DNA of 40,543 nt, taken from positions 1 to 40,543 of the IMG/VR virus record IMGVR_UViG_3300043436_001446; one strand, 5' to 3'. How positions within the stretch are numbered: the first letter of the stretch is position 1; every line of letters begins with the position of its first letter. Both the position numbers and the translations under genes were made by a program. The notes under the pieces are model-generated. The model searched no databases. It was not told the DNA's origin and saw only the letters and a program-made list of their open reading frames with translations. This DNA comes from a virus. Of the stretch, positions 1-40,543 are shown in pieces.

Positions 1-346
1 ATCTTGCGCAACCTAGCAGGAAAAGCTGCTGGGACTGCGGCAAACGTTGCAACCAAAGGCTTGGCTGGCGGAGTGGTGCAAGACATTATCTCAGCCAGTA
101 CAAATAGAGCTAAAGCCGCATCAGACTTACTATCTGACCCCGCACTTGCTCAAGCAATTCGACAAGGCGTTGAGGCTGGCTTTGTTAGCGGAAAAGCAAA
201 AGCAGCACGAATAGAGGCGGCAAACAAACTGCTGCAAAGAAGCAAGAAATACAACGCATGGGCTAACACTTTGTCTGACTCAGATAAAGCTAAACTTTCT
301 TCGGTCGGTGCTGTAAACTTTATCCTTGAAACTTCAGAAGAAGATG
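1..346. repeat. Terminal near-direct repeat, left copy
   Basis: These bases align without gaps to 40198-40543. By hand I count 13 substitutions, at positions 24, 33, 60, 90, 99, 105, 111, 138, 162, 174, 187, 195 and 219. Twelve are synonymous third-position changes and one (187, AGC to GGC) replaces Ser with Gly. Positions 220-346 are identical. The repeat lies inside the ejection protein gene. Confidence 0.95.
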
Positions 347-357
347 AGGCTAGATAA
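1..357 (+). CDS. C-terminal fragment of gp16-like DNA ejection protein
   Basis: This is the last 118 codons of a frame that is open at the window start, ending in TAA at 355-357. It has no start of its own. Its first 346 bases match 40198-40543, where the same reading frame is the 3' part of the gene beginning at 38455, so on a circular genome the two pieces form one 699-residue protein. The fragment is Ala/Lys-rich and alpha-helical looking, with a run of Gly/Ala near its start, as is common in virion proteins injected with DNA. The TAATG junction (stop 355-357, next ATG 357-359) couples it to the tail gene that follows. Assignment to the gp16 position is by gene order, because I cannot see a diagnostic catalytic motif. 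Confidence 0.8.
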   Translation: MLRNLAGKAAGTAANVATKGLAGGVVQDIISASTNRAKAASDLLSDPALAQAIRQGVEAGFVSGKAKAARIEAANKLLQRSKKYNAWANTLSDSDKAKLSSVGAVNFILETSEEDEAR

Positions 358-1238
358 TGCCAAGATACATATCACCACAAGTACAATACTTCGACTCTCT
401 AGGCGTGCCGCTAAACGCTGGCAAGTTGTTTTTCTATGAGCCGTCTACGCTTGTATTGAAAAACACTTACTCAGACAGCTCGCTTGCAGTGCCTAACACT
501 AATCCGGTGATTCTTGCTGTTAACGGCAGCCCATCGGTTGACATTTGGCTTAACGGCACCTATCGGGTAATTCTGAAGGATTCGCTTGATAACGTTATTT
601 GGGATAAAGACCCTGTTGGCGGCGACAACTCAGATAGAGTGCCGTGGACTAATTGGGTAAGCGGCATTACTTACGATACAGGTAACGTGGTCGTGGCATC
701 AAACGACCGCTACTACGTCGCTATTCAAGAGCCAAACCTTAATCGTGACCCAGTGTCATCACCAGCTTGGTGGTCTGAAATACGCTTGCTGCGCGTTTAC
801 AATGCCAGTGAAACATATCCAGCCAACACAGTGATTCAGGACACTAGCGGCTTTCTGTGGCGCTCAAAAGTGCTAACTGCTGGCGCTGCTCCGGTTTTAG
901 GCTCGGCGTTTTGGGAGCCTGCAATTGATGGCTTTGCTGCACTGTCTGACCAATCGACGATTACCAATATCGCTTCAGGTGCGTTGGCTAAGAATCGGTT
1001 TTACAGATTAACGGCTGCGGGCCCATTCACGTTACCGCTAGCATCAACAACCAATTCAGGCGACAAGATATTTATTGTTCATGACCCTGACGTAAATCCA
1101 ACAATCAACGCCTCAGGCGCTGACGTTATCAGATTTGGCACAACGTCACTTAGCGCGGCTGACTACACGGGGGTTGTGCTAAATGTCGGCTTTTCGTGTA
1201 TTTTTATATCAAACGGCACAAGATGGGAGCTTAACTAA
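357..1238 (+). CDS. Tail fibre / appendage protein with carbohydrate-binding-like repeats
   Basis: This 293-residue protein has an N-terminal domain (about 1-90) of the kind found at the virion end of many podovirus fibres: PQVQYFDSLGVPLNAGKLFF, then a YRVILKD segment and a WDKDPVGGD closing motif. Two following stretches (about 97-140 and 146-190) have the spacing of chitin-binding-like modules, with Tyr/Asp-Gly-Asn/Thr-Val and a terminal Trp (PAWW, AFWEPA). The C-terminal 100 residues are beta-rich. It probably serves as an adsorption fibre or adaptor on the tail. It starts in the TAATG overlap with the gene before and ends in another TAATG overlap, so it is translationally coupled on both sides. 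Confidence 0.7.
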   Translation: MPRYISPQVQYFDSLGVPLNAGKLFFYEPSTLVLKNTYSDSSLAVPNTNPVILAVNGSPSVDIWLNGTYRVILKDSLDNVIWDKDPVGGDNSDRVPWTNWVSGITYDTGNVVVASNDRYYVAIQEPNLNRDPVSSPAWWSEIRLLRVYNASETYPANTVIQDTSGFLWRSKVLTAGAAPVLGSAFWEPAIDGFAALSDQSTITNIASGALAKNRFYRLTAAGPFTLPLASTTNSGDKIFIVHDPDVNPTINASGADVIRFGTTSLSAADYTGVVLNVGFSCIFISNGTRWELN

Positions 1239-1666
1239 TGGCTGTTGCTAACTTAAAAAACTTACTAGGCGCTGGCGGCTCATCTATTGTGCTAAAGGCT
1301 GGGCAGAGCTTTAGCGCTCAATATGGCATCGGCGGCATCTCTACAGGCTCCCTAAACGTATCATCTCCAACACAGGTGATTGCACTTACGGGGCGGTGGG
1401 CTTTGACGTTTGTGCAAATCCAATGCGCTAACCCTTCAGTCGGAACGATGACGGCAACGCTAAACGTTGACGGCGTTAATGTGGTCAGCGGCGCATCAAC
1501 AGGCACAGGAACGCCAATTCCTTTCCTTGGAATGCAGCTTACGTCCGGCAGCATCAGCTCTGCACAGTCTCCGGTGATTATCTGCAATACGTCAATCACA
1601 CTGACTTTGCAGCGGTCAACTGCTGACACCGTTTCTGTTCAATACTGCGCATTGGCGATTGAATAA
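1238..1666 (+). CDS. Beta-rich putative tail-associated virion protein
   Basis: This 142-residue protein is rich in Ser, Thr, Gly and Val, with alternating hydrophobic residues suggesting a beta sandwich. It has no Cys-pair or catalytic motif that I recognise. It overlaps both neighbours by a single base (TAATG junctions at 1238 and 1666). Its place between a fibre-like gene and a conserved small tail-region gene suggests a minor tail or fibre-tip protein. The function is inferred from context only. Confidence 0.6.
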   Translation: MAVANLKNLLGAGGSSIVLKAGQSFSAQYGIGGISTGSLNVSSPTQVIALTGRWALTFVQIQCANPSVGTMTATLNVDGVNVVSGASTGTGTPIPFLGMQLTSGSISSAQSPVIICNTSITLTLQRSTADTVSVQYCALAIE

Positions 1667-1974
1667 TGGAGTTTATCCAATCGCAAGCGCATACCATCAA
1701 GCTTTTCGGAGCTAGTGATATGCGCATTACCAAATTAGGTTTTAAGCAGAGATTCAGCCAGGATGAAAGAATCGCAATCAGGACAGCATCGGCTGCGAAT
1801 CCTGTTGTGTTTGACTTCCAAGACTTGGTTGACTCTGCAACCTTCATTGACCTGTCGCGCAAAGACACTGTGGATGCAGTCAATGCGTTGGAGCAATTCG
1901 GATTGATTGCAGCAGGTCGGGCATCACAAATACTATCACCACCAGTCACGGAGCTTGAGAGATGGCGAGAGTAA
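1666..1974 (+). CDS. Conserved small phage protein of tail region
   Basis: This 102-residue protein has a pattern I recognise from small proteins encoded downstream of fibre genes in many phages: an ITKLGFKQRFSQDERIAI segment, a central FDFQDLVDSATFIDLSR segment, and a C-terminal LEQFGLIAAGRASQIL helix. The role of that family is not established. It overlaps the next gene by 13 nt (ATG 1962, stop 1974), which fits tight coupling in the tail/lysis operon. Confidence 0.7.
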   Translation: MEFIQSQAHTIKLFGASDMRITKLGFKQRFSQDERIAIRTASAANPVVFDFQDLVDSATFIDLSRKDTVDAVNALEQFGLIAAGRASQILSPPVTELERWRE

Positions 1975-2429
1975 AGATTATATTCGGGCGGTCTAGCAAG
2001 CTAGTTGGATTGCTGATTAGGTTTTTCGATATTAGCCCGTGGAGCCATGTTGCCATTTATGATGGTGGCGAATGGGTCTACGAGTCAGTTGGCATGCGTT
2101 ATCGCGGTCGGCTTGGTCGGCGCAAGGGCGTTATCAAGACGCATATTGATGACTTTAAAAACCGCTATTCGGCATGGCGGATTAGAGAAGTTGAGTGCTA
2201 TAACAAAGACCCGATTGCGGTATGTGAAAGAATGGTGTCAGACAAGGTAAAATACGACTTCCAAGCAACAATCGGCGCGCTGTGGATTGTGCGAGTTCTG
2301 CGCATTCACCTTGGCTCGCCTGATGCTCACAACTGCTCTGAGATGGTCAACGTTATCACTAATTCATTCCCTAACAAGTCAGGCGCTACAGTGTCAGACT
2401 TTTGGGCTATTGCGAGGCGCGTAGAATGA
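1962..2429 (+). CDS. Permuted NlpC/P60-type (YiiX-like) papain-fold hydrolase
   Basis: This 155-residue protein has the order expected of circularly permuted NlpC/P60 or LRAT-like enzymes: a His in SPWSHVAIYDGG (H29) first and the likely nucleophile Cys in AHNCSEMV (C125) later, with YDFQATIG just upstream of it. These enzymes cleave amide or ester bonds in peptidoglycan or lipids. Located between tail and lysis genes, it may help cell-wall penetration or lysis. Substrate is unknown. Its start overlaps the gene before by 13 nt, and its TGA overlaps the next ATG (ATGA at 2426-2429). Confidence 0.65.
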   Translation: MARVKIIFGRSSKLVGLLIRFFDISPWSHVAIYDGGEWVYESVGMRYRGRLGRRKGVIKTHIDDFKNRYSAWRIREVECYNKDPIAVCERMVSDKVKYDFQATIGALWIVRVLRIHLGSPDAHNCSEMVNVITNSFPNKSGATVSDFWAIARRVE

Positions 2430-2686
2430 TTGAATGGCTAGCAAGTATCACGGGCGAAGAATACTTAACAATGCAAGCTGTGGTTTATGGATTCATCCTT
2501 AAAATCGTGGCGTTCATGTTTGTGTCAGTGGCGCTAAACATCGCGCATCATGTCGGGCTGTTTATGCTTGGCGTTTACAAGCATGACTTGATGGAGACAA
2601 TCAATGGTGATTCCAAAGCTGCTGCACTGTACCACGGTTTGCGCTATCTCAGTTTCGCTATGGTTGCCGCTCTCATCTTCGGCTAG
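2426..2686 (+). CDS. Putative holin (two-TM membrane protein)
   Basis: This 86-residue protein starts at the ATG in the ATGA overlap (2426). It has two hydrophobic stretches (about residues 18-46 and 66-85) separated by a charged segment, MLGVYKHDLMETINGDSK. That size and topology suit a class II-type holin, and the next gene, overlapping it by 83 nt, is the endolysin. I see no family signature, so the holin call rests on position and hydrophobicity. A second holin candidate lies at 29122-29436. Confidence 0.55.
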   Translation: MIEWLASITGEEYLTMQAVVYGFILKIVAFMFVSVALNIAHHVGLFMLGVYKHDLMETINGDSKAAALYHGLRYLSFAMVAALIFG

Positions 2687-3173
2687 TCAATACGACCGAT
2701 TGATTGAGCGCAGTGCAAACACCTTCATGCCGTCAGTTGATTGGCGGCTATGGAGAGCGCAGATTAAAGCAGAAAGCGCATTCAAGCCAAATGCAGTGTC
2801 ACCTGTTGGCGCTCAGGGGTTGGCGCAAATCATGCCTGCAACGCTTAAAGAGATTGCCGAAAAGTCAGGCATTAAGGGAAGCGCATTTGACCCTGAAGTC
2901 AATCTGATGAGTGGAGCTTTTTACATGGCAAGAATGCGCAACACGTTTAAAGCGCCTCGGCCTGATTTTGAGCGGCACAACCTTGCGATGGCGTCTTACA
3001 ATGCAGGAAGCGGCAATATCATCAAGGCACAGCGCTTGGCTGGCAATCCTGCTGAATGGCAACCTGTTGCTGATAAACTACACTTAATAACTGGCAAGCA
3101 TGCGAAGGAAACACGAGACTATGTTACAAAAATACGCGCCTTTCATCGTGCTGATATTATGCTTGGCAACTAG
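2604..3173 (+). CDS. Endolysin, SLT-type lytic transglycosylase with N-terminal export signal
   Basis: This 189-residue protein carries the hallmarks of a soluble lytic transglycosylase: catalytic Glu in IKAESAF (E57), GLAQIMP (72-78) and AMASYNAG (128-135). Such enzymes cleave the MurNAc-GlcNAc bond in peptidoglycan with formation of a 1,6-anhydro product. Residues 1-28 form a hydrophobic signal or signal-anchor with an SSSAS end, suggesting Sec export. The start ATG at 2604 has GGAG eight bases upstream and lies inside the holin candidate gene, in another frame. Its 3' end overlaps the Rz-like gene. Confidence 0.88.
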   Translation: MVIPKLLHCTTVCAISVSLWLPLSSSASQYDRLIERSANTFMPSVDWRLWRAQIKAESAFKPNAVSPVGAQGLAQIMPATLKEIAEKSGIKGSAFDPEVNLMSGAFYMARMRNTFKAPRPDFERHNLAMASYNAGSGNIIKAQRLAGNPAEWQPVADKLHLITGKHAKETRDYVTKIRAFHRADIMLGN

Positions 3174-3621
3174 CTATGCAAGCCATTGGGTAACCAACAA
3201 CCATTGGCAGGCTAAATGGGCTGAGCGGGATGCTGCAGATGCGCTGCAAGTAGCACAAGCGCAAGCAATAGCGCGACAAACTGAGCAGAAATGGCGCGAC
3301 AAACAAGAGGTTATCAACAATGAATACAAAAAGCTACGCAGTGAAAAAGCTGATACTGACCGCAAGCTTGACGATATTGGTGAGCGCTTGCGCATCGCCT
3401 TGCAAAGTCGCACAAGTAGAGCCACTGAATATACCAGCCCTATCGCAGAGCGCGCAGCAGCCGCCACTGACAGACTTTTGCTTGCCGAGTTGTTCAGAAG
3501 CGCTGATGAAAGAGCGGGAGCGCTGGTTAAGCTTGTTGGAGAATCAAGACTAGCTGGGTTACAATGTCAAGCAGAATACGACGCATTGCGGGATAACTAT
3601 GCCAAGCAAACTAAGAGATAA
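3121..3621 (+). CDS. Rz-like inner-membrane spanin subunit
   Basis: This 166-residue protein has one N-terminal membrane segment (about residues 5-21) followed by a long charged helix rich in Ala, Gln, Arg and Lys predicted to form a coiled coil. This is the architecture of i-spanins, which fuse inner and outer membranes at the last lysis step. I chose the ATG at 3121 rather than an in-frame one 21 nt upstream because it puts the membrane segment at the N-terminus. It overlaps the endolysin 3' end by 53 nt and contains the complete Rz1-like gene in the +1 frame. Confidence 0.8.
   Translation: MLQKYAPFIVLILCLATSYASHWVTNNHWQAKWAERDAADALQVAQAQAIARQTEQKWRDKQEVINNEYKKLRSEKADTDRKLDDIGERLRIALQSRTSRATEYTSPIAERAAAATDRLLLAELFRSADERAGALVKLVGESRLAGLQCQAEYDALRDNYAKQTKR
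3320..3553 (+). CDS. Rz1-like outer-membrane lipoprotein spanin, nested in Rz
   Basis: This 77-residue protein is encoded wholly inside the Rz-like gene in a different frame. A short basic N-terminus and hydrophobic stretch lead to a lipobox, V-S-A-C with C24 as the lipidation site. A Pro/Gln-rich stretch follows (PLNIPALSQSAQQPPL). A lipoprotein of this size with prolines nested in Rz is the classic o-spanin arrangement. The start has GAGG about eight bases upstream. Its partner would be the Rz-like protein, bridging the periplasm. Confidence 0.8.
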   Translation: MNTKSYAVKKLILTASLTILVSACASPCKVAQVEPLNIPALSQSAQQPPLTDFCLPSCSEALMKERERWLSLLENQD

Positions 3622-3700
3622 TACTCCAACTCCGCTATCAGCTAAACAAGCGCTGATTAACGCTAGACGATACGCGCAGCGCTTGCGCGATAAGGGTTAA
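3599..3700 (+). CDS. Small basic protein of unknown function
   Basis: This 33-residue frame begins in the last codons of the Rz-like gene and ends three bases before the SGNH tail gene. It is rich in Arg and Lys (RRYAQRLRDKG end) and has no membrane segment. No strong Shine-Dalgarno is visible, but translation could be coupled to the overlapping Rz frame. It fills what would otherwise be an 82-base gap. I do not recognise it. Confidence 0.4.
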   Translation: MPSKLRDNTPTPLSAKQALINARRYAQRLRDKG

Positions 3701-3703
3701 GCC

Positions 3704-5059
3704 ATGACTACCAAAACACGTATAAACGGTAAGAATTATACTCAGATTCCTCGGTTGGTATCTGATGAGATTGTTTTAAAAGGAATACCAAATACTCCTG
3801 GCGCTCCTGCTGGTTATGGGGATTTGTCTGATGCGGTTAATGGGTTGATTGGCGTCTATAAAAACAGAGGGATGATAAAAGTTGGGGGGCAAGTCAGGGC
3901 CGTAGCTGGTGTTCAAAACTTTACACAGGCGACCACTGTTATTTTGCAGTCTCGGCCTGCTCGGGTTCGACTGCATCTTATCAACGTATCTTCATCAGCA
4001 ATCAGCGGCGTGAAGGCGTCTGTCGCTCCATCCGCAAATATCACAAATCCATTCGTGCCTAGCGGAACGGTTTCTGCTTTCAGGGCTTTCAATATAGCTA
4101 CGACTATCCCAGCGGCAGCCATACTTGTCGGCACAGATAATGTGGTGCAGTCTGAGATTGTTAGCGAATGGAAAGCGGTCAACCCTTTACCAAGAGCTGA
4201 TGGTGACGGATTTATATTGATGCTGCGAGTTTTCCAAGATGGTACGGCGGCAGTTGGAAATCGAATGAATGTTGGCGGATCTTCAAACACGACTGACGAA
4301 AAATACAAGGTAAGAACAGCTATTGCGTCAACGTCTGGTGATTTCACGTTAACATCCGCGACATTTACAGAGAATGGGTTTGCTAGTGGCTTTTGGTTGG
4401 AGGTTGATTATGAAACTCCAACCGCAAGCCTTCTGACTGTTGGCGACAGCATTATGGCCGGAGCAAACAGTGGGCCAGCGGCGACAGGCTCGACCGCTTA
4501 TGGTGCAGCGTTCATTGCTGTTCAGCAACTACAATCAGAGGGATATAAAATAGGATTTGCAAACGGCGGATTGTCTGGTGCGGCAGTTCATGGCTCTGGC
4601 ACAACGCTCCCTGATGTTGTTGCTGGTTACTTAGGTAACTTTTTAAACTACCTAGAAAAAGGTGCTAGGCCAACAATTGCGGCCTTTTGCCCTTGGAGTG
4701 TAAACAATTCAGGGACATACGCAGCAGATCAAGCCATTAGCGTTGCACAATCTATCGGTGTTTTTATTTCTGCATGTGAGCAGTTTGGTGTTATTCCGGC
4801 ATTGGTTACACCAGCGCCGCGCAATGGCCTGAACTCAACTGATGAAGGCTTTCGCAGGCAGTTTGTTCAGCAGATTAAGAGTTACTGCTTAAATAACAGA
4901 TGCTTGTTAATTGACAGGGATGCTGTCTATACAAACTATCTTGTAGACACTGGCGGCTATAAGCTTCCAGAGTGGTGCATTGATGACGTGCATCCAACAG
5001 AAGCTGGTCATGTAGCTGAATCGCTTGAATGGATTTCTGCGCTAAAGAAATTAGTCTAA
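3704..5059 (+). CDS. Tailspike-type protein with C-terminal SGNH esterase
   Basis: This 451-residue protein has three parts. Residues 1-50 match the N-terminus of the tailspike at 30243 at 30 of 50 positions without gaps and probably anchor the protein to the tail. Residues 60-240 are beta-rich and unrecognised. Residues 243-451 are an SGNH/GDSL hydrolase: VGDSIMAG with S249 as nucleophile and DDVHPTEAGH with D427 and H430 completing the triad. SGNH enzymes remove acetyl or acyl groups, here probably from host capsule or O-antigen. It lies after the lysis genes and just before a terminator, as a last gene of the late unit. Confidence 0.8.
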   Translation: MTTKTRINGKNYTQIPRLVSDEIVLKGIPNTPGAPAGYGDLSDAVNGLIGVYKNRGMIKVGGQVRAVAGVQNFTQATTVILQSRPARVRLHLINVSSSAISGVKASVAPSANITNPFVPSGTVSAFRAFNIATTIPAAAILVGTDNVVQSEIVSEWKAVNPLPRADGDGFILMLRVFQDGTAAVGNRMNVGGSSNTTDEKYKVRTAIASTSGDFTLTSATFTENGFASGFWLEVDYETPTASLLTVGDSIMAGANSGPAATGSTAYGAAFIAVQQLQSEGYKIGFANGGLSGAAVHGSGTTLPDVVAGYLGNFLNYLEKGARPTIAAFCPWSVNNSGTYAADQAISVAQSIGVFISACEQFGVIPALVTPAPRNGLNSTDEGFRRQFVQQIKSYCLNNRCLLIDRDAVYTNYLVDTGGYKLPEWCIDDVHPTEAGHVAESLEWISALKKLV

Positions 5060-5090
5060 AACAAAAAGCCCTCAACCGAGGGCTTTCATC
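5060..5090. terminator. Hairpin terminator between convergent transcription units
   Basis: A 9-bp perfect stem (5065-5073 with 5078-5086) closes an AACC loop. On the minus strand it is followed by TTTTTGTTTT, ideal for ending the leftward operon. On the plus strand the T-tract is only TTTC, so it should act more weakly for the rightward late unit. The 24 bases 5060-5083 recur exactly at 31606-31629, downstream of the other gene with the same anchor domain. Confidence 0.85.
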
Positions 5091-5104
5091 TTCCAGCCGC
5101 ACAG

Positions 5105-5551
5105 CTAAGAAGCCTTGCGGATGTTTTCGCGCATAATCCGTTTGCGATAATAATACGTATTGACAGTGATTCCAGCGCTTTCGCACGCTTCTGGAATGCT
5201 CATTTCTTTGAGTGCAATTAGGCTTTGAACCAATCGGACAGGCTTGAAGTCATTCGCATCTAACTTCTTTGTCGCCTCCCTTGTTAAACCCATGCTTTTT
5301 TTGACCATTTTCACATACCATGGAGAGCATTCGACTAAGCATGCAACATCATCAATGCTGTACTTAACATTACTTGTTAGTAGCGCGACGATTTTTTTGT
5401 GTATAACTTTTCTGTCCACAACAACCCCGTTTGCTTTCAGTATCTTCGAGATGGTGCGCGGCGTCGTGTCAAACTTGTATGCAATCGTCCTGATTGGCAG
5501 GTCGTTGTATAGCTGAATTATCAGCGGAATGTCTTCAGTTGTTGGTATCAT
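5105..5551 (-). CDS. DNA-binding-like protein with three HTH-type segments
   Basis: This 148-residue protein is last in the minus-strand small-gene operon. Three segments look like helix-turn-helix units: about 18-42 (IRTIAYKFDTTPRTISKILK), 62-88 (SIDDVACLVECSPWYVKMVK) and 115-137 (SIPEACESAGITVNTYYYRK). The last resembles the end of the upstream 66-residue protein. Repeated HTH segments suggest a sequence-specific DNA-binding or terminase-small-like role, but I cannot place it in a family. The ATG at 5551 is chosen because it makes an ATGA overlap with the gene before. Confidence 0.7.
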   Translation of the reverse strand: MIPTTEDIPLIIQLYNDLPIRTIAYKFDTTPRTISKILKANGVVVDRKVIHKKIVALLTSNVKYSIDDVACLVECSPWYVKMVKKSMGLTREATKKLDANDFKPVRLVQSLIALKEMSIPEACESAGITVNTYYYRKRIMRENIRKAS

Positions 5552-5748
5552 TTCTTTCTTCCATAGTAATCGTCTGTTGAAAGCTTTACGCTGCGGCAAG
5601 CTTCAGCCACGTTAAAGCCAATTCTCACAAGGTAAGACGCCATCATCTTTCTTTTTGCCATCGATGGTTTTATTGGCTTAAACTTTTTAGCTCTTAGCTT
5701 TGCGAAGTTTATTTTTGTAAAGCTTGGGATGGAGTCGATAGGGTTCAT
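5548..5748 (-). CDS. Small HTH-like protein, paralogue of next gene's C-terminus
   Basis: This 66-residue basic protein ends in NVAEACRSVKLSTDDYYGRK, which lines up with the C-terminal EACxS...YYxRK of the 148-residue protein encoded next; both also have an FKP(I/V) motif about 25 residues earlier. This suggests a duplicated HTH domain. It overlaps its neighbours on both sides by ATGA junctions. A regulatory or DNA-binding role is an inference. Confidence 0.6.
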   Translation of the reverse strand: MNPIDSIPSFTKINFAKLRAKKFKPIKPSMAKRKMMASYLVRIGFNVAEACRSVKLSTDDYYGRKK

Positions 5749-5876
5749 AACGAAACAACCAACAAGGCAATCGCAAAAACCAGCACAGCAGCAAGCATTG
5801 CATAAGACCTGATGAGCTGCTTGTAATACGCCTTGCGCTGTTGCTGGCGGGTAAGCCAGTAATTTGGTCTAATCAT
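5745..5876 (-). CDS. 43-residue membrane micropeptide
   Basis: The N-terminal half is strongly basic (TRQQQRKAYYKQLIRS) and the C-terminal half is one hydrophobic helix (about residues 25-43: MLAAVLVFAIALLVVSL). The start overlaps the previous stop by 8 nt, and the TGA overlaps the next ATG. This topology suggests an N-in membrane anchor. I do not recognise a family; support comes from the unbroken overlap chain on both sides. Confidence 0.55.
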   Translation of the reverse strand: MIRPNYWLTRQQQRKAYYKQLIRSYAMLAAVLVFAIALLVVSL

Positions 5877-5970
5877 TATTTTTATGCTCCAAGTTGTGTA
5901 TCAACTGCGCCACTCCGATGATGGCGGCGATTAGCGCTGCGAATAGCAGTAGACCTAGCCAGTTGTTCAT
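5869..5970 (-). CDS. 33-residue membrane micropeptide
   Basis: One N-terminal hydrophobic helix (about residues 3-24: WLGLLLFAALIAAIIGVAQL) is followed by a short polar tail ending in NLEHKNND. It begins in an ATGA overlap with the gene before and overlaps the next start by 8 nt. It is too short for a family assignment, but the hydrophobic pattern and overlaps argue that it is translated. Confidence 0.5.
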   Translation of the reverse strand: MNNWLGLLLFAALIAAIIGVAQLIHNLEHKNND

Positions 5971-6140
5971 GACCAAATCCACCATAAAACATAAGTAGGC
6001 CAAGCAACAATCAAAAAGCAAAACGACAAGACGATAAATAAATCAAACGGGTTGTTTATTCCTTGTCTATCAGACTTAAAAACTCCGCACAAGAAAAACA
6101 AAACTGTCAGTGTTAAATTAATTTTTAACAAAATATCCAT
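5967..6140 (-). CDS. 57-residue two-TM membrane peptide
   Basis: Two hydrophobic segments (about residues 3-20 and 34-56, the second rich in Trp, Phe and Val) flank a polar loop FKSDRQGINNPFD. The start overlaps the upstream TAA by one base (TAATG), and the end makes an ATGA overlap. The function is unknown; an inner-membrane location is likely. Confidence 0.5.
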   Translation of the reverse strand: MDILLKINLTLTVLFFLCGVFKSDRQGINNPFDLFIVLSFCFLIVAWPTYVLWWIWS

Positions 6141-6325
6141 TACGCTTCCTCCAATAATCTCACGACCTTCGCCGCCTTATGATGAACAAAGTCACCGTTA
6201 ACCAATGCAAAGCCATTTGCACAAGGTCTTGCTGCCACTTCTTTCTGCGTAGCTCTAATCCTAATCAACACAGGCTTCGGCTTGTACGCGGGTTTTATTT
6301 CAAATACTGCGCTTGGGTTAATCAT
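6140..6325 (-). CDS. Small basic hypothetical protein
   Basis: This 61-residue soluble protein starts at the ATG at 6325, inside an ATGA overlap. A GTG one codon upstream is less likely. It has a beta-like N-terminal segment (KPAYKPKPVLIRIRA) and a C-terminal helix (KAAKVVRLLEEA). No family is recognised. It sits mid-chain in the overlapping minus-strand operon. Confidence 0.55.
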   Translation of the reverse strand: MINPSAVFEIKPAYKPKPVLIRIRATQKEVAARPCANGFALVNGDFVHHKAAKVVRLLEEA

Positions 6326-6507
6326 CACAGCACCCTTAGCACAGAATATGGCGCGTCCACGTGTTCTATCTCCATATCATCAGGCAGCGCGTTGTGGCGC
6401 TCTAGGTCTGCTCTGACGTCGTATGTGCAACGTAATACCGTTGGCAAGTGCATGTGCGTTAGGGTGTATTCTTCTATGGCTTGGTTTAAATGGTGCTTGA
6501 TGTTCAT
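6325..6507 (-). CDS. Small hypothetical protein
   Basis: This 60-residue soluble protein is rich in His and acidic residues (NIKHHLNQAIEEY at the start, DDMEIEHVDAPY near the end). It has ATGA overlaps with both neighbours. No motif or family is recognised. Confidence 0.55.
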   Translation of the reverse strand: MNIKHHLNQAIEEYTLTHMHLPTVLRCTYDVRADLERHNALPDDMEIEHVDAPYSVLRVL

Positions 6508-6836
6508 AACTTAGCTCCAATTTCTGCGGCTGCTCTGACTATTGCGCGGCGTGTTGCGGCGTATGGGTCGGAATCGTGTTGAACGCTGTCAGTTTCAGGA
6601 CCAAGCAAGACGCACGCAGTTTTGCCGTTGTTAATATCAACGAGGGCGCTTAGCTTAACCGCCAACCTAAGCGCATCGCCGTCGTCATTAAGCGGATTAA
6701 AAGAATCAATCGGCTTTTGGTGTTCGCTCAATCTGTATGTAAAACCACTGCAATCTTCATATTCATGGTCTAAAACAGTGATTCCCGCAGCCTTAGCCGC
6801 CAACTCAAGCAGCTCCTTATCTGTGCGCTGTGTCAT
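6504..6836 (-). CDS. Phage ABA-sandwich (DUF2591-like) protein
   Basis: This 110-residue protein shows the pattern of a widespread small phage family: LLELAAKAAGI near the start, FNPLNDDGDALRLAVKL in the middle and ATRRAIVRAAAEIG at the end. The family is known as the phage ABA sandwich domain or DUF2591; its biochemical role is unknown. I placed the start at 6836, five codons downstream of the longest frame, because that ATG makes the ATGA junction with the previous stop. Confidence 0.75.
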   Translation of the reverse strand: MTQRTDKELLELAAKAAGITVLDHEYEDCSGFTYRLSEHQKPIDSFNPLNDDGDALRLAVKLSALVDINNGKTACVLLGPETDSVQHDSDPYAATRRAIVRAAAEIGAKL

Positions 6837-7060
6837 ACCATCAACTCCCAAGCATCAATCCGCTTTTGCGCCAGATTTAAAACTTCTGCAACTGCTGGCT
6901 TTGATTGCGCCATCGCATTTAGTGCGTTTTCGCCATAGCTCAACTGCATGTCGAAATTAAAGCGACCTTGCTCACACATCCAATCTGTTGCCGCGTAAAG
7001 TTGCAAGCGGTCTTGCGCTGCGATTACGCTGGTTTTGGCTTCTAACAGAAACTTGCTCAT
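6833..7060 (-). CDS. Small helical hypothetical protein
   Basis: This 75-residue protein is mostly helical by composition (LLEAKTSVIAAQDRLQLYAA at the start, PAVAEVLNLAQKRIDAWELM at the end). The ATG at 7060 overlaps the upstream TGA. It is not recognised, and there is no membrane segment. Confidence 0.55.
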   Translation of the reverse strand: MSKFLLEAKTSVIAAQDRLQLYAATDWMCEQGRFNFDMQLSYGENALNAMAQSKPAVAEVLNLAQKRIDAWELMV

Positions 7061-7158
7061 AACACCGCCCACCAAATAAAAAGGCTAACAGCAACACAGC
7101 CAAGCCAGAAGGATGCAAAGGCTAAACGCTCTGCGGTTGATTTATCGTCGTATCTCAT
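7057..7158 (-). CDS. 33-residue membrane micropeptide
   Basis: A short charged N-terminus (MRYDDKSTAERL) leads into one C-terminal hydrophobic helix (about residues 13-33, FASFWLGCVAVSLFIWWAVL). Both ends make ATGA overlaps (start 7158, stop 7057-7059). Its topology resembles the other tail-anchored peptides of this operon. No family is recognised. Confidence 0.5.
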   Translation of the reverse strand: MRYDDKSTAERLAFASFWLGCVAVSLFIWWAVL

Positions 7159-7346
7159 AAAACCTCCCTGTAAACAAGCCCAACATATGCGGCAACAGTT
7201 ACCGCAATCATTACGACATAACACGCTACAGCTAGCCAGTCGCGCTTTGGCTTTGGTGTTGCGCCGTTAATTTTGTACAGTGGCTTTTCTTGCATTTCCA
7301 GCTCTCCTGATTTTATCCGTTCACTTGTATAATCAATGTAGTTCAT
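7155..7346 (-). CDS. 63-residue tail-anchored membrane protein, first of the overlap chain
   Basis: A polar N-terminal half (about 1-37) is followed by one hydrophobic helix (about 40-58, VACYVVMIAVTVAAYVGLVY). The ATG at 7346 has GAGG five bases upstream and is preferred over the GTG two codons earlier. It begins an unbroken chain of eleven overlapping genes that runs to 5105. The function is unknown. Confidence 0.6.
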   Translation of the reverse strand: MNYIDYTSERIKSGELEMQEKPLYKINGATPKPKRDWLAVACYVVMIAVTVAAYVGLVYREVL

Positions 7347-7380
7347 ATGCACCTCGAAAAGTGCCAGACAGCTTACTTGG

Positions 7381-7704
7381 CTATTTGTTTAAACTCTGCA
7401 CGTATTGCAGGGCTTGCGTTAGTTGGTCGTGACTGTAAATCTCAATACACCGAAACGATTTACCGTTTTTGAAGTGTGTAATTGATGACAGCGGGCCACA
7501 AGCTTGCAGCCAAACCCACTCGTTATCAAATGAAGGCGAATTGAATGCGTCAACAGTAAAGCACAGTTGCGCTAAAACATCATACCACGCTGCTGTACGA
7601 CCCTTATCTGCTAGAACTTGCCACTGCTTGCGCTTAGCTGGCGACAATCGACGAAACGAGCGGTCTGCGATTCCGATTTTGTTACATAGGTCTTTTTGTT
7701 TCAT
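7381..7704 (-). CDS. Hypothetical protein, first gene of minus-strand small-gene operon
   Basis: This 107-residue protein starts at 7704 with a good GGAGAG about five bases upstream. The basic N-terminus (KIGIADRSFRRLSPAKRKQW) might form a helical DNA-binding segment. The rest is mixed alpha/beta with three Trp residues. It is the first gene after the operator-bearing promoter at 7737-7765, so it is expressed early or under the same control as the overlapping chain that follows 34 bases later. No family is recognised. Confidence 0.6.
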   Translation of the reverse strand: MKQKDLCNKIGIADRSFRRLSPAKRKQWQVLADKGRTAAWYDVLAQLCFTVDAFNSPSFDNEWVWLQACGPLSSITHFKNGKSFRCIEIYSHDQLTQALQYVQSLNK

Positions 7705-7736
7705 TTTTCTCTCCGGTTTGTTGTTTCGATAGATTC

Positions 7737-7765
7737 AATATAGAGGCCAATAATGGCCGCGTCAA
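7737..7765 (-). promoter_or_regulatory. Strong sigma70-type promoter with palindromic operator in the spacer
   Basis: Reading the minus strand, TTGACG (7765-7760) is followed by exactly 17 bases and TATATT (7742-7737). The spacer contains GGCCATTATTGGCC, a perfect inverted repeat (7745-7758), so a dimeric repressor bound there would block RNA polymerase. The promoter lies just downstream of the terminator of the replication operon and 33 bases before the start at 7704. The same core recurs at 28156-28167. Confidence 0.75.
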
Positions 7766-7794
7766 TATTATTTTCAATTATTTTTTTTGCAGAT

Positions 7795-7818
7795 ACAAAA
7801 AAGGCGCATTAAGCGCCT
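7795..7818 (-). terminator. Rho-independent terminator of the replication operon
   Basis: On the minus strand AGGCGC and GCGCCT (7818-7813 and 7807-7802) form a 6-bp stem over TTAAT, followed by TTTTTTG. The stop codon of the gene at 7809 is inside the loop. It separates the replication unit from the small-gene operon. Confidence 0.8.
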
Positions 7819-8357
7819 AGTTCATTCAAATAACTAATCCGAGCCTCAATGCTCTGTATCGCCTCTTTCAAATCCTGCAACTCATCCTTCGCGCCGCGCT
7901 TGCCAGCAGCAAGTAGTTTTTTAATAGCGTGGTCAATCTCAGGCGATCCAGTCGGAAACGCATTAAGGACTCTGTAGACGTCAACAACGCATTTGCCGCT
8001 GCCGTACTTACCTATGATGGTGCGGTCGTATTTGTTGGCTTGCGGCGCTGCTGGTTGCGCCTCGTGCTGTTCTCTGATGTCGTCGTAGTGCCCCATATCT
8101 TCTGTCGTCCTATCTCTGCCGATTCGGTCTATTCTTTCGTCTGTTGCTGGCCATTCTTTATTCAGCTCACAATAATCATCTGCATCATAAAAATGCAGTT
8201 GTGGCCTGCTTGAACTTTTCCATTCGCCACTAACGCCAGTTTTGTCAAAATGCCAAGTTCCGCCAACTTTTCTAAATAACCCATACGCAAAAAATGTCGC
8301 ATCTTTAGGTGCAAGATTCCAGTTTACTATTTCCACAAGTAACTCCAAAAGCGCCAT
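7809..8357 (-). CDS. Conserved phage protein with C-terminal kinase-loop-like helical domain
   Basis: This 182-residue protein has an N-terminal Trp/Tyr-rich part (1-75). Its C-terminal part (about 108-182) I recognise from many unrelated phage early proteins: KYDRTIIGKYGSGKCVVDVY, then a hydrophobic VLNAFPTGSPEIDHAIKKLL helix and an AGKRGAKDELQDLKEAIQSI helix. That domain is often fused to other phage early proteins and has no settled function. The gene lies 21 bases after ssb and ends in a terminator, closing the replication operon. Confidence 0.65.
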   Translation of the reverse strand: MALLELLVEIVNWNLAPKDATFFAYGLFRKVGGTWHFDKTGVSGEWKSSSRPQLHFYDADDYCELNKEWPATDERIDRIGRDRTTEDMGHYDDIREQHEAQPAAPQANKYDRTIIGKYGSGKCVVDVYRVLNAFPTGSPEIDHAIKKLLAAGKRGAKDELQDLKEAIQSIEARISYLNELGA

Positions 8358-8378
8358 TTCTGGCGCTAGGTTGATTGA

Positions 8379-8846
8379 TTAAAAAGGCGGATGGTCAAAG
8401 TCAGGCTGTGCGTAACCTTGCTGCGGATTAGGCGCTTGATTATACTGCGACTGCGCTGGCCTTGGCGCTTGGTTGTAAGCCTGCTGCTGTGGCTGCTGAG
8501 CTGGTCGCTGCTGTGGCGCTTGCTGGCCTTGCGGTGCGAATACAGCGCCTAACTTGGCGTCGAGCAATTCAATAGACAAGACCAAGCCGTTTTGACCTTG
8601 AAACTGGCGAATCTTCAACTTGTCGCCTGACACTTCTACAATCGCGCCTTCGACCAATGCTTGTTGGTAAAACTGCACTTGTGCTGGCGCTTTGGCGAAT
8701 ACTGCACATTCGTAATTCGTCCATGCGTCTGCTTTTGTTTCGCGGTCGTAATACTTAACACCTAAGCGCAAACCAAAACCCGTTGATTCACCAGCCTGGA
8801 ATTGTGTTGCCGCTTTGTTTAGCTTGCCTGTTACTGTTGTTGACAT
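8379..8846 (-). CDS. ssb: Single-stranded DNA-binding protein
   Basis: This 155-residue protein has an N-terminal OB-fold-like region (about 1-105) with an FGLRLGVKYYDRET strand pair and a VEVSGDKLKIRQF strand. A long Gln/Pro/Ala-rich linker follows (about 108-147), and the protein ends in DFDHPPF, which resembles the acidic Pro-Phe tip by which SSB recruits partner proteins. It would coat ssDNA during replication and recombination. The ATG at 8846 follows an AAGGAA Shine-Dalgarno. It sits next to YqaJ and Erf, its natural recombination partners. Confidence 0.8.
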   Translation of the reverse strand: MSTTVTGKLNKAATQFQAGESTGFGLRLGVKYYDRETKADAWTNYECAVFAKAPAQVQFYQQALVEGAIVEVSGDKLKIRQFQGQNGLVLSIELLDAKLGAVFAPQGQQAPQQRPAQQPQQQAYNQAPRPAQSQYNQAPNPQQGYAQPDFDHPPF

Positions 8847-9079
8847 TGTTTGTTGTTCCTTCTTTGTAAGAGTTTTTTTAGCCAGTGCACACCTTTTGCG
8901 CAATAAACTATTTTTTTAGAATGCTCAAAACGCCAGGTTAACCCTTGGCAATCTTCCATCCAACTGTCACCAAATCCGAACTTGTGTAATGGCTCAGAAT
9001 TTACTCGCCACTTTCGCAGCGTAACCGGATGGACGCCGAGCTCTTCGGCAGCCTCCGCTGTTGTCATTGTCTCTATCAT
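8831..9079 (-). CDS. MerR/excisionase-like HTH protein
   Basis: This 82-residue protein begins with a clear winged-HTH-type segment (TTAEAAEELGVHPVTLRKWR, residues 6-25), typical of helix-turn-helix excisionase or MerR-like domains. The remainder has several Trp and a basic C-terminus. It overlaps the upstream exonuclease gene by ATGA and ssb by 16 nt. It may regulate the operon or assist replication. Without an integrase nearby, an excisionase role is unlikely. Confidence 0.7.
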   Translation of the reverse strand: MIETMTTAEAAEELGVHPVTLRKWRVNSEPLHKFGFGDSWMEDCQGLTWRFEHSKKIVYCAKGVHWLKKLLQRRNNKQCQQQ

Positions 9080-9744
9080 TGCTCAAATGCCTCATAAATC
9101 TCCTGTAAGTCACGCAGGGCAATTTCTGCGCGTTGGTCAAACTCACGCATCATCTTTTCATCACGCGCAAAGCAGACGCTATGAAGCTGCTTAGATTTGA
9201 ACCGCGGATCATACTTTGCAACGTGCCAATGTGAGGCGCCGCTAACCCACATGCAAAACTGGATCTGCTTCAGTTCTTCTTTTTTCGGCATGTTGTCGCG
9301 CACAAATTTTATAAACTCGCGGCTTGACCATGGGCATTTCAGCTCAAGGCCGGCGCCGTCACTGCAAATTCCATCTGGTGAACAGCCAAAACTGCCGGTC
9401 AGATCGCGATAGATAAACGGTACCTGTTCAACTTTTAAACCGGTAATGAATTCAAATGCAGCGTATGCGCTTGATTCGTGATCGCGTCCCCACTGCAAAG
9501 CCTTGGCGTTGATTTCTTCAGGCAGCTCACCGGTTAATTGTTCTGCTGCTTTTTCTGCAATGTAGTTTTTGTAAGTGTCGGTTGATTCGCCGGCTAAAAA
9601 GTCACTGGCTTTGCTTGCTGTGATTACGCCTAATCGAGCACTGAACCACTCAGGCGAGCGCTGTTCAATCAGTGCAGGGTTAAACCCTAATCGGCTGGTA
9701 TGCTCTGCCAATTGCGCCAAAATTAAATCTTTACTCAGTAGCAT
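9076..9744 (-). CDS. YqaJ-family viral recombinase / alkaline exonuclease
   Basis: This 222-residue protein contains the motifs of lambda-exonuclease-like PD-(D/E)XK nucleases: RSPEWFSARLGVITASKASD (29-48), GRDHESSA with a conserved Glu, SPDGI and the catalytic LELKCP. Such 5'-3' exonucleases resect dsDNA ends to give ssDNA for an annealing protein. The gene overlaps the 3' end of the Erf-like gene by 14 nt, forming the usual exonuclease plus annealing pair of phage recombination systems. Confidence 0.88.
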   Translation of the reverse strand: MLLSKDLILAQLAEHTSRLGFNPALIEQRSPEWFSARLGVITASKASDFLAGESTDTYKNYIAEKAAEQLTGELPEEINAKALQWGRDHESSAYAAFEFITGLKVEQVPFIYRDLTGSFGCSPDGICSDGAGLELKCPWSSREFIKFVRDNMPKKEELKQIQFCMWVSGASHWHVAKYDPRFKSKQLHSVCFARDEKMMREFDQRAEIALRDLQEIYEAFEQ

Positions 9745-10423
9745 TTGCTTTCTCCGCGTCTTTGTTCATCCGTTTAAGTTTTTCGTTAAGCAAGCCAATA
9801 ACAATGTTGGCCGCTTGTTCTGGTAATTGCTGGAAGCCGTAAACCTGACCATATTTCAGCACATTCATACAAGCATGCGACAATATGGCGCCTTCTTCTG
9901 TCTGCGTAGCCGCCAGCAAATCAAAGAATTGGCTAACTTGCGCGTCAGTTGCATAAACAATTTCAGGCTCTTTATGGTTGCGGCTTTCGTCGTTTTCACC
10001 GGTTTCAATTGCAAACACTTTCAAAATTGCTGATTTAGTTGCGTATGTAACCGCTTTTCCTGGTGCCTTGTCGCCGTTGTCGTTGGCATGGCCAACAATG
10101 CGCACAGTTAACCGGTCGGCGCCGTCATCAATGTTTACAAAGTGAATGTTAAACTCGCCTTCGTAAAGCATCATTGCAATGTCTTTTGACTTGTCGCGAG
10201 CAACTAAAACTTTTGATTCAAGCTGCTCCGGATAAATCACAATGCCATTTTTAACTACTGACTCGCGCACCATTGCTACAACTTGGTCATGACTTACCGC
10301 GGAGTAATTGGCGCCGCCGCCAGATACTTTTTTGTCTTTCTTGATGTAATCAATTTCTTGCATCACAGCGTTAATGCGCTGGAAGATGTTTTTTGTGCCG
10401 GCTTGCGCCGCTTTTCCTGTCAT
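9731..10423 (-). CDS. erf: ERF-family single-strand annealing recombinase
   Basis: This 230-residue protein has the typical ERF region: YSAVSHDQVVAMVRESVVKN (about 40-59), an internal beta-rich segment, and GKAVTYATKSAILKVFAIET followed by GENDE. The family is named after P22 Erf, which anneals complementary ssDNA and circularises the permuted, terminally redundant genome by recombination. The role matches the terminal redundancy inferred here. A 51-base gap separates it from the nuclease gene upstream. Confidence 0.88.
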   Translation of the reverse strand: MTGKAAQAGTKNIFQRINAVMQEIDYIKKDKKVSGGGANYSAVSHDQVVAMVRESVVKNGIVIYPEQLESKVLVARDKSKDIAMMLYEGEFNIHFVNIDDGADRLTVRIVGHANDNGDKAPGKAVTYATKSAILKVFAIETGENDESRNHKEPEIVYATDAQVSQFFDLLAATQTEEGAILSHACMNVLKYGQVYGFQQLPEQAANIVIGLLNEKLKRMNKDAEKANATE

Positions 10424-10474
10424 TTCGTTTCTCCAAATGGTTTATATTGCCAATCAATAGTAGCCATTTAGCTA

Positions 10475-10921
10475 CTACAAAGCAAGCTCTTTTATTATTT
10501 GTTTTGCAGCATCAAGACCGAACGCAACAAAGCACCGGTTGCCGGCCGATGCCATTGCGGATAAAACTTGCAATTGCCGGCTAAAATGCTGGCGGCTTTT
10601 TGTGTTGCATAGCGACTGTTTAACGCAACGCCTTTTCATTTCGATATAAATTGCCGGCACTAGCGCAATGCAAACATCAGGCGCCCCATCAAGAACACCC
10701 TTCTTTTTATCCATAACAATTCCATGCACCGGCTTCATAGACTCGTTTGGTATGTGGTAAATCAAATTGACCAGATGCGGGTAATTAAACTTTAGCCACG
10801 ACACAAAGCTGATAAGGTCTGAATCTTCACTATTGCATGCTCCGGCATAATCGCCTCCAAAAATGGCGACGTTATCCGGTATTTCTGCGCTATAAAATTT
10901 AGTTACTTTCAGCAGCTTCAT
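10475..10921 (-). CDS. VRR-NUC-like nuclease
   Basis: This 148-residue protein has the PD-(D/E)XK layout of VRR-NUC enzymes: KKGVLDGAPDVCIAL (the Asp), then AIYIEMKRR (Glu-x-Lys), then a helix containing RQLQVLSAMASAGNRCFVAF. VRR-NUC proteins act on branched or ssDNA ends and occur next to phage helicases. The start at 10921 lies inside the last codons of the helicase gene (23-nt overlap). A Holliday-junction-type role is an inference. Confidence 0.72.
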   Translation of the reverse strand: MKLLKVTKFYSAEIPDNVAIFGGDYAGACNSEDSDLISFVSWLKFNYPHLVNLIYHIPNESMKPVHGIVMDKKKGVLDGAPDVCIALVPAIYIEMKRRCVKQSLCNTKSRQHFSRQLQVLSAMASAGNRCFVAFGLDAAKQIIKELAL

Positions 10922-12791
10922 TAACAACGACCTCATCAGCAGATAAAAACTTTTTCCGGTTAATCACTGAATAGCCTTTTGGATTAATCCGGTGCGTTAT
11001 GTGTGTCGGCTTGTCTGCAAACTGGTTAATTGCCGCGGCAATCTCTGCGTTATTTCTCGGCCGTACAATTTTGTTTTTCTGGTCAGGCAGCGGCGCATGC
11101 TGTTGCAGCCAGCGGTACCACATATTTTTAATGTGTGGCTGTGGGCTAAATGGGCTAAAAAACTCCCGCGCAATTTCGTCTTTCTCTACGCCATCGTCAA
11201 AATATTTACTATCAAGCTGATAGGTAATAATCAGATTATCGCCTTTGCCTGGTGATGCCTTGAATGATAATACCGGTTTAAAATCAGCGTCAGTGTAAGC
11301 TTTGTTTAGCAGCTTAGCATTTGGATCAATCAGTGTGGCGCCACATTGACGGCAATCTTTCGCAGTGGTGTCGTTATGCGTACCACAGTTTTTGCAATCT
11401 CTGAAAATCCAGAAGTGATCGCACCGCGTACCTTTGCTATCAACTCCGCAACACCGGCGGGCATGCTTACTGTTTAGCGTTTCGCACTTCGGACATTCTA
11501 TCGAGTCATCGCGTTTGTCTTGGCGTTTTTGCAGTAATGCCTGATTTACAATTGGATCGTCGTAAATGTCGCCCATGCTTTCAAAAGTGTCAGTGAAGTC
11601 TAAAACAAGCGCATCTGATTTCTTGATGCCGGCCGCGGCCTGTTCTGGTTTTAACTGCCGAAGCACTCGGCCGGTTAGCTGAATCAAAAGCGTTAAGCTG
11701 CCAATCTTACGCAATATCACAAGCATGTCCCAAATAGGCACGTTTACACCGGTTGTCAGGCAGGTTATTTGTATAACGTACTTCAGTTCGCCGCTTTTTG
11801 CTTTGTCTAAAATGGCTTTGCGGTTTTTTGTGCTGGTGTCATCTGTCACGATGCCCCATGTGCCATCCGGTAAGCATTCAGCAACTTGCTCACAGTGCTT
11901 TTTGCTGGCGCAAGTAATCAGAACTCCATTTCTATTTCTGGCAATATCTTGCACCTGCTCCATGATTTGCTGTGTCATGGTTTTATCTTTTGTTAACTTG
12001 CGACCCATAGCGGCAAGCTCTTTCTGTGTGAAATCGTGGGCGCCTTCTCCGCCGGCCGGCTTGAACTCGTTTAAGTCATAATGGTGATCATCATCGCCAA
12101 AGCCGAAAACTGGCGGCACCAAAAAGCCAAGCTGAATTAGTTGCATGGTACCAACATCAGAAAGTTGATGCTTCCAGAATGCGCCTTTGATTGCTTCAGT
12201 GCCGCGGTAAGGCGAGCCGGTGTAACCAATAATTCGCAGCTTTGGTTTTTTCAGTTTGAAGTGTGCAATTATTTTTGCGTACTGCGAAAAGTCTTTGTTG
12301 TAAAACAATTCATCAAAGCGCTGGCTGTATTCTTCAGATGTTAAAAGCTGCGCAATCAGGTCTTTTTGCTTCTCGGCCAGTTCAATACAGTCAATAACGT
12401 CTTGCCAGTGCGTCATGTGGCATTCGTCAATTAAGATACAATCTGGCAGCCAGTTACTAAACGCATCAAGCAAGTGATTACTAACGGTGCCTTCGGTACC
12501 CATGACGCAATTGAACACTGTGCTTTTCTTGCCAAGGCTAGCGCTGAAAATTGAAGTTTTAACGCCAATAGCCCACGCATCATCGGCATTTTGCTCAATT
12601 AATTCACCCTGGCGAGCAAGCACAAGCACCTTGCCGCCTTTGCTAACGATATGCTGGCACATGAAAGCAATGTTGATTGTCTTGCCGGCGCCAACGCTCA
12701 TATTGTGATAAGCCGGCTCATTCGATGCTTTGCAATGCTCAATCGTGGCAATGTGTGCCGGCAGTTGGTACTCTGGTCTGAGTTGGTACAT
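10899..12791 (-). CDS. Superfamily 2 DEAD/DEAH-box helicase with zinc ribbons
   Basis: This 630-residue protein has Walker A MSVGAGKT (31-38), a DECH box (122-125), TGSPYRG motif III-like region (about 191), and QLTGRVLRQL as motif VI (about 384). Between about 435 and 500 lie CxxC pairs (CPKCETLN, CRCxH-type, CKNCGTHN, CRQCGATL) forming one or two zinc ribbons. It probably unwinds DNA at the phage origin or during recombination. It follows the DUF3987 gene by 14 bases and overlaps the nuclease gene. Confidence 0.87.
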   Translation of the reverse strand: MYQLRPEYQLPAHIATIEHCKASNEPAYHNMSVGAGKTINIAFMCQHIVSKGGKVLVLARQGELIEQNADDAWAIGVKTSIFSASLGKKSTVFNCVMGTEGTVSNHLLDAFSNWLPDCILIDECHMTHWQDVIDCIELAEKQKDLIAQLLTSEEYSQRFDELFYNKDFSQYAKIIAHFKLKKPKLRIIGYTGSPYRGTEAIKGAFWKHQLSDVGTMQLIQLGFLVPPVFGFGDDDHHYDLNEFKPAGGEGAHDFTQKELAAMGRKLTKDKTMTQQIMEQVQDIARNRNGVLITCASKKHCEQVAECLPDGTWGIVTDDTSTKNRKAILDKAKSGELKYVIQITCLTTGVNVPIWDMLVILRKIGSLTLLIQLTGRVLRQLKPEQAAAGIKKSDALVLDFTDTFESMGDIYDDPIVNQALLQKRQDKRDDSIECPKCETLNSKHARRCCGVDSKGTRCDHFWIFRDCKNCGTHNDTTAKDCRQCGATLIDPNAKLLNKAYTDADFKPVLSFKASPGKGDNLIITYQLDSKYFDDGVEKDEIAREFFSPFSPQPHIKNMWYRWLQQHAPLPDQKNKIVRPRNNAEIAAAINQFADKPTHITHRINPKGYSVINRKKFLSADEVVVNEAAESN

Positions 12792-12805
12792 TTCTTTTAT
12801 TCCTG

Positions 12806-14329
12806 TTATGCCAATTTTGGATTGATGTAAATAGTACCTTCATGCTCCACAATGTAGCCGCGGCGCTGTAGCTCTGGGATGTATTCGTCTTTCAGTTTGG
12901 CAGTTAAGCCTGTTACATTGGCGATGGCGCCGCGGCCTTTGATGTTGTCTCTGAACTGCGCAATCTTTAAAATGCCGCGTTTTTTCTGTGACATTTCCTG
13001 AAGCTTTGATGCGATATAAGCGCATTCTGTTGACTTGCCGGCGTAACCTAAATCATCCGCCGCCTTAACGTATGTTTGGCTAAGCTGGTCAAAAATGCAA
13101 ATTGCCGCGGCAACCGTTTGTTTTGCAACTTTAACCTGCTGGCGGCCGGCCGGCTTCCAGTTCTCTGCGATATGTAGTAAGCAGGCAATTTTAATAATTT
13201 GCTTATCAGCCTTACCCATGGCGCCGCGCAACATGGTGTTGCTGTACATTTTGCCATCTGCTAACTCTGGTTCGATTGCTTGTCTAAACTTCACAATCTC
13301 TTTCATTCCGTCTGCTGACACTTTCAAAACAACTTCTCCTGATGCAACGCAAGACTGGATCAGGTTAAAGTAGCAATCTTTTAACTCTTGCGGCGCTGGG
13401 TTCCAGTGCGAAAGATTTCTTGTTCCAAGTATCGGCCTTTCCGACAACATCAAGATGCGCTCTGAAACGCCACGGCCTGACATGCCGGCTTGCAATATTC
13501 CTCTGATGGCGTCTTGTTGTGCTATAACTGCGACGCTTCCAAAAACATAGCCTGCGTTATCTCCGCGGGTAACTCGGCTTGAGCTTAGCCATTCGTTATC
13601 CCAAGCTTTTAAAAATAATTCGTAGTTTGCAGACTTTGACGAATCGCCGTAAGTGCTACCCATAATGACGCTGATTGCTTCAGCTTCGGCGCTGATGATA
13701 TTTATCATGCCGCCTTGCTTGAACGCCTTTGATTCTGCTGCTTCTGCCGTTGTGTTTGATACCGCATAGTCGATGCGTCCAAGGCTTTTAATCTTTACCT
13801 GCATCTCGTATATTTCATCATCAAGACCGCCGCCGGCTTTGTCGTTTTGCGCTTCCATTTCTGCCAACTCTTTGGCCAGCCGGTTGCGCTTTTTTGCGTT
13901 TTCTTTGTTCAGCGCATCAAAAGCCATGGCAACAGGTTTACAGAAAAATCCGTTAACGCCTGACTTGCCGGAGCTTGGCGGCTGCGCTGTCACTGCGTAA
14001 AGATTGCAAGCGCATTGGTCGTTGTAATATTCATATTTAAATGTGCGATTTACCGCGGCACTTAAAACCGCAAGCCCATGCAAAAAGACGGTGTTTGCAG
14101 GAAACTTATACTCATCACCAACAGCTTTGCAAAGCTCACCAAACCAGCCGCCATGCTTAATTAAATCGACTTCTGCATAGTCTTTATCTTCGCTGCTGAT
14201 GTAATCAATATCAGGCCAATAAATAGGATTTTTAATGTTTGCGCTATGCAGATCCATTGCGGCTACCGGCAATGGTAAGCCTTCTTTTCTGGCGTGCTGG
14301 CTGGCTTTTAAATAGTCTTGATTAACCAT
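12806..14329 (-). CDS. DUF3987-type P-loop replication protein
   Basis: This 507-residue protein matches the DUF3987/YfjI pattern: a P-loop AQPPSSGKS near residue 113, a coiled-coil KRNRLAKELAEMEAQ segment, then INIISAEAEAISVIMGSTYG and a DNEWLSSSRVTRGD region. These proteins are primase- or helicase-associated ATPases of phage and plasmid replication modules. The ATG at 14329 overlaps the previous stop; a start four codons earlier is possible. Together with the gene before it, which may be a Toprim remnant, it could form a split primase-helicase. Confidence 0.78.
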   Translation of the reverse strand: MVNQDYLKASQHARKEGLPLPVAAMDLHSANIKNPIYWPDIDYISSEDKDYAEVDLIKHGGWFGELCKAVGDEYKFPANTVFLHGLAVLSAAVNRTFKYEYYNDQCACNLYAVTAQPPSSGKSGVNGFFCKPVAMAFDALNKENAKKRNRLAKELAEMEAQNDKAGGGLDDEIYEMQVKIKSLGRIDYAVSNTTAEAAESKAFKQGGMINIISAEAEAISVIMGSTYGDSSKSANYELFLKAWDNEWLSSSRVTRGDNAGYVFGSVAVIAQQDAIRGILQAGMSGRGVSERILMLSERPILGTRNLSHWNPAPQELKDCYFNLIQSCVASGEVVLKVSADGMKEIVKFRQAIEPELADGKMYSNTMLRGAMGKADKQIIKIACLLHIAENWKPAGRQQVKVAKQTVAAAICIFDQLSQTYVKAADDLGYAGKSTECAYIASKLQEMSQKKRGILKIAQFRDNIKGRGAIANVTGLTAKLKDEYIPELQRRGYIVEHEGTIYINPKLA

Positions 14330-14888
14330 GTTCAACCTCAATTAATGATGCGGCCTGTAGCGCATCCATCCATTTAACGTGTCTGGTTTGCTCGATGTTG
14401 CCAACCGGAAACCATACATCTACCGCGCCGCAAGCGTGCAATGCGTTTCTGATTGCAGTTTGTGATTGGCTCTTGATGTAGCACTCTGTGGCGCCAGAAA
14501 ATTGAAAAGCGCTTACGTCTGTGCAAAACATCACAGGGATTCCGGTTATTCTGTTGAGCAAAAGAGATGTGATTAAGTCGGTGCAAAATATTAGTGGCTT
14601 ATCACAGCCGGCAAAAGCAGCAACAAGCTCATTATGCTTGACAATGCTGCCGGCATAAAATCCACATTGCCGCGGCTTAAAGCTTCCTGCGTAACTAACG
14701 CGGCCGATTCCGTCAGTGCATGCAATGGCTGTAATGTTCCCACTGTGAAAGTCTACCATTGGTGCCGCAACAAAACCCTGATATTCAAAAAGGTCAGGCC
14801 AGTCCAAAGCGTTTAATCCGGCGCAGGCAATCACCTGGTTATCTTCAGTCAGTGGCTTGCATAACTTTAAGTGGTTTGCGATGCTCAT
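14322..14888 (-). CDS. Possible Toprim-like primase-associated protein
   Basis: This 188-residue protein precedes the DUF3987 gene, the usual place of a primase or Toprim domain. A segment reading KPLIFCTDLITSLLLNRITG followed by a strand and IRNALHACGAV resembles the strand-helix-strand of Toprim domains. However, the canonical Glu and DxD acids are not clearly present, and FCTD occurs where EG is expected. I rate the Toprim idea as weak; it may be a degenerate or non-catalytic version. ATGA overlaps on both sides place it firmly in the operon. Confidence 0.45.
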   Translation of the reverse strand: MSIANHLKLCKPLTEDNQVIACAGLNALDWPDLFEYQGFVAAPMVDFHSGNITAIACTDGIGRVSYAGSFKPRQCGFYAGSIVKHNELVAAFAGCDKPLIFCTDLITSLLLNRITGIPVMFCTDVSAFQFSGATECYIKSQSQTAIRNALHACGAVDVWFPVGNIEQTRHVKWMDALQAASLIEVEHG

Positions 14889-15238
14889 TTTTTATCAGCC
14901 GGATTAGTTAGCTTTAAATCAATGTCAATTGTCAAATTTCCATCTGCTAACTCTTGCGATAAATAGCAAAACAAATTCGGCAGCCAGTAACCGCGGTTAA
15001 GCCAAAGCGCAACGCAATCGGAAACACTTTTACCAATCAACTCATCGTTAAAAATTGCATCTGCTGCGTTAAAGTTTGCGGTACCGCGGGCAAACTGAGC
15101 AAAGCTTTTCGCGCAAATCTCAACGCCTTTTGTAAAATTTCCGCCGCCGGCTCTTTGCATTCTTTCTTTAGCTGACAAACTGACAACTGCGCTAATTGCT
15201 GTTTTGCCGCTGTTTTTTAGTGTTTTGCTTCTGGTCAC
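14885..15238 (-). CDS. First gene of replication operon, GTG start, unknown function
   Basis: This protein of 117 residues starts at a GTG (15238-15236) preceded at ideal spacing by a perfect AAGGAGG (15251-15245). An upstream in-frame alternative has no such signal, so the GTG is the likely start. The basic N-terminus (TRSKTLKNSGKTAISAVVSL) and Ala/Phe-rich middle are not diagnostic. As the first leftward gene beside the putative origin it could be an initiator or regulator, but nothing in the sequence proves this. Confidence 0.6.
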   Translation of the reverse strand: MTRSKTLKNSGKTAISAVVSLSAKERMQRAGGGNFTKGVEICAKSFAQFARGTANFNAADAIFNDELIGKSVSDCVALWLNRGYWLPNLFCYLSQELADGNLTIDIDLKLTNPADKK

Positions 15239-15644
15239 GTTAATCCTCCTTAGTTGGTTATGTAATGGTAATTGATTATATAAGAAAGTCAATCAAAACT
15301 TATATACAGATAGGCTAATTTGATTTCCTGCGGGCACTTTGCAAGAACTGCGGGTGCTTTTGGGGTTTTGGTGCCCCAAGCCGCAACCCGCACCGGTAAA
15401 GGCTTTCAGGCAAATCAACATCACCCGCGGGCACTACGGACACTTTTCGGCATATCCCCATGCAAATACCGCCATAAGTAGTAATAAATAAAATTAAAAT
15501 ACTTACTTACTTAAAAATGCCCGTATATCTATATGTTTATTGTAGAAGCCTTTATTTATAAGTGTTGCAGGCTGGGGCGCTGATTGCCCGTGAGTGCCCG
15601 CAAGCGTCCGTGACGGGCGTTTTCAATCTTTTTGCACAATCCAC
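15239..15644. other. Divergent control region and candidate replication origin
   Basis: This gene-free region holds repeated GC-rich words. GCGGGCACT occurs at 15330-15338 and 15427-15435 and inverted at 15593-15601. The variant GCGGGTGCT is at 15350-15358, with further CGGGCA or CGGGTG cores inverted at 15385-15394, 15508 and 15586. A hairpin TTGGGG/CCCCAA lies around 15360-15380. Between the repeat clusters is an AT-rich stretch (about 15475-15505) with the tandem ACTTACTTACTTA. Iterons flanking an AT-rich element are the layout of many phage and plasmid origins. A TATAAT (15280-15275) on the minus strand may belong to the leftward promoter. Confidence 0.45.
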
Positions 15645-15672
15645 TTGCACCAATAATCAAATATGCTATATT
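15645..15672 (+). promoter_or_regulatory. Rightward early promoter (extended -10)
   Basis: TTGCAC (15645-15650), a 16-base spacer and TATATT (15667-15672) preceded by TG (TGCTATATT), an extended -10. It drives the Cro-like gene whose ATG is 37 bases downstream. Confidence 0.65.
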
Positions 15673-15678
15673 CAATTA

Positions 15679-15695
15679 CACAGTACGACGCTGTG
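15679..15695. promoter_or_regulatory. Inverted repeat, probable operator
   Basis: CACAG-TACGACG-CTGTG, 5-bp arms seven bases apart, lies at the expected transcription start of the rightward promoter and just before the AGGAGG ribosome site of the Cro-like gene. Autoregulation by that protein is a natural guess. Confidence 0.45.
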
Positions 15696-15708
15696 ACCAG
15701 GAGGAAAA

Positions 15709-15900
15709 ATGAAACCAATCGCAGAGTTAATAAAACAATACGGCACGCAAAAAAAGCTTGCTGAGGCTATGGGCGTGAATCAAGGCCAAGTATCTAGCTG
15801 GCTTCGATATGGGGCGCTGGTGGCTGACGATGGTGCTGTTTGGGTTAAGCGGCGCGATGGCGTTGATGGGTTGGGTTTGTTTGTGGAGGGTGGGAAATGA
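15709..15900 (+). CDS. Cro-like HTH regulator
   Basis: This 63-residue protein has a helix-turn-helix (about residues 11-36, GTQKKLAEAMGVNQGQVSSW) of the Cro/YdaS kind. It is the first gene of the rightward early unit, with AGGAGG at good spacing and an inverted repeat (15679-15695) between promoter and start. It probably represses this promoter or the leftward one. No CI-type partner is seen, so it may be a simple timing regulator in a virulent phage. Confidence 0.75.
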   Translation: MKPIAELIKQYGTQKKLAEAMGVNQGQVSSWLRYGALVADDGAVWVKRRDGVDGLGLFVEGGK

Positions 15901-16142
15901 AAAACACAAACGGCAACTTGCCAGCGATGCCACAAACGCACAGTGATAACCTGTGTCATCAGACTGGAACCGTAAAAGCCGAACATGCTGGCTTGACGAA
16001 GCGCGAAATGTTCGCAATGACTGCAATGCAGGGCTTGCTTGTGAACATGGGGAGAAATGGACTGGATAGCGTAAAACAAGTTGCTGAGCATGCCAGCGCA
16101 GCAGCCGACGCTCTACTCGCAGAACTGGAGCGCACAGCATGA
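15897..16142 (+). CDS. Small conserved phage early protein
   Basis: This 81-residue protein has the GLTKREMFAMTAMQGLL segment (about 32-48) and a C-terminal AAADALLAELERT helix, a pattern common in small phage early proteins with no known function. ATGA overlaps on both sides link it to the Cro-like gene and to the next small gene. Confidence 0.7.
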   Translation: MKNTNGNLPAMPQTHSDNLCHQTGTVKAEHAGLTKREMFAMTAMQGLLVNMGRNGLDSVKQVAEHASAAADALLAELERTA

Positions 16143-16300
16143 CCGGATTAACTTACCAACTAAAACAAAAAGTCCGCAACGGCTTTGTGAAGCTTAGCGA
16201 TTTGCGACCCAACAGCAGAGACATAGCTAAGCGGATGCTGGCTAATGGGGAGCTTTACACTTGCCCGAAAGGTTTTTTGCGTTTGAATAGCATTGATTGA
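16139..16300 (+). CDS. Small basic protein, possible winged-helix fragment
   Basis: This 53-residue protein begins in the ATGA overlap at 16139. Its sequence (YQLKQKVRNGFVKLSDL, then RDIAKRMLANGELYTCPKGF) looks like a short winged-helix: helix, recognition helix, and a wing with a Cys. A DNA-binding role is inferred, and no family is recognised. Confidence 0.5.
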   Translation: MTGLTYQLKQKVRNGFVKLSDLRPNSRDIAKRMLANGELYTCPKGFLRLNSID

Positions 16301-16314
16301 TTGGAGATTTGGTG

Positions 16315-16530
16315 ATGAAAAAAGAACAATCGCAGGCGTTAACGATTAAAAAAAGGATTTCGTTGTGTTGGGAGATATTGACTGCAAGGTCAGGTCACAA
16401 CCACGGCGCGCAAGTGAAAATGTTAAGCACATTTATAGAAGGTTACAACGCAGGATATAAAGACGGATTTATGCAATCAAACATAAAGCCAAATAATTCA
16501 GGTAGGGTGAGCATGGAGACTGTCGCATGA
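16315..16530 (+). CDS. Small hypothetical early protein
   Basis: This 71-residue protein starts at 16315 with GGAG nine bases upstream; a TTG six codons earlier is unlikely. It contains KRISLCWEILTARSGHNHG and a helix FIEGYNAGYKDGFM; similar GYxAGYxDG helices occur in many small phage proteins. Its 3' end overlaps the next ATG (ATGA). Confidence 0.6.
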   Translation: MKKEQSQALTIKKRISLCWEILTARSGHNHGAQVKMLSTFIEGYNAGYKDGFMQSNIKPNNSGRVSMETVA

Positions 16531-16808
16531 GCAGCTACGACGACTGGAAACAAACAGACACCGCAGCAGACGAGCAAGCAGAGCAAGATGCAAGAGTTGC
16601 TGCACTAGCCGAGCAAATACGCCTCCAGATGGTTATGGCGGACTTTATCGACGAAATCGAGATAAGTGCCAGCTTTAACACAGAATGCTGTCAGGCGATA
16701 ACCAGGGCGTTTATGGAAGGGGTTAATCCTGCAATCCTACTGCACAACTATGCGCAGGATTGGTTGGATACTGAGGCGACTAGGTTGGCTAGGGAGAGAT
16801 TGAAATAA
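16527..16808 (+). CDS. Acidic helical hypothetical protein
   Basis: This 93-residue protein is rich in Asp, Glu, Ala and Gln, with a likely helical first half (DEQAEQDARVAALAEQIRLQ). No family is recognised. It is the last gene of the first early cluster. The -35 of the next promoter overlaps its final codons. Confidence 0.6.
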   Translation: MSSYDDWKQTDTAADEQAEQDARVAALAEQIRLQMVMADFIDEIEISASFNTECCQAITRAFMEGVNPAILLHNYAQDWLDTEATRLARERLK

Positions 16809-16828
16809 CCAGCCGCTTAGAATATAAT
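16800..16828 (+). promoter_or_regulatory. Sigma70-type promoter of the PAPS-reductase-like gene leader
   Basis: TTGAAA (16800-16805), 17-base spacer, TATAAT (16823-16828). It would start RNA near 16835, at the head of the structured leader. Confidence 0.7.
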
Positions 16829-16834
16829 ACAAAC

Positions 16835-16938
16835 AGGCCGTGAGAAGCCAAATTAAACAAGTGTAAAACAGCCAGTGCGTTATATCGGAAGGTGACTTGT
16901 TACCTAATTCTCACCCGATAAAGCGCATTGGCTTTTTT
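16835..16938 (+). ncRNA. Structured leader RNA 1 with terminator and possible pseudoknot
   Basis: The dominant element is a stem of 16870-16888 with 16915-16933: 18 of 19 positions pair (two G-T wobbles, one A-A mismatch), followed by a T-tract (16933-16938). It therefore looks like an intrinsic terminator just before the gene at 16951. Its loop holds a small hairpin (AGGTGA/TTACCT, 16890-16905). It also holds TTCTCAC (16908-16914), which is fully complementary to GTGAGAA at 16840-16846; pairing would make a pseudoknot next to the main stem. AGCCA occurs twice (16846-16850 and 16870-16874), and either copy could pair with TGGCT of the terminator. This suits an attenuator, a riboswitch or a stand-alone small RNA. 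Confidence 0.55.
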
Positions 16939-16950
16939 ATTGGAGTTAAA

Positions 16951-17871
16951 ATGAATCATGTAGTTAATTTTTCAGGCGGAAGAACCAGCGCCTATCTCGT
17001 TTATCTCATCGAATCAATGCGTAAGTCTGGCGAATGGACTGAGCCAGTAGAATATATTTTCATGGACACCGGTGCAGAGCATCCGAAGACGTACGAGTTT
17101 ATTAAAAAGTGCGTTGAGCATTTTGGGATTGAATTGACCTGTCTTCATGGTTACTTTGAGCGCCCAGTCGGTAAAGGTAATTCTTACAACGTCATCCCGC
17201 TGGAAGACTGCTCATTCAACATGAAGGGCGGCCCAATGGCGCGAATGATGCTGAAATATGGCTTACCAACAGTCATGGGTGCATGGTGTACTAGTCGCAT
17301 GAAAGAAGACACGCATGATAAATACTGCAACGATAAGTACGGGAAAGGAAACTATATTACATGGCTGGGCATCCGAGCAGATGAGAAGAACAGGCTAAAA
17401 ATTGGCAAGCGTAAAGATTTACGTTACATGGCAGAAATCACCGACTTTGAAAAAGAAGACGTGTTAGATTTTTGGCGTGGAATGCCTTTTGACTTGGAAA
17501 TACAAGAGCATCTTGGTAATTGTGTTTTTTGCATCAAGAAATCAATTAACAAGATAGCGCTTGCCGCAAAGGATGAGCCAACACTAGCTATCGAGTGGCA
17601 GAAGGCAATTGATAACGCAAGCGACAGGTTAAATCAGCCGACAGAAAAAGAGCGCGGAGGACTATTTAATGAAAAATACATTCAGCATGTGAAGAAAGGT
17701 GTTATGTATAGGAACCATAACAGCATGGACTCAATCATAGCCAAATTCGCCTTGCATTCCCGCGAGGAAATCTATGATTCAATTCGCAGCATCAAGCGCA
17801 AAGAGTCAGGTGGATGCACCGAATCCTGCGAGGCTTTCGCATCAGAACAACTAGACTGGGTAAGTGAATGA
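16951..17871 (+). CDS. PAPS-reductase-like PP-loop (N-type ATP pyrophosphatase) protein
   Basis: This 306-residue protein begins with a PP-loop, NFSGGRTSAY (6-15), then a FMDTGAEHPKTYEF strand and helix, as in PAPS reductases, DndC and related adenylating sulfur-transfer enzymes. Cysteines at C113 (AWCTSRMK) and C191/C194 (GNCVFCIKK), plus GGCTESC near the C-terminus, could bind a metal or Fe-S cluster or carry sulfur. It may act in nucleotide or DNA modification or sulfur metabolism; the substrate cannot be read from sequence. The ATG at 16951 has GGAG upstream and lies 13 bases after the terminator-like T-tract of leader RNA 1. Confidence 0.75.
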   Translation: MNHVVNFSGGRTSAYLVYLIESMRKSGEWTEPVEYIFMDTGAEHPKTYEFIKKCVEHFGIELTCLHGYFERPVGKGNSYNVIPLEDCSFNMKGGPMARMMLKYGLPTVMGAWCTSRMKEDTHDKYCNDKYGKGNYITWLGIRADEKNRLKIGKRKDLRYMAEITDFEKEDVLDFWRGMPFDLEIQEHLGNCVFCIKKSINKIALAAKDEPTLAIEWQKAIDNASDRLNQPTEKERGGLFNEKYIQHVKKGVMYRNHNSMDSIIAKFALHSREEIYDSIRSIKRKESGGCTESCEAFASEQLDWVSE

Positions 17872-18134
17872 CAAAACAAACCGCAGTATTAAACCTATGC
17901 TTAGCACGCCACATTGCCAGGCTAGAAGGTCGCAACGAAGCCATTGCAATCACCAAGGCAGCAAGACGCATACGTGACGAAACAAAAGACAAGGCGTTAT
18001 ACGAGTTGGTCAAGATGTACGCCGGAGATATTGCGCCAGCTACGGTTGACGGCAAGCGGTTGACGGGTGACAAGCTTAAGGTTATGTCTGTTGCTAAGCT
18101 TGAGAGTGGCATGCGTACTTATGGTGTTTTATAG
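17868..18134 (+). CDS. Hypothetical protein coupled to PP-loop gene
   Basis: This 88-residue basic, helical protein starts in an ATGA overlap with the PP-loop gene and should be co-translated with it. It contains LCLARHIARLEGRNEAIAIT and a C-terminal KRLTGDKLKVMSVAKLESGM. No family is recognised. It may be a partner or an independent host-takeover protein. Confidence 0.6.
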   Translation: MTKQTAVLNLCLARHIARLEGRNEAIAITKAARRIRDETKDKALYELVKMYAGDIAPATVDGKRLTGDKLKVMSVAKLESGMRTYGVL

Positions 18135-18162
18135 CTTGTGTTTTTAGCTGCATGATATACAA
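18135..18162 (+). promoter_or_regulatory. Probable promoter of endonuclease-gene leader
   Basis: TTGTGT (18135-18140), 16-base spacer, TACAAT (18157-18162). It is a weaker match than the other promoters, but it is placed like that of leader RNA 1, with RNA expected to start near 18169. Confidence 0.45.
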
Positions 18163-18168
18163 TAAAGC

Positions 18169-18292
18169 CATCAGCTAGGAGTGAAGCCCAAACTGATTAA
18201 CCGCCAGAAGCGGGATAAACAGGCTAGACGAATAAACCCGTATCAGGTGCCTACTAGCAGGCCGCTTCAACTGATACGGGTTTTACTTTATG
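18169..18292 (+). ncRNA. Structured leader RNA 2 with terminator and possible pseudoknot
   Basis: A perfect 13-bp stem (18234-18246 with 18271-18283) is followed by TTTTACTTT, terminator-like, just before the gene at 18301. The loop contains a small hairpin (GCCT/AGGC, 18249-18262) and then CGCTTC (18263-18268), which is complementary to GAAGCG at 18207-18212 upstream, again allowing a pseudoknot. The 5' part includes a CCGC/GCGG hairpin (18201-18213) and AGCC/GGCT. It shares with leader RNA 1 the order GTG(AG)AAGCC, AAA, TTAA, then (A)TAAA(A)CAGSC, then terminal hairpin, so the two may be one RNA class. Confidence 0.5.
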
Positions 18293-18300
18293 GTGGTTTT

Positions 18301-18894
18301 ATGAGAAAAACTTATGTAAAGCGCAATCTGGTTTTAGGCGTTGGCAAGAATGATGCAGATTACGCCATAGAAAGTACGGTCAATGGAAAGCGAATTAGGT
18401 GCGAGTTTTATTTGAAGTGGCGATCCATGCTTATGCGCTGCTACAGCAAGAGCTTTCAAGAAAAGCACCAAGCGTACGCTGGATGTTCTGTTTGCGAAGA
18501 ATGGCTGACATTCAGTGCATTCAAGGCGTGGATGAGCCGCCAAGATTGGAAAGGCAAGCACTTGGATAAAGACTTGCTATTTAATGGCAACAAAATATAC
18601 GCAAAAGATTTTTGCGTTTTTGTTGATTCAAAAACCAACAATTTTATTTTAGAGAGTGGTGCGCCAATAGGCAATTGCGTGACAGGGGCAACATTCATAC
18701 CGTCTAGAAAAAAATTTAGAGCCAACTGCAGAAATAACTTTACTGGGAAAAATGAGTTTTTGGGTTATTTTAAGTGTCAGCATGAAGCGCATGAAGCGTG
18801 GCGCACACGCAAGCATGAGCTAGCTTGTCAATTGGCTGATTTGCAGACAGATGAACGAGCAGCAGACGCATTACGAAAACGCTACGCAAAATAA
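18301..18894 (+). CDS. AP2/HNH-type homing endonuclease-like protein
   Basis: This 197-residue protein has the N-terminal layout seen in phage HNH-like proteins with AP2 domains: WRSMLMRCYSKSFQ, then YAGCSVCEEWLTFSAFKAWM, then KHLDKDLLFNGNKIY. The C-terminal part (about 130-190) resembles an AP2 DNA-binding domain (FIPSRKKFRANCRNN, then EFLGYFKCQHEAHEAW). Such genes behave as free-standing mobile endonucleases. It carries its own promoter and leader hairpin, consistent with a late insertion. The ATG at 18301 was chosen because upstream in-frame codons fall inside the leader hairpin. Confidence 0.75.
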   Translation: MRKTYVKRNLVLGVGKNDADYAIESTVNGKRIRCEFYLKWRSMLMRCYSKSFQEKHQAYAGCSVCEEWLTFSAFKAWMSRQDWKGKHLDKDLLFNGNKIYAKDFCVFVDSKTNNFILESGAPIGNCVTGATFIPSRKKFRANCRNNFTGKNEFLGYFKCQHEAHEAWRTRKHELACQLADLQTDERAADALRKRYAK

Positions 18895-18958
18895 AAGCAA
18901 GCCATTTCACCATCATAAGCCTGATTTGTTTTATGTGGTTTGTGTTGGTGTTGCCGCG

Positions 18959-18987
18959 TTGCAGTCTGCTGATGTTTGAACTATGCT
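18959..18987 (+). promoter_or_regulatory. Sigma70-type promoter upstream of small membrane gene
   Basis: TTGCAG (18959-18964), 17-base spacer, TATGCT (18982-18987). The word CCGCGTTGCA occurs as a direct repeat overlapping the -35 (18954-18963) and again at 18994-19003, near the start of transcription, and could be a regulatory site. Confidence 0.5.
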
Positions 18988-19011
18988 TACCTTCCGCGTT
19001 GCACCTTACTC

Positions 19012-19046
19012 GCTACAGAGATGTAGCTCCTTTAACTTTGGAGCTA
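19012..19046 (+). promoter_or_regulatory. Two mutually exclusive hairpins, one masking the ribosome-binding site
   Basis: Hairpin 1 is GCTACA-GAGA-TGTAGC (19012-19027), with a GNRA-type tetraloop. Hairpin 2 pairs TAGCTCC (19024-19030) with GGAGCTA (19040-19046) and hides the GGAG Shine-Dalgarno seven bases before the ATG at 19051. They share 19024-19027, so forming the first frees the ribosome site. This looks like a translational switch. Confidence 0.5.
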
Positions 19047-19050
19047 TGAT

Positions 19051-19260
19051 ATGAATAAAATCAAAAATAAAGTTATACAACTGCTTATGTTTTCATGTTT
19101 AACGTTGCTGGTTTTTGCAATCCTTGCGCTAATTGCTTGGCTATACCGTCATGGCAGTAGCGCCGCGTTTCAGCTAGCTACAGGGCTGCTTATGGCGCTG
19201 CCATTTATTACTTGGCTGCTAGCTCATGACATAAGCAAATCTAAAGGCGACAAACCATGA
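19051..19260 (+). CDS. Small two-TM membrane protein
   Basis: This 69-residue protein has two hydrophobic helices (about 10-31 and 38-58) and a polar C-terminus ending in SKSKGDKP. Its ribosome-binding site lies in a hairpin (19024-19046), so translation is probably controlled. Candidates are a superinfection-exclusion or antiholin-like protein, but no family is recognised. It overlaps the next gene by ATGA. Confidence 0.6.
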   Translation: MNKIKNKVIQLLMFSCLTLLVFAILALIAWLYRHGSSAAFQLATGLLMALPFITWLLAHDISKSKGDKP

Positions 19261-19430
19261 AAACATACACAATCGCAGCAACAACCAGAACAGGCAATTA
19301 CATTCAAACACAAACAAGCGCAACCAGCATGACGGGAGCGATTGAAAACTTTATCTACGACTTGGCAATCGGACATGCGACGCTAATGGAAGAGGTTGTG
19401 GAGTTGGATATTACGGAGATGGTGGAATGA
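19257..19430 (+). CDS. Small hypothetical protein
   Basis: This 57-residue soluble protein has Thr-rich beta-like strands at the N-terminus (YTIAATTRTGNYIQTQTSAT) and a helical acidic C-terminus. ATGA overlaps on both sides. Similar small alpha/beta proteins are common in phage early regions; no function is known. Confidence 0.55.
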   Translation: MKTYTIAATTRTGNYIQTQTSATSMTGAIENFIYDLAIGHATLMEEVVELDITEMVE

Positions 19431-19675
19431 GCGAGCAAATGCGGAAAGAGTTTGAAGATTGGGCGAAGAGGCATCACGGCATATACAGTATTGGTCACGT
19501 CAATGGCAATTATTCAAACCAAAAAGTTGCGGATGATTGGCATGTTTGGCAAGCATCAAGGCGGGCGCAAAAAGTTATTTTTCCTGATTTATGTTTTGGT
19601 GTCGATGATGAGGCTATGATTTACAAAGGTGAAATGAAGTTGCAGCTTGACGCAGCAGGGGTTAGTTATATCTAG
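19427..19675 (+). CDS. Small phage protein with WQASR motif
   Basis: This 82-residue protein begins with an FEDWAKRHHG helix and contains DDWHVWQASRRAQ, the pattern FExW...W.xWQASR seen in many small phage proteins of unknown role. It ends directly before a strong terminator, which closes the early rightward unit. Confidence 0.65.
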   Translation: MSEQMRKEFEDWAKRHHGIYSIGHVNGNYSNQKVADDWHVWQASRRAQKVIFPDLCFGVDDEAMIYKGEMKLQLDAAGVSYI

Positions 19676-19697
19676 CCGCCTAACAAGCGGCTTTTTT
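19674..19697 (+). terminator. Rho-independent terminator between early and packaging units
   Basis: AGCCGC (19674-19679) pairs with GCGGCT (19687-19692), loop CTAACAA, followed by a six-T tract. The stop codon of the gene before it overlaps the stem. A TATACT at 19715-19720 downstream may be the -10 of a packaging promoter, but its -35 is weak. Confidence 0.85.
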
Positions 19698-19753
19698 CAT
19701 TGCGCAAGATAAGCTATACTCAATCACAGAGATTCAACAAGTGGAGCCGAGAG

Positions 19754-20140
19754 ATGGCAGGTGGTAGACCAACAGATTACAAACCAGAATATTGTGAGCA
19801 GGTAATTGCTCACATGTCAGAGGGCGCAAGCCTCACTTCCTTTGCTGCATCAATAGATTGTTCACGCTCAACAGTAGGTTTGTGGATGGAAGTCCATGAA
19901 GAGTTTTCGGCAGCCGTAAAAATCGGCAAGGCTAAATGCGCTTATTGGTGGGAGAAGCGAGGTCGTATGGGCGCTAACGGCGAGCAGGATGTTAACCCGA
20001 CTTTAGTTATCTTCGGCCTTAAAAATATGGCTCCCGACGAGTGGCGCGAAAAGCAAGAGTTGCAGCACTCCGGCTCTATCGACATTAACAAGCTGTCCGA
20101 CGAAGAGTTGGAGCGGCGCATAGTGGAGTTAAGCAAATGA
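19754..20140 (+). CDS. Terminase small subunit
   Basis: This 128-residue protein starts AGGRPTDYKPEYCEQVIAHM and has an N-terminal HTH (about 17-42, EGASLTSFAASIDCSRSTVG), then WEKRGRMGAN and NPTLVIFGLKNMAPDEWREK, the classic pattern of small terminases that recognise pac and hand DNA to TerL. The ATG at 19754 was preferred over an upstream frame extension that would overlap the promoter region. It ends in an ATGA overlap with the next gene. Confidence 0.88.
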   Translation: MAGGRPTDYKPEYCEQVIAHMSEGASLTSFAASIDCSRSTVGLWMEVHEEFSAAVKIGKAKCAYWWEKRGRMGANGEQDVNPTLVIFGLKNMAPDEWREKQELQHSGSIDINKLSDEELERRIVELSK

Positions 20141-20502
20141 GCATTGCCAAGGTTAGCATCTCATCAATCGGAACAGGGTATGGTCGCTGCGACGCAGATG
20201 GTAATTTAGAAATTGCCAGATACTATCTTGGCGATTTCATATGGGAAAAGACAAACGCAAAGCTGAATCACGCTGGCGCTGTGTTCGTCTCGCACGGCAG
20301 AGAGTTATTTAACATGCCTGCGTTCCTGAGATTTGCCCGTGATATTTCTGGTTCATCATATGACGTCGAGGCTGACTATCCAAACAAACTAAAGTTTACA
20401 ATTATCACGACAGGCCAAAGCTCATCTGTTGATATATCCAGAAGCTGCGTTATCAGCATTGGCGCCGATGGGCTGCCGTTTAATTTGGTGGATCGTGAAT
20501 AG
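20137..20502 (+). CDS. Hypothetical protein inserted between terminase subunits
   Basis: This 121-residue protein is rich in Ser, Gly and Ile, with beta-like strands throughout (VSISSIGTGYG at the start, CVISIGADGLPFNLV at the end). I recognise no motif. It overlaps TerS by ATGA and the GTG start of TerL by 8 nt, so all three are probably co-translated in a fixed ratio. A packaging accessory role is an inference from position. Confidence 0.6.
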   Translation: MSIAKVSISSIGTGYGRCDADGNLEIARYYLGDFIWEKTNAKLNHAGAVFVSHGRELFNMPAFLRFARDISGSSYDVEADYPNKLKFTIITTGQSSSVDISRSCVISIGADGLPFNLVDRE

Positions 20503-21937
20503 GCAAGAAAAAATCGAACTGCTGCGTTTACTCGAGGAGAAAAAACGCAGAGACGAAATCAATCAACTAAACATCAACTATGCCAGTCTATACGATTGGC
20601 AGAAGCGTTTTATTTCTGCAACGATAGATAACCGCTCTTGCATGCTTATGGCAGCCAACAGGGTGGGGAAAACTCGCACAGGGCTAACCGTTGACGCATA
20701 TCATCTGACTGGCAATTATCCAGACGATTGGACTGGCCACAGATTCGAGCATGCGCCAAGAGTCTGGTTGCTTGGCTTCTCAATGGAGAAAACCCGCGAC
20801 CTATTGCAGCAGCCGCTATTTGGCAGGCTTGAAGGTGCTGGCTTTATGGGTGGACTGATTCATAAAGACTTAATCACTGGTCACTTTTCCGCGCAAGGCA
20901 CATCAGGTGCAATGCGTGAAGTGCGTGTAAAGCATCGCTCAGGCGGTGAGTCTATCTGTCAATTCTGGTCTTACTCGCAAGGCCAGCATGCAATCATGGG
21001 TGACTCAGTAGACTGGTATCACATCGATGAAGAGCCGAGAGATAAGGCAATCTATCCGCAAGTTTTGACCCGCACAGCGACAGGTGATAAAGGTCGTGGC
21101 GGTCGCGGCATTCTGACGTTTACGCCTGAAAACGGGCGCACTGAGTTGGTCGTACAGTTCATGGACAATCCTGGCGTCGGTCAGTACATGCAACGAGCAA
21201 CATGGAATGATGCGCCGCACTTAACCGATGAGACCAAAGAGCAATTACTATCAGGCTATCCAGAGTGGCAACGCGACATGCGAACAAAAGGCTTGCCACT
21301 ACTCGGCACTGGCTTAATCTTCGACATTAAGATACCAACATGCAAAGCCTTTCCGTGTCCAGACCATTGGTATGTTATCAACGGTATGGACTTCGGGTGG
21401 GACCATCCACAAGCGCATTGCCAGTTGCTATGGGATAAAGACGAGGACGTCATTTATGTATCGAAGCTTTACCGCAAGAGCAAGCAGCAGCCATACGAGG
21501 TTTGGCATAACGTGAAGTCATGGGCGCGTAACGTACCAACAGCTTGGCCGTCAGATGGCTTGCAGACAGAGAAAGGCTCAGGCAAGTCTCAGAAGTCTTA
21601 CTACGAGGAAGCTGGATGGTCGATGCTGTCAGTTCATGCTCAGTGGCCTGATGGCGGCGTATCTGTTGAGCAAGGCTTGATGGAAATGTACGACAGATTC
21701 AAGACTGGCAAGCTAGTTATATTTGACCATTTATCTGACTTGCTTGATGAGTTAATGCAGTATCACCGCGACGAAAAAGGTGCAATCGTGAAGGTGGCTG
21801 ATGATGCTATTTCCGCCGTGCGTTATGCTTACATGATGCGGCGGTTTGCTGAAACCAAATACGACATACTGAATCAGCCAGAGTATCACCATGAAGAAAG
21901 AAGCCAGCACAACAAGACGGGTAGCCTAGGTTACTAA
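20495..21937 (+). CDS. Terminase large subunit
   Basis: This 480-residue protein from a GTG start (20495) contains the ATPase P-loop LMAANRVGKTRTG (51-63), Walker B VDWYHIDEE (172-180), and the RNase H-like nuclease acids GMDFGWD (about 297-303) and ADDAISAVRYAY near residue 445. It cuts concatemeric DNA and drives it into the prohead through the portal. Length is normal for TerL. The GTG is preferred because it couples with the previous stop and has GGTGG just upstream; an earlier in-frame ATG would give a long overlap. Confidence 0.93.
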   Translation: MNRQEKIELLRLLEEKKRRDEINQLNINYASLYDWQKRFISATIDNRSCMLMAANRVGKTRTGLTVDAYHLTGNYPDDWTGHRFEHAPRVWLLGFSMEKTRDLLQQPLFGRLEGAGFMGGLIHKDLITGHFSAQGTSGAMREVRVKHRSGGESICQFWSYSQGQHAIMGDSVDWYHIDEEPRDKAIYPQVLTRTATGDKGRGGRGILTFTPENGRTELVVQFMDNPGVGQYMQRATWNDAPHLTDETKEQLLSGYPEWQRDMRTKGLPLLGTGLIFDIKIPTCKAFPCPDHWYVINGMDFGWDHPQAHCQLLWDKDEDVIYVSKLYRKSKQQPYEVWHNVKSWARNVPTAWPSDGLQTEKGSGKSQKSYYEEAGWSMLSVHAQWPDGGVSVEQGLMEMYDRFKTGKLVIFDHLSDLLDELMQYHRDEKGAIVKVADDAISAVRYAYMMRRFAETKYDILNQPEYHHEERSQHNKTGSLGY

Positions 21938-21976
21938 TTGAGTTTATACTAACCAAAACTACTAAGGGCTTGACAA

Positions 21977-24112
21977 ATGAAAGAGCTGCTTTCCTATATT
22001 GACTCACCGAATATCGCGGTGGATTTATCAGAAGAAAAACTAACCGAAATCGCGCAGAAAGTCGTGCAAGAGTACGGCGAAGACCGTGATTCTATGTCCG
22101 AATGGTCGAAGATGGTTGATAAGGGCATGAAGGTTGCCAAGCCTGCAATGGAGAGCAAAAGCTATCCATGGGAAGGCGCAAGCAACTACAAAAGCCCAAT
22201 GATTTACGAGGCTGTCATCAGTTTTGGCGATAGAGCATCAACTGAAATCCTTGGTGGCAAGAAGCTGGTAAAGGGCTGCATTGAAGGTGCTGAGACGCCA
22301 GAGAAGCAACAGCGCATGAATCGCGTGTCTCAGTTCATGAACTGGCAGTTTAACTATGAGATGCCAGAATGGAGAGCAGAGCAGGAGCAAGCTTTGTACG
22401 CATTAGCTGCGGTTGGTTGCTTCTTTAAAAAGACATTCTTCGACCCGACCGAAGGTAAAAACGTATCGCTGCCAATCTTTTATCCTAACTTTGCAGTCAA
22501 CCAAAACGAGCGGTCAATGTCTGCGCTGACTCGCTTCACTGAGTGTAAGGTATATTGCGAGGCTGAAGTTAACGAGCGTATCGCTGCTGGAATCTGGCTC
22601 GACCAAGACTACGCAATGGATGATAACGAGATTGCAGATATTGACGCTGATGATAAAGACCAGTCGAGCGAGGATGAATTCCTAGAGCAACATTGCATGC
22701 TTGACTTGGACGGTGACGGCATCGCCGAGCCTTACATCGTTACGGTGCATACGCAATCAGAGAAAGTGGCGCGTATCGTTGCACGCTTTGACCGCTCATC
22801 AATCTTAGTGAAGTTAGCTGATGGTGTGGTTGCTTCGCTAGATAAGGCAATGGCTCAAGCGGTGCAGCAAGCAAGCCAAGAAATCACTGTAACTATGGAA
22901 GGCCAAGAGCCTATCGAAGCAATCTCAGGCGCACTAGAGCAGCTACAATCAAAAGCGCTTGGCATGCTGAAGATTGTGAAGATTAAGCCAGTCAACATGA
23001 TTACTAAATACGGCTTTATCGTTGCGCCTGATGGCACTTTCCTCAATTGGGGCTATTGCCATTTACTGACGGGATACCTTGAGCTTATCAACACCACGTC
23101 AAACCAAACGATTGACAGTGGCAGCTTGGCGAATATGGGCGGCGGGTTTGTGTCGAAGGAGTTCAGAAACAACAAGTCGCCATTCCGAGTATCGCCAGGT
23201 AAGTTCGTTCAAACCGGAGTCGATGCGCAGACAATGCAAACAGGCATCATGCCGTATCCATTCAAAGAGCCGTCAGCGTCATTGATTACGTTAAACCAAG
23301 AAGCCAAGGCGGAGGCTCGCAACTTAACCGCAATCATCAACATGGAAGGAGCGATTGCACCAAACGCACCAGCAGCAACAACGCTTGGTTTATTGCAGGA
23401 AAAGATGATGCCAACAACTGCGCTAATTAGCCGCATCCTTCGCAGTATGTCTGACGAATTCCGCAAGATGTTTGACCTTAACGCCAAGTACACTGACCCT
23501 GTGACATATCAAGAGGTATTGGATGACCCACAAGCGGATTATCAGCAAGACTTCACTCGCGCAGGCTATGACATTGAGCCAACTGCTGAAGCGGCCAAGT
23601 CAAGCATGATGCAGAAAATGCAGTCCACTCAAGTGTTGATGGAGCTGATGCCTGTTATCCAAGCGTCAGGCGGTCAAGTGAAGGCTTTGGTATCTGAAGC
23701 GCTTGATGCTATCGGCGTGCCTGAAATGCTTGATAAGCTCTATCCTGAAGGTCAATCAGACCCGCAGTTGATTGCCATGGAGCAAGAGCGCATGCAGATG
23801 GAGCAGATGAACGCGCAACTGCAACAGCAAAACAACGAGCTACTGAAGCAGCAGCACGAAATCAAGATGGCAATGCTAGACCTTGAGCGCCAGAAGGTAG
23901 AGCAGAAGTCCGCAGAGCTTGCACTGAAGGCGCAAGACCAAGACGGGCGACTGAGCTTAGAGGCCGCAAGACTTGACGCAGAAGCGCAACGCATTGAAGC
24001 TGATGAGAATTTGAAGGTAGCGCAGACGTATAAAACGTATCAAGAAGCCGAGCAGATTGGAGCGCCAAAAGTTGATGTAACAATAGGAGCAATACCAGAT
24101 GGCATGCAATAA
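21977..24112 (+). CDS. P22-type portal protein
   Basis: This 711-residue protein fits the P22 portal family in size and layout. The first 500 residues contain the wing and stem-like regions, with KSYPWEGASNYKSPMIYEAV near 60 and LKIVKIKPVNMITKYGF in the middle. The C-terminal 130 residues are a long Gln/Glu-rich coiled coil, as in the P22 portal barrel. Twelve copies form the DNA channel at one capsid vertex. It follows TerL after 39 bases and is ended by a terminator at 24148. Confidence 0.9.
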   Translation: MKELLSYIDSPNIAVDLSEEKLTEIAQKVVQEYGEDRDSMSEWSKMVDKGMKVAKPAMESKSYPWEGASNYKSPMIYEAVISFGDRASTEILGGKKLVKGCIEGAETPEKQQRMNRVSQFMNWQFNYEMPEWRAEQEQALYALAAVGCFFKKTFFDPTEGKNVSLPIFYPNFAVNQNERSMSALTRFTECKVYCEAEVNERIAAGIWLDQDYAMDDNEIADIDADDKDQSSEDEFLEQHCMLDLDGDGIAEPYIVTVHTQSEKVARIVARFDRSSILVKLADGVVASLDKAMAQAVQQASQEITVTMEGQEPIEAISGALEQLQSKALGMLKIVKIKPVNMITKYGFIVAPDGTFLNWGYCHLLTGYLELINTTSNQTIDSGSLANMGGGFVSKEFRNNKSPFRVSPGKFVQTGVDAQTMQTGIMPYPFKEPSASLITLNQEAKAEARNLTAIINMEGAIAPNAPAATTLGLLQEKMMPTTALISRILRSMSDEFRKMFDLNAKYTDPVTYQEVLDDPQADYQQDFTRAGYDIEPTAEAAKSSMMQKMQSTQVLMELMPVIQASGGQVKALVSEALDAIGVPEMLDKLYPEGQSDPQLIAMEQERMQMEQMNAQLQQQNNELLKQQHEIKMAMLDLERQKVEQKSAELALKAQDQDGRLSLEAARLDAEAQRIEADENLKVAQTYKTYQEAEQIGAPKVDVTIGAIPDGMQ

Positions 24113-24143
24113 AAAAGGCAGCAAGAAGCCGCCTAAGAAGTAA
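24099..24143 (+). CDS. 14-residue Lys-rich micropeptide
   Basis: ATG at 24099 overlaps the end of the portal gene in another frame and has AGGAG nine bases upstream. The product is MACNKKGSKKPPKK. A similarly placed Lys/Pro peptide with strong ribosome site lies at 28599-28664. Translation is plausible; the function is unknown. Confidence 0.4.
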   Translation: MACNKKGSKKPPKK

Positions 24144-24147
24144 ATCG

Positions 24148-24174
24148 AAGCCCCTTTATTGGGGCTTTTCTTTT
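24148..24174 (+). terminator. Rho-independent terminator after portal
   Basis: AAGCCCC (24148-24154) pairs with GGGGCTT (24161-24167) over TTTATT, followed by TTTTCTTTT. A new promoter follows 15 bases later. Confidence 0.85.
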
Positions 24175-24188
24175 AATACGCCATTTTT

Positions 24189-24217
24189 TTGACACCGCCA
24201 ATAAATTGACGCATAAT
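24189..24217 (+). promoter_or_regulatory. Strong promoter for capsid unit with partial operator
   Basis: TTGACA (24189-24194), 17-base spacer, CATAAT (24212-24217). The spacer begins CCGCCAATAA, a half match to the palindrome at 7745-7758 and 28156-28167. Transcription should start near 24224, which rules out starts upstream of the ATG at 24257. Confidence 0.7.
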
Positions 24218-24256
24218 CATTTGCAGAGACTTTATCCACAACAGAGAGCAACAACC

Positions 24257-24514
24257 ATGCAAGAGACGCATGATATTTTGGGGATTGAGCGCCTGCTCAG
24301 TAAAGCCCAATCAGAAATCGAAAGCTACGAACCCACGCCAGACGAGTTCCAACGATGGAACGACAATCCGATAACCCAGCGACTTAAAAAACAACTAGCA
24401 GTTGACTTGTATGTCCACCTATTCGACTCGCCTGTGCGCAATGTCGAATATGTAGCGATGTTGCAGGGGATTATTGCTTATGGAGTAGAGGGAAAAACCA
24501 ATGAGCAAAATTAA
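24257..24514 (+). CDS. Small hypothetical protein, first of capsid unit
   Basis: This 85-residue acidic, helical protein contains LGIERLLSKAQSEIESYEPT and LKKQLAVDLYVHLFDSPVRN. Its length and place before the chaperonin and scaffold genes suggest an assembly helper, but I recognise no family. The start at 24257 follows from the promoter position. It overlaps the GroES-like gene by 14 nt. Confidence 0.6.
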   Translation: MQETHDILGIERLLSKAQSEIESYEPTPDEFQRWNDNPITQRLKKQLAVDLYVHLFDSPVRNVEYVAMLQGIIAYGVEGKTNEQN

Positions 24515-24830
24515 AGCGACAGGCTATTACGTCTTGATTGAGACCGAAGAAGTCACGCTGAAATCAGATGGCGGCATCATCATGGCAAGCGCTAAAGATG
24601 AGAAGCGACTAGAAGAGGCGCAGTGCATCGGCACGGTGGTAGATATTGGACCACGCGCATTTAAAGGCTTGCAGTGTGGCTGTAACTCCGCCGAAGAATG
24701 GGGCGTCAAGATTGGCGACAAGGTAGAGTTTGCCACGTATGACGGCAAGCGCCCCGTGTCGGCAGGTAAGGACACTAAATACCGACTAATCACAGACCAG
24801 AAAATTATCGCGGTGGTGACAAATGAGTGA
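24501..24830 (+). CDS. GroES-like co-chaperonin
   Basis: This 109-residue protein has the Cpn10 plan: YYVLIETEEV strand, a mobile-loop-like KSDGGIIMASAKDEKR, IGTVVDIGPRAF, VKIGDKVEF and a closing KIIAVV strand. The GGIIM in the loop resembles the hydrophobic tripeptide GroES uses to bind GroEL. It could cap host GroEL to help fold the capsid protein, as T4 gp31 does. It lies directly before the scaffold gene (8-nt overlap), which supports a capsid-folding role. Confidence 0.78.
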   Translation: MSKIKATGYYVLIETEEVTLKSDGGIIMASAKDEKRLEEAQCIGTVVDIGPRAFKGLQCGCNSAEEWGVKIGDKVEFATYDGKRPVSAGKDTKYRLITDQKIIAVVTNE

Positions 24831-25776
24831 AGAAATCCATTTCAATGAAGATGCTTTTAACTCTGTCTTTACCGCAGAGCCAGAAGCACCAAAGCCTGAT
24901 ATTGAGCCTGAAGCAGTTGCTGAAGAGGTAACGCCAGAGCCAGAAGCTAAGCCAGAAGTAAACGAAGAAGAAGCGAAAGCATCTCAACGCGGCTGGACGT
25001 CGAAAGCCGAATGGGTAGCGCAAGGCAAAGACCCTGACGAGTGGGTGAGCGCCAAGCACTTCAACGAGAAAGGCACGCTGATTAGCAAGGCGCGTGAGTT
25101 TGAAGCGCTGCAAAAGACGTTTAAGGCAGACGTCGATAACGTGAAGAAATACGTGCAGGCTCAGGCTCAGTTGCAGATACAGCAGTTGCAAAAGCAAAAC
25201 GCTGACTTGTTAGAAGCCAAGCGTCAAGCTGTTCAGTATGGCGATTGGGACGGCGTGCAGAAAGCCGAGCAAGCTTTAACAAGTAACGCCATCAATCAGA
25301 TGAATCTGCAACAGCAAATTCAAGCTCCGCAAGTTCAGAATCCAAACCTGCCATCAGAGGCAGAAGCTATTGCTGAGGCTCAATTTGAGCGCGAAAATCC
25401 ATGGGTAAGCGCATATAAAGACCCGACAAACCCTGACTATGGCAAATCCATATACGCGCAGGGTGTTTATGCGCAACTTCTGCAAAATCCAAACATTGAT
25501 GTAAATCAGCGTTTGCAGTACTTGCAAGCAGAGATTGCGCAGAAGTTTCCAAGCAAAGCGCCAGTGAACCCAAATCGAGATAAGCCAGCCATGACCGATA
25601 GCAAACCATCAGGTAAGCTGAGCGGAGATATGACATGGGCTGACCTTGGCAAAGCAGAGTTGGCAGAGTTTTCTCAGTTTGGCCACATGTTCGGCGACCC
25701 AAACTTACAAGGCAAGGCTCGTGAAGAGTCAGCAAAGAAAGCTTTCCTTAAAGCAGTCAAGAATTCAAGAGGTTAA
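24823..25776 (+). CDS. Scaffold protein
   Basis: This 317-residue protein is strongly acidic and Pro-rich at the N-terminus (residues 18-53, repeated PEPEAKPE-type motifs). Then come GWTSKAEWVAQGKDPDEWV, a long coiled coil (about 95-170, Gln-rich) and a short C-terminal helix with basic residues (about 300-317). This is the typical plan of podovirus scaffolds, which guide coat assembly and leave the prohead. It lies between chaperonin and capsid genes as expected. Confidence 0.85.
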   Translation: MSEEIHFNEDAFNSVFTAEPEAPKPDIEPEAVAEEVTPEPEAKPEVNEEEAKASQRGWTSKAEWVAQGKDPDEWVSAKHFNEKGTLISKAREFEALQKTFKADVDNVKKYVQAQAQLQIQQLQKQNADLLEAKRQAVQYGDWDGVQKAEQALTSNAINQMNLQQQIQAPQVQNPNLPSEAEAIAEAQFERENPWVSAYKDPTNPDYGKSIYAQGVYAQLLQNPNIDVNQRLQYLQAEIAQKFPSKAPVNPNRDKPAMTDSKPSGKLSGDMTWADLGKAELAEFSQFGHMFGDPNLQGKAREESAKKAFLKAVKNSRG

Positions 25777-25780
25777 CACC

Positions 25781-26212
25781 ATGAGCAGACCACGCAGCGA
25801 AGAAGCGGCATTATCAAAAGACATTGAGCAACGACCAGAGCGCAAAGAGCGAATCTCTATGGCGCAGCAAGTTCGGAGTTATACAGGCTTAGATCCAAAT
25901 TACTTTTACTACGAATTCGACGCGAACAAGCCTGGTAGAATTCAACAGGCACTTGACGCGGGCTATGAATATGTGCAAAACTCTGATGGGGCTAATGTGT
26001 TCAGAGAGAAACACGGCGGCAAACTGATTTTGATGCGTATCACTAAAGATTTGCGTCAACAAGATTTCGAGGCAGGCCAGCGAAAAGTTAACGAGCAAAT
26101 TGGCGAGAAAGTCCAAAACGTTAACGATTCAGGCAAACTGCCTGACTATATACCAAAAGGCGAAGACGGCAGAGACCGAGACCGAATCGCGACCTTGGAT
26201 ATGGGCATCTAA
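25781..26212 (+). CDS. Hypothetical virion-assembly protein
   Basis: This 143-residue charged protein starts at 25781, five bases after the scaffold gene, with GAGG upstream. It contains YTGLDPNYFYYEFDANKPGR and DFEAGQRKVNEQIGEKVQN. Proteins of this size with a WDEF-like Tyr-rich segment occur between scaffold and coat genes of other podoviruses. Its role is not known to me. Confidence 0.65.
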   Translation: MSRPRSEEAALSKDIEQRPERKERISMAQQVRSYTGLDPNYFYYEFDANKPGRIQQALDAGYEYVQNSDGANVFREKHGGKLILMRITKDLRQQDFEAGQRKVNEQIGEKVQNVNDSGKLPDYIPKGEDGRDRDRIATLDMGI

Positions 26213-26295
26213 AGACCGACCAGCACAGCCGAGCTTTCAGCTTAATTGGCGCAGTGCAAAATCAAACTTTAATCACCTAATTCGAGGGTAATACT

Positions 26296-26841
26296 ATGGC
26301 TTTTTCCGTTCGCACGGCAGGCAATAGCACAGCAGAGAACGTTGGCAAGGTTCGCCGCTTCTTTGTAGCTTCTGCTCATGCCACATTCTTAGCACCTGGC
26401 GATCAAGTGCAAATCACAGGCACCGCTGACACTGACGGCGTTGCCGCTGTTGATGCTTTAACTGCATCTGGTCAGCAAGTTGCTGGCGTTATTGCTTCAG
26501 TTGAGTATCAAGTGGTAGGCGAAAACCTGTCAAACACCGGCTTGCCTGCTGGCACCGCTGGTTATGTTTATGTCCATACCGACCCTGCATTGTGGTTTGA
26601 AGCTCCAGTAGCTAACGGCCCATTGTTAGTTGCCGATGTTGGCTTAAACGTCAACGGCACCTATACAGCATCAACCCGCGTTGGTGGCATGTCCGTATCT
26701 ACCCAAGGCGTCAACGCTACGGGCAAAAACACCACCGCCACCCTGCAATACCGCGTACAAGGTTTATTACCTGACGCTAACGGTGTGCTGGGTAACGTGG
26801 CATTAGTGTCAATCAACAACCAAACTGCCACGGGGGTATAA
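26296..26841 (+). CDS. Probable capsid decoration / stabilisation protein
   Basis: This 181-residue protein is rich in Ala, Gly, Thr and Val with beta-sandwich character. It contains FLAPGDQVQITGTADTDGVA and a central AGTAGYVYVHTDPALW segment. Its position three bases before the coat gene matches decoration or head-vertex proteins of many phages. No catalytic motif is visible. The preceding gap of 83 bases has no gene. Confidence 0.65.
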   Translation: MAFSVRTAGNSTAENVGKVRRFFVASAHATFLAPGDQVQITGTADTDGVAAVDALTASGQQVAGVIASVEYQVVGENLSNTGLPAGTAGYVYVHTDPALWFEAPVANGPLLVADVGLNVNGTYTASTRVGGMSVSTQGVNATGKNTTATLQYRVQGLLPDANGVLGNVALVSINNQTATGV

Positions 26842-26844
26842 CAT

Positions 26845-27765
26845 ATGGCTGGTACAATTACTCGTGGTAATATTCCACGCTTATTGCAGGAAGGTCTAAA
26901 CACTACATTCGGTCACGAATATAAGCGTTATCCAGACCAGTTCACAAAGCTTTTCAACACTGAAAGCTCGCGCAAAGCCTTTGAAATCGACCAAATGGTT
27001 GAGGGTATGGGTTTAGCGTCAATCAAACCTGAAGGTTCAGACGTTGCGTTCGATGACTTCCAACAAGGTTACGCACCGAAGTACAACCACTACACGGTTG
27101 CCAAAGGCTTCGTTGTAACTCAGGAAGCGCTGGAAGATGAGCTATACGGCTTGATGAGCAAGAAAGCTCGGATGTTAGGTTATTCAATGAAAATCACCAA
27201 AGAAGTGATTGCAGCGAATATCTACAACCGCGCATTCAACCCAGCTTTCACCATGCCAGACGGCGACGGTGTTCAGTTGTTATCATCAGCTCACCCTGCT
27301 GGTCCATCAGGCGGCACGTTCAGCAACGTGTTATCTGTTGCGGCTGACTTGTCAGAGGCTTCGCTGGAGGATTTGTTAATCCAAATCGGCTTAGCTACTG
27401 ACTCACGCGGTCAACGTATGATGTTAAGCGCTGAAAAGCTGATTGTTCCTGTAGCGTTACAGTTCGATGCTCACCGCATCTTAAAATCAACGCTACAAAA
27501 CGACACTGCCAACAACGCCATCAACGCTGTACGCTCAATGGGCTTAATCTCTGAAGTGGTAGTTAATAACTACCTGACTTCAAACGATGCATGGTTCATT
27601 AAGACTGACGTTCCAGACGGCATGAAGCACTTTGTGCGTCGCGCGATTGCTTTCGGTGAGGACAATGCGTTCTTATCTGGCAATGCTCGATTCAAAGCTT
27701 CTGAGCGTTACAGCTTTGGTTGGAGTGATGCAAGGGGCTTGTACGGCTCTGCTGGTACTGCGTAA
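26845..27765 (+). CDS. Major capsid protein (Mu gpT-like, HK97 fold)
   Basis: This 306-residue protein shows the gpT-like pattern: RGNIPRLLQEGLNTTFGHEY at the start, YTVAKGFVVTQEALEDELYG near residue 92, LLSSAHPAGPSGG near residue 150, and LIVPVALQFDAHRILKSTL near 200. It builds the icosahedral shell on the scaffold. Length fits the family. It ends at a strong terminator, so high expression from the 24189 promoter ends here. Confidence 0.9.
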   Translation: MAGTITRGNIPRLLQEGLNTTFGHEYKRYPDQFTKLFNTESSRKAFEIDQMVEGMGLASIKPEGSDVAFDDFQQGYAPKYNHYTVAKGFVVTQEALEDELYGLMSKKARMLGYSMKITKEVIAANIYNRAFNPAFTMPDGDGVQLLSSAHPAGPSGGTFSNVLSVAADLSEASLEDLLIQIGLATDSRGQRMMLSAEKLIVPVALQFDAHRILKSTLQNDTANNAINAVRSMGLISEVVVNNYLTSNDAWFIKTDVPDGMKHFVRRAIAFGEDNAFLSGNARFKASERYSFGWSDARGLYGSAGTA

Positions 27766-27782
27766 GCGGTTTAGTTACAAAG

Positions 27783-27805
27783 AGGCGGCTTCGGTCGCCT
27801 TTTTT
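27783..27805 (+). terminator. Rho-independent terminator after capsid gene (TTCG loop)
   Basis: AGGCGGC (27783-27789) pairs with GTCGCCT (27794-27800) around a TTCG tetraloop, then six T. The unusually stable tetraloop suggests an efficient stop. Confidence 0.88.
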
Positions 27806-27825
27806 ATTGCCAAATCGGGCGGTAT

Positions 27826-28008
27826 GGGCTAGGATTGTTTTGGGTCGGGAGGGGTTCCTAGCCGCAGACAAGTTACCGCAATCGCGGTATCTCATCTGCC
27901 AAGCGCAGAAAGAGTTACGGCACCGGAGACGATGCCAGCAGATTATCCACGCTTGGCCACAATGGCAGATAACACGAGCTAGAGCAGCAGACTCCATCTG
28001 CTTTTGTG
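27826..28008 (+). ncRNA. Candidate structured non-coding RNA after capsid gene
   Basis: No convincing gene lies here. Successive complementary arms occur in order: GGCTAGGA/TCCTAGCC (27827-27834 with 27856-27863). Next is GCAGA/TCTGC (27864-27868 with 27895-27899) enclosing TACCGC-AATC-GCGGTA (27874-27889) with symmetric five-base internal loops. Then CAAGCG/CGCTTG (27900-27905 with 27950-27955) encloses GGCA/TGCC, followed by GCCA/TGGC (27956-27966). Last is AGCAGA/TCTGCT (27986-28002), followed by TTTTG as a terminator. The arms abut each other, which is how a compact RNA looks. It lies just after the coat terminator, so it may come from read-through or its own unseen promoter. Confidence 0.45.
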
Positions 28009-28110
28009 CCTAACGTGTTTGAAATTGTGCGCAGCTATGGGTTTACGGCTTAGCCGGTTTCCCCATTTCCACCGGCGGTTGCTGCCGGTAGCGACAAAGC
28101 AACGAGAACG
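28009..28110. other. Non-coding stretch with GC-rich short inverted repeats
   Basis: This continues the gene-free gap between 27766 and 28192. It holds GCCGGT/ACCGGC (about 28053-28076) and CCGGC/GCCGG (about 28072-28088), which overlap and cannot form together. No gene is supported. It may be part of the RNA upstream or a DNA-level site. Confidence 0.35.
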
Positions 28111-28139
28111 GCCTGCTTAATTGCAGGCTTTTCTTTTTG
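28111..28139 (+). terminator. Terminator overlapping the next promoter
   Basis: GCCTGC (28111-28116) pairs with GCAGGC (28123-28128) over TTAATT, followed by TTTTCTTTTT. The 3' arm includes the -35 of the next promoter. Confidence 0.8.
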
Positions 28140-28149
28140 TAGCTATACT
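28121..28149 (+). promoter_or_regulatory. Promoter of Gp49-family gene
   Basis: TTGCAG (28121-28126), 17-base spacer, TATACT (28144-28149). The operator-like palindrome at 28156-28167 covers the expected transcription start. Confidence 0.65.
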
Positions 28150-28155
28150 GAGTCC

Positions 28156-28167
28156 GCCAATAACGGC
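28156..28167. promoter_or_regulatory. Operator-like palindrome
   Basis: GCCAATAACGGC differs by one base from the core GCCAATAATGGC of the perfect palindrome at 7745-7758. It is seven bases after the -10. Likely the same regulator acts at both. Confidence 0.5.
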
Positions 28168-28192
28168 ATAGATTGACAGTGAGATTGATAAT

Positions 28193-28504
28193 ATGAATGA
28201 TGAACAGAAGTTAGAGCAAGAAATTAAAGACAAGGGTTTAACGGCTCCACGCATCACGCCTGCGCACATTGATGATACAATTGTATCTGAGCAATACCAC
28301 GTTTTCCATGGCACCACGTTTACCACATGCCTTTTAACACTGCGTAACGGCTACACAGTTTGCGGCGAATCAGCCTGTGCAAGCCCTGAAAACTTTAACG
28401 CTGAAATCGGCCGTAAGATTGCCAGAGAAAACGCCCGTAATAAAATTTGGGCGCTTGAAGGTTATTTGCTTCGCTCTGTTTTATCAGGCGAAGTTAGTCG
28501 ATAG
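28193..28504 (+). CDS. Gp49-family phage protein (N4 Gp49 / Sf6 gp66-like)
   Basis: This 103-residue protein closely matches the pattern of the N4 Gp49/Sf6 protein 66 family: LEQEIKDKGLTAPRITPAHI, LTLRNGYTVCGESACASPEN and FNAEIGRKIARENARNKIWA. The family is widespread in phages of gammaproteobacteria; its role is unknown. It is a single-gene unit with its own promoter, operator-like palindrome and terminator, set in the middle of the structural genes, like a moron. Confidence 0.85.
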   Translation: MNDEQKLEQEIKDKGLTAPRITPAHIDDTIVSEQYHVFHGTTFTTCLLTLRNGYTVCGESACASPENFNAEIGRKIARENARNKIWALEGYLLRSVLSGEVSR

Positions 28505-28530
28505 GCTCAGGTGCGAATCAGCGAGAGATT

Positions 28531-28558
28531 GCCACCTTAGCGGGTGGCTTTTTCTTTT
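28531..28558 (+). terminator. Rho-independent terminator after Gp49-family gene
   Basis: GCCACC (28531-28536) pairs with GGTGGC (28543-28548) over TTAGCG, followed by TTTTTCTTTT. Confidence 0.88.
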
Positions 28559-28598
28559 GTGAGAGGCTAAACTGAAATCCCAACAACAGGAGCAAGCA

Positions 28599-28664
28599 AT
28601 GACAACTACTAAGCAAAAGCCAAAACAGCCAAAGCCAACTGGCACCAAGCCAAGTAAGAAGTAA
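28599..28664 (+). CDS. 21-residue Lys/Pro-rich micropeptide
   Basis: ATG at 28599 has AGGAG nine bases upstream. The product ends in TGTKPSKK and is almost wholly Lys, Pro, Gln and Thr. Its TAA overlaps the next ATG (TAATG), so it may act as a leader for coupled translation of the membrane gene. It resembles the Lys/Pro micropeptide at 24099-24143. Confidence 0.45.
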   Translation: MTTTKQKPKQPKPTGTKPSKK

Positions 28665-29125
28665 TGACTAACGAGGTGTTTGATCAAGTCAAAATTGCCG
28701 CATGCTTTGCGGCTTTTTTGTTTACTTGGAGAGCTGGATTGATTGCAGCGCTGTTTGCTGTAACGCCTTATGTTTTTGAAATGTCAGGTAGCGGAAGTCA
28801 ATTTAGTATGGCAATGATTGTCATCTATTGCGCTTCGGGATTAATTATCAACTTTAAGTCAGAAATCCGTCAGGCTTTGTGGGCGATAGGCGCGATAAAC
28901 TGGGTTGCATTGGTAGATTATAGTTTTTTTCCTTACGAAACATTATTTTACCAATCTTACCCATTTATCATACATGCGTTAGACTGTTACATAATTTGGC
29001 ATTTAATCAGCAAGGGAGCGCGTCAAGATGTCGGACAATTTTTTGACGTGGCTGAAAATTTTATTTTCTCTTTGCGTTGTCGTATACTGTGGCTATCGAG
29101 TATTCATAGGCAACCCAAAAGATGA
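28664..29125 (+). CDS. Multi-TM membrane protein of unknown function
   Basis: This 153-residue protein has about four hydrophobic helices (residues 8-33, 42-62, 70-85 and 95-115). The C-terminal 40 residues are less hydrophobic and overlap another possible frame at 29028. It begins in a TAATG overlap with the Lys/Pro micropeptide and ends in an ATGA overlap with the next membrane gene. Roles in superinfection exclusion or lysis control are possible; no family is recognised. Confidence 0.6.
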   Translation: MTNEVFDQVKIAACFAAFLFTWRAGLIAALFAVTPYVFEMSGSGSQFSMAMIVIYCASGLIINFKSEIRQALWAIGAINWVALVDYSFFPYETLFYQSYPFIIHALDCYIIWHLISKGARQDVGQFFDVAENFIFSLRCRILWLSSIHRQPKR

Positions 29126-29171
29126 ACAACGACATTCTGCATCAGGTCGGGCGGATAGTGACCGAAAGTGA
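29028..29171 (+). CDS. Possible 47-residue membrane peptide overlapping two genes
   Basis: The frame starts at ATG 29028 (GGGAG about nine bases upstream) and spans the junction of the two neighbouring membrane genes in another frame. It encodes a hydrophobic helix (about residues 5-22, FLTWLKILFSLCVVVYCG) and a charged tail. The arrangement resembles nested spanin or antiholin genes, but there is no lipobox. Evidence is limited to the membrane pattern and start site. Confidence 0.3.
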   Translation: MSDNFLTWLKILFSLCVVVYCGYRVFIGNPKDEQRHSASGRADSDRK

Positions 29172-29436
29172 CCCTAGCTCTTTTCTTGGTAAATTCTTCA
29201 CAGGCATAGGCGCTGCGGTAACATGGTTTTGTATCTGGCTTGGTACAGTTCACGGCTCATTTATTAGAGTGTTTGACCCTGCAACGTGGACGCTTCAAGA
29301 CTACGCATCGTTTGCTTCATTACTTGCCGCCATTATGTACTTCATCAAAAACTTCTCTGATTGGCGATATGCTAAGCGTCGAGAGAAAAGAGAGATGGCT
29401 TTATTAAGTGACGATAAATTGACGCCAAAAGATTGA
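29122..29436 (+). CDS. Two-TM membrane protein, second holin candidate
   Basis: This 104-residue protein has a hydrophobic helix at about 24-42, a second at about 62-78 and a strongly basic tail (DWRYAKRREKRE). This layout with a charged C-terminus is common in phage holins. However, the known endolysin is 26 kb away in this window (about 14 kb across the genome ends), while the candidate at 2426 is adjacent to it. It is coupled to the gene before by ATGA. Confidence 0.5.
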   Translation: MNNDILHQVGRIVTESDPSSFLGKFFTGIGAAVTWFCIWLGTVHGSFIRVFDPATWTLQDYASFASLLAAIMYFIKNFSDWRYAKRREKREMALLSDDKLTPKD

Positions 29437-29447
29437 CGGTTTACACT
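29419..29447 (+). promoter_or_regulatory. Strong promoter upstream of small virion genes
   Basis: TTGACG (29419-29424), 17-base spacer, TACACT (29442-29447). A second TTGACG copy lies in the spacer at 29433-29438. Confidence 0.65.
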
Positions 29448-29487
29448 AGGTAAGACTTTGGAGCAATACCGCTCTGCTAACCTAGTG
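29444..29487. repeat. Inverted repeat spanning the -10 and leader
   Basis: CACTAGGT (29444-29451) is the exact reverse complement of ACCTAGTG (29480-29487). The left arm overlaps the -10, so RNA from this promoter lacks it. It could be an operator pair, or a hairpin formed only in read-through RNA. Inside is GAGC/GCTC (29461-29474). The ribosome site GAGG follows directly. Confidence 0.5.
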
Positions 29488-29497
29488 AGGTCACATC

Positions 29498-29947
29498 ATG
29501 GCACGTTATCGTCAGACTCGTTTTAACAACATCTGTTTAGAAGGCTCTTTCGGTCAGAAAGACGCAGCAACGAATTCAACCAACACCCGCGACACGTTTA
29601 TCAAGACGTTTGAAATCCCATTAACTCGGGTGGCTTCAGGCGCACTGCAAACTACTGCAATCGAAGCTGGCACCAAGTCAATTCAAGTTATCAGTGCTTA
29701 TATCGACGTGACCACAGCAGAAGTTGCAGCAGCAGCCAAAACGCTAACGGTTGGCATCGGTGGTGCACCAGCTAACATCTTAGGCGCAACATCAGTTGCA
29801 GCAGTTGGCGCGGTTGGCACTCCATTATTTCCAGCTATCACGCTCAACAGCACAAACAACAAATTCACTTACACGCTCGCTGGCGCTGACTTCGCACAAT
29901 TCGTCGGCACTGCTATTGTAACTGCCATCTGCTCTAACACGTTATAA
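29498..29947 (+). CDS. Putative minor virion protein
   Basis: This 149-residue protein has a short basic N-terminus (MARYRQTRFNN), then Ala/Thr/Val-rich beta-like strands (TKSIQVISAYIDVTT, KTLTVGIGGAPANILG). It looks like a structural protein of the head or tail surface, but no family is recognised. It has its own promoter and precedes the tailspike gene, with which it may form an appendage module. Confidence 0.55.
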   Translation: MARYRQTRFNNICLEGSFGQKDAATNSTNTRDTFIKTFEIPLTRVASGALQTTAIEAGTKSIQVISAYIDVTTAEVAAAAKTLTVGIGGAPANILGATSVAAVGAVGTPLFPAITLNSTNNKFTYTLAGADFAQFVGTAIVTAICSNTL

Positions 29948-29958
29948 GGAGTTGAATC

Positions 29959-30243
29959 ATGGCTCAGCGTAGCATCACCAAACCAACGGCTGCGGCTGTT
30001 GTATATCCAGCAAATCATCGTGCAAACGTTGATTCATACACAATCCAAAACCTTACCGATGCTGCGCTAACCGTCAAAGTAACTGGCGGCGCAATTCAGC
30101 GTGAAACTGTTGTTTTCTCTGACCCCGCAGCAGGCGTTTTGAGTATCGCAATTAACGCCATCGGTGAGGTGAATCAACCAGTAACGGCGCTTGAGTTCAG
30201 CGGCACTGGTGTTGGCAAGGTTAATGTAGTGGAGCAATTCTAA
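29959..30243 (+). CDS. Small beta-rich putative virion protein
   Basis: This 94-residue protein is composed of beta-like strands (VDSYTIQNLTDAALTVKVTG, VTALEFSGTGVGKVNVVEQF). AAGGAG lies before its ATG. It overlaps the tailspike gene by one base (TAATG). It may be a tailspike adaptor or decoration protein; this is inferred from context. Confidence 0.55.
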   Translation: MAQRSITKPTAAAVVYPANHRANVDSYTIQNLTDAALTVKVTGGAIQRETVVFSDPAAGVLSIAINAIGEVNQPVTALEFSGTGVGKVNVVEQF

Positions 30244-31607
30244 TGCCTACTAAAGTAAGATTTGCAGGAGTTAACCATACTCAACTGCCGCAGATTGTTT
30301 CTGACGGTATCGCTTTAAAAGGATTGCCGCAGACTGCTGGTTATCCTGATGGTTATGGGGATTTGGCGGAGGCGGTTGATGGACTGATTGATTTAACAGA
30401 GAACGTTGTATCTGTTAAGCAATTCGGAGCAAAGGGCGATGGTGTAACTGATGACACTGTAGCTATACAGTCAGCTATAGACTCTGGGCTCGGTGGGGTT
30501 TACTTTCCAAGAGGTGTTTATATCGTATCTGCACCTATAAATATTAGGTTGCTACGAGACGTGTATGGGCAGGGCGCTGAATTGTCCGTAATAAAAGCAA
30601 AAGACGGCGCAACATTTGATCAAGTAATAAAGTCCGAATCCCCCAGTGGATACAGCTATGTCTATCTATCTAAGTTAACGATTGACGGCAACAAATCAGG
30701 CGGCGCTGTTGTTGGTGGTATTCTGTATGATGATGTACACGTCCCCTCTTACATATCTGATGTGACTGTTATCGAGTGCGCCAGCTACGGTGTTAGGCTT
30801 TATGATTGCACTGTTGTTACGCTGAGGACTGTTTGGGTTAACCGCTCAGAATCGTTTTGTTTGGATATAGACTCATGCAGGAGCATCTCGGTGTTCGGCG
30901 GAGCTTTTGAACATACCACTTCGACAGCCCACGTCAAAGTTAGAAATACGCTTGGCGTTGCATATCCACAATGTTTCTTTCACGGCACTCATATTGAAGG
31001 CCTTCTGCAAAACAACACTGTCGCGTTTGATGTTGGAGCCGATAACGCCTCCGCTGAAGCTGTTGTTGGGGTGAGTCTGTCAGGCGTGCAGGTTCTTGGT
31101 AAAAACCCAGGCGGCCAAAACGGTAACGACATATTTAACTTGTTTGACACAAAAGCCTCTCTAACTGTAACTGGTTTATCAGCTACAGGCGCATCACTTA
31201 TGGCCAGAGGTCTGCCTGCCGGATATCCAAACTCTGCGCTTACAATGCGGAATGTTTCGTATTGGAATTTTAATGGGAACTTAGGTGCTGCATACAACTG
31301 CATCAGAACAAACCTAGCCACAAATGACAACCAGCAGGTTCAAATCGTAAAACAGTACGTTTCTGGAGCTATCGGCGCGTTTGGCGTAAATAGCTTTAAC
31401 GTAACATTTCCTGTATTACCAAGTGCTGATTACGGCGTTTTAGTTACCCCTCAGAATTACATGGGCAATAACGTTGGTGTGTATGTGGACGAGGCGACGA
31501 AGGCTACAACGCAATGCACTGTAAGATTTGTTAACACTACCACGGGTGCAGCGGCGCAACTAGCTAACGCCACTAAGTTTGCTGTTACTGTTTATAGATT
31601 AGCATAA
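30243..31607 (+). CDS. Tailspike with pectate-lyase-type beta-helix
   Basis: This 454-residue protein shares its first 50 residues with the SGNH tail protein at 3704 (30 identities, no gaps), then shows the entry motif of the pectate-lyase-3 superfamily, VKQFGAKGDGVTDDTVAIQS (58-77), followed by GGVYFPRGVYIV. The remaining 330 residues carry a Gly/Asn/Val-rich repeat pattern typical of a right-handed parallel beta-helix, ending in a beta-sandwich-like region. It probably trimerises and binds or cleaves host surface polysaccharide. Confidence 0.82.
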   Translation: MPTKVRFAGVNHTQLPQIVSDGIALKGLPQTAGYPDGYGDLAEAVDGLIDLTENVVSVKQFGAKGDGVTDDTVAIQSAIDSGLGGVYFPRGVYIVSAPINIRLLRDVYGQGAELSVIKAKDGATFDQVIKSESPSGYSYVYLSKLTIDGNKSGGAVVGGILYDDVHVPSYISDVTVIECASYGVRLYDCTVVTLRTVWVNRSESFCLDIDSCRSISVFGGAFEHTTSTAHVKVRNTLGVAYPQCFFHGTHIEGLLQNNTVAFDVGADNASAEAVVGVSLSGVQVLGKNPGGQNGNDIFNLFDTKASLTVTGLSATGASLMARGLPAGYPNSALTMRNVSYWNFNGNLGAAYNCIRTNLATNDNQQVQIVKQYVSGAIGAFGVNSFNVTFPVLPSADYGVLVTPQNYMGNNVGVYVDEATKATTQCTVRFVNTTTGAAAQLANATKFAVTVYRLA

Positions 31608-31629
31608 CAAAAAGCCCTCAACCGAGGGC
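31606..31629 (+). terminator. Degenerate copy of terminator after tailspike
   Basis: These 24 bases equal 5060-5083, including the stem GCCCTC/GAGGGC and AACC loop. Here the hairpin is followed by GGCAAAGCC instead of T residues, so it should not stop rightward transcription into the tail-factor genes. Confidence 0.8.
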
Positions 31630-31655
31630 GGCAAAGCCAAAAGGAACATCACTAG

Positions 31656-31916
31656 ATGTCACAATCAGGCAGAACAGTTTACATAGCAGGCGATCACAAT
31701 GTACGTTGTGACGTCTGCGGTTTTGTTTATAAGCGCTCGGATTGCATGATGCAGTGGAACAACCTGCTTGCATGCGGCGAGTGCTACGACCCGAAACACC
31801 CGCAGTTAAACATTCGCGGTTATGTCGATAAACAAAGCGTCAAAGATGCACGCCCTGAGTCTGACAACGACGATGACTTGCGTTTTTACACTCCAACATC
31901 AGGAGATGATTTGTAA
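31656..31916 (+). CDS. Small zinc-ribbon-like phage protein
   Basis: This 86-residue protein has CDVCGFVYKRSDC and ACGECYDPKHPQ, a four-Cys zinc-ribbon pattern (about residues 18-50), followed by an acidic C-terminus (ESDNDDDLRFY). Proteins like this occur near head-completion genes in several phages. The role is unknown. It overlaps the next gene by one base. Confidence 0.65.
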   Translation: MSQSGRTVYIAGDHNVRCDVCGFVYKRSDCMMQWNNLLACGECYDPKHPQLNIRGYVDKQSVKDARPESDNDDDLRFYTPTSGDDL

Positions 31917-32836
31917 TGGCTACGGCATTAAGCGTCATTGAGAAAGCCCTTCGCGTATTGCGCGTATTGGACAGAAACCAGCCGTTACAAGCTGAGGATA
32001 GAAACGACGGCATGCAGGCGCTTAATAGCGTTACTGCATGGATTGCGACTGAGTACAATCATTTGTGGCTGGAGAGTCTTTGTATTCTATTGTGCAAAAA
32101 AGGTGTGCCGTCATATCAGATGGGTGCAGGCGCGACTTACATTACTACGCAAGAGTATTTAAAAACGCTATCGCTAACAGCTAACGCATTGACGGGTGCA
32201 ACTACTGTGACAGTTAACAGCGCGTCAGGCGTGCAAGACGGCGATTCTATCGCAGTATTTGACAATAACGGTGAGTCTTTTTTCACTGTTGTTGATGGTG
32301 CGCCCGCTGGCAATGTGATTACGTTAACGGATGCTCTACCCGCTGCTGCTGACTCAGGAAATTTAGTTTATACCTTTTTCGACGTTGCACCGCGTGCGCT
32401 TCGAGTGCGTAACGCGCAATACTCGGACTCAATCAAGAGTTCAGAGATTCCGGTAAACAGATTCAGCCGTGACACTTACTTTGACCAGCCTGTCAAGCTA
32501 ACGCAGGGCAGCGCATCTAATTGGTATTACGACCCGCAAACGCCAGTTGGCACCATGTACTTATGGCCAACGCCTTATTCAGATAAAAACGTTTTACGCT
32601 TCACGGCGCAACGTCCGTTTATCGTGAACGAAACCAATCTGGATGAAGTTGATTTTCCTGACGAGTGGATTATGTGTCTAGCCTATCAAACGGCTTGTTA
32701 CATGATGGACGAATACGGAGTACCCGCTGACCGTCAACAGCTAATCAAGGCGAAGGCTGATGAGTTACTTTCTAGCTGCTTAGCATTCGACAATGACGGC
32801 GACGGCGTAGCAATTGAAATTGACAGGTGGAACTGA
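31916..32836 (+). CDS. P22 gp4-like tail accessory factor / head-to-tail adaptor
   Basis: This 306-residue protein begins with a helical SVIEKALRVLRVLDRNQPLQ region. It ends with FPDEWIMCLAYQTACYMMDE and a GVPADRQQLIKAKADELLSS helix, the pattern of gp4-family adaptors that bind below the portal. Between about 85 and 155 lies a beta-rich insertion (SLTANALTGATTVTVNSASG...), which explains the extra length over P22 gp4 (166 residues). Its position before the gp10-like gene agrees. Confidence 0.78.
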   Translation: MATALSVIEKALRVLRVLDRNQPLQAEDRNDGMQALNSVTAWIATEYNHLWLESLCILLCKKGVPSYQMGAGATYITTQEYLKTLSLTANALTGATTVTVNSASGVQDGDSIAVFDNNGESFFTVVDGAPAGNVITLTDALPAAADSGNLVYTFFDVAPRALRVRNAQYSDSIKSSEIPVNRFSRDTYFDQPVKLTQGSASNWYYDPQTPVGTMYLWPTPYSDKNVLRFTAQRPFIVNETNLDEVDFPDEWIMCLAYQTACYMMDEYGVPADRQQLIKAKADELLSSCLAFDNDGDGVAIEIDRWN

Positions 32837-34302
32837 TGCGGACTGAATTACCTATTGCGACAGGTTATTACGTTTCAAGCTCCACTCCGGTGGCTTCTCA
32901 ACAGTGTACGAATATGTACGTTAACATCCCCGAGACTGAGGGCTACACCAAGGCGCAACTGTTTCAGGCTCCTGGTATTGATTTAATCCTCAACACCGGA
33001 GAAGCAGAAAAGAATCGCGGCGCTCATGTTATGGCTGGCGTGCCTTATTTCGTCAACGGTCAGAAGCTTTACCGCGTAGACAGGAACGTATCATTCTCAG
33101 GCGTCGAGTCTTTTTCATTCACGGAGCTTGGCGCGATTGATGGCGCTGAATATGTGTCAATGGCGAATAACGGCTCGCAGTTGTGCATCGTTGTCCCGGG
33201 CATTAAAGGCTACATCTACACCGCATCAACCGGAATCTTGACAGAGATAACTGCGCCAGCTTATTACGATTTGGGACCATCAATGCAGGTGGTTTATATC
33301 GACGGCTATTTCGTGCATCAGTCGCAGCGTAACGTGTTCTGCTCAGGCTTGAATGATGGTTTGTCGTATGATGGGTTGGACGTTGAAGAGGCAGAGGCTG
33401 ACCCTGACGATATAACAGCCATTCACGCATCACGCTCTCAGTTGTTTGTCGGCGGCTCAGAAACGACTGAAGTTTGGCAAAACCAAGGCACTTTAGTGGG
33501 CTTGCCATTTAAGCGCGTGCAGGGCTTTGTTATGCCTATCGGCATCAAGGCGAAAAACTCTGTAGTTGATATGTCCAACAGCTTCGCTTTCGTTGGCTCT
33601 GATATTGGCGGTCAGGCGTCAATTTATCAGTATGACGGCAACAACTTTCAAAAGATTTCAACGGGCGCGATTGAGTTTTTATTGCTGAAATACTCTGCTG
33701 AGCAAATCGCTGGCATTATCGGGTTTAGCTACTCGCAAAACGGCGCTGTTTTCGCAGGGTGGATTCTGCCAGACACTTGTATCGTGTACGACCAGAAAGC
33801 CAGCCAGCTAGCGCAGAAACCTGTATGGCATGAGCGCAAGTCGTTTGTTGGTGGCATAGAAGGTCGCTGGCGCGCTAACTGTGTCGTGCAGGCTTATAAC
33901 AGGTTCTTTGTTGGCGATTACAGGAGCGGCAGAATTGGCGTTTTGTCTATCAACACTTTTAAAGAGTTTGGCGAGTTTATACGTCGCAGATGGACGGCTG
34001 GACCATTCAATAACGCAGAAGGCGCAACCTATTGGAACTCGGTACAGCTCATCGTAGAGGCTGGCACCGCAACTGTGGAAGGTCGCGCACCGTCTATCGA
34101 TATGTCCTATTCCAACGACGGCGGCAAAACGTTTACCACTGAATCAACGCGCAACATCGGCAAGATTGGCGAGTATACGCAATACCCGACATGGAATCGT
34201 CTCGGCTTGTGTCGAAATGCTCGTGTGTATCAATTCGACTACGCAGACGATGCAAAGCTAGCTGTGATTGGATTAATAGGTGATTTCGATGGCGGCAGAT
34301 AA
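32836..34302 (+). CDS. P22 gp10-like packaged-DNA stabilisation protein (tail hub)
   Basis: This 488-residue protein starts RTELPIATGYYVSSSTPVAS followed by QQCTNMYVNIPE, the recognisable N-terminus of the gp10 family. It continues with beta-propeller-like repeats containing HVMAGVPYFVNGQKLYRV and the ASRSQLFVGGSETTEVW motif. Such proteins plug the portal after packaging and form the tail hub. Its length is close to P22 gp10 (472). The ATG at 32836 overlaps the previous stop (TGATG). Confidence 0.87.
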   Translation: MRTELPIATGYYVSSSTPVASQQCTNMYVNIPETEGYTKAQLFQAPGIDLILNTGEAEKNRGAHVMAGVPYFVNGQKLYRVDRNVSFSGVESFSFTELGAIDGAEYVSMANNGSQLCIVVPGIKGYIYTASTGILTEITAPAYYDLGPSMQVVYIDGYFVHQSQRNVFCSGLNDGLSYDGLDVEEAEADPDDITAIHASRSQLFVGGSETTEVWQNQGTLVGLPFKRVQGFVMPIGIKAKNSVVDMSNSFAFVGSDIGGQASIYQYDGNNFQKISTGAIEFLLLKYSAEQIAGIIGFSYSQNGAVFAGWILPDTCIVYDQKASQLAQKPVWHERKSFVGGIEGRWRANCVVQAYNRFFVGDYRSGRIGVLSINTFKEFGEFIRRRWTAGPFNNAEGATYWNSVQLIVEAGTATVEGRAPSIDMSYSNDGGKTFTTESTRNIGKIGEYTQYPTWNRLGLCRNARVYQFDYADDAKLAVIGLIGDFDGGR

Positions 34303-34537
34303 AATATTGGCACCACGCAGGACGGCGCAAATCACTTTAGGCGGCTTGCCAAGTCAGGTTTTTTCTAATTGGTGCGAAAGCGTATCAGGCAGGTTAAACG
34401 GCATTGAGGGTGAAGGCTCGCCGGAGGGATTAATCGACGCGCCAAGATTTTGGCTCTATGTCAATATTTTGACGGATGAAGTATACTTAAAGCGAACAAG
34501 GCTAGGAGATACTTCAGGATGGCTGCTGCTATCATAG
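34289..34537 (+). CDS. Small hypothetical tail-region protein
   Basis: This 82-residue protein occupies the place where P22 has its tail needle gene, but it lacks the long coiled coil of a needle. It contains ITLGGLPSQVFSNWCESVSG and WLYVNILTDEVYLKRTRLGD. No family is recognised. It overlaps the genes on both sides (14 and 19 nt). Confidence 0.55.
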   Translation: MAADKILAPRRTAQITLGGLPSQVFSNWCESVSGRLNGIEGEGSPEGLIDAPRFWLYVNILTDEVYLKRTRLGDTSGWLLLS

Positions 34538-34995
34538 CTAGAAGGACTTTTGATACTGATGAAGTGCTGTCAGTATTGAAAGAGCCGCAAATACTCAAGA
34601 CCATTACAGAGGGCGACTGTCAAAATATTGACGTTGATGTAAACAAGGCGGCTTTCATCGCCTGTGACGTTGATAACGAGTTAGCTGCTGTATTTATATT
34701 TGATAAAACGGGCGCTGTGGTTTTCGACATTCACGCGCACGTGCTACCGACCCAGAGACAGAAATCCAAAGACATAGCAAAAGTTATCTTGAAATTCTTT
34801 TTCGATAACTTTTCGCAAGCTGAAAAACTAACTGCCCTTATTCCTATTTGCTATCCGAATGTGATCGCCTTCTCAGAGGCTTTCGGGTTCCGGCTAGAGG
34901 GCATCAACAGACAAAGTTATCTGCGCCAAGGACAGTTGATAGACCAACTGTATCTAGGCGCAACAAAAGCAGAGGTGTTACATGGGTTGGGTTAA
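34519..34995 (+). CDS. GNAT-like DUF2824-type protein (P22 gp14 position)
   Basis: This 158-residue protein has an alpha/beta layout like N-acetyltransferases: AAVFIFDKTGAVVFDIHAHV strands, a KDIAKVILKFFF helix, LTALIPICYPNVIAFSEAFG and FGFRLEGINRQSY. Phage DUF2824 proteins, including P22 gp14, have this form and sit before the ejection genes. Acetyl-CoA-binding Arg/Gly loop residues are weak, so enzymatic activity is uncertain. Confidence 0.65.
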   Translation: MAAAIIARRTFDTDEVLSVLKEPQILKTITEGDCQNIDVDVNKAAFIACDVDNELAAVFIFDKTGAVVFDIHAHVLPTQRQKSKDIAKVILKFFFDNFSQAEKLTALIPICYPNVIAFSEAFGFRLEGINRQSYLRQGQLIDQLYLGATKAEVLHGLG

Positions 34996-37201
34996 AGACA
35001 CATTTCTAGGTGGTGCCGAAAAGAAAGCAGCACAACAACAGATGGCGGCAGGCAAAGAAGCGCAGGCTATCAACACTAAATATTATGAGGATGCTCGAAA
35101 GTCCATCATGGACTTAATGGGGCCGCAATACGGCAACATCATGCAAGCCTATCAACAGGCGGCAGGCGTTCTAGGCCAAGGCAAAGCCTCATCTGCTGAC
35201 ATTCTCAAACAAGCTTTTGGCAACTCAAACCAACTTATTCAAAGCGGCAACGATCAAGCAATGGCTGCACTGCTCGGGAGACCTTCACAAATGCAACTGC
35301 CACAACAAGCACAACTAGCTCCGTCAGTCATGCCAACATCAGGTTTACGCTCACGCCTGCAAAACGGCATGGTGATGAGCAACCAAGTTGCACAGACTCC
35401 AGAGATGATGCAAGAAGACAGGCTGTTTAATGGTCAAATGCCAATGGCTCCATCTTCGGCGGGCGGTCAGTTTGGCATGCCGATACAGTCGCAGCAAAAC
35501 GTTGGCGGCGTTGCAATGCCCATTTCTGAACCGATGATGCCAACGCAAATGCCAACAAGCAGCACTCCAACACAAATGCCACAAGCGCCAACAATGAATC
35601 AAGTTGACACTTCAGGAATCGGCTTGGCAGGCTCAGAGCAGGCGTTACAGCAAGGCTTGCAAGGTCAAACCAATGCTTATTTAACTGGCTTGAATCAAGC
35701 TACAGGCACTTTGCAAAACACGCTAGGCAATCAGCTTGGTGCATTACGTCAAGGCGCTACAGGCTCAGCTAATGCGATTAACCAAGGCTTGCAAGGTCAG
35801 CTCGGCGCATACGGTGGCGCACTGAATCAATCAACCAACACATTGCAGCAAGGCTTGCAGGGTCAGCTTGGTTATTTGAACCAAGGCTTCGGCGGTGCAG
35901 AGCAAGCGCTTAACCAATACGGCGCACAAGCATTAGGCGCTGCGAATCAAGGTTACGGTCAAGCGCGGCAGGATATTGGCAGCACGTTAGCGGGCGTAGG
36001 CTCAACCATTGGTGCTGGAGTTGGAGCGTTACAGACTGGTGAAGATAGAGCGTTAGGCAACATCGACAAGTTCACTGGCCAAGCAGTCAACACGCTGAAC
36101 CCATACGCACAAACCGGACAGACTGCACTTGGTCAGGAAGCTGCGCTATCTGGCGCGATGGGTGGCGCTGCACAACAGCAGGCCATCAACCAGTTTATGG
36201 AATCGCCAGGGCAGAAGTTTTTACGCGAACAAGGCGAGAAAGCTGTACTGCGTAACGCTGCTGCAACAGGTGGCTTGCGTGGTGGCTCTACACTGGCAGC
36301 GCTACAAGAACGCGGCATTGGCTTGGCTGCACAGAACCAGCAACAGCAACTTGAGAACATGCGCTCACTTGCTAGTCGCGGTCAAGAGGCGTCAACCAAT
36401 CAGGCTGGATTCCAGCAGCAAGCAGGCACCACAGGCGCTGGCATTTCTGCACAGCTTGCAGGTCAGCAAGGTCAGTTATACGGTCAACAAGCAGGCATTC
36501 AAGGCAGCTTAGGCGGTCAGCTTGCAGGCCTTGCCAATCAGTCTGGACAGTTTGGCGCTAACATCCTGAATCAAGTTGGCCAAAACGTATCAGGCTTGCG
36601 CTCGGGCCTTGGACAGTTGCAATCCGGCGCGGTAGGCAATGCCGCTGGCAACGTGTCACAAAATCAAATGGGCACTGGTCAGTTAGCTGGCGGCGCAATC
36701 AGTGGTGCTGGCGGTAACTTAGCGCAAATCCTTTCTGGCTTAGGTCAGAATGAATCAGGCGCTATGGGCAACATCGGGCAGAATATCGCTCAAGGTCAAT
36801 TCGGCACAGGTCAAAACATCGGTAACGCAATTAGCGGAACAGGTCAAGCATTGTCTGGCCTTCGCACGCAAGCGGGTCGAGATGTTGCCAATCAAACTAA
36901 TGCGACTACTGGTCAGTTGTCTGGAAATCAGTTAAACCTTGGTCAGATGCTGTCAGGACTTGATTCAAGTTCAGCTCAGCAATTAATGCAGTTAATTATC
37001 GGCGGCGCAACCTCTGGTGCGAATCAGCAGAATTCAATTGCTCAGCTATTAGCTAACCTTGCAACAGGTCAAGGGTCTAATCTAGCAAACTTGCAAACAC
37101 AGATTGGCAATTCTCAGTCTGCTGGTACAATAGGTGCAAACAACACACTCAAAAACACGCTTGGCACATTGTTTGGCTCTGTTTTTGGCGGAGGGGGTTA
37201 A
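34982..37201 (+). CDS. Gln/Gly-rich repetitive internal virion (ejection) protein
   Basis: This 739-residue protein starts MGWVKDTFLGGAEKKAAQQQ, typical of podovirus internal proteins, and has two low-complexity zones: a Met/Pro/Gln zone (about 95-205) and long degenerate tandem repeats (about 210-330 and 450-680). The repeats have cores such as QGLQGQLG and GQxxGxxIxGxGQxLxG. It occupies the gp7 slot, before the gp20-like gene. It probably enters the host with the DNA and may form part of a channel. The repeats make it a likely length-variable protein. Confidence 0.7.
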   Translation: MGWVKDTFLGGAEKKAAQQQMAAGKEAQAINTKYYEDARKSIMDLMGPQYGNIMQAYQQAAGVLGQGKASSADILKQAFGNSNQLIQSGNDQAMAALLGRPSQMQLPQQAQLAPSVMPTSGLRSRLQNGMVMSNQVAQTPEMMQEDRLFNGQMPMAPSSAGGQFGMPIQSQQNVGGVAMPISEPMMPTQMPTSSTPTQMPQAPTMNQVDTSGIGLAGSEQALQQGLQGQTNAYLTGLNQATGTLQNTLGNQLGALRQGATGSANAINQGLQGQLGAYGGALNQSTNTLQQGLQGQLGYLNQGFGGAEQALNQYGAQALGAANQGYGQARQDIGSTLAGVGSTIGAGVGALQTGEDRALGNIDKFTGQAVNTLNPYAQTGQTALGQEAALSGAMGGAAQQQAINQFMESPGQKFLREQGEKAVLRNAAATGGLRGGSTLAALQERGIGLAAQNQQQQLENMRSLASRGQEASTNQAGFQQQAGTTGAGISAQLAGQQGQLYGQQAGIQGSLGGQLAGLANQSGQFGANILNQVGQNVSGLRSGLGQLQSGAVGNAAGNVSQNQMGTGQLAGGAISGAGGNLAQILSGLGQNESGAMGNIGQNIAQGQFGTGQNIGNAISGTGQALSGLRTQAGRDVANQTNATTGQLSGNQLNLGQMLSGLDSSSAQQLMQLIIGGATSGANQQNSIAQLLANLATGQGSNLANLQTQIGNSQSAGTIGANNTLKNTLGTLFGSVFGGGG

Positions 37202-38455
37202 ATGTTAGACGCAAATATTTTACTGCAATCTCAAGGGCTGGAGAGCGGTCTCCGCTCAGGTCAAGCTATCGGTCAAATGCTTGGTCAGTACAAAAGCAAA
37301 AACGCACTACAAGAAGCCCAAGCCCGCATCAACGCGGGTGAGGACTATAACGCAGTTATTCAGCAGCTCATGGCGAAAGACCCTGCTGCGGCTCAGCAGC
37401 TTATGAATCTCAAGCAAGGCAGCATGAATCTTGATGCTCAGGCGCAAGAGATGGAGGCGCTGAAGCAAAGGTACGGAATGGAGAAATTGCAGCCTGCTGG
37501 AATGTCATTAATGGCTGCGATCATGCAGGACGACCCCAAGATACAAGACAAGCTCATTGATGAAACTGCTGAAAGGTTTAAAGGTCAATCAGATGGTGTC
37601 TATGAATCACTGCAAAGCATGAAGTCTTTGGACCCGCAGCGCAAAATGGACGCCCTAACTGGCACATTTAAAATGTTAAAGTCCGCTGGAATATTCCCTG
37701 AAGACCCTAGCCAGATGATGCAGCAATCACAACCTGCTGACGTTGCAAAGTTTGAATACTGGAAACAGTTAAACCCTAACGCCACAGAGCAGCAACAGAG
37801 AGACGCTTACGAGCGAATCATCAACCCGTATGAGCGGTCATTTGCTTCTGGCATGGGTGCAGGTCAGGCTCGCATTGCTACAGAGCAAGGGCTGAACCCG
37901 ATTCTTGGCGCTAGAAAGGCTGGCGAAGTTGAAGCAATTGAGGGTACTGCTACGGGTCAGGCTGAATTGAAATCAGCACAACTTGAAGCTGATAAAGCGC
38001 AAAACTTGGCAAAAGAAGAAGAAACCAGAAAAGCCAAGCAGATTGACCTTTCAAGACAAGCGGCGACACTCGCAAAAGAAATCGCCAATAGTCCGCAGCT
38101 TGGTTCTGTTACGGGCGTTATGGCAGAGACTCCGACATTCAATCCACAATCAAGAGACTTGATTATTAAAGCCCAGCAGCTTGTTGCAATGCTGACTGCT
38201 GAAAACTTGAAGCTTATGTCGGGCGTATTGACACAAGCAGATATGGAGTTATTGCAAACCTTGTCCACAGGTTTGAGAGTTGATGACAAAGGCATTAAAG
38301 GCTCAGAACAGGCTGTTGCCACTCAATTGAACGCGCTGGCCAGCAAGATTGAAAAGACGCTTGCCGAGAAAGCTGGATCTGCGCCCAGTCAGCAGCCGTC
38401 AGCAACTAGAACACCACCAGCCAATGTCGGTCGCTTTAAGATTGAGGTCGAATAA
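37202..38455 (+). CDS. gp20-like DNA ejection protein
   Basis: This 417-residue protein is largely helical and Gln/Ala-rich, with a central coiled-coil-like segment (about 255-300). Its conserved-looking C-terminal part (about 310-380) includes QLVAMLTAENLKLMSGVLTQ and ADMELLQTLSTGLRVDD, which I recognise from other phage injection proteins. It ends NVGRFKIEVE. It starts directly after the previous stop and overlaps the next gene by one base. Confidence 0.7.
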   Translation: MLDANILLQSQGLESGLRSGQAIGQMLGQYKSKNALQEAQARINAGEDYNAVIQQLMAKDPAAAQQLMNLKQGSMNLDAQAQEMEALKQRYGMEKLQPAGMSLMAAIMQDDPKIQDKLIDETAERFKGQSDGVYESLQSMKSLDPQRKMDALTGTFKMLKSAGIFPEDPSQMMQQSQPADVAKFEYWKQLNPNATEQQQRDAYERIINPYERSFASGMGAGQARIATEQGLNPILGARKAGEVEAIEGTATGQAELKSAQLEADKAQNLAKEEETRKAKQIDLSRQAATLAKEIANSPQLGSVTGVMAETPTFNPQSRDLIIKAQQLVAMLTAENLKLMSGVLTQADMELLQTLSTGLRVDDKGIKGSEQAVATQLNALASKIEKTLAEKAGSAPSQQPSATRTPPANVGRFKIEVE

Positions 38456-40543
38456 TGCCAACATACAGAGTTACAGACCCAAACACAGGGCGCACAGTAA
38501 AGTTAACAGGCGACTCGCCGCCAACTGAGCAAGAGCTTGAGCAGATTTTCGCTGACCTGCAAAAGCCAGTTGTTGAAAAGGAATCAACTTTCCCACAAAA
38601 GCTTATGGGTGCTGGTGAAGCTGCTTTGACTTTAGCGACTGGAACTGTCGCGGAGCCTTTATCAGGATTGGTAGGCTTGGCAAGAACGCTAACTGACGGA
38701 GCTGACGCTGGAGCGCAACGAGCAGAGCAGTTCAGGCAAAATGTCACTTATCAGCCAAGAACAGAAACCGGACAGCAATACCTGCAAAATGTAGGCGAAG
38801 CGCCGATAATCAAACAGATTGGCGAAACGATGCAAGCGGCAAGCCAGGGGGCTGGAGATATTGCATATAACGCAACAGGAAGCCCACTAGCTGGCGCTTT
38901 AGCTTCTGCATTACCTGAAGCTGCGATGCAAGCTGTTGGATTCAGAGCGCCATCAGCAGCAAGCTCAAATCTGGCTGGCAGGGCGGCATCATTGCAAGGT
39001 AAGGCTACTGGGTTGCTAGATGAGTCAGCACAAATGAAGCAAGCGGCGCAAACAATCCAGTCTGGAAATGTCGGCAACGTTGCTGATATTGTCAATCCAA
39101 ACCCTGCGTTTTTTAAAGCCACAGAGAAGCTAGGAATAACTTCAGAGCCTCTGCCGTCATTCTCATCAATGAATCCAGAATATCGCGGCGTCGAAATGGG
39201 ACTGTCTGCTATTCCAGGCTCGCCAATTGCCGCTCAAGGGTTGCAGTTTACTGAAGAACTTACAGCTAGAGCAGACAAATTAATTAAAGAGTTTGGCGGC
39301 AATTTAGATAAGCCTGAAGCGTCAATGCGTTTTCGCGACAAGATGTCGAAAACAATCACGGACATGGAAGATGAGGCGCAAAAGGCATATCAATCTATTG
39401 GCGAGCGCATAGACAAGAAAGCGCCAGCACAGCCAGCAAAGACTACTAAATTCATCCAAGATGAATACGCAGATTTAGCGCTCGGCGTTGATGATCCAGA
39501 TGTGCCGACAGTCGTTAAAGACGTCATGAAGTCACTAGCGCCAAGGAAGAAAACAATGCCAGATGGCTCAGTGTCTCAAGTGCCAGCCACTTACGCCAAT
39601 ATGGACAAGACGCGCAAGCAAATAGGCGCAGCTCTATACAAGAAAGAGGGGCAGTTTAAAGATGCCGACTCAGGAATCTTAAAGCGCTTATACGCCAACA
39701 TCACAGAAGACATGGACTCAATGGCTGAAGCTCAGGGATTGGCTGATGATGTAAAGCAAGCAAAGGCAATCGTTGCTAAGCGCAAGGGCGTTGAGGAGCG
39801 ATTGCAAAACTTGCTTGGCAGGGATTTACAGAAAGATGTGATTCCAGAAGTTGAGGGCGCACTAACTCGATTGAAGGCTGGCAAAGTAGAAGACTTTAAA
39901 CGCACGATGGAAAGCATACCTGTGGAAGACAGGCAATCCCTGCTTGTTACTTCACTAAACAAAGCGTTTAGAGGTGAAGCCCAAGGCGCTGACAGGCTGG
40001 ACGCAACACAATACGCAAAATGGCATGCAGACACTTTGCGCAATCCGTCGGTTAGAAAAGAAATGGCCAAGTATTTGCCAGAGGATGCCTTGTCAAAACT
40101 TGATGCAATGAATGTGATAGCAAACGGCATAGCAGTTGCGCTAAAAGATAAGAAACCAACAGGCGTAATTAATGCAATGTTTGACGAAAAGTCAGGCATC
40201 TTGCGCAACCTAGCAGGAAAGGCTGCTGGCACTGCGGCAAACGTTGCAACCAAAGGATTGGCTGGCGGAGTGGTGCAAGACATTATTTCAGCCAGCACAA
40301 ACAGAGCCAAAGCCGCATCAGACTTACTATCTGATCCCGCACTTGCTCAAGCAATTCGCCAAGGCGTTGAAGCTGGCTTTGTTGGCGGAAAGGCAAAAGC
40401 AGCACGAATAGAGGCAGCAAACAAACTGCTGCAAAGAAGCAAGAAATACAACGCATGGGCTAACACTTTGTCTGACTCAGATAAAGCTAAACTTTCTTCG
40501 GTCGGTGCTGTAAACTTTATCCTTGAAACTTCAGAAGAAGATG
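38455..40543 (+). CDS. gp16-like DNA ejection protein, continues past window end
   Basis: Open to the window end: 696 codons are visible, and joining to 1-357 on the circle gives 699 residues. It starts MPTYRVTDPNTGRTVKLTGD, a short N-terminal motif shared by many phage ejection proteins. There is then an Ala/Gly-rich hydrophobic section (about 50-150) and long helical regions. Such proteins cross the cell envelope with the DNA. The ATG at 38455 overlaps the previous TAA. No lytic transglycosylase motif was seen. Confidence 0.78.
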   Translation, partial: MPTYRVTDPNTGRTVKLTGDSPPTEQELEQIFADLQKPVVEKESTFPQKLMGAGEAALTLATGTVAEPLSGLVGLARTLTDGADAGAQRAEQFRQNVTYQPRTETGQQYLQNVGEAPIIKQIGETMQAASQGAGDIAYNATGSPLAGALASALPEAAMQAVGFRAPSAASSNLAGRAASLQGKATGLLDESAQMKQAAQTIQSGNVGNVADIVNPNPAFFKATEKLGITSEPLPSFSSMNPEYRGVEMGLSAIPGSPIAAQGLQFTEELTARADKLIKEFGGNLDKPEASMRFRDKMSKTITDMEDEAQKAYQSIGERIDKKAPAQPAKTTKFIQDEYADLALGVDDPDVPTVVKDVMKSLAPRKKTMPDGSVSQVPATYANMDKTRKQIGAALYKKEGQFKDADSGILKRLYANITEDMDSMAEAQGLADDVKQAKAIVAKRKGVEERLQNLLGRDLQKDVIPEVEGALTRLKAGKVEDFKRTMESIPVEDRQSLLVTSLNKAFRGEAQGADRLDATQYAKWHADTLRNPSVRKEMAKYLPEDALSKLDAMNVIANGIAVALKDKKPTGVINAMFDEKSGILRNLAGKAAGTAANVATKGLAGGVVQDIISASTNRAKAASDLLSDPALAQAIRQGVEAGFVGGKAKAARIEAANKLLQRSKKYNAWANTLSDSDKAKLSSVGAVNFILETSEED
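40198..40543. repeat. Terminal near-direct repeat, right copy
   Basis: This copy aligns to 1-346 at offset 40197 and keeps the reading frame of the ejection gene. It differs at 13 positions (see left copy), all in the first 219 bases; the last 127 are identical. Confidence 0.95.

Follow-up and report, generated by a model that had tools for sequence, protein, structure and literature searches.

The window analysed here, a 40,543-nt stretch of viral DNA (IMG/VR record IMGVR_UViG_3300043436_001446; all features located in it below are on the plus strand), carries two copies of a leader RNA in which two pseudoknots are built around a predicted intrinsic terminator. We found about 25 distinct relatives of this RNA in other phages, and compensatory changes in its helices indicate that the structure is under selection. 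The window has no Rfam match at the gathering score, and permissive E-values over the leaders give chance-level matches only; likewise, no description of the leader RNA was found in one catalogue of candidate RNAs or by keyword in the open-access literature. In line with the first-pass annotation of this DNA, which did not recognise a known class, we regard the leader as an RNA family without earlier description. The original observation, a long terminator-like hairpin with pseudoknot potential, is confirmed and proves stronger than first described; the interpretation put on it is partly supported. We favor, with moderate confidence, the reading that this is a mobile cis-regulatory leader RNA, acting in cis as a terminator-embedded attenuator.

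Leader RNA 1 occupies positions 16836-16938 of the window, behind a sigma-70-type promoter (16800-16828; TTGAAA at 16800-16805, a 17-nt spacer, and TATAAT at 16823-16828) of the kind that the annotation had described. The -35 box falls within the end of the upstream ORF, and the -10 box within an insert discussed below. Folded as RNA, the region 16835-16950 reaches -39.1 kcal/mol (z = -4.5, a value equaled in 0 of 200 shuffles), and this fold reproduces the annotated stem of 18 pairs over 19 positions (12 pairs, one mismatch, and six pairs) together with its inner hairpin. At the 5' end is the P1 hairpin (16836-16849; GGC[C GUGAGAA]GCC), the stem of which covaries; in all curated members its loop is 8 nt long, with PK1 on the 3' side of the loop. 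The 5' strand of PK1, GUGAGAA (16840-16846), pairs with UUCUCAC (16908-16914), which lies 3' of the inner hairpin. PK2, which covaries over the members, joins the spacer AACAAGU (16856-16862) to ACUUGUU (16895-16901) in the loop of the inner hairpin P4 (16891-16904; GGU[GACUUGUU]ACC), which is itself supported by the fold. Thus, the single 7-nt complementarity between a loop and an upstream element that had been noted earlier is present in its heptamers, but it has to be separated into two pseudoknots. The 5' strands of the terminator stem P2 (16871-16881) and of P3 (16884-16888), both backed by the fold and by two-sided changes, are matched by 3' strands that, with the U-tract, span 16915-16938. 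On paper, neither pseudoknot breaks the terminator stem. A stable stem followed by a U-tract, U6 in leader 1 (16933-16938) and a T-tract in the other members, predicts intrinsic termination. Immediately beyond are the Shine-Dalgarno sequence GGAG (16942-16945) and the ATG (16951; the two together spanning 16942-16953) of a gene for a 306-aa PP-loop/PAPS-reductase-like protein (16951-17871; PF01507, E=5e-8; phrog_33262, E=1.2e-84).

The second copy, leader RNA 2 (18170-18284), has a -10 box TACAAT (18158-18163) and precedes an HNH endonuclease gene of the phrog_953 family (18301-18894; E=2.9e-80). Its parts are P1 (18170-18197), PK1 (18182-18187 with 18264-18269), PK2 (18223-18227 with 18254-18258), P2 (18235-18245 with 18272-18282), and a T-tract (18281-18284). 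BLAST recovered the leader in Marinomonas phage P12026 and Idiomarinaceae phage 1N2-2, both times directly before HNH genes; L020, L026, and L032, each before an HNH gene, came from a pattern scan of viral contigs; and inspection of the DNA ahead of the window's HNH gene (18301) and of its relatives revealed leader 2 and many more. Most members come from metagenomic contigs. Type 2, to which leader 2 belongs, also comprises L180, L181, L188, L191, L194, L219, L228, L266, L268, L345, and L158; these have an extra small hairpin after P1 (none was seen in L158), and their PK2 strand is often CAGGUAGC. Type 1-like leaders are L203, L184, L216, L348, and L190, and more loosely L192, L220, and L308; a covariance model of type 1 that is blind to pseudoknots gives strong matches to L203, L216, and L348 and weak ones to L190 and L184. 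The two types are grouped by their common architecture, for which either a single ancestor or convergence may account. One contig (IMGVR_UViG_3300017747_001665) carries two type 2 leaders, L341 and L345, which differ in their PK2 strands and each precede an HNH gene of their own.

A stringent descriptor (a terminator stem with a T-tract and 10 bp or more, plus PK1 and PK2) found 17 distinct matches, 15 of them clear members, on both strands of 3.0 Mb of fetched sequence; in dinucleotide-shuffled sequence, it found 3 matches over 8.4 Mb. HNH loci are over-represented in the fetched set and the members were partly picked by the same features, so this comparison supports the descriptor's specificity without giving an unbiased genomic rate or a genome-wide measure. 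A match at L216 +753 is probably due to chance, and L245, which passes the descriptor with a doubtful PK1 assignment, was left out of the counts. No copy was found in 369 bacterial genomes of one class, a weak search with stricter filters and no positive control; a loose pattern scan of genomes gave only chance-level scores over 100 tested loci, and the leader RNA was not found in the plasmids searched.

Selection on the structure is evident in the pseudoknots. PK1 occurs in 15 distinct complementary versions, in which 99 of 105 pairs are Watson-Crick; with partners permuted the count falls to 55.7 +/- 4.9 (maximum 80), and 0 of 100,000 permutations are as high as observed, a strong result that is based on hand-curated segments, treats 15 versions that are not independent events, and carries no phylogenetic correction. 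The 18 distinct versions of PK2 score 15.1 with their own partner versus 7.7 with others. An MAFFT alignment (A2) misaligned PK2, pairing it in 40% of cells, and both pseudoknots were therefore counted on the hand-curated segments instead. Apart from L158, in which PK2 was not found, the family thus combines a terminator hairpin with a PK1 and a PK2 that covary. The annotation had named the lack of compensatory changes in homologous phages as the observation that would count against it; when this was examined, the finding survived, with changes in P1, PK1, and PK2. All three are seen between the orthologous loci L184 and L216, the flanks of which are closely similar: P1 changes from GGG/CCC to GGC/GCC, and PK1 from GUGGUAA/UUACCAC to GUGGAAA/UUUCCAC.

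The proposed switch of the terminator arm TGGCT between two AGCCA copies fared less well. Both copies exist in leader 1, but the second is not conserved (L003 has CCG, and type 2 leaders have none), and across 22 members the terminator arms pair with the 5' region no better than shuffled sequence (mean z of +0.06 and -0.26), unlike what a classical attenuator would show. Two other candidate features were rejected: a TTG start codon within the terminator (at 16897), since in L002 the matching frame is not continuous with the gene, and a CsrA-like GGA motif, which is not common to type 2 leaders. A Pistol- or twister-like ribozyme is also improbable, as its order of strands would differ.

A -10-like hexamer (at least 5/6 matching) ends 6-8 nt before P1 in 17/22 members, which argues for a transcription start at P1; most leaders are then ~103-119 nt long and end just short of a start codon, the U-tract being followed shortly by a ribosome-binding site. 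In scans independent of the downstream gene, every true copy immediately precedes a co-oriented ORF, and that ORF encodes an HNH endonuclease in all copies but leader 1. The leader occurs with three HNH PHROG groups (953, 99, and 374) and one PP-loop gene; the HNH protein of L308 is related to the phrog_374-type one in L026. The HNH proteins are ~148-221 aa long and match HNH/AP2 families only. As only 22/71 proteins in the HNH tree carry a leader, it is dispensable, a point that counts against the attenuator reading.

The association of leader 1 with a PP-loop gene, which the annotation had emphasized, is real; it is, however, an exception in a class that belongs to HNH endonuclease genes, and a tie to the PP-loop gene can be rejected, as the relatives of that gene in L004-L010 lack leader 1. 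Alignment with L005, which has the same genes as the window and no leader 1, reveals a 142-bp insert (16805-16947) containing the -10 box, leader 1, and the Shine-Dalgarno sequence; AAAT is present at both junctions, and the edges are fixed only to a few bases. In L005, the upstream ORF runs into and overlaps the PP-loop gene. Leader 1 is identical at 100/103 positions (97%) to the leader of L032, which precedes an HNH gene rather than a PP-loop gene, and the L032 junction is also TAAAATGAA, as at leader 1. The configuration would be accounted for if leader 1 had been fused at the start codon, whether through leader capture or because an HNH gene was lost. Just upstream of the PP-loop start (3001), L004, L007, and L008 have another short conserved segment with a small hairpin (GCCATAGAGATATGGC).

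Leader 2 and its counterpart in L005 differ by one mismatch over the leader (123/128 overall, with divergent bases past the U-tract), and the HNH proteins below them are identical at only 102/197 positions (52%). The HNH coding sequences (18301-18894 in the window) appear to have been swapped exactly behind a near-identical leader, possibly a trace that homing, or recombination, at the leader has left behind. Leader types are scattered on the HNH tree, with 14 changes (minimum 3) versus 20.7 for shuffled labels, on a tree of low support. This independent exchange of leaders and genes speaks more for an attenuator that acts in cis from within a terminator than for an RNA that partners one protein.

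From these sequences we infer termination, regulation, and an order of folding. The leader's own promoter would start transcription at P1, and as RNA polymerase advances, P1, P4, PK2, and PK1 would be completed before the 3' strand of P2 leaves the enzyme; the knotted domain could form before the terminator closes because the 3' strand of PK1 directly precedes the last terminator strand. P2 would then close round the knotted domain and, with the U-tract, halt transcription just before the Shine-Dalgarno sequence, so that the downstream gene would be made from read-through transcripts only. The knotted domain would tune or gate termination, responding to a ligand, a protein, or the state of the polymerase; such gating is its most likely role, because selection keeps both pseudoknots though termination would need only a plain hairpin. 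No conserved alternative antiterminator pairing was found, and so the leader shows no sign of a classical two-state switch. The leader is probably an autonomous brake or switch for the gene behind it, whichever that is, and its function may be tied to endonuclease biology, given that its known contexts are HNH genes and one PP-loop gene. A bolder version, which we offer only tentatively, would see here a phage-borne, mobile riboswitch-like class, in which the terminator-embedded double pseudoknot senses some molecule or the state of the infection and so sets when homing-type HNH genes are expressed, and which other genes, such as that for the PP-loop protein, can capture. The control of free-standing phage HNH genes is known mostly from T4-like phages. 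If a conserved RNA, complete in itself, accompanies HNH genes of several groups and can also be joined to other genes, it would represent a portable regulatory part of mobile genes. Because its helices are defined, the RNA can be tested by compensatory mutation in standard assays of transcription, and a new RNA family can be built up from the alignments.

The best comparison among known systems is the HMP-PP (thiS) riboswitch, a terminator-embedded aptamer of ~66 nt (PMC6478431), which likewise places a conserved, pseudoknotted domain within an intrinsic terminator directly ahead of the gene it regulates. In contrast to it, the leader has two pseudoknots, is longer at ~105-115 nt, shows no mutually exclusive structure, and precedes phage endonuclease genes rather than biosynthesis genes. 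T4-type homing endonuclease genes (mobE, segB, I-TevI, and seg43(25)) also have upstream RNA structures, most of those described sequestering the ribosome-binding site (PMC2988022), and seg43(25) has a stable hairpin immediately 5' of that site; in our leaders, however, the site follows the U-tract, beyond the stem, and the conserved fold contains two pseudoknots. The put RNA of HK022 is, similarly, a short phage leader that folds near its promoter and affects termination, as predicted for our leaders, but its two stem-loops promote read-through of distant terminators and are themselves no terminator (PMC9378689), whereas the leader itself ends in a predicted one. As for the HEARO/omega RNA of IscB-type elements, there was no Rfam match, and no IscB-like protein with RuvC and HNH domains was found among the HNH proteins.

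The arrangement of promoter, structured noncoding RNA, terminator, ribosome-binding site, and gene is also that of AbiF/RCd22 and type III toxin-antitoxin leaders (PMC12373285), and an abundant terminated RNA could conceivably bind and restrain the nuclease encoded just 3' of it, the terminator keeping the RNA in excess over the protein. That nearly all downstream genes encode nucleases, and that an AP2-like region common to at least some HNH groups could be a shared target, would suit such an antitoxin-like inhibitor. We nevertheless consider it unlikely, as near-identical leaders stand before HNH proteins that have diverged to this extent and before an unrelated PP-loop protein, and as leader types are scattered on the HNH tree, though with fewer changes than for shuffled labels. 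Moreover, the leader is a single copy, without the tandem RNA repeats of type III systems, and apparently has no dedicated toxin partner.

The annotation had left the choice between an attenuator, a riboswitch, and a free small RNA; the first two remain apt as descriptions of the design, and the third loses ground. A trans-acting phage sRNA gene, of whose read-through the HNH genes make use, would fit the 5' end set by a promoter, the 3' end set by a terminator, the length of most members, and the copy in the window that lacks an HNH gene. Yet we judge it quite improbable: the ribosome-binding site invariably follows right behind the U-tract of a leader oriented with its ORF, no invariant unpaired seed is evident, and the copy without an HNH gene, too, is fused exactly at a start codon. 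The least probable reading is that of an ordinary insulating or leaky terminator, the extra pairing of which merely stabilises it without regulation. The lack of a conserved antiterminator is consistent with this, as are the plain terminator-like hairpins of L157, L004, L007, and L008 at the corresponding place before HNH or PP-loop genes, but a terminator has no need of two pseudoknots with compensatory change in many lineages. The cis-acting attenuator thus remains our preferred reading.

Further observations concern the surroundings of the HNH genes. The hairpin in L157 (Vibrio phage 219E41.2; 1440-1475) lacks pseudoknots and occupies the same place before a related HNH gene. Rfam identifies tRNA genes just 3' of the HNH genes in L184 (1952-2025) and L216 (1952-2024), and a tRNA-like sequence, recognized by eye only, lies upstream of the leader in L158 (Pseudoalteromonas phage Pq0; ~1210-1380). 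Finally, L225 and L226 share a different RNA-like element (GCGGCUAGGUUAGCU.CCGAAA, closed by GCGGC/GCCGC) at most ~130 bases upstream of the HNH start (1201), which is possibly a second leader family.
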